Of a stretch of 64,000 nucleotides of DNA, positions 1 through 64,000 are shown one piece after another. The first letter of the stretch is position 1. Each line of letters begins with the position of its first letter. A program made the translations under genes and the position numbers. A model generated the notes under the pieces. The model worked only from the letters and a program-made list of their open reading frames with translations, was not told the origin of the DNA and ran no database searches. The stretch is from Lichina pygmaea (lineage: Eukaryota; Ascomycota; Lichinomycetes; Lichinales; Lichinaceae): the NCBI GenBank assembly GCA_963422465.1, contig OY730174.1:2816914-2880913 (forward strand), in the 5' to 3' direction.

Positions 1-3000
1 GCGGGGATTGCCGCAGCGAGCTGGCTCAACCGTTCCGGATGGACGCCGGCAAGGTTCGCAGATGCAAGTGCAGATCCGGAATCGCTGACCGGAGTTGGCG
101 GCGCCGATGAATGAGCCGAGAAGGGGTGGTCGAACTGCATCGACCCTGACCGATGGCCACCTCTGACTGAAGATGGCCCCGTTGGCGGTTGTCTCTCCTG
201 CGTTGGTTGCTGCGCAGGCACATAGGCCCGATTGTCCGTGTCGACTGCGCGAGCCGCACCGAGTGCGGGCTGTGGGGCAGTCACGCTGCGGTGTCCGCGT
301 CCGGCTCCAGCATTTCGACGAGGCCCCGACGGGATATCCGAAGCAGGAGAATGGTTGAGCCGTCCGTAGTTTGGATCATTTGGCCGCGGAGGCACGCTTT
401 GATCGTGACCCAGTCGAACCTGGTCGGCGTCGCTCGCATGAGCCGCCTGTGGCATGTTCCCCGGGCCGATCTCACGCGGTCGATCGTACGATGGCGTGTA
501 CATATCAGGTTGCGTCATCCGCTGCCCGATGCGGTCTCCTCGTGGTCCCGTCGGAGGATGGACGGGGTCGGTTCGGCCGCGCTTGGGATCATGTTCGGCA
601 GACGGTCGACGATCATCCACAAATGGCTGCTCGTCTCGTCGACGATCTTCGGTGAATGCCTGGTCCTCGCGACGATCCGCGAGGCGACCTTCGAGAGCAG
701 CTGGTCGGCGCTCGTCTCTGACGGCCGGCGAGACCTGTTGCGGTGACCCTCTCCACTCGCCTCGCTCGGGTCCAAGTCCTGGCCTAGGTCCGGGTCGATC
801 ACGACGGTCCATCTCGCTGGCGATGACAGGTCGTTCAGAGTTAGCTGCGCTGATGCTTTTCGGGGGCGCCATGAGCGAGTCCTTGGCGGCAAGAGCGCTT
901 TCGGGAGGCCACATGTGGCTCGCAGCCTCGTGGCCCGCAAACCTCTCGTGGATATGTTCCTCTCTTCGCTCTCCGTTCGCCGGTCCTCGGAAATCGCGAG
1001 CCGTAGGTCGACCGAACCGGCCGTCGGCAGCGACAAGCTGCTGTGCATCTTCGGATTCCGGACGCCGATACTCTCTTTGAACCTCGTCCCCCCCGACGGC
1101 TCTGTCTTGGCCTCGGGGAGAAACTCGATTCACCGGCGGAGTAGCATTGAGACGACGGTCTGCTGGGTCCTTCGCATGCTCTGACGGCCGCTCCAGCCGT
1201 CCGTAGTCCATCACCGGCCCAACGGCGTCGTCGCTTTCTCGGACGGGTGCTCTCTCCGCAGCACCTGGCCTGGGCGGCGGTCGACGCTCCTGGTTCCTTG
1301 CAAGTGAGGTCGGCAGCTCAGGTCGCTTTGGAAGAGAGTGTGACACCTGCGACGCCATAGGCCCTGATGAGGTCTGCCTAGTGAAGTCGGGTCTCGCTGG
1401 GTTTGTGGGTGCCGAGGGAAGGTTCTGCAGTGTTTGCGGAGAATGGGATTGATGTCCGTTGCGGAACTCTGCGTTCTGAGCTCGACTCTCGGCCATACTC
1501 GGGTTGGTGGCCCGGTTGGGAAGGTGCCTTGCCTGATTCGGTATGTTCGAGGCCATCGGGGTGCCTTTGGTCATCGGACCTTCCCTCAAGGGCTGCCTTT
1601 GGGACCGCGAAACGGCTTGCAAGGTTTCAGCAAGCTTGGGGTTCTGCTCCATGAGACGTGCCCGTTTGGCCCTCCCGTCGTCGATCTCGCCGTCCTCGAC
1701 ATCGTGCTTGCGACTCTCCTTTGTTGGGTCGCTAGGACCGTGTGCGCTGCTCGATGGTGAGTTTCTGTCCCGACCTCGGTTCGACAACGGCGGTGCACGA
1801 CTCACTTGGACTCGGCCTTCGGCTTGGTTGTGTGAGCGGTAGCTTTCAGAGCTGGTCCCTGCTTCTGATGCGGCTTAGGTGTGTTGGTTCGTGCAGGACC
1901 CGAGGTAGAATTCGCCGCGGAACTTGCACCGACCTCGATCTGAACTCTCAAGTCAGCGCGACCCGAGGAACAACTGTCCATTGGTATTTACCAGGTTGAA
2001 AGCCTGTGGCAGCATCCATTGCTTCTCTCGCCGCTTCAAGTTGCCAAGGAGCGACGTTGCCGCGATCTTCAAATCCTCCCTCTTTTCGTTCTTGCTCAGG
2101 TCCGTCACCGCCACGACTTGATCGCGGCCGATCCAGTTGACAACAGGGAAGTATTGATGGATGGCTTTCAGGATGATGATGGCGTTCCGGATGTGCATGT
2201 ATTCACCAGAACAAAGACATGCCTTCAAGCCCGAGTTGATTTGCCGATGCCACTTGTAGACCAGCCTCCTGAAATCTTCGAACGGGAGGAGCGTTTCTGG
2301 CGCCTTGTCCTTTACGAGCTTGACGGCGAACCCGGGCAGGTCTTTCTTCGGCCCGTAGGCTTCCTTCTCGAAGATGCCCTTGTCCGCATGCCAGCGGCTC
2401 AGATCCTTGAGCAGCTCGTTGAAGAAGCGACCTAGATTCTCCGCTTCCTTTGCAGAGCACAGGAAGATGAGGTTGGATATCCGGCTCTCCCGGAAGATGC
2501 GATCCATCAGCCCCATGGTTCGAAAGTTGGTTGCGCCGCCGGTGTGAAGCAGCTTGATCATCTTGAAGCAGTACAGCGCATCGGCAGGCGACACCATGAG
2601 CCGGGGGACGAGACAGTAGGTGATGAGGGCGTCGTTGAGCTCGTCCCACCGGGTCCAGAAACCAGCGAACCAATGATCCTTCTCTTTGAAGAGCCGCGCC
2701 TTCGTGCGGGAGAATGCCTGGATGTGGGCTTTCAGCTCATCCCTGAGGCGATCCTGGGTTTCCGCCAATTGCTTCCTTTCCTTCTCCTTCCTGATCGTCC
2801 CCGCAGCGCCCATGTCGGAACGATCGTCTCGAACTGCCATCCATCTGTTCTGTAGACGGGTCAGTTCCTCCTCGTAGGTCCTCGTTGGAACCTGCACGTC
2901 GTATAGAGAAAGCTGCCAGAAGGTGACGTAAAAGGCAGGGCTCAAGCTAGCGAAGATGTCCCCAGGCAATGCCGCCTTTGCTCTGCGCATCAGGTTCGAT

Positions 3001-6000
3001 AGAACAGGATGCCACGGCTCCGGTTGACTCTTAGCATCGCTGCCTGCGACGGCGGTTGGCGTAACCGAGGCCACGCTGACGTCTTGCATCTCCAAGTCGC
3101 CATTGGTCAGACCAACGACAGCAGATGCACCTCCCTGCGATCCATCACCCTTCACTTCTGTTGAGCGGCTGGGCTGGGCTGTCTTCGCGTCACCAGCGCT
3201 CTCTTTGCTCGGAGCGCCGTCCGCTGTCGCCGACACCCGAGTAGCTTGTTGGTCCGACTCTTTCGCCGTTTTCAGATCGTATTCATGCATGTCCGCTGTG
3301 ATGCTCGGTCTGCTGACCCAGAAGGCGACGTTTGGATCGATTCCAAATTCCGAGATGAGCGAGATCACGTCAGGTACGACGTTGTCGAACTCGGACGTTG
3401 AGAGGTTGCTCCGCAACAGATCCAGGTACTGCGTAAGCACCCTGTGGACCTCGTCCGCGAGATTGCCGAGAATCTTGACGTGAGCGTGAGATTCGTCCAC
3501 CTTGTAGATAATCGTTTGGCGTTCCTGCGCGATGAGGATGAGGAGCTGCGCAGCAAGAGGGGGCTCGATCAGGGCGCGCATGAATCTCTTGGCCGTGGTA
3601 CGTGATTCGTGACGCTTGTCCAAGAGCTGGTACAGGGTCTGTTGGCGAAGCAGGGGCCCGCCGGCCATCGCCAGGATCTGAGAGTCATTGAAGTTTGTGT
3701 CGGATATGATTCCGGCCATCGCCGTGATGAGCTCCCTCAGGACTATGAGATCGACGGTGTTCCCTTTGCCGAGCTGATCCGCAACGTATTGAAGAACGGG
3801 CGCAGGATTCATCAGCTGAGAGTACCGCTTGAACGTGCGGCCGGCAAAGAGAGACAAGGCCGCGAGCCATTTGCTCGTCAGCATTCCATCTGCCTGTACT
3901 CGATTGCGTCCCCTTCCGCCGAGGGAGTTCATCAGACTCCAGGTCAGTACGTCGTAACCGAGGTAGGTGAAGTATCGTGCGCACTCGACCACCACCTCGA
4001 CCAGGTTGTCGTACGCCTCGATCTGCCCAATGGCCACCGAGAAGACCACCCCTGGAGATGAATACGCCACCTTCGCCAGCGCCCGAGCCATCGGCTTGAT
4101 GTTCGTTTTGCTGATTCGCTTGAGCACATCTTTCGTCTCGGCCTTGGTTTGTTCGAACGCCGACTTGATGTCTGGTAGCCGGGACGTGGCACCCGAGTAC
4201 CACTCCGCATAGATCGAGTATCGGGTGGCGGTCGGGAAGGTCTTGATCAATTCCCAGACTTCGTTGACGACGCCAGGGTTCCTTGTTGTCAAGCTGAGAG
4301 CCGGAACCAGGAGTCGCTTGCACAGGTCGGCCCACTGTTTCTGGTTGGGCGCCGAGGCATCTTCCGCAAGGCTCTGCTTGCCGATCCGCACAAGGGAGAA
4401 GAGCAGAGCCGGATCCGTACCGATCTTCAGGCCCGAGAAAGCGCCGAGCGTACGGCAGAGGAGGAAGACATCGTCCACCGACCGACATAGCGGAACATTG
4501 TCGGCCCAATCGTCCCAGTAGAATCGATAGTCGACCCCGTCGCTGTCGCCATCCTTATCCGGAAGGGCCCACCGTAAGACCTTGCGTGGCGAAGCGTCCA
4601 GAAATCGTAGCTGACCCTTCGCTGTCGCAGAAGAATCCAGCTCAGAAGCTTGCTTTGCCTGTCGAACGCTCTCTCGCTCGCTCAGAGGACGTAGACCGTC
4701 GTACACCCTGCTGATGCTGAAATGAAGGATCCGGTGGATGTACGGGAGGATGTCGGGGAATGCGTCCGGCAGCCAGGGAAAGCGGCCCAGGATGAAGAGC
4801 GACTCGGGCAGGGCGCCGATGCAGAGCAGACTCTTGAGCAGTAGAACCTTTTGGCAGGACGGTTCCGGCAGTTTGTCCTTCTCCTCGGCGGCTGACGGGC
4901 CCGCCTTGTCCGCATTGTTCTCCGCTCTGCTGCCAGCCGCCGCTCGACTTGCGTCAGGTTCTCTGCCTCGCGGTGGCGGCGGCGCTGTATCGTCCGGAAG
5001 AGCGCCGGCCATCATGAGCGCGTTAGCCGCTCCGCCACCGGGTCGGTTGAGCTTCTCCTTCTCAGCCTTCTCCTTCATCTTCTCCTCCTTCAGGGCCGGC
5101 ATTCTCTGATCCGGAGGGTAGAGGTGGGGATAGAGGTCCTCAAGGGAGATGAACCCGACTTTGATGAGGAGGGCGGTGAGGTAGATGATGTTAATCGGGA
5201 GAACGTCCGCGGCATCGCGGGCAGGCGACGCGTAGAAGCGCAGTTTGAATCCCAGAAGTTGAGCGGCGACCCTGTTGCCCCGAGCAGGGAGCGTGTCGGT
5301 CGTCTTGATCCAGTCCATGTACGACTTTGCTTCGGACGTCACACTATCACCGTCCTCGTTGGTGACCTGCGGAAGTTGGTCCGGCGAGACTCGCTGTCGA
5401 CCGACCTCAAAGAAGGCTCTGGCTCCCACCTGTGAGACATGCTCCCAGGTCGCACAGTCGCGTTTCTTCTTGAGCTCCTTCAGCGCCTCTTTTTGATCGT
5501 CGTCGGTCTGCCAATACGGAGCTCCGGGAAGCGCCCACGAGGGGAGCGAGTGATCGTCGTCAGATCTCGCGATCTTTTGGAGCTGCCGTTCTTTGGGCCA
5601 CCAGGAGCTGGTGCGGAGGAACTTGACGTAGAAGCGATTCTGCTTGACGAGAACGGAGGCGAACACGTCCAAGACCACGTCTAGAACCCTTCCGACATCG
5701 AGATCGAATGCACCAACCAACGCCTTGACTCGCTCAAAGGTGGCGTCGACCGTCTCCCCGCTCGGAGGCTCGTTGTTGCTCGTGGTGAACAGCTCGGTCA
5801 TAAGCTTCGAATAGCCCTCGGACTCTTCTCGTAGCAAGTTGTAGTTGGACTGTCGGTAGAGGAGGTTCGTCGTCTTGCGGATACCCATGCGGTTGAAGGT
5901 GCTGCGAATGAGACCCAGCGATTCCAACAGCGGTACCTCGAGGTGCCGGCGTAGGAGACCCGGTTGTACGCCCGTCGAGATGAGAAAGGTCCGGAGCGAC

Positions 6001-6788
6001 TGGGGCGCATCATTCTCCGTGATCACCGATAGGCAGTCAAGAAACAGAAGCTGCGCATCGAAAGGAGAGCCGGAGCCCGACTGATCCATCGGCTCCGTGC
6101 CGTCCAAGCCTGACGGCAACTCCAGCAAATCTTTGACCAGCGTGCCAGCCTCGGTAGCGTCCAGGCGACCACTCAACGCGGATCGAAGAAGTTCCTGGAA
6201 TAGAGTCCCCAGCGCGATCGCATCCTCGTCGAAGCGAGCCTCGACCCCGGCCTCTTGAACGGTCATTCTGCCCGACTCGCTCCATGTGCTGATCACATCG
6301 TCTGTGAGCTGTTCGTAGAGATACGGCAGGGGATCTGGCACGCCGGTCGGTGGAGTGACGGTCGACATCGAAAAGTCAAAGCTGGATTGCTGCGGAGGCT
6401 GCGGAATTTGGGGAGGCTGTGAAGGTTGCGGCGGTTGCGGCGGTTGCGGAGGCGGCTCTACCTGATCGATTTCCAAAGGGGCGATCTGAGCCGCCGTGTG
6501 GCTAGGGCTGGCTGGAACATGAGGTCTCGGGTTCGATGGACCTGCTGCCAGGGGTTGGCCGGAGTTGGCGCCATCAAATCGCTGGCTATATCCACCGCGC
6601 CCGCCCCGACTGTGTCTGCGCGAGCCAGGGTAGCTGTTATGGCGGTGGCGATGCTCTTGCTCGCGGCTGTGCTGCGCCAGCTGTGCGTTCCCCGGGCGGT
6701 GCGGCGACGGCCTAGTAGAGCCTTCGTCGAGAGACGGGTTGCGGTCGCCTCTTTTCCTCTTGCCAGGAAAAGCTCTTCCTTGATGCAT
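1..6788 (-). CDS. THO2: THO complex subunit 2 (THOC2/Tho2), C-terminus off the left edge
   Basis: Largest subunit and scaffold of the THO/TREX complex, which couples transcription to mRNA packaging and nuclear export. Exon 1 (6788-1992) is one open frame of 1599 codons. It has a Pro/Gln-rich disordered start (residues ~100-135), then the long helical THOC2_N, Thoc2 and Tho2 regions recognisable from family knowledge, with a charged linker rich in Ala/Glu/Lys near residues 560-620. I infer intron 1 at 1940-1991 (donor GTAAAT, branch CTGAC, acceptor TTCAG), exon 2 at 1806-1939, intron 2 at 1747-1805 (donor GTGAGT), and exon 3 from 1746 running open to base 1. Phases agree across all exons. Exon 3 encodes a disordered tail rich in Arg, Pro, Ser and Asp, with an early VEDGEIDD stretch typical of fungal Tho2 tails. 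The part visible is about 2220 residues; the stop codon is not in the window. Confidence 0.9.
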
Positions 6789-8535
6789 TTTGACGGCTGG
6801 CTGCCGAAGCAGCCGCGATCCTTGGATCGACCAGAGTTAGGTAGTGGCTCAGACACACCTGCGGTCGTAGGTTCTGTTCGGTGTTGCTAAAGCTGTCTCA
6901 GAGACCAAGTAGTGCCGTTGTCGAAGAAGCTGAACGGTGAGAATCTCGTATGGTGGAGAGAAAAACTGAAAGCAGGGAAGAAGGAGGAGATAAGGAGGTA
7001 GTTTGGACTCGCCAGATAACACAGCATAGTACAATGAATAAATCTGGAGGCTGGAAACCAATCTGTCAACACATCAGCCAATATGTGTCATAGTTGGCGG
7101 CAGCTAATGACCTTATTGTCGCTGCTCTTCGACCGTGGCGAGAGGAACGACAGAGAGCGGTTACGGTGTTACCCGCCGGATGTAGCGTGGAAGATATGTT
7201 CACGTGACCAAGTCTGAAGTCTCCCTAGTTCGCTGCGTTTGTACTAGGTTGCATCTTTTATGACGCTAGCGAAGGACTTTCTTGAACCGTATTTCAGGCT
7301 GCATATGTTACAAGTTCTGAGACTGTTTGTTGGGTCATCACCAGAAAGAATGTATCATGCTGAGTTTGAACTAGGTCTTTTTCATGAAGTATCACCCTGA
7401 TTTCATAATTGACCAAACACGATACTCATGCATCAGACCCTCTTGAACTTCTGATACTAAGCTTCCTGTACATACACTCACAAAAGTATCTCAGACAACT
7501 AGGTAACTTAGGGGTATCTCCGCACGATGATGCTCGACGTGAATACAAAAGTAATAAGGCTCTGTCTGACTCAAACACTGCTGACTAAACTCATGATAAA
7601 ACACATGGCGCGAATCATATGAAAGTAAGGCTTATTACTGCTGATTAACACAACCCGCCTGCGCCATTAGTATAGTAGGCTGGGGCCCCTACAGAAGGCT
7701 CGCCAATACCTACTGATATGTACGGAGTACATTACGTACAGTGGCACGACAAAAGTCTGCGTACGCCTCCATACAAGATCTACCTCGGGTATCTCCGGAG
7801 AATCAATACATAGCTCCTTGTTGTTACTGGTGTGACCCCTCAATCTAGTCGTACTACTTATGAAAGTAGCAGCTGACACATCGTACTAGGGTACGCAGAC
7901 TTGTGTCGTGACACTGTACCACTACTTCAGTATCGAGGGCCTAACGGATGTACGTAAGATTGGGTTACCCACCCTAAGAGCCAACATTTGACCGATATGC
8001 TTTCAGAACGCAATAGTTTCGCAGGTGAACTTGTACAAGGCCCCTACTGTAGACCGTACGATTCTGCGCCATCCCTCTGATGGTCCTGCCAGCAGTCTCA
8101 TCCACAGAAGATCTCCACGACAACGAGAATGGGGCCCAGATTCTACGCAGGAAGAGTCTCGGGACTGGGCAGACGGGGCAGGTGATGTGTTGTTTTCTCC
8201 TCCCTATGCACGCAGCTTGTTGTACTTCGTAGCTAATCTAGCGACCGAGGACCAAAGGAAAACGGCCGCTGTGGCTCGTCGGTGGACCGGGGAATCTATG
8301 CCGCTGGAAATGCAGACAAGGCAACAGACATGAAGGAAGTAGAGTAGGTGTGGAAGGGGGGGATGGGGGGGATAGAAGTTAGCCGTGACGTCAGGAGTCA
8401 ATATGAGACCTGTCGCCGATTCGCTATCACCCTCCAAGAGAAGAACGGTGTTGGGCAAAGAGTTTCCGCTGATACGGCTCCTCTACCTCCAGCAGGCGCT
8501 TCTGCTCTCGACGGGCGGCAGATATCCATCGATGG
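6789..8535. other. Intergenic region between THO2 and PARP
   Basis: This is upstream of THO2 and downstream of PARP. It is AT-richer than the genes and short frames are not convincing on either strand. It holds GTAC-rich palindromic motifs near 7713-7740 and 7948-7955, of the same type seen in other intergenic spacers of the host part, and a G-run cluster at about 8354-8371. I see no tRNA or other RNA gene. Confidence 0.5.
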
Positions 8536-11345
8536 CTAGTTGATTCTGACCCGAAACAGGTATCGGATTCGGACATGGGCTTCGTTGTAGACAACGTACT
8601 CGTTGTGCTGGAGATAAGCGTTTGACGTCTTCTGCTCCGGAGCGTTGAAGTCGGGCTGAGAAAAGTCAGTGACACCGCTATTGGTCTTTGGCGCTGGACT
8701 TCTTGAAAATGCAATCATACCATGAGGACGCCACGCAAATCAGGATGCACCACACCGGCATCAATCCATTTGCTCGGGCCGCGGGCCCCTCTACCTTCGG
8801 TCGCGATGAAACCACCCGTCGCCGCACTGTCGGCGGCATCGTACTTCGCTCCAGTGGTGATCAGTTGGGTGGGCCGTCCTACATCTGCTTCGCAGAGCAA
8901 TAGTAGACCGACACCGCCGGTCTGAGAGGAGCGGCAGTAATTCGCCGACTTGGAGGACGCATCGGCGAGGTAGATGCCCTTGCCTAAGGCGGGTCGTGGT
9001 CAGCGAGATCGAAGCTAATCGAGCGAGGCTAAGCCTACCAAACATGTAGCCGTTGATAGGAGCTTCCGGCGGCGCAATTCTCAAGCCTTCGCTCAGGATG
9101 CCGGCGAAATTGGTCGTTACCGAGCCATGCCAGAGCAGCCTCCGGTCACTCTTTTCGGGTTTGACCCACTGGACGCGCTGGCTAAAGCGTTCGTTTTCGC
9201 CCGTCCGCTCTATGCGGAAGATGCCTTGCACATGGAGCCTCAAGTGATGATCTGCTCGAGCCGACTTCGTGAGGTAATCTTGCAAGGCCCTGAACTCGGC
9301 AGAGAGTACCGAAAGTGGCTCGATACTCTTGATCCCTAGGCGGCGGAACTGGCTGTCCTTGACGTGAATGGTATTGCCGTCGTCGTCTCTATGCATCCTG
9401 TCGTGCATAATCTCGTTTGCTAATCCCATCTTCGATAGCGTGTCGAGTTTCTCGACTTCTTCCTTGAGATGTTTCTCCGTCGAGATGAGCGGCGGGCGGT
9501 CTCGGCCGAAGGCATGAGGAATGATCGTATAATATTGGCTAGTCAGGTTGGATAGCGCCTACGCCTTTTGGTGAGCAAGAATGTCGCTTCCCGTGAAGAT
9601 ACCGTCGAGGCCGCTTACACCGACGTGGCTGCTCGCATAGGCTGACTGTGCCTTTCTGGGATCGCTCAGAACATCCGCCAGCTGCCTGAGTACGTCGTAG
9701 CCTGCAGAGCCGGTCAGCTATGCGCCTTCATACCTGGCTTCGGGAGAGACGTACCAGCCAGCAAAGTCCGTTGACTCAGCTTGCCCAGAGGCAGCTTGTT
9801 AGTATCGTACCTGAGAGCCCGAATCGTGTTCGAGAAGTACTCCGCGTTGAAGAGCAGATCGACCAGATGCTGCACTGGTTCTGCAAGCGTGCACGCCAAC
9901 TGTCCCGTCTCTTGCGAACTACCGTTTTCAGCGTCACCGCTAGGGGCAGAAGGCCCTTCCTCGTCTGCTCTATCTGGCTCGTAGTTCCTCTCTATGTAGG
10001 CGTACTGAAAGTAGCAGTTGGTCAGCGCGTGACCGCAAATATAGATGAAAGGCTATAGCGCTGTACTCACCTTTCCGAGCATCGGTGGGTCAGTACGCAT
10101 GAACCATGAGAGGCCCGTCTTCTCGCGGAACTTCCGCTCGAAGAATGCTACGGCCGAGTCCTTGTCACCGGGTGCTTGCATCGTGATCTGACCACGCTCG
10201 CCGACCCGTCCCCAGCGAGCCCAAGTTCGATATCTTCCACTGGGGTCGATGAGGATCTGCAGGCGATAGAATTTGTTCGACTTACAAAGTGTCAACGATA
10301 AATTCACGCGCTTCTAAGGAGGGAGATCCTACATTCGCTTGTATGGTCGTCTGGTTCAGGGCAGCGTCGAAGATCTCCCCGTCTGGAGCGATGTAAACGT
10401 GCCAGTCGTCTAAGGCGTGTTAGCTTGGAATGTATAGGATATCGCGTTGGGGTACTTACCACCAAGACCGCAGTGTTCGTCAACAGGCACGTGCAAAGTC
10501 TTCGAACCTTCTTTCTCGCCGTTCTTGGGTTTCTTTGCAACCTGCTTGGTGTTGCCAATGCCAGATGCACCGCTGTTATCCTCATCAGAGCTTGCATCGT
10601 TCGACCGCTGACGCTTGCTCGACGCCAATGTGGAATCAGCAGGCTTCGAGTTCGCGGTATTCGCCGTATTGCCTGTTGACGAGGACGCGGAGGGGGCGGA
10701 AGTCAGGGCGTAGTTCGCTTCTGGCAGCCTCTTTCCTTGCGCCTTGCAATCGAGCAGCCACTGGATGCCGACGATATGTATTTTCATTTTCTCGGCCTTT
10801 TGGACTGCATTGAATAAGCTGGGTCAGATATGTCTTCCAAAGCCACGAGTGGGGGAAACACCAGGATAAAGATCTCAAGACAGGTCCCACCCAGCCGAAT
10901 CCTTGAGCAGATTCTTCAAAGGTGTAAAAACTCAAGGAACAGTAGCAGAGGGCACTTGTATGGGGACATGGAAGCCGTGTAAACGGGTGACGATACCAAC
11001 CACAACGTGCTGAAGTCCGTCTTCACAGACGATACCATTCCGTGTGGTGACATGAATCAAGAACAGAGAAGAGCAACAAAACGCAAGAAATGCTCAGCTT
11101 ACCAGCAATTGTCTCTCCCGAAACGGCAATCGGAGTTGCAATAAGATGCGTACAGCAATCTTTGATCGACCGAATATATTCAGCCCCACATTCGACGGCG
11201 ATCTTGCTGATAGCCGCTATTCTCACCCGTCAGCACGTATCGAGAGCTACTTCCGCATCATCGACAACAAATGTGTCATACCGTGTTGAATCCTGAAGGT
11301 GCCAGTGGCAGTGATCTGGCACTTGTCTAGAAAGTTCTGAGCCAT
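8536..11345 (-). CDS. Poly(ADP-ribose) polymerase, PARP1-type (BRCT-WGR-regulatory-catalytic)
   Basis: Nuclear NAD+ ADP-ribosyltransferase of the DNA-damage response, like the fungal PrpA proteins. My model has ten exons: 11282-11345, 11103-11216, 10460-10804, 10333-10409, 10071-10280, 9755-10004, 9619-9701, 9039-9558, 8721-8983 and 8536-8655. They sum to 2046 nt with every phase consistent, giving 681 aa. Introns are GT-AG with CTGAC/TTGAC-type branch sites; most are 50-66 nt, one (10805-11102) is 298 nt. A BRCT domain lies at residues 1-90, a Ser/Asn-rich linker follows, the WGR domain is near 175-270 (motif RWGRVGERGQ), the helical regulatory domain near 275-430 (KLPLGKLS), and the catalytic domain near 470-681. 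The H-Y-E triad is visible as His525 (LWHGS), Tyr559 (KGIYLAD) and Glu661 (HNEYVVYN), so activity is expected. There is no N-terminal zinc finger. A TAG at 9559-9561 read in the unspliced frame falls at an intron acceptor and is not a nonsense codon. Confidence 0.88.
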
Positions 11346-13347
11346 GATGCTCGAGATGAGGTGAAAAGAAGTTTGCTTTGGGAGTCTTTCGGCTGATAGC
11401 CTGGTCTTGACGCCTTTGATACCCTCTCAGCCTGCACCGGAGTGGCAGACCACCGGAGTCAAATCGCTGCTGACCGAGATTCGACAGTAACAGAGGTGAG
11501 AAAAGATGCTGAAGGGTATGAGTAAAGAAGAAGATCAGAAGGCAGAGTCGGAGAGGAGGTCTAAACGCGGGTTTAAATACTCCAGGGCAGCCGCGCGCCA
11601 GTGGATTTCGGAAAACGCCTAGCGCTATGGGAGCTCCCAGGCGCCAGCAGACGAAATAAGACGAGAGGGTCGACCTTGGTGGGCGATGTCATTCACTCGC
11701 CCATCGCAAAGAACGCAAACGTGATAAGCGTGGGAGCCTCGAGTAACATCGTCAGATGCAATCAGATGCAAAGGACAAGTAGTCATGTGACGCTGCGTGT
11801 AGATTCCCTCAAAGATTCACGATATCTTGCCAAAGCAGTAGGTGGCCACGAAAGCCTCACCGGATAGGTCCTTACTCCGCTATCTGTGCAGTACGTCGAC
11901 AATGGTCAGAGCTCGTCTCGATCGAGAAGTAGCAGAGGCGGAGGAGGAAGGAGGGAACGAAGGGGGAGAAGAAGAGGAAGAGGAGCAGCGTACGCAGCCA
12001 TCACATACCCCTAAGATACAGCACATTATGTTGGTCTTGCTCTCCCTGCTGCTACGTTGGTATAGAGGTGTATCAGTTCCTTTCCAACATTTAGTGAAGC
12101 CCGCAGCAGGTTCCGGTGCTACACTGCCAAGAAAATGGGGGCATCGTACCACAGAACACCACTGACATGGCCCAATCACCTCCTATGTTCCGATCGTTTG
12201 TGGTCGTAGCCATATCGTGAATGATAGACATGATGTTGCAGGGCTACGCCAGTCCGATCACCCGTTTGGCATTCGTTCATGCTTCGTTCCAGGCAACCTT
12301 CTGGCTGCCTGTTCAGGTACCGCAATCTTCATACGAGGTCGGTGCGCAAAAATGACGGGATCTTTGCTGGTAGCTAGTAGTTTTGATAGCCAGGTATCTT
12401 GAGGCGAGGTTGGGCGAAGGTTATCAGCGAAAATCTTATCATCTCTACGCACGGACGTTTTACAGACGCTAGCGGCTCCGGCAGGGTGGCCAGGACGCTA
12501 AGCCTGTTGTAGAAGGTGGGTGCGGCTAAGGCTGAACCACGTGATGTCTCAAAGCTCGGCTTTCCCCGCAGTCGTGGGGTAGTCATGCTTGATGGCACGG
12601 CTCATGAATGCGCTTTAGTATGACTCTATTATGAGCGACATTATCACACTCAGGTTTTGAGGATGTGATTCTACCAGTGGCATGGGCGTGGGGAGGGGGA
12701 AAGAGAGATAGAGAGAGATCCCATTAAGGAAGTCGAGCCCGAGAACCGTAGGTAGCCGCATGCGAGGGATACCAGACTGCTACAGTCATGACCATAGCGG
12801 GGTCTGAAGATGGTTCATTGGCAGGGTCAAGGAACTCGAGGCCCACATGGGTCTGCTCAATACTCTGACTGACTCAGTTATCTAACTCCCCATCCTGGGG
12901 ACTGTGGCCGTGAGACAGGCGCTAAAGACTTAGTGATTGTACCAGTATCAAGTGGGGGCGAGAGAGATACTCCATTAGTAAAGTCAAGTCCTAGTACTAT
13001 GAGTAGCATTTTGCGAGGGATCCTAGACGCCAACAGGTCAGTGATTGTACCAGTAGCATAAGAGAGAGAGAGAGAGGGAGAGAGAAAGAGAGAGAGAGAG
13101 AAAGATTGCATTAAGAAAGTCATGTTCTAGCACTATAGGTAGCCGCATACAAGGGATTCCGGACGCCAAAGGCTCATTGCTAGAAACAAGAGGAAGGCAG
13201 AAAGTGCACGACAAAGAGAGAGGGATCTAGCAAAAGAAAATGCAATCGGCACATCACACTCCTTTGCCGATTCAGGTTCCCCTTGCCTGCGCCTTTTGCC
13301 ATGCAAAGAAATCCTGGCGAAACACAACGCCCTGAGAATGCGGAAGA
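11346..13347. other. Intergenic region between PARP and CSN6
   Basis: Two kilobases separate the PARP start from the CSN6 stop. Frames over 11842-12179 exist on both strands but come from a Glu/Ser-coding GA-rich tract and lack homology I can recognise. The right part holds a diverged tandem repeat listed separately. No RNA gene is recognised. Confidence 0.5.
12665..13175. repeat. Diverged tandem repeat with GA-microsatellite cores, three units
   Basis: Three related segments (about 12670-12785, 12935-13035 and 13040-13175) each run in the same order: a GTACCAGTA-like start, a purine GAGAGA tract, a CATTAAGAAAGTCA-like block, a block like ACTATAGGTAGCCGCAT, then GAGGGAT and a CAGACGCCA-like end. 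The GA tract is longest at 13063-13106. The units are clearly diverged from one another, and the spacing between units 1 and 2 is larger than between 2 and 3. The origin is unknown. Confidence 0.6.
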
Positions 13348-15085
13348 CTACTTCCAGCGAACATGCTTGATGCCACCGGTTGTCACATTGGCCGCTCTAG
13401 CCAAAGCTTCCATACGGTCATCCGCTGCGGCTGAGGCACGCTTGGACGACCTTTGCGCATCGATGATCTGTGTAAGAGACTCCGTCAGCCGGACGTCCAC
13501 TTTGTTGCGGTAGAAATCATGCTGCGAAGGGACAATGGGACACGACATGTAAGAACAGAGGAACTTGGGTGAGAAGGATGGGGGGTGTACGTTGTATTTC
13601 TGATTCATCTCCGCAAGTTTGGACATGCTACTGGCGACGGCGCCAATGAGAACAACCACCATGGCATCCACTTTCTCGGCAGATCTCTCCGCCTTCAGAG
13701 CTTCCGAGTCAGGCGGGTCAATGAGCTCCATTTTGGTCATCATAGCTTCGATTTGACGTAAGAGAGAATGATTGGTTTCCGTGTGTGTGCGCCACTTGAG
13801 ATCCTCGAACTTGCTACCGGCATCGACCATCGATGAGTGATCATTGATCGAGCAAGGCGGCAAATTCGCAACATACTTGGCGATCAAGATAAGGCGTGCT
13901 TGGAACATCTTGATCGCGTTCGCCTTGACAGTCAAGCTTGCAATGACTTGACGTGCGTCAGCAAGAACCGGACCTCGATCTGAGCACAGCGCGTGCGAGA
14001 TTTAGACATACGCTCGCGCTCGTCGTGGGTCAGGCAATCGTCTTCGTCGTCGTCGTCGTTGTCGTCCAGACCATTTTCGGCTCCTATGGCTCCATCGGGC
14101 TGTTTCTTCTTGCCGCTGCCAGCTCGTAAGTCGGCATCGCCGGCGTCATTGGCCTCGGTCGCAATGTGGCGCACGGCAATCAGTTCCTCTGTCGTCATCT
14201 CAAGCTCGTAATCGAGCGTGCGAAAGCGAATGTCTGATTGGGCCGCCGTATTCTCGACGCCAATGGCTCCGTCCATGATGGCGTCGGGCATCGTGCCCTT
14301 ACCGGAATCCCCGATGCTTTCGTACACCGCCAGGGGCAGCTTGGTGTCGGTCGAATCGCTGATTGCGACGGTGGACGGATGGAAGGCAATGAAGACCGCC
14401 GATTCCGACACCGTGAGCACCTGCCGATGAAGTTCCACGTGCTCCGGCAGAGGCCCGGAAGGCGGCGAGGTGGCCCACCAACCCACGAGATCGACCGGCT
14501 TGCCCTTGTGCACCGCCTTGACTGTGTCGTCGATCACGCGTCAGTTCAGATGGAGGGCGAGGGTGGTGACTCTGAAGTAGGAATGGTTGCCTCACATTGC
14601 GACACACGCTCGGCGAGCCACTCGAGATCGAGCTTGATTCCCTCGTCGTTCTTAGGCAGAATGAGCTTCATATCAAAGACTTGAACCAGGTGAAGTTCGC
14701 GGCCGTCCAGAGAGCCTAGGAGGGCGCCGACAATAGGCCCAGGCTGCTTCCGCATCGTATGGCGCGTCACGTAGTCCGAAATACTAAGCAACACCATCGG
14801 GTGCATCATGACCTTGAGGCCATCGGGCGACCGCTGCTCAGAGACGAGCTCATTGGGTTCGGCCATCTCGTTGTATTCGGAGATGTCGACCGGGAAGCCG
14901 AAGCTGCTGTAGCGATGTTCGTTTCCACTCTGATCCCACAGCCAGCTCTCGGTTTGAATCTGCTCGGCCGCGCAGTGTTCATTGACTGCCCTCCGGAGTT
15001 CCATATGCCTACCATGGGCAGGAATGTCGTCACGTGCGACGTACTCGACAAGCGCGGCCATGTCGCTTATCTGGCTTAGCGCCAT
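13348..15085 (-). CDS. CSN6: COP9 signalosome subunit 6 (MPN-domain, non-catalytic)
   Basis: Subunit of the COP9 signalosome, which removes NEDD8 from cullins in the nucleus. My model has exons 14596-15085, 13974-14521, 13591-13923 and 13348-13521, in consistent phase (514 aa). The MPN domain starts with VMMHPMVLLSISDY and continues through GALLGSLDGRE and, after intron 1, LVGWWATS. The metal-binding HxH of the JAMM motif is absent, as expected for CSN6, so this is a structural MPN. The C-terminal helical part carries the AIKMFQARL stretch typical of CSN6. Two oddities are seen: a Gly/Lys- then Asp-rich insert in exon 2 just before the C-terminal helices, and a 73-residue N-terminal extension without recognisable homology. 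Translation may start instead at the internal Met at 14866, giving 441 aa. The third intron (13522-13590, 69 nt) keeps the frame if retained. The donor of intron 2 (GTCCGG) is a weak one, so that boundary is less sure. Confidence 0.82.
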
Positions 15086-16119
15086 ACCGTAGTGCTAGTG
15101 GCCAGCGCGGCGAACGCGGCTCGCCTAGAACTGCCGATACGATACGTACAGTCTCGGTCCAATGTGGAAGGTTCTCGCGAAGATGTTTTGAAGTCAGGAT
15201 ATAGAGACACTTGCAAGTAACAACCACCGTGATTTATGCGCGCCAGCATAACACAGTCACTTGAAGCCCTAAGACCTTTGTCTTCATACGGTACTGTATA
15301 ACTCAGTTGCACTAGTGATGATCACATGGTATTTAGTACACATCCTACAGCTACCGCAGGGAAGTTTGCCCTCTTGAACCTGATGTGAGTGCCGTAGAGC
15401 AATTTGGATAGCGCAGGTGAAGATGCAGTACCAACAGCATACTGCCATGCCTCCTTGCCAGCTTACTGACACTTGCGGCATCTGCCCACTTGGTCGTAGT
15501 CACCCAGCATCTTACATCAGTTTTCCTTCAAAGTGCGGTACCTTATATCATCAGAAAGACCGCCTAGCGGGCTCCAAGCTTTAATTGGACAAGTTGATAT
15601 CAAGACTACACATGTTTCCAAACTTGCGTCAGCACAGTTTAGACAGTGTCATGTGGTTCGGATAGAATAACTTGACGGAACAGCGTATTTTGGTGATTAC
15701 TATGTACTGTACACTACGGACCAGGTCCTAAAAAGACAAACCGTGAAGCAGCACGGCGAATGGCCAATGCAGGACATTAATACTCTTCCACAGCAAAACG
15801 GTAAGCGGAGCCCTTGAAGCACATAGGTCAAGTGTACGAGGAAGGTGGTGATAGTGGCCTTGGTCATTTGAACCATAGGCATTTAGGGCTTCTCTCAGAC
15901 TACCGTAGTGGATTGCAAGGATTAAAGACATGGAGACATGCGCAAGAATTGTGCCTCATGCACTACATCCTTCAAGTCCTAGTGAGAACTGCCATTAATT
16001 AAGGATGAGACCTCTGTGTTGTCCAAATGCAGATGACTTTCCAGGAACTTCACAGATGAGCTGATTGTCACGCTCACCAAGCCTAATGCAACGCCAGTTT
16101 TTGATAACATGCCAGAGGA
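15086..16119. other. Intergenic region between CSN6 and the Hsm3-like gene
   Basis: Likely CSN6 promoter and the downstream region of the Hsm3/PSMD5-like gene. Frames here are short (under about 80 codons) and unlike known proteins. I see no RNA gene or repeat. Confidence 0.45.
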
Positions 16120-18160
16120 TTAGAGTTCCATGGTGCCCACTGAGACTCCGATGTTGCCCTGACGGCTCCAAGGACCACGAGATACTGCTTGGGCAACGGT
16201 TGCCTTGATACTGTCATACTCGTTGGGACAGCTCTTCAGACCTTCGTGCAGTTTCCGTAAGGTGTCATACTTGGCCGTGGCAACACGGAAGGCAGCGCTC
16301 TCGGAGTCGCCTCGTCCGCCAACTAGATTGCTGTAAGCCTTCGGTAACTCGCAGAGATACGGAATCACTTCATGGACTGCAGGTGGTTGGAGCACCGCCT
16401 CCAACCCAGTCTCCGGCAGACGTGTCTGCGATGGCTGGTGCAGTAGTGACCTGAGCTGGTGCTCAGAGGGCAGCACGTATCTAGCCTGGTCTTCTGGAGG
16501 ATCTGCTGGCAACGGAGCCCATCGCGCGGTGATGATAGCGGCAATGGTCCCGAGCGCCGAAAGTGCCTTCTCCCTCAGGGCCACCATTCCCGCGGTGCTA
16601 GCAAGGACAGAGAAGAGATTGGGAAATCTGTGAGTGTAAAGGAGGAAGAAGACACGGGCCGCTGCCGCTTCGGACGCGAGCGAATGCCGATCGGCGTCGG
16701 TGGGACCATGGAACAATGTCGCGAGTGTTTTGAAGTATTCTTCATGCGCTCCGTACGAATGCAGTACTTTCATCGGGTGAGGATTCCGCCCGTCGAGACC
16801 ATCATAACAATCTGCATCGCGCAGCATTGGTAGGAGCGAAACCCGAGGCAGAGACGACATGACGTGCAAATCGTGGCTAGGAGCGTCACTCGCCCGGCTT
16901 GCGAGAGAGTGTTGGAGCACCCTCCGGAGATGGGCGTCGATGACATCGATGAGGTAAGTGTCACGATCATCCACTTTGGCTCTTAGAATGTGCTCGGGAT
17001 AGGTTGCAGCGTAGGTGGCCAGGTAATTGGCTGATCGTCCGTGCAAGTAAGTCTTCTTCGACAAGACGGAATTCGGAGAGGCTGAATTGAGATGAGACGT
17101 TATGATTCTCGAATGGATGCCCGTCATGGTGACGAAATCCAGCGCAGGGGACGAATGCTGGGCGGTGAAGGTCGAAGATCGAAGTGCTTGCTCCGGAGTG
17201 ACGCTGAGCAGCAGGGAGGTACAAAAGTCAATGAGCGCCATGTGCAGGAGATCGTCTTCTTCGTAGTCGATCATGTGGCGCGCTGCGTATTGGAGAAGAC
17301 CCTCTTTCCCGCGCTCTAACCCAAAAGCTGACTCGACGTCGGGAAAATGGGGAAGCATGACCGCTGCAAAGTCCAGCGCTGCAAGGGGTGGTAGCAGGGC
17401 CAGTAGCCGGGCTTGAGCCAATGAGCGCTGCCTCTTTTCGGACGACGGTCCGTGGCTAGTGAGGCTGAAGAACTTGGAATAAATGTCTCTGTCGTCGAAC
17501 AGTCTTCTCCACATCAATCCTTGGCCACGTGCCCGGGCGCCAGTATCATCGTCGACCCCGATCATCGAAACATTAGCACCTGGGCCGTCGCCTTCCTTGC
17601 GATCTATCGTCAGGAACCTCTCGATGAGTCTACCAATCGCCGAGGAGACGTCAATTTCATGCGACAGGTAAGCGACGACAAGTTCGGCGACGACGTCTCT
17701 CATCCCCGCCACAACAGCGGTATCGCTTGCGCTCTCGGCGGCCTTGGAAAGCACCTCTACCGCAAGGAGACTGATCGAGCTGGAAGCCGAACTCAGCGCC
17801 TCAGCGAGAGAGGACGGCGTCAAGCTGTAGGAGAGGGCTTCCGTGAACGAGAGCGGTTGTAGTAATTTGATTATTAACCTCACGAGAGGCTCCGGGTCTT
17901 GCTGCAAGGACGGTAGAAGGGATAGCGCCTCGGGCAGCAGCGTAGGGACTAGAGGCCCCATGTTCGTTTCTGACATGGCGGCATTAGCATCCTGTCGCCG
18001 ATCCATCGTTCTTCAGGAAAACTCGCCGCGGCCACTCACCATCCAGCTGCGCTTGGAACTTCTCCAGCAGATGGTGGTCCAGCTCCGTTGTTGGTTCTTC
18101 TCGAACTGTCCTCAGACATCTTCTGACTTCTTCAAACGACTGAGGAAGACTAGATGCCAT
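16120..18160 (-). CDS. ARM-repeat protein, likely Hsm3/PSMD5-type 26S proteasome assembly chaperone
   Basis: The model has exon 1 at 18040-18160 and exon 2 at 16120-17969, with a 70-nt intron (donor GTGAGT, branch CTAAT, acceptor TGTCAG). The result is 656 aa in consistent phase. The protein is almost all helical, with repeated Leu-rich helices and no catalytic motif, as in ARM/HEAT solenoids. The N-terminal organisation (short helical lead-in, then PLVRLIIKLLQPLS and a run of Ala/Ser-rich helices) and the C-terminal region after ALREKALSALGTIAAI resemble the Hsm3/PSMD5 family, which holds the base ATPases during proteasome assembly. That assignment is from overall architecture, not from a diagnostic motif. 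An unrelated ARM-repeat protein is the main alternative. The ATG at 18006 would give a nearly complete single-exon protein but lies inside the inferred intron. Confidence 0.6.
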
Positions 18161-18575
18161 CTTGAGTCTCGATCTATGCGGTAGCGTGGGCCTGGTAGGG
18201 TCAGGCAGTGGAGATGAGTATGTACAGAACCACCAGGACTCGTACGTAGGGCGTACAGAACGTACCAGTACGTGCGGAGTAGAACAGAGGGGCGTGAAGG
18301 GGGCGCGGGGTAGAAGCTTGGCCCCAAGCCTTGGGTATACAGCAGAGCACCATCATTTAGGCTTCACACCACCCCGGAATTAGGCAGCTAAGCAGCCCAT
18401 ATACTGCCTAACTGTAGAGCATGCCAGTCACACCTCAAGTCCTTCAGAGCCACCTCGATTCGGCGAGTTTTGTTGGTGAAGAGCCTATTTCCTCGTTGCA
18501 CCAACGCAGACTTGGGAGGCGGCAATGAGCACGCCGCGATGAGACGCAATCTCCATTGCAAAGCGATTGCCTATC
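18161..18575. promoter_or_regulatory. Divergent promoter between the Hsm3-like gene and RPC31
   Basis: A 415-bp spacer separates two start codons that point away from each other, so it must hold both promoters. It contains a cluster of GTAC/ACGT motifs at about 18239-18281. No TATA box is obvious. Confidence 0.5.
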
Positions 18576-19496
18576 ATGTCTCGTGGTGGACGAGGAGGCT
18601 TCCGTGGGGGCAGAGGAGGAAACCTGCCGTTCGAGACCGATCCGGAGATCAAGCCAGACTTCAAGCCTACTGAAATCTTCCCGGTCAGTGTGGAACGATA
18701 TGCACGGCGAGTGCGCTGCATGGAAGCTGATCTCGACGATCATCTAGCATGTCACCCAGCTGGCGCCCACGCCGCTCACGCGAACCGAGCGCCTTCACGT
18801 AGCTCGATACCGTGCCTTCCGAGGCTGTGTGCACGAGGGGCCGCTGTATACCGTCCTTGGAGACCATTATCGTGGTGGCAACCAGGCGGATCCTTTTGAG
18901 AGCATGCCAACATATACCAACAAGTATCGCAAGAAGACTCGAAAGATTCCGAGGCTGGATACTCGACCGTACGGTATGGCGCCAGTGGTGATTTTTGCGC
19001 ATGTTCATGTGTCCACAGCAGCTTACGGACGGGTTTGAACGCAGTGTTGGGCTTCTTTCCCAAGGAGCTATGGACGACGCTAGACCCCGGCCTCGAAAAG
19101 AGGGTCGGGCACAGCTCCGGCGTGTCGTCGCGCAAGAAGCTGCAGTTGTCCAGACGACAGTTGTCGAGCGAATTACTCGACGCGGATATCTCTCTCCGCG
19201 AGCGAGATCGCCGCGGCCTCGACAACGGAAACGAAGACGGCGAGGACCAGCCCGAAGAAGGCAACGAGAAGGTCGACAAGGATGACGACGAGATGCTCGA
19301 CCGGGACGGCGGCGATCGCGACGAGGACGATGAAGAGGAGGAGGGGAACGAGGAGGAGGTCGACGACAACTTCGAGGACGACGAGGACGACATGGGCGAG
19401 GATTACAACGCCCAGCAGCACTACGAGGAGGGCGATGAAGTCGACGACTATGACGCTGGAGGCGGTGACGGGGGTGGGGACGACGGGTGGATGTGA
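18576..19496 (+). CDS. RNA polymerase III subunit Rpc31/RPC7-like
   Basis: Subunit of the Pol III initiation subcomplex (Rpc82-Rpc34-Rpc31), which transcribes tRNA and 5S genes. Exons are 18576-18683, 18760-18973 and 19045-19496, with introns of 76 and 71 nt; phases agree and give 257 aa. The start was put at the Met of MSRGGRGG; an in-frame Met three codons upstream (18567) is possible. Visible family features in order are a Gly/Arg-rich start, DPEIKPDFKPTEIFP, the YRAFRG-HEGPLYT segment, DPFESMPTYTNKYRKKTRKIP, then FFPKELWTTLDP. The last ~100 residues are almost wholly Asp/Glu/Gly and end in Trp-Met, as in other Rpc31 proteins. It converges on the cyclin gene with only 207 bp between stop codons. 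Confidence 0.87.
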
Positions 19497-19703
19497 TCGA
19501 ACAATCTCCTCGGGCGTAGCCGTGTCGCACTTGACAACGCACAGCGATGGATGCTCTGATGTGATATGTGAGAGCTCTTGGCCACCAGCTCTTTCATAGC
19601 AGCTCACATGCCCGTGTTCGAGCTCTACACGCGACGAACGAATCGACGTACCCAAACTCGCCTGCTGAATTCTCTCGCGGAGCAAGGCTTGCTCGGAGCC
19701 GAT

Positions 19704-21006
19704 CTATCTGCCCGGCCCGTCCTCGACGCCCTCCGTTCTTCGTCTCTGCACCTCCCTCTCGACCCCTTCGGCACTCAGGGGCGGGCCTCTGACCTCGTCT
19801 GGCGCCGGCGGCCGAGTCCCGGCATCTGCGACGGCGGTGCCGCTCCACTTCTCCTTCTCGGCGGCGGCGAAGCCGGCGACGCTCAGCATGGCGACGACCA
19901 AGAAGCCCAGTTCCTCGCGGTCGACGTCGAACACGCTCCACCACTCGCCCGCCGGCAGCTTCCACCCCAGCTCCCGCGCGCTCAGATATATCGCGGCCGT
20001 GGCCAGCGCCGGCGGCTGGTGCGTGAGATAGACCTGCTGCGGGCTGAGCAGCATCGTCGTCAGGTGCGCGAACGCGCGCTTCGCGACGGCGCTGGGCGAC
20101 GAGCCGGTCACCGAGGTCGACGGCGACGGGCCCGCCGCCGCCGCCGAGGGCTTGAAGACGTCTAGCGTCTGCAGGTAGTTGATCGCCAAGGTGTAGGGTA
20201 GAGCGACGTGCGTGTCGAATCCCAACACCCGTAGAACCCGGGCTTCGGTCTCGAGAAGTAACGTCCGGCGTGAGACGTACTCGGACTCGGAGAGGTAGCA
20301 TGTCTCCGGATCGTCGGATGGAGGCTCTGCTGGGGATGTCGTGCCAGCACCTTCGGCGAAGGGCCCGGAAAGGAGATAAGCGTATACATTGAGCACGTTT
20401 CGGGGCGACTGAGGTTCAGACGACAGCTTGGATACCATGTATGTACATGCCGCCGAGACGCGCTATTCGCCATGGGAATGAACAGGAATATAGCGAGGAA
20501 CTGGTCAGCCAAGCGTCCCCCACCCTCGAATCACGTAAAAACCCATCTCGTCCAGCTTTCTATTCTACAATGAGATGCCCGAGCTTTCGACCACCCTCCT
20601 TCCAGCGTCACATCGATCTTGCGCTGTCCAAGCCCGACTTCTTCTCGGCCGTCCGGGACGACACCAAAAAAAGCGGTCCCGTCGATAAGAGATCAACGGC
20701 AAACACACGATCCGGTCAACGGGAGAGACGGTAGCCTACATCAATTCCGTCCACCACCAGACTCCCTCCCTCGGGCCCAGTGTAGAATCGCATGCAGAGT
20801 ACAATCGCTCTGGCGACGAGCTCCTGCGACAGCCGCAGCAAGACGCCTGCGGCCTGGGTCAGACGCGCGCCGGCGTACCGCACCGAGTCCTCGACGTCCT
20901 TGGACACGCCATCGAGCTGTGAGCCCGATGTCATCAGCTGCTCGATCGTCGCGAGCGGGTTGCTGAGGTGAGATTTGGGGATCGTGGGCGGAGTTGCCGA
21001 CGGCAT
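19704..21006 (-). CDS. L-type cyclin (transcription/splicing cyclin)
   Basis: Two exons (20740-21006 and 20462-19704) are joined over a 277-nt intron (donor GTAGGC, acceptor GAATAG), phase 0, giving 341 aa. Cyclin box 1 includes RLTQAAGVLLRLSQELVARA, matching the cyclin-L pattern in which an IQ.AGILLRLPQ helix precedes the box, then VSAACTYMVSKLSSEPQSPR at the splice junction. Box 2 includes LGFDTHVALPYTLAINYLQ and ATAAIYLSARELGW. L-type cyclins partner with a CDK11-type kinase and act on pre-mRNA splicing and RNA polymerase II. There is a Pro/Ser/Asp-rich loop within the first box and an Ala/Ser/Pro-rich linker between boxes. The long Arg-Ser tail of animal cyclin L is missing; the C-terminus is short. 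A K/T-type cyclin is a less likely alternative. Confidence 0.8.
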
Positions 21007-22310
21007 GACGGCCGGGGCGTTACTGTCGTCGACCGTCGAGCGTGGGAGGAGAGGTTGATGGTGCTGGAGATCGACCTGATAAGCGGCACTGAATTTGGGC
21101 GTCTCAGGCCTAATTTTCGGGTGCTTGTCAGACCATGACGCCTGATATTAGCGTGGTGAGGTAGAGACGAGGGCCGAAGGGGCGTGTACGGGGGGTACGT
21201 ACGTACTTCATGTACGGTACGTAGGTACGCATGGACGTACCTAGGTGTGCTACACAACACCTGGTAGTGCCGCTAACAGTACGGAGGTACTCAAGCTTGC
21301 CAATCTTGGAGATACACAGCTGGCACTGCACACCATCTACAATATGTGGAGTCAGACGCCAGAAGTGATAGGATTTATCAGACCCCAAGTAGGGGTAGAA
21401 GACTGCTAGTCTTGGGGCTGTTGGGCTGGCTCCGTGGTATCTTCAGCCATGTGCTCCATCAGGGATGATAATATAAAGGGATAAGCAAAGCAATCCTTCA
21501 GAGAGAATCTATCCTCTGTCCAGAGCACTGCACCCATACGTACAGCACTCCCACAACACTCCCACAAGCAGTGAACAACCACCAGCCACCCCCAGTACCA
21601 ATGATAAAAACACACGTGATCATTCTTTTCCCCTGCCAATCTCTTGATTTGTTCTGACATGGCACCATCGACAATGAAGTGTGAGTGCTCCCGATGACAT
21701 GGCTCTTGCCACAGACAGCAGCTGCTTTGAGTTGTGGGAAGAGCGCTGGGAAAAGAGGTGGTGGAGGAAAGATTACTAGATCCAAACAAGACGAGAATAG
21801 TAACTACGTAGAAAGCTGCCCGGCTGGGGGGAGGGGTGCTCAAGAAGCAGAGTCTTGGTTCTTTTGTGTCTGCTGACTTTTTCCTGGATCTTTGCCTGGC
21901 CCGGTTTCCTGAGTCTATATGTACGTACGTACGTAAAGTACCTCCCCCTGCTTTTCTGGGTCTTGGGACGAAATGGAAACTAAGGAGACGGCAGCTTCGA
22001 GAAAGAGGAAGAAAGAAAAGAAAGATTAGAAGGGGAAGAAAACTTTTCGTACGGCGTCGGTCACGATGCACCGGGCAAGTGAGATCCTGGATCTTGATAC
22101 CGAGGGAGAATTCAAAGATGGCAAAAGGGGAAATCGGCACTGCGTGCTACATGAGTAACCGGTGGGGATCAACGATTGATGCGGTGCGGAAGAGAGATGA
22201 TTCCTTCTCCCTCCCCATCACCCAATCACCCCGGTGCTGTAGGCTTTGGTGCTGTAGCTCTCGCCGAGTGCACGTGTCACAGACGGCATGATCTGTGGTC
22301 GGAACACGAT
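21007..22310. other. Intergenic region between the cyclin and Acinus-like genes
   Basis: Likely cyclin promoter and Acinus downstream region. It holds dense GTAC palindromes at about 21186-21243 and 21919-21946. A 244-codon frame on the minus strand (21406-22140) has no recognisable domain and a composition unlike the neighbouring genes; I do not count it as a gene. Confidence 0.45.
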
Positions 22311-22524
22311 TCACCATCGCTCCCTGCGATATCCGTAGCCATAGCCCCTTTGTCCTACCGGCGACGGAGGACGACGATGATGACGATGACGACGGTCGCC
22401 ACCGCCGCCACCTCGCGAACCGGAGTATGCGTAGCCTCTTGGCCCGAAGCCGTCGTCAACGACTCGACCTCCGCCTCCGGTTCGTGCGCTGCCTTGTCCC
22501 GGACGATAAGACGCGTAATAGTTT

Positions 22525-22555
<31 letters not shown>

Positions 22556-24782
22556 GGTACGGTGGAGACCCGTCACGTTCCGGGCCGCAGTCGACGAGGA
22601 GGTCGTCGCCCTCGAAGGTGTATTTCCTCAGGTTATCGTCGTTTGCATGAGCCCGTGCCTGACGACCGCCACGACCACCGCCGCGGCCGCCTTCGCCTCG
22701 AGACCGCTGCACGGACGATACGAGCCGGTCAAAGACGTCGAGTCGCCGGTCCGCGAGCGACCTCGCGACTGGCTGGAAGTATAGCTTAGGTTTGGCGGCC
22801 GTGGACCGGAAAAGAGCGTCGAGTGCCATGAAGCCCGAGCCGGCCGACCGCGACGGTTCGTTGCGGCTCTGCTGCTCTTGCCGCTGTGGGCGAAGATCTT
22901 CGTGCTGGGACGACTCCGCCGGCCGTATGCGGTCGGTTCGAGGTCCCAGCGGAGCCCCGCGCACGCCTGCGCCTGAACTGGAAGGCGGTGCGTTTGCGCC
23001 GACTTCGCGGAGGACGGCGACGACGCCGCTGCCCACACCGCCCTCCTCGTAGACGTCGTCGCGGTCGTCGTCGTCGTCGTCGTCCACAGGCTCGTACACG
23101 ACCTCCCACCTTTTAGGCCCGGGAAGCCGGCCTGGGGCCCCATTGCCGACGCCAGTCTCGATGTCGACCCACTCGCGGATCTTGTGCTCCGGAACAAAGT
23201 CTGCCCAGAGCGGTTTTCGTGAACGCTCCTCCGGCCAGACGGCTTGATGGAGCGCCGATCGTACGCGTGATGCGGCCGAGACACTGGCAAACGCGACCAG
23301 ACAGTGGGTCCGGATCTGATCAAGAAAGAAGTTCGTAACGATGGCCGAGTCCGGCGACGACCGCGGTGGGGCAGCCAGCGCGATCAGATGATTCCTTAGC
23401 GCTCCCGGATGAAGTGGCCGCATCAATTCCCGGATGTACAGGGCCGAAGTAGCCGGGTGAAGCGCAGGTTCCACATCACGCCCTCCGTCGTCAGCTGGCG
23501 GCGACGAAGGCCGGTCGTTGCCCCGTCGAGCCGGAAACAGATCCTTGAATCGACCGTCTTTGGTCGCCGGGGTCGGCTGCTTTGACGGTGATGGAGAGCG
23601 TCGAGTTACGACATCAGCTGGCATGGTAGAACGCTCAGTGTGAGACTCGTTCTCCGCGGTGATGTCGTCCCTTGGTAAAGCCTGCTGGTCTGAAGGTGGT
23701 CCGTCCGAAGTCGGCTCGTCTGCAAGTGGAGCCGCTGCGGACGGCGATTCTGGCAGTGGTGCTTGATTGCCAATGTCGTCCGCCTTATCAAGGACTGCTG
23801 TTCCGTCTCGCTCCATAGTGTCCTCCGTCTGATGTGACGGGGGTTGCGGTGCAGCGTCCACATCGACGTGGTCGTTTTGGCGCTGGTGGTCTTGCATATC
23901 GACATCAGCCTGGTCTGCTACGTCCTTGGACTTGACGTCCTCGACATGCTTCGGCTGCGCTTCTTCCGCCTTATCGAGAACTGCTGTTCCGTCTCGCTCC
24001 ATGGTGTCCTCCGTCTGATGTGACGGAGGTTGCGGTGCAGCGTCCATGTGCGCGTGGTCGTTCCGGGCCTGGTGGTCTTGCATATCGACATCAGCCTGGT
24101 CTGCTACGTCCTTGGCCTTCACGTCCTCAACGTCCTTCGGCTGCGCTTCTTCCTCGCCACCATGTCTTGCCCTCTTCTGTGCGACATCTTCGGCCGATGG
24201 TGTTGGGCTGCCGCTGCGACGCTTGCGCTTTCTGGCGTCGGCCGTAGCTTCTGCGGCACTCAACGGGGAGGTTATCAGGCCGGCGATGGAGGGTGGATCA
24301 GAGGCAGCAGCTTTCGCGAGCTCAGGCGCAACCTTCTGTTCTGCGTCGACAGCCGGCACAGCCGGCGCAGCGACGCCTTGTTGAAGCACATCAGTCTCAA
24401 TCGACTCAACAGGCTCCACAGGTCCCGACGCCGGCTCTACCGGCTGAGAATCGGCAGTCGCGCTGGCCGTCACAGGCCGAGGCTTCTCCGTCGGTTCGGG
24501 CGCAGAGACTGCATCGGGGGCACCATCAGAGGATTCCGGAACTGCCGCTTTAGCCTGGACCTCGAATGCGCGAACACCGCCAACTCCAGATGGTGGTGGT
24601 ATGTGCGGAGTCTCATCGACCGTGGGCTCTCCAGCTAGAGGCTTGGGAGATACTTCAGTGGCTTCCGCATCGGCGTCTCGCAAGCGTGCGATCAAGGTAT
24701 CCTTCAGGCCACTCTGAGGAAGGCCCCGTTTCTTGAGCTCGGCCTTGAGGTCAACGACCCTCAGCTTGCTGTAGTCTTTCAT
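22311..24782 (-). CDS. Acinus-like protein (SAP, RRM-like and RSB motif), ASAP/EJC component
   Basis: Single exon, 823 aa. Residues 1-40 form a SAP domain (KLRVVDLKAELKKRGLPQSG), a DNA/RNA-binding helix-turn-helix found at the N-terminus of Acinus. The middle (~60-430) is a disordered Ala/Pro/Asp/Glu region with a tandem duplication listed separately and a KRKRRSGSP basic stretch that may be a nuclear signal. Residues ~444-562 match the Acinus RRM-like domain (ALYIRELMRPLHPGALRNHL, then HCLVAFASVSAASRVRSAL and ALHQAVWP). Residues ~652-686 fit the RSB motif that binds RNPS1 and SAP18 (LDALFRSTAAKPKLYFQPVA). The C-terminus is Gly/Arg-rich with RGG-type repeats. Together these mark the fungal Acinus homologue, an ASAP-complex scaffold linked to the exon junction complex and splicing. 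Confidence 0.85.
23782..24153 (-). repeat. 186-bp in-frame tandem duplication inside the Acinus-like gene
   Basis: Two adjacent 186-bp copies (23782-23967 and 23968-24153) encode two 62-residue units starting EEAQPK-VEDVK and ending TMERDGTAVLDKA. They differ at a few codons only, so the duplication is recent. The number of bases is a multiple of three, so the frame is kept. Confidence 0.9.
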
Positions 24783-25669
24783 TTTGATAGCAACAGTCTT
24801 GAGATGAGGTTGTATTGATGCGAATTTTTGTCATGGAAGTTGTTGAGGAAAAAGTGAGGGTCGTGTCGCAAAGATCGACCGCGACGGATTTGGGTTGCAA
24901 TATACGGAAGTACGTACGTAAGTACTCCGTACCGGTACTACAGGACGCATGGAGGAAGCTCGTGCGGCTCTTCGCAGTTGACAAGATGGTCACGTGGACA
25001 ATATGAGACAACCTGGCTTGTTGCATAAGCTTGTAAAAGAGCAAGTATGTACGTACGTACCTCCGTACATACGTACGGAGTACGGAAGTACCTGTTACTT
25101 GACCTGGAAAAGAGGAAGGAGCTGGAGGTGACAGATAGGTTTACTGTAGCCAGCAAATTCTTTTATCCAGAGGTCAGACTAAAATCAATTGACTGGGTTC
25201 CATAGTATGATCATGCAAGTATCAGGACATGTGGTTGGATTGAGTCTGCCTGCTCAGTCCTGCTTCCAAGTGACACCTGCTGATACCCCAACCAGCGTCC
25301 GTCTTGTCAGAGTCGCCAGTGTAGTTTCTGCTTGTGGTAAGCTGCTCCTGCTGGTAGCTGTCACTAACTGATGGAGGTGCCGAGTTGTTCCCGAGCGCCG
25401 CAAGCAAGGTGATTCCATCATCGATCCTTGTTCCATCTTTGTTCCCCGTGCTTGACCAACCCAACCACATGCAGCTCTCATCACAGTGATAGCAGCCAGC
25501 ATCCCTACCCAGCGACTACCAAAAAGCCTTGGTACCTGAAAAGACTGGTATTATCATACAGCGAGGAGCGTGAGGAAATACCCACAAAATATCGCTGTGT
25601 ACATCATCAAGAGGCTACTTTGTGTTAGTATTGAAAGCTAACTCTTATGTTGAATAGTATGACATACAC
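24783..25669. other. Spacer between the last host gene and the retroelement block
   Basis: Acinus promoter region. It holds two strong GTAC palindrome clusters (about 24908-24941 and 25045-25093), the densest in the window. From about 25100 the sequence shows no gene, and it ends at the sharp 5' boundary of LINE-A. Confidence 0.5.
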
Positions 25670-25758
25670 GGCCTGCAACGACTCGAACCTCCACGTGGTG
25701 CAGGCTGGGAACCTCGGGGCAGTCGATGGCGGGCGGCTTCCCAGGCTGCTCGTAGTCG
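25670..25758 (+). ncRNA. HDV-like self-cleaving ribozyme at the LINE-A 5' end
   Basis: The nested double pseudoknot of the HDV family can be drawn by hand. P1 pairs 25670-25676 (GGCCTGC) with 25700-25706 (GCAGGCT), 7 bp, the first being a G-U wobble at the cleavage site as in HDV. P2 pairs 25679-25686 with 25750-25758, 8 bp with one bulged U. P3 pairs 25687-25689 (ACC) with 25697-25699 (GGT) around a 7-nt loop TCCACGT, close to the HDV L3. After P1 comes TGGGAAC, similar to the HDV TGGGCAAC, able to form P1.1. P4 pairs about 25716-25725 with 25734-25742. J4/2 is AGGCTGC, placing the candidate catalytic C at 25746. The J4/2 adenosines common in the family are absent, which is the weakest point. 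HDV-like ribozymes that free the 5' end of the transcript are known from R2 and other LINEs. Confidence 0.65.
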
Positions 25759-26787
25759 CTGCACCGAGAGCTAATCAAGTCACCGGTCGAGCTGCTGGTG
25801 TTGCGGAGCGACGGGCCACCGGAGGTGTCGCGCAGGCACCCTGGACGCCCCCGTGAAACAGCTACAGCAGAACAGAGGACTGCGACCAAGCTTGGGAAAT
25901 GAAAACCACCCGACAGACAACTACCGTGTACGCTACGGCCCGAAGCCAGCCCCACAGCTGGTGGATGTGAAGTCTAGGCGTGTGATAGGGCACCTCTGGA
26001 GTAGTCGAGAGGAGTTCTCGTCAAGTCACCCTCCTAGCAGAGTCTCCAGCTAACGCGTGAGGATCTGCTAGGGGGGGGAGTGGCCTTGGCACCGCGGCGT
26101 TGTTAATCGAACGGGGACCACCTGTTAAAGAAGGAGAGTGGTCGTACGAGGAGACGTCGCCGCTCCAGTGCCTAAGGGCCGTGTGATAGCCAAAGTGCTG
26201 GCTTGATGGTTTTGCCTAAGGCCTTGCCACGAAGTCTCTTCGTACGATCCACAATCTGGGGCCGGGGGACTGGGTTATCCAGTGGGCCAACAGGTGCAAC
26301 CGAGGCCCCACAGGCGACAGCGGACCAAGGAAAACTCCTCCCTACTTGGTTAGTGGGCTGGAAAGGCGGCCCTGCAGGTGCTGGCACGGCCTGCAGGGTC
26401 CGTAAGGCCTGCGAGGCATGGTCGGCCTTCGTACGAGAGATCTGCGAAGGTAACGCGAAACAGTTAACAACTGCGAGGCGTGGCATATAATGGCAGTGAC
26501 GGAGGTAGGGCCTGGGCCTACTACGAGACTGTCTATATGGCCCGAGAGGACGGATGCGCATGCCGGTTCGTACGGAGTGCAGGCTTAGGCTGCAAACGAC
26601 GAGCTCAGGGAGCAAACTACAGTTGGAGCGTGGGCTCTGGGCTGGTGACCCAGCGCTCCGAAGCAGGATCCCAGGGGTGAGCACGTACGGCGGAGTGCAA
26701 GAGACCTCGGGACTGTGGGAAAGCGTGGTAGAGACCCTGTGGGGGGGTGCCAACTCTACACTATGTTCTGGCATAGTACGACTGTGG

Positions 26788-28296
26788 CCCAGGAGGTAAC
26801 ATGTGAAGAAGTGGAGCAAATTCTGGCCAAGAAGAAACCTTTCACAGCAGGAGGGAGAGATAAGCTGCCAAATGGATTTCTGAGAGCTCTGGGGCCTAGG
26901 TTCTGCCAAGCTCTAGCTATTCTGACTTCAACATGCTGGAAACTAGAGTACTTCCCTGAAAGATTTAAGAGTGCAAAAACAGTCTGCTTGAGGAAACCTG
27001 GCAAGGGAACCTACAATCAAGCTAAAGCCTGGCGCCCTATAGCTCTGCTAAACACAACAGGCAAGCTGATGGAAGCTATTGCTGCAGCCAGACTAAGCAA
27101 GATAGCAGAAGAGGCTGGACTATTACCAGATATCCAGATGGGCTTTAGGAAAGGAAGATCCACAGAAGCAGCACTTTTCCTTCTAACCTCCCAAGTGGAA
27201 AAAGTCTGGAAGGAAGGCATGGTTGCATCCCTACTCTCACTGGATATCTTAGGAGCCTATGACAGAGTTCTCCCCAAGATACTACAGCAAATTCTGAAAA
27301 GAAAAAGAATACCTGCCTGGCTAGCTTCCTGGATCTACTCCTTCTGTGATAAGCGCTCTACCACTCTTGTCTTTGATGATTCTGAGTCTTGTTCTATTCC
27401 TATTCATTGTGGAGTTCCTCAAGATTCTCCATTATCCCCCATTCTTTTTCTATTCTACATTTCTGAATTGCATGAGACTGTGCATACTCCCTCTTCTGGT
27501 GTATCTGCCCTGGGGTTTGCAGATGATACAAATCTGCTTGCTTTTGGTCACTCCTTGAAAAGTAACCTTCTGAAGTTAAAGAACACACACCACAAATGTC
27601 TATCCTGGGCTGCAAGACATGGAATAGTCTTCTCACCTGAGAAATATGAAATACTTTATTTTTCCAGAAGAAGATCAGACAATCTTCAGCTCAAGCTCAG
27701 ACTGGGGAATGTGATTCTCAAACCAAAAAAAGAAGTGCGAGTACTTGGAGTGTTCCTAGATACAAAGCTCCACTAGCACAAACACCAGAGGATTATTCTT
27801 CAAAAAGCACAGAAAGCACTCTCTTCTCTTTCTAGAACTTCCTATTCTACTTGGGGCTTTCCAGTTCCCACATCACGTCTGGTGTACACTACTATACTGA
27901 GATCACTACTGAGCTATGTAGTGGGGATCTGGTTTAACCCTTTAAGAAAATCCTCCAATATCTCTTCTCTTGTTTCATTTCAAAACAGATGCCTAAGACT
28001 TATTGGGGGTGCTTTCAAAGCCACTCCTTCTTTTCTATTAGAGAGTGAGCTTTTTCTTCTACCTCTAGACCTCAACTTTAAATTTCACACTGCCTGTTTT
28101 CTTTCTTCTATTCAAAACTCCTCTCTCAAATACTTTCTTGACAGTATCTTTTCCACTATTTCCAGCTATGCCTCTCTCTTGAAGAAACCTTTAAAGGAAT
28201 CCTCAACTATCTCTTCTAGGTGGAAATTCACTTGGTTAAGTCAAATAACTACTAACCAGGCTAGTTCAAAGAAAGAACTACAAAAGCTCTTTACTA
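26788..28296 (+). pseudogene. LINE-A reverse transcriptase fragment
   Basis: This covers the part of ORF2 from just before the RT domain to the start of the C-terminal region. Visible motifs are RPIALLNTTGKLMEA, MGFRKGRSTEAA, the PQDSPLSPILF segment and the active-site block LGFADDTNLLA. The frame is open from an upstream ATG at 26715 inside the 5' module, so module and RT are in frame, up to a TAG at 27774-27776. Beyond it, homology continues (HKHQRIILQK, LRSLLSYVVG) to the LINE-B insertion. Endonuclease and ORF1 are absent from this copy. Confidence 0.8.
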
Positions 28297-28597
28297 TTTT
28301 TATTTTATTTTTATTTTTATTTGATTCTTACACTGGTAGTAGCTTTACAGCCATGCAGATCTTCTAGCTAATAGTGAACTCCTTCAGAAAACCTTTGAAG
28401 GGATAAAAACTGAAGGCAGGGTGTGACTAGGGAATGTAACAAGGAATCTTGAAGTTTCTGGTAAGAGAAGAGAATCTAGGTATTGGGTTGGGAATAGTGG
28501 AGTTTGAAAGCTAAATTAAACTGGTTTAGTCTTTTCAAAAACATAAACCAGTACAAGAACTTCTGTAGTAGCTCTGGGTTTGAAATAAAGTAGTGAA
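28297..28597 (-). other. LINE-B 3' UTR and A-rich tail
   Basis: The piece of LINE-B beyond the E1 insertion is joined to 35117 through the shared 5-bp GTGAA duplication. It has no coding potential after the first few codons and ends in an A-rich TAAAA repeat on the minus strand. Confidence 0.8.
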
Positions 28598-29178
28598 TGT
28601 TACGACCCAGGAGGAACACAGTTTTTATATACTCACAGAAAGCAGCAGACAGGATACTGGACGGAAGTACCAGGCAGCGTGACACGGGAACCAGTCACGT
28701 GACCGGCGAGACAAACCAGAGGGTGCTCGCCGCAGCATGCATATGCACAAACAAGTGAGCAAAGTGAGCAGAGCTCACCCAGCTTGCTGCAGCGTACATG
28801 AACAAGTGAGCAAAGTGAGCAGAGCTCACCCAGCTTACTGCAGCGTGCATGAACTGTAAGCAAAGTGAGCAGAGCTCACTGATCTCACCGAGTGAGCAAA
28901 GTGAGCAGAGCTCACTGTGCTCACAAACTGAGCACTATATAGTCTGGCGATAGTTCCCTTATGGAATGATCGTCTTCAACTCATGTTGTGATCCAGACAA
29001 CTAGATCTACTTCAATACAATCCTTTTGTACAAAGCTGTTGATCAGGTGTCACCACCACCATGTTCCACCAAACCCCTTCACACTCCTTGACACTCCTCT
29101 CCTGCGAGAACCAACCCACCTTCCACCTCTCACCCTAATCCTATACTCGGATAGGACAGTACAGTACAGACTGCAACA
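28598..29178 (+). repeat. E1 5' LTR
   Basis: 581 bp, TG...CA. Contains four copies of the dyad GTGAGC-AGA-GCTCAC in an internal tandem array (about 28753-28915), followed by a CACTATATAG box at about 28932 that may be the TATA element. Confidence 0.9.
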
Positions 29179-32100
29179 CTTTGAAGACCCTCAAGGATGA
29201 GTACCTCAGGAGCAACCAAGCCCAACTTCCCAGATGGAAAGATTAGTGTTGCCAAGCCAGACCTGTTCTACAGCAAAAGAAACAAGGTTGATGACTGGCT
29301 CATGCAACTCCAAGTCTACTTTTAATTCCAACCAGAGACAAAGCTGCCTAAGGAAAAGTGGCCCCTCTTTGCAACCACTTACATGAGAGGTAATGCTTAT
29401 CAATAGATCAAGCCCTACGTCAACAAACATCTCTCAGGAAACAGAGACCACGACAGCACAACAGAATAGATGACAAAATGGACACAATTCAAGGACAAGA
29501 TCAAAAGGATCCTTGGACTATCTAACAAAGACAAAATAGCTATACAAATGATCTAGCACATCAAACAACAACACTCAGCCGCAGAGTACACCACGCAGTT
29601 CAAACAATACTCAGTACTGACTGACTGGGACAACAACACCCTGATGGTCATGTACTGACGTGGACTCAAGGAAAACATGAAGGATGAAATCACCTTTGAC
29701 AGACGAGCGGTTGACACACTAGACAAACTCATCGCACAAGCAATCAACATTGATGACAAACTATTCAAGCAAGTGATGGAGAAACACCACGACAGAGGAT
29801 ACAGCCACCCTGCATGGTATGTGAGCAACCACTACAAGTCGCCTAACAAGACACCACCACATGACCCATATGGCTATGCACCCATGGAACTGGATGCAGT
29901 CCACCACAAGGGAAGGTTCACAAAAGGAAGGAACAACAAAAAGAGGAAAGCACTGAAGTGCTATGCTTGTGGCAAGCTAGGCCACATGGTGAAAGACTGT
30001 TGTTCAAAGAACAAGGTGCACTGACAGCAACTTAATACGCTTGACGGAGACTGGAATGTCATCAAGCCAGAGGACCCACCAGGAGAGGCTCAGCTATCCC
30101 TTGAACAATAGGACAACTACAATCAGACATTGGAAGCAGCCCACCAACTGGCAACATCAGGAGGCAAGGACCTACCAGAACAGACAGGTCAGGACAAGGG
30201 ACAGGAGCCCTTAACCACCTCTGATAGGGACTGAGATAAACCCACATCTATCAAAGAAGAAATACCACAAGGAAGCTATACTTACAGCATAGACCCACGA
30301 AATCTACAGCACAGCAAACTACAGTGGAGGTTTTGCACAAAGCACTACTACACCTACCACGAACAACTACGAAGGTACAGAGAACATTCACCCTACCACG
30401 CCACCTGCCACAAGTATTGAGTCAATTGCGAGAAGGATATGTGTGAGATCTATCTTTGGGACAAACGCTAACACACCGCATTCCCCGGGCACACACATGA
30501 TTGGCATGAACACCTCATGTTCCTACAGCAAGGCAACAACCACAACTGCTACATCAACAATTGGCAGTACTGCCTCAAGCCTGGATGTGACAAGCATCAG
30601 CAAGACAAATTCATGAACAGATTCCTCAGAACTGATGGGAATGGCTGGACTCATTGCCCAGTCAGTGGAAAGACACTTCAATCAGGAAAAGACTGAACTC
30701 CCTTGTCAAGGGGTGACATCAGGAGCTCAACAACATGACCCCTAGCAACACAAAGCACCTGTGATTGCCTGTGTCACTACACGCCAACACGCCAGTACAG
30801 ACATACGCACTTGTTGACTCTGGAGCCAGTGGAAACTACATTTCAAGACAACTTTACAACACCCTCAGCACTGGAAGAAGACGCAAGCAGCAGCCCTATC
30901 AGCTCATGATGGCAAATAGACAGACAGAGCTAGTCTGCCACAAGATGCAGCCAATGGAAATAGTTACCAGACACCATGCTGAAAGGATCCACCTTGATAT
31001 TGTCAAGTTGGCCACTCAGGATATCTATTTGGGGATGCCTTGGCTAAAGAAGCACAACCCAGTTGTTAACTGGAGGACAGGAGTACTCACATTTAGGAAC
31101 TGCACTAATAACACAGCTCGGACCTGTTACCAGCCGCAGAAGGTGTGGACAGATAAGGGAAGGAGTCCTCAGTGGAACCTCACTGACAGAAAGGACAACT
31201 CTCAAGAGAAGAGGTCTGCCTTGACAGGCACACCCTGGAACCAGGTGGCCAAACAGTCAGAGATGAAGAGAGAGGAAGTTGTTAACTCTCTGAAGATCTC
31301 TGAAGAGTACTGACCTGAGTATGATAACCTCTTTCAGGAAGAGACAACAACAGCAGTGTTGCCTAAGCACTAACCTTGGGATCATGAGATCAAGTTGCAA
31401 CCAGGGACAGAGCCAGAATTTGGACTAATTTACCAGTTATCAGAGAAAGAGCTCCAAGTACTTCGCGAGTGCCTGGAGGAAAACCTGAAGAAGAGTTTCA
31501 TTCAAGAATCTCAATCGCCAGCAGGATACCTGATACTATTTGCACCAAAGAAAGACAGAAGTCTTTGACTTTGTGTGGATTACAGAAAACTCAACAACAT
31601 TACCATCAAGAACTGATATCCATTACCAAATGCGAACAAATTGTGAGACAGGATCAGCCAAGCTATAATCTTTACCAAGCTGGACTTGAAAGGAGCATAC
31701 AACCTGATACACATAAAAGAAGGAGAAGAATAGAAGACAGTCTTCAGAACCTGATACAGACACTACAAGTATCTGGTTATGCCATTCAGACTCACGAACA
31801 CACCAGCAACATATCAAGCATTGATCAACAATATCATCAGAGCACACCTGGACTAAACAGCTATTGTCTACCTAGACAACATTCTTGTCTACTTGAACAC
31901 ACAACAGGAACATACCAAACATGTGAAGGATATTCTACGATACCTACAACAGGTAGGGCTCAAGCTCAACCTAAAGAAATGCGAGTTCAACAAACCAGAA
32001 GTTGAATTCCTCAGATACATCATAGAGATTGAAGGGATCAAGATTGACTCTGAGAAAATCAAAGTGATTTAGCAATGGCTAACACTGACATCAGTTAAGG

Positions 32101-34163
32101 AAGTACAAGCCTTCCTAGAATTTGCCAACTTCAACTGACAGTTTATTAAGAACTACTCACAGATAGCAACACCACTGACAGAACTCACGAAGAAGGACGT
32201 GGAGTACTGGTGGATGGAGAGACAACAAAAAGTATTCCAACAGCTCAAGGACACTTACACCAAGAAACCAGTTCTCCTCAACTTCAAGACAGGCCAACCG
32301 ACACAAATCAAGACAGACACTTCAGATCAGGCAGTGGGAGCATGTCTATGCCAACAGGCAGACAGCAAGTGGCACCCAGTTGCCTACTAGTCACGAAAAA
32401 TGACACAAGCGGAACAAAACTATAATATCCATGACAAAGAGCTACTGGCAGTTGTTAACACACTTGAACACTGGAGAGTGTACGCAGAAAGCAGTTCTGA
32501 ACTCACTGTTCTCACAGACCACAAGAATCTGACAACATTCACGACAACCAAGAAGCTGAACAGACAGCAAGTCAGATGGGCTGAACTCCTAGGGCAACAC
32601 AAGTTCAAGATCTTGTACACCCCTGGACAAGACAATAGGAGAGCAGACACACTAAGCTGATGAAAAGACCACATGGAAGATGATGAACATTAAGGAATGA
32701 TCTTACAGCAGGACCAGCAAGGAAACCTGGTACCTCAACCACAGATCAACAAGCTCACAGCAGAAGACACTGAAGAACTAATAAGGAACTACCACGATAA
32801 TCTAGCACATGGTCACCCAGGAATCTCCAAGACCACAGACCTTATCCAACAGGCAGGGAACAATATCATTAACCTCTGACAACATGTCACAAACTACATC
32901 AGCAAGTGTCTACTATACCAGAAAAACAAACATGGAAGACATAAGCTATACAGAGAAGGATATCAGAACATGATACCAAGAGGCCTGTGGGAAGACGTGT
33001 CAATAGACTTCATCACAAAGCTACCCAAGTCCAAAGACCCAGTCACAGGAATCACCTACAACTTGATTATAGTGATAGTGGACAGATTCACAAAATATCT
33101 AATAGTGGTACTATTCAAGGAGACCCACACAGCAGAACAGTTGGGATACCTCTTACTGGACAGATTGGTCAGAGACCACAGAGTTCTGATCATGATCATT
33201 ACAGACAGAGACAAACTCTTCACATCCAACTACTGGAAGACAATCAGTGCAGCCATGGGAACAAAACCCAAAAAATGTCTACGGCCTATCACCCACAAAC
33301 TGACAGCCAGACAGAGTGAGCAAACCAAGTCCTGGAGACTTACTTACAGCATTACATCAACCAGACCTACAGCAATTGGGTACAGTTATTACTGGTGGCA
33401 CAGCTGGCAATCAACCAGCACAGATCAGACTCAACAAAGGAATCACTATTTTTTGCCAATTTTGGACAACATGCGAACATCAGGATGCTAAGCAGAGCTT
33501 CACCAAACATGGAGAAAGCACTCCAACATGACAAGCTCCTACAACAAACACACACGATGATAAGGCACTACCTTCAAGAGACCTCAGAAAGAATGCAACA
33601 TCAAATAGACAAGAAATCAAAAATGGCATCTCAGCTAAAGAAGGGGGATAAAGTCTACCTCCTCACAAGAAATTAGAAAACAAAGAAACCAAAGACAAAG
33701 AAACTTGACAACATCAAGGTCAGACTATTTTTGGTTGAAGAAAAAACAGGACTAGTCAACATCAAGATACAACTACCAAGGGATACCAGAGTCCATCCAA
33801 ACTTTTATATATCAATGATTGAACCAGCCGACCAGAGCACACCCTTGCAGGAAACATTCCAGTATCAACCTGAAGAAGAACAAGAGTTGGAAGTTGAACA
33901 GATCCTGGCTAGGAAAGGTCAGCAATACCTTGTCAAGTGGAAAGGATACCCAGACTCGGAAAATACCTGGAAACCACTCAAGAACCTCGTGAACTGCCAG
34001 CTTTTTCTGTGACAGTTTTGGCAGGAGCAGGACCAAACAGCTCAGCCTGCAGGAGGAACGTGTCAATGACTGATCAAGTCAAATCCTCACCATCCGACTC
34101 TATCTCTTTCACCAAGCACTCAAGCTTCTGCCTTGCACAGACCTCAGCACCCTCCAACACCTT

Positions 34164-34478
34164 TCACTTCCGAGACAGATAAGCCTGCACTATGGCAAGT
34201 TGTTCAAAGAGTGTGTCGTGTGTTACCTTGTCAGTGGCTACATCCTCACAGAGGTTGTCCCAGGACATGTTCAGAGATTCCCAGGACACAGAGACACAAG
34301 ACCTTCCACGCTGAGTGCACACAGCACATTTCAACTTATCATCTTCTCCCAACATCTGGAAGCACGGATGACCACGAAGAACACAAAAGTCGCAGGGTGT
34401 ACGTGAAACAAAACCCTGATCACAGATTTGAGCAGCAAGCTGAGTTTGGCTAACAGTCGCACATGACTTTAGAGGCAT
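34164..34478 (-). CDS. Antisense Zn(II)2Cys6 ORF of E1
   Basis: Runs against the element, starting 43 bp from the 3' LTR. The 104-residue product has Cys at 29, 32, 39, 51, 54 and 61, giving C-X2-C-X6-C-X11-C-X2-C-X6-C. This is the spacing of the fungal GAL4-type binuclear zinc cluster, a sequence-specific DNA-binding domain. A Trp and an acidic, helix-prone stretch follow. The same protein is seen in E2 and E5, and a distant version in E3. Its function is not known; see findings. Confidence 0.6.
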   Translation of the reverse strand: MPLKSCATVSQTQLAAQICDQGFVSRTPCDFCVLRGHPCFQMLGEDDKLKCAVCTQRGRSCVSVSWESLNMSWDNLCEDVATDKVTHDTLFEQLAIVQAYLSRK

Positions 34479-34521
34479 GACTGGATTTCATCAAGATGAT
34501 GAAAGATGGAGAGAAGGATAG

Positions 34522-35116
34522 TGTTACAACCCAGGAGGAACACAGTCTTTATATACTTACAGAAAGCAGCAGACAGGATACTGGATGGAAGTACCAGGCA
34601 GCGTGACACGGGAACCAGTCACGTGACTGGTGAGACAAACCAGAGGGTGCTCACCACAGTATGCATATGCACAAACAAGTGAGCAAAGTGAGCAGAGCTC
34701 ACCCAGCTCACCATAGTGTGCATGAAAAGTGAGCAAAGTGAGCAGAGCTCACCCAGCTCACTGCAGTGTGCATGAACAAGTGAGCAAAGTGAGCAGAGCT
34801 CACCCAGCTTACCGCAGCGTGCATGAACTGTGAGCAAAGTGAGCAGAGCTCACTGTGCTCATGAACTGAGCACTATATAGTCTGGTGATAGTTCCCTTAT
34901 GGAATGATCATCTTCAACTCATGTTGTGATCCAGACAACTAGATCTACTTTAATACAATCCTTTTGTACAAAGCTGTTGATCAGGTGTCACCACCACCAC
35001 GTTCCACAAAACCCCTTCACACTCCTTGACACTCCTCTCCTGTGAGAACCAACCCGCCTTCCACCTCTCGCCCTAATCCTATACTCAGATAGGACAGTAC
35101 AGTACAGACTGCAACA
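34522..35116 (+). repeat. E1 3' LTR
   Basis: 595 bp, same ends as the 5' LTR. Its array has four dyads but a different arrangement of linkers, so the array has changed since insertion. Confidence 0.9.
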
Positions 35117-36573
35117 GTGAAGTCTTGGGGATTAAAAGACACTTGTTGTCTTTGTCTTGAATAAAGAGAGCATGAAGAGGTGATATGTTTTGCAGTTTCT
35201 TCTGCTTGGCCACACACACATAGTAGGGTAGGGAAGTCAGGAACTCCAGCTCTGAAAAGAAAACTTGCCAGACCAATTCTTCCAGTCCTGATTTGCAGTA
35301 GCAGACTTGCTTCAGCTTTCTGTAACTCTTTGTAGAGCTTCAGATTGTTTTTGTATAGCTTTTGACAAAAAGTCTGCCAGCCTGGATAGCTTCTTCTTTT
35401 CTTCTCTTCCTATTGGTCTTCCCACTCTTTAGTAAAGAGCTTTCGTAGTTCTTTCTTTGAACTAGCCTGGTTAGTAGTTATTTGACTTAACCAAGTGAAT
35501 TTCCATTTAGGAGAGATAGTTAAGGATTTCTTTAAAGGTTTCTTCAAGAGAGAGGTATAGCTGGAAATAGTGGAAAAGATACTGTCAAGAAAGTATTTGA
35601 GAGGGGAGTTTTGAATAGAAGAAAGAAAACAGGCAGTGCGAAATTTAAAGTAGAGGTCTAGAGGTAAAAGAAAAAGCTCACTCTCTAATAGAAAAGAAGG
35701 AGTGGTTTTGAAAGCACCCCCAACAAGTCTTAGGCATCTGTTTTGAAATAAAACAAGAGAAGAGATATTGGAGGATGTTCTTAGAGGGTTAAACCAGATC
35801 TCCACTGCATAGCTCAGTAGAGATCTCAGTATAGCAGTGTACACCAGAAATGATGTGTGAACTGGAAAGCCCCAAGTAGAATAGGAAGTTCTAGAAAAAG
35901 AAGAGAGTGCTTCCTGTACTTTTTGAAGAATAATTCTCTGGTGTTTGTGCCAGTGGAGCTTTGCATCTAGGTACACTCCAAGTACTCACACTTCTTTTTT
36001 TGGTTTAAGAATCATATTCCCCAGTCTGAGCTTGAGCTGAAGATTGTCTGATCTTCTTCTGGAAAAATGAAGTATTTTATATTTCTCAGGTGAGAAGACT
36101 ATTCCATGTCTTGCAGTCCAGGATAGACATTTGTGGTGTGTGTTCTTTAACTTCAGAAGGTTACTTTTCAAGGAGTGACCAAAAGCAAGCAGATTTGTAT
36201 CATCTGCAAACCCCAGGGCAGATACACTAGAAGAGGGAGTATGCACAGTCTTATGCAATTCAGAAATGTAGAATAGAAAAAGAATAGAGGATAATGGAGA
36301 ACCTTGAGAAATTCCACAATGAATAGGAATAGAACAAGACTCTGAATCATCAAAGACAAGAGTGGTAGAGTGCTTATCACAGAAGAAGTAGATCCAGGAA
36401 GCTAGCCAGGCAGGTATTTCTTTTCTTTTCAGAATTTGCTGTAGTATCTTGGGGAGAACTCTGTCATAGGCTTCTGAGATATCCAGTGAGAGTAGGGATG
36501 CAACCATGCCTTCCTTCCAGACTTTTTCCACTTGGGAGGTTAGAAGGAAAAGTACTGCTTCTGTGGATCTTCC
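35117..36573 (-). pseudogene. LINE-B ORF2, rest of RT and C-terminal CCHC region
   Basis: This continues ORF2 on the far side of E2. It carries the RT core (SLDISEAYDRV, GISQGSPLSSILF, LGFADDTNLLA) and the thumb. Two in-frame stops are seen: a TGA at about 35983-35985 after KPKKEV and a TAG near 35410 after KEWEDQ. Downstream, RTGRIGLASFLFRAGVP and CVCGQAEETAKHITSSC give the C-terminal CCHC motif common to this LINE group. It ends at the E1 insertion and the last codons and 3' UTR lie at 28297-28597. Confidence 0.82.
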
Positions 36574-37101
36574 TGTTACGACCCAGGAGGAACAGTCTTT
36601 ATATACTCACAGAAAGCAGCAGACAGGATACTGGACGGAAGTACCAGACAGCGTGGCACGGGAACCAGTCACGTGACCGGCAAGACAAACCAGGGGGTGC
36701 TCGCCGCAGCATGCATATACATGAACAAGTGAGCAAAGTGAGCAGAGCTCACCCAGCTCGCCACAGCGTGCATGAACTGTGAGCAAAGTGAGCAGAGCTC
36801 ACTGATCTCACCAAGTGAGCAAAGTGAGCAGAGCTCACTGTGCTCACGAACTGAGCACTATATAGTCTGGTGATAGTTCCCTTATGGAACAATTGTCTTC
36901 AACTCATGTTGTGATCCAGACAACTAGATCTACTTCAATACAATCCTTTTGTACAAAGCTGTTGATCAGGTGTCTCCACCACCATGTTCCACCAAACCCC
37001 TTCACACTCCTTGACACTCCTCTCCAGCAAGAACCAACCCACCTTCCACCTCTCACCCTAATCCTATACTCGGATAGGACAGTACGGTACAGACTGCAAC
37101 A
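36574..37101 (+). repeat. E2 5' LTR
   Basis: 528 bp, the shortest LTR of the family here; its array has three dyads, one fewer than the 3' LTR. Confidence 0.9.
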
Positions 37102-40100
37102 CTTTGAAGACTCTCAAGAATGAGTACCTCAGAAGTAACCAAGCCCAACTTCCCAGATGGAAAGATTAGTGTCGCCAAGCCAGACCTGTTCTACAGCAAA
37201 AGAAACAAGGTTGACGACTGGCTCATGCAACTCCAAGTCTACTTTCAATTCCAACCAGAGACAAAGCTGCCTAAGGACAAGTGGCCCCTCTTCGCAACCA
37301 CTTACATGAGAGGCAATACTTATCAATAGATCAAGCCCTACATCAACAAACACCTCTCAGGAAACAGAGACCACAACAGCACAACAGAATGGATGATGAA
37401 ATGGACACAATTCAAGGACAAGATCAAAAAGATCCTTGGACTATCTAACAAAGACAAAGTGGCTATACAGATGATCCAGCACATCAAGCAACAACGCTTA
37501 GCCGCAGAGTACACCACGCAGTTCAAACAATACTCAGTACTGACTGACTGGGACAATAACACCCTGATGGTCATGTACTGACGTGGACTCAAGGAAAACA
37601 TGAAGGATGAAATCACCTTCGACAGATGAGCGGTTGACACACTGGACAAACTCATCGCACAAGCAATCAACATCAACAACAAACTATTTGAGTGAGCAAT
37701 AGAGAAACACCACGACAGAGGATACAGCCACCCTGCATGGCATGTGAGCAATCACTACAAGCTGCCTAACAAGGCACCACCACATGACCCATATGGCTAT
37801 GCACCCATGGAACTGGATGCAGTCCACTACAAGGGAAGGTTCACGAAGGGAAGGAACAACAAAAAGGGGAAAGCACTGAAGTGCTATGCCTGTGGCAAGC
37901 TAGGCCACATGGTGAAAGACTGTTGTTCAAAGAACAAGGTGCACTGACAGCAACTTAATACACTCGACAGAGACTGGAATGTCATCAAGCCAGAGGACCC
38001 ACCAGGAGAGGCTCAGCTATCCCTCGAACAATAGGACAACTACGATCAGACATTGGAAGCAGCCCACCAACTGGCAACATCAGGAGGCAAGGACCTACCA
38101 GAACAGACAGGTCAGGACAAGGGACAGGAGCCCTTAACCACCTCTGATAGGGACTGAGATGAACCCATGTCTATCAAAGAAGAAATACCACAAGGAAGCT
38201 ATACTTACAGCATGGACCCACGAAATCTACGGCACGGTGAACTACAGTGGAGGTTTTGCACAAAGCACTACTGCACCTACCACAAACAGCTACGAAGGTA
38301 TGGAGGACATTCACCCTACCACACCACCTGCCACAAGCATTGAGTCAATTGCGAGAAGGATGTGTGTGAGATCCATCTTTGGGACAAACGCCAACACACC
38401 GCATTCTCCGGGCACACACATGATTGGCACAAACACCTCATGTTCCTACAGTAAGGCAACAACCACAACTGCTACGTCAACAATTAGCAGTACTGCCTCA
38501 AGCCTGGATGTGACAAGCATCAGCCAGACAAATTCATGAACAGATTCCTCAGGACTGATGGGAATAGCTGGACCTATTGCCCAGTCAGTGGAAAGACACT
38601 TCAATCAGGAAAAGACTGAACTCCCTTGTCAAGGGGTGACATCAGGAGCTTAACAACATGACCCCTAGCAACACAAAGCACCTGTGATTGCCTGTGTCAC
38701 TACACGCCAACACACCAGTACAGACATACGCACTTGTGGACTCTGGAGCCAGCGGAAACTACATCTCAAGACAACTTTACGATACTCTCAGCACTGGAAG
38801 AAGATGCAAGCAGCAGCCCTATCAGCTCACGATGGCAAATAGACAGACAGAGCTAGTCTGCCATGAGATGTAGCCAATGGAAATAGTTACCAGACACTAT
38901 GCTGAAAGGATCCACCTTGATATTGTTGAGTTGGCCACTCAGAATATCTATTTGGGGATGCCTTGGCTAAAGAAGCACAACCCAGTTGTTAACTGGAGGA
39001 CAGGAGTACTCACATTTAGGAACTGCACTAACAACACAGCTTGGACCTGTTACCAGCCGCAGAAGGCATAGACAGATAAGGGAAGGAGTCCTCAGTGGAA
39101 CCTCACCGACAGAAAGGACAACTCTCAAGAGAAGAGGTCTACCTTGACAGGCACACCCCGGAACCAGGTGGCCAAACAGTCAGAGATGAAAAGAGAGGAA
39201 GTTGTTAACCCTCTGGAGATCCCTGAAAAGTAATGACCTGGGTATGATAACCTCTTTCAGGAAGAGACAACAACAGCAGTGTTGCCTAAGCACCAACCTT
39301 GGGATCATGAGATCAAGTTGCAACCAGGGATAGAGCCAGGATTTGGACCAATTTACCAGTTATCAGAGAAAGAGCTCCAAGTACTTTGTGAGTACCTGGA
39401 GGAAAACCTGAAAAAGAGTTTCATTCAAGAATCTCAATTGCCAGCAGGATACCTGATACTATTTGCACCAAAGAAAGACAGAAGTCTTTGACTTTGTGTG
39501 GATTACAGGAAACTCAACAACATTACCATCAAGAACTGATATCCATTGCCAAATGTGAACAAATTGCGAGACAGGATCAGCCAAGCTACAACCTTTACCA
39601 AGCTGGACTTGAAAGGAGCATACAACCTGATACGCATGAAAGAGGGAGAAGAATGGAAGACAGCCTTCAGAACCTGATACAGACACTACAAGTATCTGGT
39701 TATGCTATTCAGACTCACAAACACACCAGCGACATGTCAAGCATTGATCAACAACATCATCAGAGCACACCTGGACCAAACAGCTATCACCTACCTGGAT
39801 GACATTCTTGTCTACTCGAACACGCAACAGGAACATACCAAACATGTGAAGGATGTTCTACGATACCTACAAGAGGTAGGGCTCAAGCTCAACCCAAAGA
39901 AATGTGAGTTTAACAAACTGGAAGTTGAATTCCTCGGATACATCATAGGGATCAAAGGGATTAAGATTGACCCTGAGAAAATCAAAGTGATTCAGCAATG
40001 GCCAACACTGACATCAGTTAAGGAAGTACAAGCCTTCCTAGGATTTGCCAACTTCAACTGACAGTTTATTAAGAACTACTCACAGATGGCAACACCACTG

Positions 40101-42084
40101 ACAGAACTCACAAAGAAGGACGTGGAGTACTGGTGGACAGAGAGACAACAAAAAGCATTCCAACAGCTCAAGGACACTTGCGCCAAGGAACCAGTTCTCC
40201 TCAACTTCAAGACAGGCCAACCGACACAAATCAAGACAGACACTTCAGATCAGGCAGTGGGAGCATGTCTATACCAACAGGCAGACAGCAAGTGGCACCC
40301 AGTTGCCTACTACTCACAAAAAATAACACAAGCAGAACAAAACTATGATATCCACAATAAAGAGCTACTGGCAGTTGTCAACGCACTTGAACACTGGAGA
40401 GTGTACACGGAAAGTAGTTCTGAACTCACTGTTCTCACAGACCACAAGAATCTGACAATGTTCACAATAACCAAGAAGCTGAACAGACAACAAGTCAGAT
40501 AGGCTGAACTCCTAGGGCAACACAAGTTCAAGATCTTGTACACCCCTGGACAAGACAATAGGAGAGCAGACACACTAAGCTGACAAAAAGACCACATGGA
40601 AGATGATGAACACCAAGGAACAATCTTACAGCAGGACCAGCAAGGAAACCTGGTGCCTCAACCACAGATCAACAAGCTCACAGCAGAAGACACTGAAGAA
40701 CTAATAAGGAACTACCACAACAATCCAGCACATAGTCACCCAGGAATCTCCAAGACTATAGACCTTATCCAACAGGCAGGGAACAATATCATTAACCTCT
40801 GACAATATGTCACAAACTACATCAGCAAGTGTCTACTATGCCAGAAAAATAAACATGGAAGACATAAGCCATACAGAGAAGGACACCTGAAGACAATACT
40901 GAGAGGCCTATAGGAAGACATGTCAATGGACTTCATCACAAAACTACCCAAGTCCAAAGACCCAGTCACAGGAATCACCTACAACTTGATTATGGTGATA
41001 GTGGACAGATTCACAAAATATCTAATAGTGGTACTATTCAAGGAGACCCACACAGTAGAACAGTTGGGACACCTCTTACTGGACAGATTGGTCAGAGACC
41101 ACGGAGTTCTGATCATGATCATTACAGACAGAGACAAACTCTTCACATCCAACTACTGGAAAACAATCAGTGCAGCCATGGGAACAAAACCCAAAATGTC
41201 TACAGCCTATCACCCACAAACTGACAGCCAGACAGAGCAAGCAAACCAAGTCCTGGAGACTTACTTACAGCATTACATCAACCAGACCCACAGCAATTGG
41301 GTACAGTTATTACCAGTGGCACAGCTGGCAATCAACCAGCACAGATCAGACTCAACAAAGAAATCACTATTTTTTGCCAATTTTGGACAACATGCAAACA
41401 TCAGGATACCAAGCAGAGCTTCACCAAATGCGGAGAAAGCACTCCAACATGACAAGCTCCTATGACAAACACACACAATGATGAGGCACTACCTTCAAGA
41501 GACCTCAGAAAGAATGTAATGTCAAATGGACAAGAAATCAAAAATGGCACCTCAGCTAAAGAAGGGGGATAAAGTCTACCTCCTCACAAGAAATTGGAAA
41601 ACAAAGAAACCAAAGACAAAGAAACTTGACAACATCAAGGTCAGACTATTTTCAGTCAAAGAAAAAACAGGACCAGTCAACATCAAGATATGATTACCAA
41701 GGGATACCAGAGTCCATCCAAACTTTCATATATTGATGATTGAACCAGCCGACCAGAGCACACCCTTGCAGAAAACATTCCATTATCAACCCGAAGAAGA
41801 ACAAGAGTTTGAAGTTGAACAGATCCTGGCTAGAAAAGGTCAGCAATACCTTGTCAAGTGGAAAGGATACTCAGACTCGGAAAATACCTGGGAACCACTC
41901 AAGAACCTTGTGAACTGCCAGCTTCTTCTGCGACAGTTTCAGCAGGAGCAGGACTGAACAGCTCAGCCTGCAGGAGGGACACATCAATGACTGATCAAGT
42001 CAAATCCTCGCCATCTGACTCCATCTCTTTCACCAAGCACTGAAGCTTCTACCTCGCACAGACCTCAGCACCCTCCAACACCTT

Positions 42085-42400
42085 TCACTTCCAAGACAGA
42101 CAAGCCTGCACTGTGGCAAGTTGTTTGAAGAGTGCATCACGTGTTGCCTTGTCAGTGGCCACATCCTCACAGAGGTTGTCCCAGGACATGTTCAGAGATT
42201 CCCAGGACACAGAGACACAAGACCTTCCGCGCTGAGTGCATGCAGCACATTTCAACTTATCGTCTTCTCCCAGCATCTGGAAGCATGGACAACCATAGAG
42301 AACACAAAAGTCGCAGGGCGTACGTGAAACAAAACCCTGATTGCTGATTTGAGCAGTAAGCTGAGTTCAGCTAACAGTCGCACATGACTTTGGAGGTATG
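42085..42400 (-). CDS. Antisense Zn(II)2Cys6 ORF region of E2
   Basis: Counterpart of the antisense ORF in E1, at the same place between chromodomain and 3' LTR. The second half of the Cys cluster (CAACTQRGRSC) and the acidic tail are recognisable. It is part of a broken element. Confidence 0.45.
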
Positions 42401-42442
42401 ACCAGATTTCATCAAGATGATGAAAGATGGAGAGGAGGATAG

Positions 42443-43036
42443 TGTTACAACCCAGGAGGAACACAGTCTTTATATACTCACAGAAAGCAGTAGACAGGAT
42501 ACTGGACAGAAGTACCAGACAGTGTGGCATGGGAACCAGTCACATGACTGGCAAGACAAACCAGGGGGTGCTCGCCACAGCATGTATATGCACGAACAAG
42601 TGAGCAAAGTGAGCAGAGCTCACCCAGCTCACCGCAGCGTACATGAAAAGTGAGCAAAGTGAGCAGAGCTCACCCAGCTCACCGCAGCGTGCATGAAAAG
42701 TGAGCAAAGTGAGCAGAGCTCACCCAGCTTGCCGCAGCATGCATGAACTGTGAGCAAAGTGAGCAGAGCTCACTGTGCTCACAAACTGAGCACTATATAG
42801 TCCGGCGATAGTTCCCCTATGGAATGATTGTCTTCAACTCATGTTGTGATCCAGACAACTAGATCTACTTTAATACAATCTTTTTGTACGAAGCTGTTGA
42901 TCAGGTGTCTCCACCACCACGTTCCACCAAACCCCTTCGCACTCCTTGACACTCCTCTCCTGCGAGAACCAACCTGCCTTCCACCTCTCGCCCTAATCCT
43001 ATACTCGGATAGGACAGTACGGTACAGACCACAACA
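42443..43036 (+). repeat. E2 3' LTR
   Basis: 594 bp with four dyads GTGAGC-AGA-GCTCAC between about 42600 and 42770. The 66-bp length difference from the 5' LTR is mainly in the array. Confidence 0.9.
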
Positions 43037-44709
43037 CTTCCTTTCCTAAAGCCCATCTGGATATCTGGCAATAGTCCAGCTTCTTCTGCTATCTTGCTTA
43101 GTCTGGCTGCAGCAATAGCTTCCATCAGCTTGCCTGTTGTGTTTAGCAGAGCTATAGGGCGCCAGACTTTAGCTTGATTGTAGGTTCCCTTGCCAGGTTT
43201 CCTCAAGCAGACTGTTTTTGCACTCTTAAATCTTTCAGGGAAGTACTCTAGTTTCCAGCATGTTGAAGTCAGAATAGCTAGAGCTTGGCAGAACCTAGGC
43301 CCCAGAGCTCTCAGAAATCCATTTGGCAGCTTGTCTCTCCCTCCTGCTGTGAAAGGTTTCTTCTTGGCCAGAATTTGCTCCACTTCTTCACATGTTACCT
43401 CCTGGGAGAGCTGTATCTCAGAGATAGTCTGGGAGCTTTCTGAGCCTGGTTCTGGAACTAGAGCTTTTGGAAAGAACTGCTGTGAGAAGGCTTTAGTCTT
43501 TTCCTCAAAGGTTTTAGCTATTCCTTCTTGTGTTTCTAGGTCAGGAACCAGAGGAAGATCAGGAGTCTTGTTGGCTTTGGACTTTCCCCACTTTGCAAGC
43601 TTCCAGAACTTTGAAGAGCTGGCCAGCTCATGGATTTGGTGTCTGAAAGTGTTCTGTTTTCTATCTCTGACTGCCTTTTTCTTGAGCTTAGTTGCTTGCT
43701 CAAGTTCCTCTTGACTTGCTTGCTTTTTTTGTACTTTTCTTCTTACTCTTCTTTCCTCTTTAACCTTGATTTGGATCTCTTGATTCCACCAGAGAACTGA
43801 GTGGCCAGATTGCTTCTGGAGCTGTGTGGATTTGCTTGCTATTTCTTGGAGAAAGTTGTCAAGATACTCCAAGTACTCATCCACTTCATATTTGTCTTGG
43901 AAGTGGAAGGGCAGGTGTAGCTTCTCACACTCTACTCTTGCAAGGTTTGAGTCCAGTGTTCTCCAGTTTCTTTCTGGTTTCCAGATTTTCCTTGGAGGAT
44001 CCAGGTCCAGGCAGGTTAGTACAGGTCTGTGGTCAGACCCATGAAAGAACTGAAGAGCCACTTTAGAGAAAATCAGAGAGTTAGAAAGAGAAGAAGAAAT
44101 AAAAGACAGATCAATAGAAGAATATAGTTTTTCAGAAAGAGATCTTGCTCTGGTAGGGGTGAAAGGTGCAATAGCTAAATCCAGATTTAAATCTTCCATT
44201 AGGTCTTGAAACTTGTTTGCAGTCTCAGAGTACAGTCTTCTTTTCTTTGACCAGTCTGGGTGGTGAAGATTTGAGTCTGTGAGAAGAATATGTTGTCCTT
44301 GTTCTTGTAAAGCATTTTGGAGTAAACAGAGAAGAGCTTCTGATGTCTCTGTGTAGTTTTCTTGACTTGATGGGGTGAAGTAGAGATTATGTACCCAAAG
44401 AGAAGTAGGAGAGTTTTCCAAGTAGATTTCAAGAGAAACAAAGTCTTTATTCCAGAAGGTAGGATGAAGAGAAGAGAGTTTCAGATTTTTATTAGTAAGA
44501 AAAAGTGTTCTGCCAATCTCTGAACAGTAGAGAGGAAGAAAGGAAGAGAAAACAGTTGAAGTGCTTGTTTCTAGGTGAGGGTTTTTCCAGGACTCTTGAA
44601 GTGCAATAATGTCCACCTCTTGGAGAGCTGAGGTTGCTAGCAGTAGCTCTTGGACTGATTGGCTTTTTTGCACATTATACTGGAGAAGTGTCAGCTTTGT
44701 GTCTTTCAT
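43037..44709 (-). pseudogene. LINE-B ORF2, N-terminal part: APE endonuclease and start of RT
   Basis: This part is open without interruption from the Met at 44709 until the E2 insertion. The first ~235 residues are an apurinic-type endonuclease: LLQYNVQKS, the catalytic Glu in LQESW, TDSNLHHPDW, SSIDLSF and the terminal SDHRPV. A basic linker (RRVRRKVQKKQAS) follows, then the start of RT with KPFTAGGRDKLPNGFL, TVCLRKPGKG and RPIALLNTTGKL, stopping within MGFRKG. All catalytic residues of the endonuclease appear to be kept. Confidence 0.85.
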
Positions 44710-44963
44710 GCAGACATCTCAGCATCAAAGATCTTGAAGGAGTTAGCTGGTAGCTTTCCTCCAGAGTTGGCTGATCTTGAAGAAAGAATTTGCACTTCTG
44801 GGAGTGCACCTCTGAGTCTCTCTGAGCTTCTGCTTGGCTCAGCTGTTTTATGTTTTTTCCCCCCCGGTAGAGACTGAGAGAGAGGGAAAGACATAACTGG
44901 GGGGGGTTGTAGAGCTGGAACAGAGGTAGCTGTTGGGATCTCATATTTTCCTGGGTGTGTGTT

Positions 44964-46037
44964 CTATACTTCTCTTGCCTTCTTGGCTACTTCCTGGCGT
45001 ACTGGACAGACACTGGCCCAGGCTGGGTGAGCTCCTCTGCAGTTGCAGTATTTTGGCTTGAGAAGCTGTTCAGGAACTTGGCAGGCTCTTCTTTCATGCT
45101 GGCCTCCACAGGCACCACACACAGCTTTGTTCTTGCAGAAGTGTGCTTGGTGCCTATAGCCAAAGCACTTGAAACATTGTGCAATAACTGTGTCTGCCAG
45201 AAAAAGTTCTGCTTCATGCATCCTGTGCCCCAGCACTAGCCCACTCTCAATCAAAAGATTGGCTTGTTCAGGGGTAGCCAGATCCAGGTGGAGAGAGGTA
45301 ACTGGCTTCTTTTGAGCTATAGTCTTCTTAGACCAGTAGGCTCTCAGGATGGTGATTTGCTTGCTCAGAGATGGGTTGCTGTTCTGGATTATCTGGCAGG
45401 TTTTCTCCAGGTCTTCAGGTTGGATATCTTCTGTTCTGACTCCATGGATCAGAACTGGAAATCTCTTGGGCTGGATGGTTGCTTCCTTTGTGAAGATAGC
45501 TGATACCCAGGCAGGGTTTTTCTCTAGAAAGACTTTAGTCTCTTGGCTTTCTGTGTTAATAAGAATATCCTCTGAAGGAAGTTTCCTTACTGCTCTGATC
45601 TGCTTGTTGTAGAGGCTGGGTAGTCTGTCTTGAAGAGTCTGGAAAAGCTGGATGTGAGTTCTATTAGCTATGTCAGGTGGCTGGATACCAGGATGTACAA
45701 GAACTTCTTTGAGAATTCTTGCAGGTAGAGGGATTTATGCTGGAATAGATTTTTGGACAGCCTGGGCATATGATGGCTTGGCTTCTTGTTTGTCCAGCCG
45801 CTTGTTGATATTCTCCAGCTCCTGGAAGATTCTGTTGGTGAGGCCAGTAGAGCTAGACTGGGCTTCTGTAGGGAAGGAGTTCTTTTTGATATTTTCCCAG
45901 CTTTTCAGAATAGATTCTGGGACTGGTTGAGTTTTGATCCAGGAGTCTACTAGTTTGTAGTCACTCTGGAGAGCTGGTTGGAGGGTAGGAGAGCTGGACT
46001 GGGTGCTAGCCAGACTGGGAGCTGGTTGGGAGAGCAT
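44964..46037 (-). pseudogene. LINE-B ORF1 (gag-like, zinc knuckles)
   Basis: RNA-binding ORF1 protein. One frame covers the region from the first Met at 46037 to a TAG at 44964-44966, with a single internal TAA at 45735-45737. The frame is open upstream of 46037 too, so the true start may lie a little earlier. Near the C-terminus three cysteine knuckles follow one another: CFKCFGYRHQAHFC, CGACGGQHERRAC and CNCRGAHPAWASVC. These are characteristic of the ORF1 of I/Tad-type LINEs. A Pro/Gln/Ser-rich extension in another frame follows between 44944 and 44700. Confidence 0.8.
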
Positions 46038-46611
46038 AGCTGGTGTAGCTCTGGTGTTACTTTCTGAAAAGGTGAGTTTTTTCTTCTTGGGAGCTATGTT
46101 AGAGATTGTTTGGCACTGGTTGGGTGTTTCCTGTCTGCAGAGTACTGCCAGAAAGAAGAGTCACCTGGTTTCCCAGCAGTAATAATCTAGTCCTGGGACT
46201 AATCCCCAAGACTAGACTTTCCTGGGCAGCTTTTTCCAACTAAGCTCTGGGCAAAGCTAGAAGTATTAACTTAGACTAGGGACCAGACCCCCTATCTAGA
46301 CTTTCCTTGAGCCAAAGACTCTGCTAGCTCCAGAGTCAGTCAGACTCTAACTATTCCTCTTATCCTAAGACTCTCTCTCTCTGGTTGTGGGTAGATTGCT
46401 GGTTGTTGAAGAAGAAGATCGTGGATTCAAGATCACAACTTTTGATAAACAGGTGTGATTCTCAAAGGTGATGGGTTTTCACCTTAAGGTTTGGGTGGTT
46501 TCAGAGAGGAACTCAGCTGTTTTCCAGAACATATGACAAATTGTGGTGTTTGTCAAAAATGATGGTCCTTGAAGAACGTGGTTCTGGGAAGAGTTTTTGA
46601 GCTCTTTACTA

Positions 46612-46773
46612 AAGAGTGGGAAGACCAATAGGAAGAGAAGAAAAGAAGAAGCTATCCAGGCTGGCAGACTTTCTGTCAAAAGCCACACAAAAACAATCTG
46701 AAACTCTACAAAGAGTTACAGAAAGCTGAGGCAAGTCTGCTACTGCAAATCAGGACTGGAAGAATTGGTCTGG
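46612..46773 (+). mobile_element. LINE-A, continuation right of LINE-B
   Basis: This resumes LINE-A directly after the 12-bp duplication. It matches the C-terminal part of LINE-B ORF2 (AGAAGCTATCC to the GAATTGGTCTGG region). It stops where the E4 LTR begins. Confidence 0.85.
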
Positions 46774-46865
46774 TGTTAAGGCCTAGGCCGGAACAGCCTA
46801 GGTAAGCAAGGGAGGAGTGTTAGTCATACAGAACAACATCTGACTGAACCAGTGGACAAGCAAGA

Positions 46866-47278
46866 TGTTAAGGCCCAGGCCGGAACGGCTGAGCTGACCG
46901 AAGCGAGTGTACAGAGGTACACGGAACAATGTTCACCTGACCCGGTGGACAAGGTGGACGATGTGTAACCAGCTCGTCCAGCTCGTCCACAGGAACAATG
47001 TTCACCCGACCCGGTGGACAAGGTGGACGATGTGTAACCAGCTCGTCCAGCTTGTCCACGCAGAAAGCTGATACCCCTCGGGAGGACCCCCCCCCCTCAG
47101 GCTCCTGTATATAAGAACCCAGATAGCCGGAGAGAATAGCTCTCCAGGCTGAACGCACATTACGAGCGACAATAGCAAGAGAGTTACCCCACTTGCTATT
47201 CATCTATTGAGTCCCTGCCCTCCTCAGTCAAAGACAGGACCACCCACATTCTGTGTGAATGTGGACTGGCCTTTAACA
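46866..47278 (+). repeat. E3 5' LTR
   Basis: 413 bp, ends TGTTAA...TTAACA, a perfect 6-bp terminal inverted repeat. It holds two copies of a ~66-bp unit (46920-47060) with an imperfect inverted repeat of GTGGAC and GTCCAC. A TGTATATAAG box at about 47105 is a plausible TATA element. Confidence 0.92.
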
Positions 47279-50200
47279 GTTTCAGCCTCTAACACATAGG
47301 ACACCGGCTCAATACGATGGCAGATCCACGCAGCCCTACCCCTTCGCAGGCAGGCCAACCTCGGGCTGCGCCTCAGGCGCAAGCCCAGGAACCACCTGTC
47401 CCTACCACCCTCACCTTACCTCCAAAGCCGTTGAAGGTAGGTACACCGAAGAGGTACGATGGATCACGAGGGGGATTGGAATTATTCTTCTCTCAGCTTG
47501 AGCTTTACTACGGATTCAACACCGCACAATTCCCTACGGAACAGGAGAAGGTGCTGTTCACAGCTTCCTACCTGGACGGACCGACATTTGCCTGGTTCAA
47601 TGTCTACCTACAAGACTTCCTCGACAACAAGGAAGACCCCTCTAGCATGGAGACCATGACACGGCAGATCATTGGGAGATTCTCTACCTTCAAGACCCAG
47701 ATGAAGAAGACCTTCGGGGTCATTGATGAAGAACGAGATGCGGAACGAAAGCTCCAAGCACTACGGCAGACAGGGTCAGCATCAGACTTCGCGGCGAAGT
47801 TCCAACAGCTGTCAGTGAGGACACAATGGGGAGACAGTGCCTTGACGGCACTATTCTACCAAGCTCTCAAGGAACAAGTCAAGGATGACATCGCACGAGG
47901 AGACCGACCCACCGACCTTGAGGATATGATTGACACAGCGGTACGCATCGACGACCGACAGTTCGAACAAGAACTCGAGAAGCGAGGCAAGCATGCAAGG
48001 CCATGGGGTAAAAAGACAGCGCCAGCACAAGACAAGTACGGCTTGACACCCATGGAGATCGATGCAACAACACCACAGGCAACAAAGAAGAAAGAAACAC
48101 GGAAGTGTTACAATTGCCAGAAGGTAGGACACCTCGCAGCCAACTGCCAAAGCAAGAAGAAGAAAGAAGGCAAGGGTAAGCAGTTGAATGCCACCGGTGC
48201 CTGGAAAGGCAAGGGTATTCAGGAGCCACCGAGAGCCCCCAGAGGCATGCTACCCATGAACCGGTCAGAAGCAACACTCCTCAGACAGGAGGACAATCTC
48301 AGACAGCACATCGAAAGACTGGAGAACAATCTGCAGAGGTCACTGGAGGACCTGCACACAATCCAAGACCAGATCAATAAGGTTCATTGGGAGGATGACC
48401 TGATCTCCGAATTCGACACAACAGACTACAAGATTGACATAACCGGCATGCCACCAATTCCCGAGACACCACTACTCCGACAACAGGATGCGACCTTGTC
48501 GGAGGACGGCGAAGCAAGAGTGACACGATGGGTGGACGACACCATCAGCATCTCACAGCCCCGAGACATCGCAGCGCAAGTGGACCTTCACCAGGCTACG
48601 ACACCAGCCTGCGGACGTCCTTATTGGAAAGGATGTGAGGACCACCACTGCAAGGAACATCTCCTAGAGAAAAGGAGAAGGCACTACTTCCCTGGCCCAG
48701 AATACCACAAGAAAGCCTGGAGCATCAAGCACCAGCTAAGCCAGCAAGGGAAAGAACGCGATGATTGCGGAGAAGACGCATGGGAGCTATGCTTCACCGA
48801 AAAATGCGAAAGACACGTGACAGAACGCCAGGCTCAGGGCCTTGGTTGTTCAAAAAACTAGCAGTGCTCTTCAAATCCGGAGTCGGAAGAGCAGGCAAGA
48901 CAACACTCCGGAGAGAAGGGGTCGAGCAGAGCCTCGACGCGACAGCCTGCAGTCCGCATTTTCGCATCAAGATGAGAGTCAACAGGCATCTGACAAACGC
49001 CATGATCGACTCTGGAGCTACTGGCAACTTCATGTCAGAAAGTTTCGCCAGGAAGCACAAGATCCCGACTCAGGAAAAGAGGAATCCATACCAACTAACG
49101 GTAGTGGACGGGACACCACTCTCCAACGACCAAGGACGAGTGACGAAGGAGACCAAGAACCTACGACTGTGTGTCGACAGTACGACAATCGGATCAGAAG
49201 AATTCGACTTGGTCCAGATACCACATGAAGTTATATTGGGTCTTCCGTGGTTGGAAAGTCAAAACCCAAGGATCGACTGGAAAAGAAGGCACCTAGTCTT
49301 TCCGAAGAGGAGTCTGGCAACTCGAGCAGAGCCAGAGAAAGTGAGAATCAAAGAGATCTCATATGCAGGGTGGAAGAAGCACCACCGGCGAGGGCGAGCC
49401 TATGTGGCTTGGATGAAGCCCTGAAACCATCAACTTTGCACCACGCATGACGCCATGGGCGAGACTCAGGCACCGCAGCTGCCAAGTGAGTATAAAGACT
49501 ACCAGGAGATGTTTGGTGAGGAAGTGGTCGCGACGCTACCAGAACACCAAGAGTGGGATCACGAAATTCCGCTGGAAGACAGAAAGAAACCCACACATAG
49601 CCCTATTTACGCTCTATCAGCAAAGGAGCTTGAGGCCTTAAGAGATTACCTGGACGAGAACCTAGCGAAAGGGTTCATAAGACCTTCAACATCACCGGCC
49701 GGATACCCGATATTGTTTGTGCCAAAGAAAGACGGCAAATTACGACTGTGTGTCGACTACCGGCAGCTCAATGCGATCACGATTAAGAATCGCTACCCGC
49801 TACCGTTAATATCGGAAATCCAGGACTGAATCCAAGGAGCCAAGTGGTTTACCAAATTCAACATCCGAGGCGCTTTCAACCTGGTTAGGATGAAAGATGG
49901 CGAAGAATGGAAGACAGTCTTTCGTACGAGGTACGGGCATTACGAGTATACTGTTATGCCATTCGGCCTTACGAATGCACCGGCGACGTTCCAATCACTC
50001 ATTAACGCCATCCTCCGACAATACCTGGATATATTTGTTACCGCTTATATCGACGATGTCTTGGTCTACACCAATGGAACCCTGGAGGAGCACAGACAGC
50101 ATGTCAAGAAGATCCTACATGCGCTCCAAGAAGCAGGAATGAGGTTACGCCTTGATAAGAGCGTCTTCCACGTGAAAGAAGTAGAATATTTGGGGTCGAT

Positions 50201-52227
50201 CCTGACAACAGAAGGAATCCGCATGGACGATACAAAGATCACGGCAGTACGAGACTGGCCAACACCCAAAAACCTCAAAGAAGTCCAATCCTTCCTGGGA
50301 TTTGCGAACTTCTACCGACGATTCATCAAGGAGTACTCGAGGACAGCAGCACCCTTGACTGAACTAACAAAGAAGGAAGAAACCTTCACATGGGGGAACA
50401 GCCAAGAGAGAGCGTTCCAGGAGCTGAAAGAGAAGTTCACCTCCGCACCCATACTGGCATCATTTGATCCCGGACGGTGGATCATCATGGAGACGGATGC
50501 CTCGGACCAAGCACTTGGATCTTGCTTGTGTCAACCAGACGCCGAAAACTGCCTACACCCTGTCGCATACTGATCGAGAAAGTTCTCTGGCCCAGAACTC
50601 AGGTACGATGTTCACGACAAGGAGTTGTTAGCGATTGTCGACGCATTCCAGGAGTGGAGACCTTACCTGGAAGGAGCAAAGTACACAGTGGACGTGTACT
50701 CAGACCACAAGAATTTGGCTTACTTCACGACGACGAAGAAGCTAAACAGACGACAAGTCCGATGGGCGGAGCTTTTAGCTTCATACGACTTCCAGATCTT
50801 CTATTGAAAAGGATCAGAAAACGCACGAGCGGACGCGCTTAGCAGGCGGCCTGATATGACGACAGACGACACGACAGAAGAGCGCCCAATCCTAGCGACA
50901 AAAGGACAAACTCTGGTCTATGCTCAACCTCAGTTAGCGAAAACTGAAGAAATGGGTGCACTCCTGACCCTAGGCCACAACGTTGCGGCCACAAACAAGG
51001 AAGAAGTGCCAGAGAGCGCACAAGAGGACGTGATTTGACAACATCATGATGGACCTCTACACGGACATCCTGGGCGAGACAAGACCCTGGAAAAGATCCG
51101 GAGACGTTACCACTTCAACGGAATGAAGCGGAAAGTGATGGAATTTATTCGCAACTGCGAAGAGTGTGCGAAAAACAAACCATCACGCCACAAACCCTAT
51201 GGAGAGAGTCAACAAATGGACCTCCCAGAAGCGGCTTGGGATACTATCACAATAGATTTTGTGGTGAAGCTGCCGAGGTCAGAGGACCCGGTAACAAAGG
51301 TGAAATATGACAGTATCTTGGTGGTTGTTGACAAACTCACCAAATACGCTCACCTGATCCTGTGGCGAGAGACAGGAACAGCGAGCGAACTCGCCAATGT
51401 CCTACTCAAAGAATTGGTTAGCCAGCGAGGGCTACCCACAAAGATTATCTCAGATCGAGACAAACTCTTCACCTCGAAATTCTGGAACACGTGGACAAGA
51501 CAGCTAGGGATAGACACGAGGATGTCTACTGCCTACCATCCACAAACAGACAGACAAACTGAGAGAACAAACCAGACGATGGAACAGTATCTACGCCACT
51601 ACGTCAACCACCGACAGGATGATTGGGTAGAACTGCTACCAATGGCTCAGTTTGCGTACAACGATCAGCAACACAGCGTGACAGGCATGACGCCGTTCTT
51701 TGCGAACTACGGCAGAAACCCCCGCTGGGAAGTGATGGCGGCTGGAAGTGGCACTTCAACAAACATCGAAAAACTCACTGCTATGCATGAGGAAATGAAG
51801 ACTGCAATTGAATCCGCACAAAAGACAACAAGCCACCGCCTAAACAGCAAAAGGTTGAAGGGACCAACCCTGGAGAGGGGGGATAAGGTCTATTTGTCAA
51901 CAAAAAACCTGCGCTCGAAGCGACTGAGCAAAAAGCTGGATCATGTACGAATCGGACTGTTTGAGATTGAGAAGCGCACTGGAGAAATCAACTACCGACT
52001 GAGACTGCCAAAAAAGGCACGGATACACCGAGTATTCCATGTCTCGCTGCTCGAGCCAGCACCCAGCGACGCAGCAATCGAAACAGAATAGCACTTCGAG
52101 GATGACGAAGAAGAGCACGATGTCGAAAGAATCCTAGACAGCCGGAGAAGCGGACGGAAAATCAAATACCTGGTCAAGTGGTTAGGGTATGACAATGAGG
52201 AGAACTCGTGGGAACCCACCGAGAACT

Positions 52228-52758
52228 TCAGCCCTGCGACAAACAAGAAACTGCGGAGTTTCCACCGACAAAACCCGCAGAAGCCAGGATCGATGGAGAC
52301 AAAGGCCCGAGAGAAGCCAAAGCCTCCGAAGAGAAGAAGTCCTCCAAAGGCGGCGGGGACTCCACACGCGTAGCCTCCTGCTCGAGATCCTCCTGATCCT
52401 CGATCGCAGCAAGCTCACGCTTGATGGCCTCACCCTCCTTCTTGGACAACACACCCAACTGACGATGGAGACGAAGTTTGCGAGGAAGGAGAACAGACTC
52501 CTGCTCCTCGATCTCCTTCAGTTGAGCCTCGAGCTGAGTGCGCTCAAGCTCCATCTTCTCCCACTCCGACTCCGCGAGATGGAGATCGCAACGGCGACCC
52601 TTCTCAAGGCACCGACCGCAAAATGTGGACTCTGAACTGACGACACACTTGGCACGGTCACGACGACATGCGCTGCATGAAACTTTGGATACCTTGCCCA
52701 TCTTGCCAACACGAGAACCGAGGACTCCACGATGATTACAACAAGATGTCCGGGTCAT
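52228..52758 (-). CDS. Antisense Zn(II)2Cys6 ORF of E3
   Basis: 176 residues, reading against the element and starting 53 bp inside the 3' LTR. Cys at 28, 31, 38, 47, 50 and 57 gives C-X2-C-X6-C-X8-C-X2-C-X6-C, an exact GAL4-type Zn2Cys6 pattern with basic residues between (CRRDRAKC). Residues ~60-130 are rich in Glu, Leu and Lys and look coiled-coil forming, as expected for a dimerisation segment; an acidic/Pro/Ser-rich tail follows, of the kind seen in activation domains. Its 3' end overlaps the sense chromodomain ORF tail to tail by about 145 bp. The frame is open throughout. I do not know a described retrotransposon protein of this type. Confidence 0.65.
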   Translation of the reverse strand: MTRTSCCNHRGVLGSRVGKMGKVSKVSCSACRRDRAKCVVSSESTFCGRCLEKGRRCDLHLAESEWEKMELERTQLEAQLKEIEEQESVLLPRKLRLHRQLGVLSKKEGEAIKRELAAIEDQEDLEQEATRVESPPPLEDFFSSEALASLGPLSPSILASAGFVGGNSAVSCLSQG

Positions 52759-52810
52759 GGTAAGAGAAGCGAGAGGATCTGGGGACAGAACCTTTGGAGG
52801 GAGGGGATAG

Positions 52811-53223
52811 TGTTAAGGCCCAGGCCGGAACGGCTGAGCTGACCGAAGCGAGTGTACAGAGGTACACGGAACAATGTTCACCCGACCTGGTGGACAAGGT
52901 GGACGATGTGTAACCAGCTCGTCCAGCTCGTCCACAGGAACAATGTTCACCCGACCCGGTGGACGAGGTGGACGATGTGTAACCAGCTTGTCCAGCTCGT
53001 CCACGCAGAAAGCTGATACCCCTCGGGAGGACCCCCCCCCCTCAGGCTCCTGTATATAAGAACCCAGATAGCTGGAGAGAATAGCTCTCCAGGCTGAACG
53101 CACATTACAAGCGACAATAGCAAGAGAGTTACCCCACTTGCTATTCATCTATTGAGTCCCTGCCCTCCTCGGTCGAAGACAGGACCACCCACATTCTGTG
53201 TGAACGTGGACTGGCCTTTAACA
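52811..53223 (+). repeat. E3 3' LTR
   Basis: 413 bp, the same length as the 5' LTR, with the same two-unit array. Confidence 0.92.
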
Positions 53224-53228
53224 CAAGA

Positions 53229-53596
53229 GCTAAGTGAGGAGCTCATCCGGTGGACAAGCAGGAGCTAAGTGAGGAGCTTGTCCGGTGGACGAGCAGAAGC
53301 TAAGTGAGGAGCTTGTCCAGTGGACAAGCAGAAGCTAAGCGAGGAGCTTGTCCACACAAAAGGATGATACCCCTCGGAGAAGACCTCCCCCCCTAGGGCA
53401 TCTGTATAAAGACCACCCAAAGAGCCCGGAGGGATTAGCTCTCCAGACTGAACACACATACACACATCGTACTGAGACAATAGTACAGAGAGAGTTCTCT
53501 ATCTGTCTATTCCTCTATCAAGTCCCTGTCTAGAATCCACCCTGTGAAGCAACAGACTATACTAGTTTCTGGGTGAACCCAGTCCGACCTTTAACA
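53229..53596 (+). repeat. E4 5' LTR, main piece (first 92 bp at 46774-46865)
   Basis: The LTR begins TGTTAAGG at 46774 and ends TTTAACA at 53596; E3 sits in it. Its upstream part (53229-53355) has about four copies of a ~35-bp unit with the dyad CTTGTCC-AGT-GGACAAG or close variants. The TGTATAAAGACC box at about 53402 may be the TATA element. Confidence 0.85.
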
Positions 53597-54043
53597 GTTT
53601 CAGCCTCTAACATATAGGACACTGACTTGATACGATAGTGGATCCACAAAGCCCTACCCCTTCCCAGGTGGCTCAAGCCCAGGCTGCTCAGGCAGCTCAG
53701 GCTCAGGCTGTCCAGGCAGCACCTATTGTTAACCTACCCCTGAAGTCCTTGAAGGTAGGTGCCCTGAAGAGGTACAATAGATCCAGGGGAGGACTGGAGT
53801 TGTTCTTCTCACAACTGGAGCTCTACTATAGGTTCAACACAGCCCAGTTCCTGACAGACCAGGAGAAGGTGCTATTCACAGCCTCCTACCTGGAAGGACC
53901 AGTCTTCACTTGGTTCAACGTCTACTTAAGAGATTACCTAGACAATCAGGCAGACCCCAAGAAGCAAGAAGACAATACCTGACAGGTTATAGGAAGCTTG
54001 AAAACTTTTAAGACAGCTATGAGAAAGATGTTTGGGATTCTTG

Positions 54044-54681
54044 TGTTGCAGTCTGTACTGTGCTGTCCTAACCGAGTATAGGATTAAGGGTGAGATGTGG
54101 AAGGTGGGTTGGTTCTTACAGGAGAGGAGTGTCAAGGAGTGCGAAGGGGTTTGGTGGAACATAGTGGTGGTGACACCTGATCAATAGCTTTGTACAAAAG
54201 GATTGTATTGAAGTAGATCTAGTTGTCTGGATCACAACATGAGTTGAAGACAATTGTTCCATAAGGGAACTATTGCCAGACTATATAGTACTCAGTCTGT
54301 GAGCTAGGTGAGCTCTGCTCACTTTGCTCACTGTTCATGCACACTGCAGTGAGCTGGGTGAGCTCTGCTCACTTTGCTCACTTGTTCATGCACACTGCGG
54401 TGAGCTGGGCAAGCTCTGCTCACTTTGCTCACTTGTTCATGCATGCTGCGGTGAGCTGGGCAAACTCTGCTCACTTTGCTCACTTGTTCATGCATGCTGT
54501 GGCAAGCTGGGCAAGCTCTGCTCACTTTGCTCACACATATGCATACTGCGGCAAGCAACCCCTGGTCAGTCTCGCTGGTCACGTGACTGCTTCCAGTGTT
54601 ATGCAGCCTGGTACTTCTGTCGAGTATCCTGTCTGCTGCTTTCTGTGAGTATAAAGACTGTGTTCCTCCTGGGTTATAACA
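54044..54681 (-). repeat. E5 3' LTR
   Basis: 638 bp. It has an expanded array of about five units (54305-54545), many with one arm of the dyad altered. Confidence 0.9.
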
Positions 54682-54724
54682 CTATCCTCCTCTCCATCTT
54701 TCATCATCTTGATGAAACCTGGTC

Positions 54725-55129
54725 ATGTCTCCGAAGTCATGTGCGACTGTTAGCCAAACTCAGCTTGCTGCTCAAATCTGCAATCAGGGTTTTGTTTCAC
54801 GTACACCCTGCAACTTTTGTGTTCTTTGTGGTTGTCTGTGCTTCCAGATGCCAGGGGAAGATGATAAGTTGAAATGTGCTGCGTGCACTCAGCACAGGAG
54901 GTCTAGTGTCTTGGTGTCCTGGGAATCTCTGAACATATCCCAGGACAACCTTTGTGAGAATATGGCTGCTGAAGAGGCAACACATGACACACTCTTTGAA
55001 CAACTTGCCACAGTGCAAGTTTGTCTGTCTCAGAAACAGAAGGTGTTGGAAGGTGCTGAAGTCTGTGCAAGGCAGAAGCTTCAGTGTCTGGTGAAAGAGA
55101 TAGAGTCGGATAGTGAGGATTTGACTTGA
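54725..55129 (+). CDS. Antisense Zn(II)2Cys6 ORF of E5
   Basis: 134 residues, the longest family I version, starting 43 bp inside the 3' LTR exactly as in E1. It has the same N-terminus (KSCATVSQTQLAAQIC), the Cys cluster region and then a helix-prone tail (FEQLATVQVCLSQKQK) ending acidic (EIESDSEDLT). It is part of a broken element. Confidence 0.5.
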   Translation: MSPKSCATVSQTQLAAQICNQGFVSRTPCNFCVLCGCLCFQMPGEDDKLKCAACTQHRRSSVLVSWESLNISQDNLCENMAAEEATHDTLFEQLATVQVCLSQKQKVLEGAEVCARQKLQCLVKEIESDSEDLT

Positions 55130-58100
55130 TCAGTCATTGACATATCCCTCCTGCAGGCCGAACTGTTCAGTCCTGCTCCTGCTGAAACTGTCGCAGAAGA
55201 AGCTGGCAGTTCGCAAGGTTCTTGAGTGGTTCCCAGGTAATCTCTGAGTCTGGGTATCCTTTCCACTTGACAAAATATTGCTAACCTTTCCTAGCCAGAA
55301 TCTGTTCAACTTTGAACTCTTGTTCTTCTTCAGGTTGATAATGAAATGTTTCCTGTAAGGGTATGCTCTGGTTGGCTGGTTCAATCATCAATATATGAAA
55401 GTTTGGATAGACTCTGGCATCCCTTGGTAGTTATATCTTGATGTTGACTGGTCCTGTTTTCTCTTCAACTGAAAATAGTCTGACCTTGATGTTGTCAAGT
55501 TTCTTTATCTTTGGCTTTTTTGTTTTCCAATTTTTTGTGAGGAGGTAGACTTTATCCCCCTTCTTTAGCTGAGGTGCCATTTTTGATTTTTTGTCTATTT
55601 GACACTATTTTTTCTGAGATCTCTTGAAGGTAGTGCCTCATCATCATGTGTGTTTGTTGTAGGAGCTTGTCATGTTGGAGTACTTTCTCCATGTTTGGTG
55701 AAGCTCTGCTTGGCATTCTGATGTTTGTGTGTCATCCAAAATTAGCAAAGAATAGTGATTCCTTTGTTGAGTCTGATCTGTGCTGGTTGATTGCCAGCTG
55801 TGCCACTGGTAATAACTATACCCAATTACTGTGGGTCTGGTTGATGTAATACTGCAAATAAGTCTCCAGGACTTGGTTTGCTCACTCTGTCTGGCTGTCA
55901 GTTTGTGGGTGGTAGGCTGTAGACATCTTGGGTTTTGTTCCCATGGCTGCACTGATTGTTTTCTAGTAGTTGGATGTGAAGAGTTTGTCTCTGTCAGTAA
56001 TGACTGTGATTGGAACTCTGTGGTCCCTGACTAATCTGTCCAGTAAGAGGTGTCCCAACTGTTCTGCTGTGTGAGTTTCCTTAAATAGTACTACTATTAG
56101 GTATTTTATGAATCTGTCCACAATCACTATAATCAAGTTGTAGTTGATTCCTGTGACTAGGTCTTTGGACTTGGGTAGCTTTGTGATGAAGTCTATTGAC
56201 ATGTCTTCCCAAGAGCCTCTTGGTATCATGTTTGGGTGTCCTTCTCTATATGGCTTATGTCTTCCGTGTTTGTTTTTCTGGCACAGTAGATATTTGCTGA
56301 TGTAGCTTGTGACATGTTGTCAGAGATTGATGACATTGTTCCCTGCCTGTTAGATAAGGTCTGTGGTTTTAGTGATTCCTGGGTGACTATGTGCTGGATT
56401 ATCATAGTAGTTTCTTATTAGTTCTTCAGTATCTTCTGCTGTGAGCTTGTTGATCTGTGGTTGAGGTACCAGGTTTCCTTACTGGTCCTGCTGTAAGATC
56501 ATTCCTTGGTGTTCATCATCTTCCATGTGGTCTTTTTGTTGGCTTAGTGCATCTGCTCTCCTATTGTCTTGTCCGGGGGTGTACAAGATCTTGAACTTGT
56601 GTTGCCCTAGGAGTTCAGCCTATCTGACTTGCTGTCTGTTCAGCTTCTTGGTTGTTGTGAACGTTGTCAGATTCTTGTGGTCTGTGAGAATAGTGAGTTC
56701 AGAACTGCTTTCTGTGTACACTCTCCAGTGTTCAAGTGTGTTGACGACTGCCAATAGCTCTTTGTTATAGATATTATAGTTCTGTTCCACTTGTGTTATT
56801 TTGTGTGAGTAGTAGGCAACTGGGTGCCACTTGCTGTCTGCCTGTTGGCATAGACATGCTCCCACTGCTTGATCTGAAGTGTCTGTCTTGATTTGTGTTG
56901 GTTGGCCTGTTTTGAAGTTGAGGAGAACTGGTTCCTTGGTGCAAGTGTCCTTGAGCTGTTGGAATACTTTTTGTTGTCTCTCCATCCACCAGTACTCCAT
57001 GTTCTTCTTTGTGAGTTCTGTCAGTGGTGTTGCCATCTGTGAGTAGTTCTTAATAAACTGTCAGTTAAAGTTGGCAAATCCCAGGAAGGCTTGTACTTTC
57101 TTGACTAATGTCAGTGTTGGCTATTGCTGAATCATGTTGATCTTCTCAGAGTCAATCTTGATCCCTTCAATCCCTATAATGTATCTGAGGAATTCAACTT
57201 CCAGTTTGTTGAACTCGCATTTCTTCAGGTTAAGCTTGAGCTCTACCTCTTGTAGGTATCGTAGAACATCCTTCACATGTTTGGTATATTCCTGTTACAT
57301 GTTCGAGTAGACAAGAATGTTGTCCAGGTAGGTGATAGCTGTTTAGTCCAGGTGTGCTCTGATGATGTTGTTGATCAATGCTTGACATGTTGCTGGTGTG
57401 TTTGTGAGTCCGAATAGCATAACCAGATACATGTAGTGTCTGTATCAGGTTCTGAAAGCTGTCTTCCATTCTTCTTTTTTTTTCATGCTTATCAGGTTGT
57501 ATACTTCTTTCAAGTCCAGCTTGGTGAAGATTGTAGCTTGGCTGATCCTGTCTTGCAATTTGTTCACATTTGGCAACAGATATCAGTTTTTGATAGTAAT
57601 ATTGTTGAGTTTCCTGTAATCCACACAAAGTCGAAGACTTCTGTCTTTCTTTGGTGCAAATAGTATCGGGTATCCTGCTGGTGATTGAGATTCTTGAATG
57701 AAACTCTTTTTCAGGTTTTCCTCCAGGTACTCACAAAGTACTTGGAGCTCTTTCTCTGATAACTGGTAAATTGGTCTAAATCCTGGCTCTGTCCCTGGTT
57801 GCAACTTGATCTTATAATCCCAAGGTTGGTGCTTAGACAACACTGCTGTTGTTGTCTCTTCCTGAAAGAGGTTATCATACCCAGGTCAGTACTCTTCAGG
57901 AATATCCTGAGTAGCCAACTTGACAATATCAAGGTGGATCCTTTCAGCATAGTGTCCGGTAACTATTTCTATTGGCTGCATCTTATGGTAGACTAGCTCT
58001 GTCTGTCTATTTGCCATCGCAAGCTGGTAGGGCTGCTGCTTGTGTTTCTTTCCAGTGCTGAGAGTGTTGTAGAGTTGTCTTGAAATGTAGTTTCCACTGG

Positions 58101-59743
58101 CTCCAGAATCAACAAGTGTGTATGTCCGTACTGGCATGTTGGTGTGTAGTGACACAGGCAATCGCAGGTGCTTTGTGTTGCTAGGGGTCATGTGGTTAAG
58201 CTCCTGATGTCACCCCTTGACAAGAGAGTTCAGTCTTTTCCTGATTGAAGTGTTTTTCTGCTGACTGGGCAATGGGTCCAGCTATTCCCATCAGTCCTGA
58301 GAAATCTGTTTATGAATTTGTTTTGCTGATGCTTGTCACATCCGGGTTTGAGGTAGTACTGCCAATTGTTGATGTAGCAGTTGTTGTTATTGCCTTGCTG
58401 TAGGAACATGAGGTGTTTGTGCTAATCATGTGTGTGCCCAGGGAATACGGTGTGTTTGTGTTTGTCCCAAAGGTAGATCTCACACACATCCTTCTCACAA
58501 TTGACTCAATGCTTGTGGCAGGTGGTGTGGTAGGGTGAATGTTCTCTGTACCTTTGTAGTTGTTTGTTGTAGGTGCAGTAGTGTTTTGTGCAGAACCTCC
58601 ACTGTAGTTCACTGTGCCGTAAGTTTTGTGAGTCTATACTGTAAGCATAGCTTCCTTGTGGTATTTCTTCTTTGATAGACATGGGTTTGTCTCAGTCCCT
58701 ATCAGAGGTGGTTAAGAGCTCCTGTCCCTTGTTCTGATCTGTCTGTTCTAGTAGGTCCTTGCCTCCTGATGTTGCCAGTTGGTGGGCTGCTTCAAGTGTC
58801 TGATCATAATCATCCTATTGTTTGAGAGATAGCTAAGTCTCTCCTGGTGGGTTCTCTGAGTTGATGACATTCCAGTCTCCGTCAAGCGTATTAAGTTGCT
58901 GTCAGTGCACCTTGTTCTTTGAACAAGTCTTTCACCATGTGGCCTAGCTTACCACAGGCATAGCACTTCAGTGCTTTCCCTTTTTTGTTGTTCCTTCCCT
59001 TTGTGAACCTTCCTCTGTGGTGGACTACATCTAGTTCCATGGGTGTATAGCCATATGGATCATGTGGTGGTGTCTTGTTAGGTGGCTTGTAGTGGTTGCT
59101 CACATGCCATGTGGGGTGGCTGTATCCTCTGTCGTGGTGTTTCTCCATCACTCACTTGAATAACTTGTTGTTGATGTTGATTGCTTGTGTGATGAGTTTA
59201 TCTAGTGTGTTGACTGCTTGTCTGTCAAAGGTGATCTTGTCCTTCATGTTTTCCTTGAGTCCACGTCAGTACATAACTATCAGGGTGTTGTCATCCCAGT
59301 CAGTCAGTACTGAGTATTGTTTGAACTGTGGTATACTCTGTGGCTGAGTGTTGTTGCTTGATGTGCTGGATCATTTGTATAGTCACTTTGTCTTTGTTAG
59401 ATAGTCCAAGGATCTTTTTGATCTCCTCCTTGAATCATGTCTATTTTGTCATCTATTCTGATGTGCTGTCATAGTCTCTGTTTCCTGAGAGATGTTTGTT
59501 GACATAGGGTTTGACCTATCAGTGGGCATTGCCTCTCATGTAAGTGGTTGTGAAGAGTGGCCACTTCTCTTTAGGCAGTCTTGCCTCAGGTTGGAATTGA
59601 AAGTAGACTTGAAGTTGCATGAGCCAGTTGTTGACCTTGTTCCTTTCACCATAGAACAGGTCTGGCTTGGTGACACTAATCTTTCCATCTGGGAAGTTGG
59701 GGTTGGTTGCTCCTGAGGTACTCATCCTTGAGGGTCTTCAAAG

Positions 59744-60390
59744 TGTTGCGGTCTGTACCGTGCTGTTCTAACCAAGTATAGGATTAAGGGTGAGATGTGG
59801 AAGGCAGGTTGGTTCTCACAGGAGAGGAGTGTCAAGAAGTGCGAAGGGGTTTGGTGGAATGTGGTGGTGGTGACACCTGATCAATAGCTTTGTACAAAAG
59901 GATTGTATTGAAGTAGATCTAGTTGTCTGGATCACAACATGAGTTGAAGACAATTGTTCCATAAGGGAACTATCACCAGACTATATAGTACTCAGTCTGT
60001 GAGCTGGGTGAGCTCTGCTCACTTGGCTCACTTTGCTCACTGTTCATGCACACTGCAGTGAGCTGGGTGAGCTCTGCTCACTTTGCTCACTTGTTCATGC
60101 ACACTGCGGTGAGCTGGGCAAGCTCTGCTCACTTTGCTCACTTGTTCATGCATGCTGCAGCAAGCTGGGCAAGCTCTGCTGACTTTGCTCACTTGTTCAT
60201 GCATGCTGTGGTGAGCTGGGCAAGCTCTGCTCACTTTGCTCACGTATATGCATGCTGCGGTGAGCAACCCCTGGTCAGTCTCACCGGTCACGTGACTGCT
60301 TCCCGTGTTATGCAGTCTGGTACTTCTGTCCAGTATCCTGTCTGCTGCTTTCTGTGAGTATAAAGACTGTGTTCCTCCTGGGTTGTAACA
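59744..60390 (-). repeat. E5 5' LTR
   Basis: 647 bp, the longest LTR of the family here, with an array of about five units (60000-60245). Confidence 0.9.
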
Positions 60391-62910
60391 TCTTGATAAG
60401 GAAAGGGATGTGGAACAAAAGCTCCAAGCACTGTGGCAAACTGGATCAGCATCAGAGTTGACAGCGAAGTTCAAACAACTAGTAGTGAGCACCCAGTGGG
60501 GGGACAGTGCACTAACAGCACTATTCTACCAAGGTCTCAAGGAACAAGTCAAGGATGAAATTGTGTGAGGAGACTGACCAACCGAGCTCTACAAAATAAT
60601 TAAGACTGCAGCTCACATCAACAACTGACAGTTTGAGAGAGAGCTTGAGAAGTGAGGCAAGTAGACAAAACTATAGGTGAAGAAAAAACCAACACCTGCC
60701 AAAGATAACTACAGCTTGGTACCCATAGAAATTGATGTGGCAGAACTACAAAAGAAGAAGACATAGAAGTGTTACAACTGTCAGAAAGTGGGCCACCTTG
60801 CAGTGAACTGCAGGAGCAAGAAGAAGAACAAGAAGAGTAAAGGGAAGCAGTTGAACATCACGAGTGCCTGGAAAGACAGAGAGACAGAGAAGCCCCAGAG
60901 AGCTCCCCAAGACACACTGCCCCACAATCACCGTGAGGTAGCACTCCTCAGAGAGAAGGATAATCTCCGACAAGACACTGAAGAACTTGAGAACATGCTT
61001 CAAGAAACCTTGGATCACCTCAACAAGGTCTAAAGGAAGGTTGACAGAATCCACTAGAAGGAAGACCTGATCTCCAAGTTCAACACAACTGGCTACATGG
61101 AGGAACAGGTTGACAACAAGAAAGCCCAGCCACCACCAGTCCCTGACAAACCTGTCCTTCAATGACAGGACACAACCCTATCAGAAATAAGGGAGATGCA
61201 AGTGTCATGATGGGTTGACAATACCCTCAGCATCACACAGGTCAGAGACATCACCACACAAGTGGACCTACAGCAGGCTACAACAGCAGCCTGCGGACAA
61301 TCTTATTGGAAGGTGTGCGAAGACAACTACTGCAAGGAACACCTTCTAGAGAAAATAAAGATGTGGTTCCCAGAGTCTGAGGTGGAAGCATGATAGAATA
61401 TGCACATCCAAAGGGTCAACCCTGAACAAGATGATTGCAACAAAGACCTGTGGGAATGATGCCTCACCACATGATGCAAACAACATGTGGTAGAGTGTCA
61501 GGCGCAGGGTCTAGGCAGCTCAAAAAACTAGCAGTGCTCTTCAAAACTAGGGTTGGAAGAGCAGGCAAGACAACACCCTGGAAGGAAGAAGTCAAGCCAA
61601 GCCTTGACACAACAGCCTGCAGCCCACACTTTCACATCAAGATCAGAGTTAATAGGTGGTTGGCTAAGGCCATGATCAACTCTGGTGTGACTGGTAACTT
61701 CATGTCAGAAAGCTTTGCCAGAAAAAACAAGGTTCCAGTCCAAGACAAGAAAGACTTTTACTAATTGACAGTAGTGGACAGAACACCACTCTCCAAAGAC
61801 AAGAGACAAGTGATGAAGGAGACCAAGAGTCTGAGACTGAGTGTCTATAGCACAACAATCAGAACAGAGGAATTCAACTTGGTCTGAATACCACACAAAG
61901 TTATATTAGGACTTCCGTGGTTGGAAAAATAAAACCCAAGGATTGACTGGAAAAGAAGGTAACTAGTCTCTCCGGATAAGACACTAGTCAAGTCAGAACC
62001 AGGAGTGATAATTAAAGAAATCTCACTGACACAGTGGAAGAAATACCACTAGTGCAGGGAGATCTGTGTGGCCTGGATGAAACCCCACACACAACAACTT
62101 TGCACTACGCAAGATGCTGTAGGCAAGACTCAGGCACTGCAGTTGCCAAGTGAGTATAAAGAATACTAGGAGATGTTCAAAGAAACAGTGATCACAACAC
62201 TACCAGAACATCAGGAGTGGGACTATAAGATTCTGCTGGAAGACAGAAAAAAACCCACACATAGCCCTATCTACACTCTGTCAGCAAAAGAGCTTGAGGC
62301 CCTGAGAGACTACCTGGACAAGAACCTAGTGAAAGAGTTCATAAGACTTTTAACATCACCAGCTGGATACCTGATATTATTTGTGCCAAAGAAAGATAGC
62401 AAACTTTGACTGTGTGTTGATTATCAGCAGCTAAATGTGATCACAGTAAAAAACCACTACCCACTGCTATTGATATCAGAAATCCAAGACTGGATCCAAG
62501 AAGCCAAATAGTTTACCAAGTTCAATATTCAAGGTGCTTTCAACCTGGTTAGGATGAAAGATGGCAAAGAATAGAAGACAGCTTTTTGTACAAGGTACAG
62601 GCACTACAAGTATACCATGATGCTATTCAGCCTTATAAATACACTGGTGATATTCCAATCACTTATTAACACTGTCCTCTGACAATACCTGGATATATTT
62701 GTCACTGCTTACATTGATGATGTCTTGGTATACACCAACAGAACCTTGGAGAAGTATAAACAGCATGTCAAGAAGATCCTACATGCACTCCAGAAAGCAG
62801 GCATAAGATTATGTCTTGATAAAAGTGTTTTCCACACAAAAGAAGTGGAATATTTAGGGTTGATCCTAACAACAGAAGGAATCTGAATAGACAACATAAA
62901 GATGGCAGCA

Positions 62911-62999
62911 GGCCTGCAACGACTCGAACCTCCACGTGGTGCAGGCTGGGAATCTCGGGGCAGTCGATGGCGGGCGGCTTCCCAGGCTGCTCGTAGTCG
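62911..62999 (+). ncRNA. HDV-like ribozyme at the LINE-C 5' end
   Basis: The same fold as at LINE-A, with all of P1, P2, P3, L3, P4 and J4/2 identical; the only change in the 89 nt is one C to T in the joiner after P1.1. The candidate catalytic C is at 62987. Confidence 0.62.
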
Positions 63000-64000
63000 C
63001 TGCACTGAGAGCTAATCAAGTAACCGGTCAAGCTGCTGGTGTTGCGGAGTGACAGGCCACCGGAGGTGTCGCGCAGGCACCCTGGACACCCCCGTGAAAC
63101 AGCTACAGCAGAACAGAGGACTGCGACCAAGCTTGGGAGATGAAAACCACCTGACAGACAACTACCGTGTACGCTACGGCCTGAAGCCAGCCCCACAGCT
63201 GGTGGATGTGAAGTCTAGGCGTCTGATAGGGCACCTGTGGAGTAGTCGAGAGGAGTTCTTGTCACATCACCCTCCTAGCAGAGTCTCCAGCTAACACGTG
63301 AGGATCTGCTAGGGGGGGAGTGGTCTTGGCACTGCGGTGTTGTTAATCAAACACAGACCACCTGTTAAAGAAGGAGAGTGGTTGTACAAGGAGATGTCGC
63401 CGCTCCAGTGCCTAAGGGCTGTGTGATAGCCAAAGTGCTGGCTTGATGGTTTTGCCTAAGGCCTTGCCATGAAGTCTCTTCGTACAATCCACAATCTGGG
63501 GCCAGGGGACTGGGTTATCCAGTGGGCCAACAGGTGCAACCGGGGCCCCACAGGCGACAGCGGACCAAGGAGAACTCCTCCCTACTTGGTTAGTGGGCTG
63601 GAAAGGCAGCCCTGCAGGTGCTGGCACAGCCTGCAGGGTCCGTAAGGCCTGCGAGGCATGGTCGGCCTTTGTACAAGAGATCTGCGAAGGTAACACAAAA
63701 CAGTTAACAACTGCGAGGTGTGGTATATAATGGCAGTGACGGAGGTAGGGCCTGGGCCTACTACGAGACTGTCTATATAGCCCAAGAGGACAGATGCGCA
63801 TGCCGGTTTGTACAGAGTGCAGGCTTAGGCTGCAAACAACAAGCTCAGGGAGCAAACTACAGTTGGAGCGTGGGCTCTGGGCTGGTGACCCAGCGCTCCG
63901 AAGCAGGATCCCAGGGGTGAGCACGTACGGCGGAGTGCAAGAGACCTCGGGACTGTGGGAAAGCGTGGTAGAGACTCTGTGGGGGGGTGCCAACTCTACA
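62911..64000 (+). mobile_element. LINE-C, second copy of the ribozyme-headed LINE, 5' part
   Basis: The 1090 bases to the window edge align without large gaps with 25670-26760 of LINE-A, differing mostly by transitions. The element starts at the same base as LINE-A but in unrelated flanking DNA, the reverse transcriptase region of E4. So the 5' module belongs to a mobile family and its first base is fixed. Whether this copy also passes into the LINE-B-like RT body cannot be seen; the window ends 28 bp before the corresponding junction. Confidence 0.85.

Follow-up and report, generated by a model that had tools for sequence, protein, structure and literature searches.

The DNA analysed is a stretch of 64,000 nucleotides from contig OY730174.1 of Lichina pygmaea, called the window in the following. 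It contains a Gypsy retrotransposon of a family named F1-A, the ends of which were found by comparison of its LTR pair: the 5′ LTR of 413 bp covers 46866..47278 (+) and the 3′ LTR 52811..53223 (+), with 10 differences in 413 bp, all of the CpG type. A 5-bp target duplication CAAGA flanks the element (left 46861..46865, right 53224-53228). Inside, Pfam profiles mark gag with a CCHC knuckle at 47317..48861 (+) (Retrotrans_gag, zf-CCHC) and the pieces of pol at 48765..52373 (+), comprising protease, RT, RNase H, integrase and chromodomain (RVP_2, RVT_1, RT_RNaseH_2, rve, SH3_Tf2-1, Chromo). The pol region is broken into several frames and ends with the sense stop TAG at 52371-52373; its chromodomain (PF00385) scores 55.3 bits in the sense piece 52092-52370. 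The order RT-RNaseH-IN with a C-terminal chromodomain is that of a chromovirus, and a chromodomain is also present in elements 1 and 2 of a second family of the window, F2.

The F1-A element was inserted into an LTR resembling those of a subfamily F1-B, which is thereby split into a first part at 46775..46865 (+) and a rest at 53224-53596. The U3 parts of this LTR are 86-91% identical to two F1-B loci and 69-73% to two F1-A loci, and its R-U5 has 75-78% identity to all four. Repeat and LTR matches in 46775-64000 indicate nested insertions, the F1-A element lying in the F1-B-like LTR and an F2 element (~54043-60307) in the F1-B-like element; another repeat starts at ~62911 and occurs also at 25670-26371. 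The antisense gene of the F1-B parent itself was not seen in a search with window positions 62304-63800, which matched mostly another repeat. Two other kinds of open frame were noticed in the window: a 111-aa frame runs antisense inside each F1-A LTR (46868-47203 and 52813-53148, both (-)), upstream of the antisense gene, and a 602-aa frame at 42901-44709 (-) resembles, by eye, a LINE endonuclease/reverse transcriptase.

The antisense gene of the F1-A element, with 176 aa and an ATG start, is located at 52228..52758 (-) and was recognised from the ORF list, from its genome copies and from codon-position divergence. An earlier note on this DNA had placed a 176-codon antisense frame between the chromodomain and the 3′ LTR. 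Frame and ATG are present; the frame does not lie wholly between pol and LTR, because the sense pol extends to its TAG at 52371-52373. About 48 C-terminal antisense codons lie over the 3′ end of pol, including the last part of the chromodomain, and codons 1-128 are situated beyond the pol stop. The start was rightly described as near the LTR, the ATG being 52 bp from the 3′ LTR start at 52811. The six cysteines of residues 28-57 (52588..52677 (-)) have exactly the GAL4-type spacing claimed, C-x2-C-x6-C-x8-C-x2-C-x6-C. They are followed by a coiled-coil segment at about residues 62-125 (52384..52575 (-)), predicted by eye from conserved columns. The acidic tail, also part of the earlier description, was confirmed with a net charge of -9 over the last 60 residues (52231..52410 (-)), which overlap the 3′ end of pol.

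Comparison with the Zn_clus profile (PF00172) had been proposed as a check. A match to the antisense ORF was indeed obtained by Pfam search at residues 27-58 (E 0.0099), but with 16.4 bits it stays under the cut-off of 21 and is suggestive only. The cut-off was reached by no sequence tested, the best relative being P0181 with 20.6 bits, and at E up to 1 there was no Zn_clus match in three F2 pieces of the window, P0088 and P0131. As membership pattern for Zn(II)2Cys6 proteins we applied C-x2-C-x6-C-x(5-14)-C-x2-C-x(6-7)-C. It is found exactly in 12 of 16 chosen sequences, consisting of representatives of the four families F1-A, F1-B, F2 and F3, which all carry it, and 12 database hits, two of which (P0190 and P0192) have E > 1e-3. 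Among the exceptions, P0178 and P0192 are without the first half, in P0187 one of the spacings is shorter, and P0190 has lost cysteines. The last 60 residues are negatively charged in 16/16 of these sequences (weakest in P0192, -1). Searched against the PDB, the profile of the F2 family gave weak matches, with coiled-coil chains at a best E of 0.008 and GAL4 at E 0.13; the F1 profile matched neither coiled-coil chains nor GAL4. A coil after the cysteine cluster of the antisense protein is likely, although the PDB comparison is a weak test of it.

In the genome searched (32.47 Mb, 8 contigs), at least 150 matches to the antisense ORF were scored among 291 candidate places. Among these 150, 61 belong to F1-A (85-100% identical, 53/61 without stop) and 89 are more diverged, with 56-69% identity. 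Fifty F1-A loci and 20 of the diverged type (F1-B) were read, and a 12-codon insertion is present in the 20 F1-B loci read. Near one F1-B copy, a second diverged partial copy of the antisense gene was observed on the opposite strand (L035:707-988, 48% over 94 aligned positions). That the gene is antisense to gag-pol and 3′ of pol in many copies of the family is true for the loci read, and this placement is established inside this genome only.

Variation inside F1-A consists mainly of C-to-T changes at CpG, with 12.6% versus 0.9-1.2% in other contexts (e.g. loci L001-L030 and L051-L070). Classical RIP is directed at CpA, unlike the CpG-type decay of these copies. Stops occur in 3/50 F1-A ORFs versus 43/50 pol stretches, the latter number falling to 11/50 outside seven stop-rich columns. 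The antisense gene has 0 CGA codon columns versus nine in about 370 codons of pol, and because such a column is missing CpG decay spares it from stops. We rejected the counts of intact copies as evidence for selection, since this difference in CGA columns accounts for the gap without selection. Within-family dN/dS was rejected as well, F1-A variation being mainly CpG decay. For the same reason the dN/dS of young copies, for which a value near 1 had been named in advance as speaking against the gene, is uninformative.

Three more Gypsy elements of the window, at ~28.6-35.0, 36.6-43.0 and 54.0-60.3 kb (the last one reversed), have an antisense ORF at the same place. They form the F2 family, with the pattern C-x2-C-x6-C-x11-C-x2-C-x6-C in better-kept copies, as read in translation. 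The gene of element 1 (34167..34487 (-)) is cut by a stop and that of element 2 (42088..42366 (-)) by stops; in element 3, where pol is on the minus strand, the gene is found at 54725..55126 (+) and its sixth Cys reads Ser. Genome-wide, at least 150 matches to the F2 antisense gene were scored among 504 candidates. A search with the relative P0131 revealed a sister family of F2, named F3; in the three loci translated, its gene runs antisense to integrase frames. The cysteine pattern, for which the earlier note had asked in other copies, is thus conserved both in other copies and in another lineage (F2/F3). Comparison of the F1 and F2 family profiles gave a probability of 95.5 and an E of 1.4e-8 over 96 columns, and the relative P0186 has matches in both lineages, to F2/F3 places with a best E of 6.5e-11 and, more weakly, to F1-A places with a best E of 4e-6. 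Judged by this profile similarity, the F1 and F2 antisense genes are homologous. Searches of a protein database delivered 17 hits at E up to 1e-3 and, in separate searches at E up to 1, at least 86 (8000 candidates scored) and 106 hits. The set of 106 includes relatives at 26-57% identity, some of them from jgi or ncbi sources. With P0167 as single query, no relative was detected in viral contigs or in bacterial/archaeal genome contigs.

Purifying selection, another check that had been proposed, became visible in the comparison of subfamilies. In 15 pairs (5 of the 50 A loci with 3 of the 20 B loci), dN/dS between F1-A and F1-B is 0.15-0.21 in codons 1-128, outside the pol overlap, at a dS of 0.94-1.27; in the pol-overlap codons of the same pairs it is 0.35-0.48. 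Differences by codon position are, for example, 27/20/54 (p 2e-5). Between F2 and F3 (10 pairs, 5 of the 12 F2 loci with 2 of the 3 F3 loci), dN/dS across 166 codons, leaving out stop codons, is 0.15-0.21; in codons 1-130 it is 0.09-0.13, there at a saturated dS of 1.8-2.4. Third-position bias in four chosen pairs has binomial p values of 4e-7 to 3e-5. A chance open frame, or a frame held open by coding on the sense strand, would be conceivable for the roughly 48 C-terminal codons that overlap pol, and frame 1 of the pol strand, which shares the antisense wobble position, also has a dN/dS of 0.40 (A/B) and 0.19 (F2/F3). However, this pol-strand frame has 5 and 4 stops in the compared pairs, the antisense frame alone is without stop in a six-frame test (two pairs, A/B and F2/F3), and codons 1-128 are past the pol stop, so that the probability of this explanation is practically nil. 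Because of the 150 scored matches in 291 places and the third-position-biased divergence between subfamilies, the ORF is more than chance: it is a gene under coding selection. Another reading is that the antisense transcript and not the protein matters, by dsRNA or lncRNA regulation, the ORF being incidental; for Blumeria hordei, 823 lncRNAs from the antisense strand of TEs are reported (PMC10648671). Against this reading stand two independent family pairs, both with an excess of third-position differences and a low dN/dS, and the cysteine pattern kept in many distant relatives, and we regard it as very improbable.

In the copies examined, the U3 region between the antisense ATG and the sense TATA contains arrays of inverted half-sites. 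In the 3′ LTR of the F1-A element, a 69-bp unit repeated 2.0 times with inverted GTGGACGA half-sites covers 52868..53004 (+), with the same array at 46923-47059 in the 5′ LTR; the sense TATA box follows at 53053..53058 (+) (LTR position 242). The tandem units determined by Tandem Repeats Finder in the window are 69 bp in F1-A, 35 bp in the F1-B-like LTR and 51 bp in F2. In nine copies tested (three A, three B, one F2, two F3), inverted-repeat arms (at least 8) hold 34-103 bases of U3, which was reached by 0/300 shuffles for seven copies and by 1/300 for two. The R-U5 of the three F2/F3 copies has no inverted repeat, and that of the six F1 copies a modest one (reached by 1-5/300 shuffles).

The arrays carry lineage-specific cores, namely GTGGACGA in F1-A and F1-B, GTGAGC in F2 and CGAGAC in F3. 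With these cores, which were picked after inspecting the sequences, GTGGACGA is present in 49/50 A, 19/20 B, 0/12 F2 and 0/3 F3 loci, GTGAGC in 11/12 F2 loci and in no other family, and CGAGAC in 3/3 F3 (mean 6.3) and 8/12 F2 loci (mean 0.7). The whole window has GTGGACGA 14 times versus 1.9 expected, with eight in the F1-A LTRs, one in the F1-B-like LTR and five elsewhere. In copies of F1-A and F2, direct half-site pairs occur at a spacing of 9 bp. The half-site cores lack the CGG triplet that characterises GAL4-type sites, a point against regulation of the LTR by the antisense protein. An antisense TATA box is located 75-79 bp before the ATG in 15/15 F2/F3 loci. For F1, none was detected in six loci examined, apart from the sense TATATA itself, which in 3/6 matches on the antisense strand because it is self-complementary. 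Expression of the antisense gene from the LTR is only suggested by this arrangement.

In 70/70 F1 loci the type of the ORF equals the type of the U3. In the aligned 3′ 1.6 kb of pol that were read (1645 columns), all 40 near-fixed A/B differences fall into the last 213 columns and the first 1432 have none; the p-distance of pol is 0.033 within A, 0.041 within B and 0.038 between them (last 350 columns excluded). Among the best 40 genome matches to the RT region, 20 adjoin an A ORF, 19 a B-like ORF and one neither. For F2 and F3, an alignment of the 3′ part of pol with the antisense gene (12 F2 and 3 F3 loci) has seven near-fixed differences among its first 1200 columns, against 124 among the final 702 columns, a part that includes the antisense gene. 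Two pairs of families therefore share pol, in the part read, and differ in the 3′ block. Gene and promoter appear to have been exchanged between elements as one block, and template switching in reverse transcription would produce such an exchange (discussed in PMC10787394, section 8). The F1-A element of the window, inside an LTR whose U3 is F1-B-like and whose R-U5 is 75-78% identical to both types, fits an F1-B parent donating its 3′ block to an F1-A backbone. As ORF and U3 are adjacent, their joint travel requires no functional coupling. Such coupling is not proven, because adjacency by itself could account for the joint inheritance and the core is common to F1-A and F1-B.

We consider it fairly probable that the antisense ORF is a functional accessory gene, the dimeric DNA-binding product of which regulates its own LTR via the U3 array, gene and target being exchanged together as one 3′ block that recombines between elements. 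The product would be a small dimeric protein in which a six-cysteine zinc cluster is combined with a coiled coil and a tail that is acidic and hydrophobic. Its most likely target would be the array of inverted half-sites in the U3 of the same element, through which it would regulate the LTR promoter and probably also the divergent antisense promoter of its own gene. That the protein binds zinc and DNA, forms dimers and recognises this target is inferred from sequence, as are the direction of regulation and antisense transcription. Four features would be explained by a regulator of the own LTR: a cysteine cluster under selection, an array placed between two promoters, cores that differ by lineage, and the inheritance of gene and U3 together. 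We favour activation or anti-silencing of the LTR over repression, because the array, in the manner of an activating site, precedes the sense TATA and because the tail is acidic.

Host transcription factors might instead use the U3 arrays, and the antisense protein might act otherwise, for example in nuclear import or chromatin tethering of the preintegration complex. Such a situation could be compared with crapaud of Podospora, which has a diverged U3, a conserved R-U5 and a largely shared internal region, and for which recombination in reverse transcription is discussed (PMC10787394, sections 8 and 12). Unlike the elements described here, crapaud is drawn in the figure legend with gag and pol ORFs only, and the word 'antisense' occurs 0 times in the main text of that paper (PMC10787394); U3 diversification on a shared backbone is thus seen where no antisense gene is drawn. 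By themselves, however, arrays for host factors explain neither the pairing of cores with ORF types nor the divergent F2/F3 arrangement, and we judge this explanation quite unlikely.

The main competing explanation, a self-repressor or immunity module, has the same anatomy as a regulator of the own LTR. Here the protein would bind the U3 array and shut off sense transcription as a control of copy number, and block-swapped elements would escape resident repression, as phages do by exchanging immunity regions. In line with this, the 3′ block differs on a common backbone in two pairs, the F2 and F3 cores differ, and antisense retroviral proteins such as HTLV-1 HBZ are described as nuclear proteins with a critical part in the life cycle of the virus (PMC11963269). 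The array, however, lies upstream of the TATA box and leaves the box itself free, the tail is acidic, and the GTGGACGA core is common to F1-A and F1-B, with the consequence that this swap need not alter specificity; repression as the main function is therefore unlikely in our view. More tentatively than the regulation of the own LTR, fungal chromoviruses may possess an exchangeable regulator-plus-operator block, made up of the antisense gene for a dimeric zinc-cluster protein and a matching palindromic array in U3, set between divergent promoters; its swap onto an otherwise identical backbone would create a new regulatory or immunity specificity. This would be the retrotransposon counterpart of immunity-region exchange in phages and of the coevolution of VANC with its motifs.

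Both plant elements and Boty are known to carry antisense genes in this place (PMC7264820 section 5, PMC8365987, PMC4227169, PMC5987419), and their function is described there as unknown (PMC7264820, section 5). The earlier remark that no such gene was recognised in known fungal Gypsy elements is not supported in view of Boty of Botrytis and Sclerotinia, which carries the antisense gene brtn, cited as Zhao et al. 2011, Virology 417:248 (PMC7264820, PMC8365987). Like the F1 and F2 genes, brtn is an additional antisense gene in a fungal Gypsy element that also has gag, RT, IN and a chromodomain (PMC4227169, PMC7264820). The passages available on brtn, which was compared by description only, mention no zinc cluster and no U3 array. 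Antisense genes in fungal Gypsy elements are accordingly not new since 2011. New here are the tandem inverted half-sites that the copies examined have in U3 between the antisense gene and the sense TATA, with their lineage-specific cores. The available parts of PMC3248453, on LTR elements in fungi, and of PMC11432805 contain nothing like an antisense gene with a U3 array. In the literature covered, which leaves out most subscription papers, no fungal Gypsy element was met that combines a Zn2Cys6 antisense gene with an array in U3; this is weak evidence for novelty.

The plant aORFs (Grande gene23, RIRE2, Retand TRP28 proteins) are likewise antisense between pol and 3′ LTR, with a suspected nuclear or DNA-binding role (PMC7264820, PMC11963269), and DNA binding is presumed for the antisense proteins of Retand (PMC11963269). 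Retand, unlike the present elements, belongs to a non-chromovirus lineage and has a pol-LTR region of 2.9-6.6 kb; TRP28 (PF04195) is matched by neither F1 nor F2 proteins in Pfam at E up to 1. VANDAL elements are no retrotransposons, and HTLV-1 HBZ is a bZIP protein of a retrovirus and, unlike the product of our gene, does not have a six-cysteine cluster. VANC, the anti-silencing protein of Arabidopsis VANDAL, is similar in being a TE-encoded DNA-binding protein whose motifs form tandem repeats in the non-coding DNA of the TE itself and change together with it (PMC5735166); its binding was shown experimentally, whereas binding by the antisense protein is predicted. HBZ is comparable as the product of an antisense retroviral gene with a nuclear role (PMC11963269), and the HTLV antisense promoter is located in the 3′ LTR (PMC7264820).

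The present elements bear on the role that antisense genes play in LTR retrotransposons: the product has a recognisable DNA-binding pattern and a candidate target in the same element. Since the natural recombinants hold the pol that was read constant while gene and target change, this role is directly testable by binding and reporter assays. If the regulation of the own LTR is true, some short zinc-cluster proteins in fungal gene catalogues would be transposon genes. If the more tentative regulator-plus-operator reading also holds, many unexplained short zinc-cluster ORFs in fungal genomes may turn out to be such genes.
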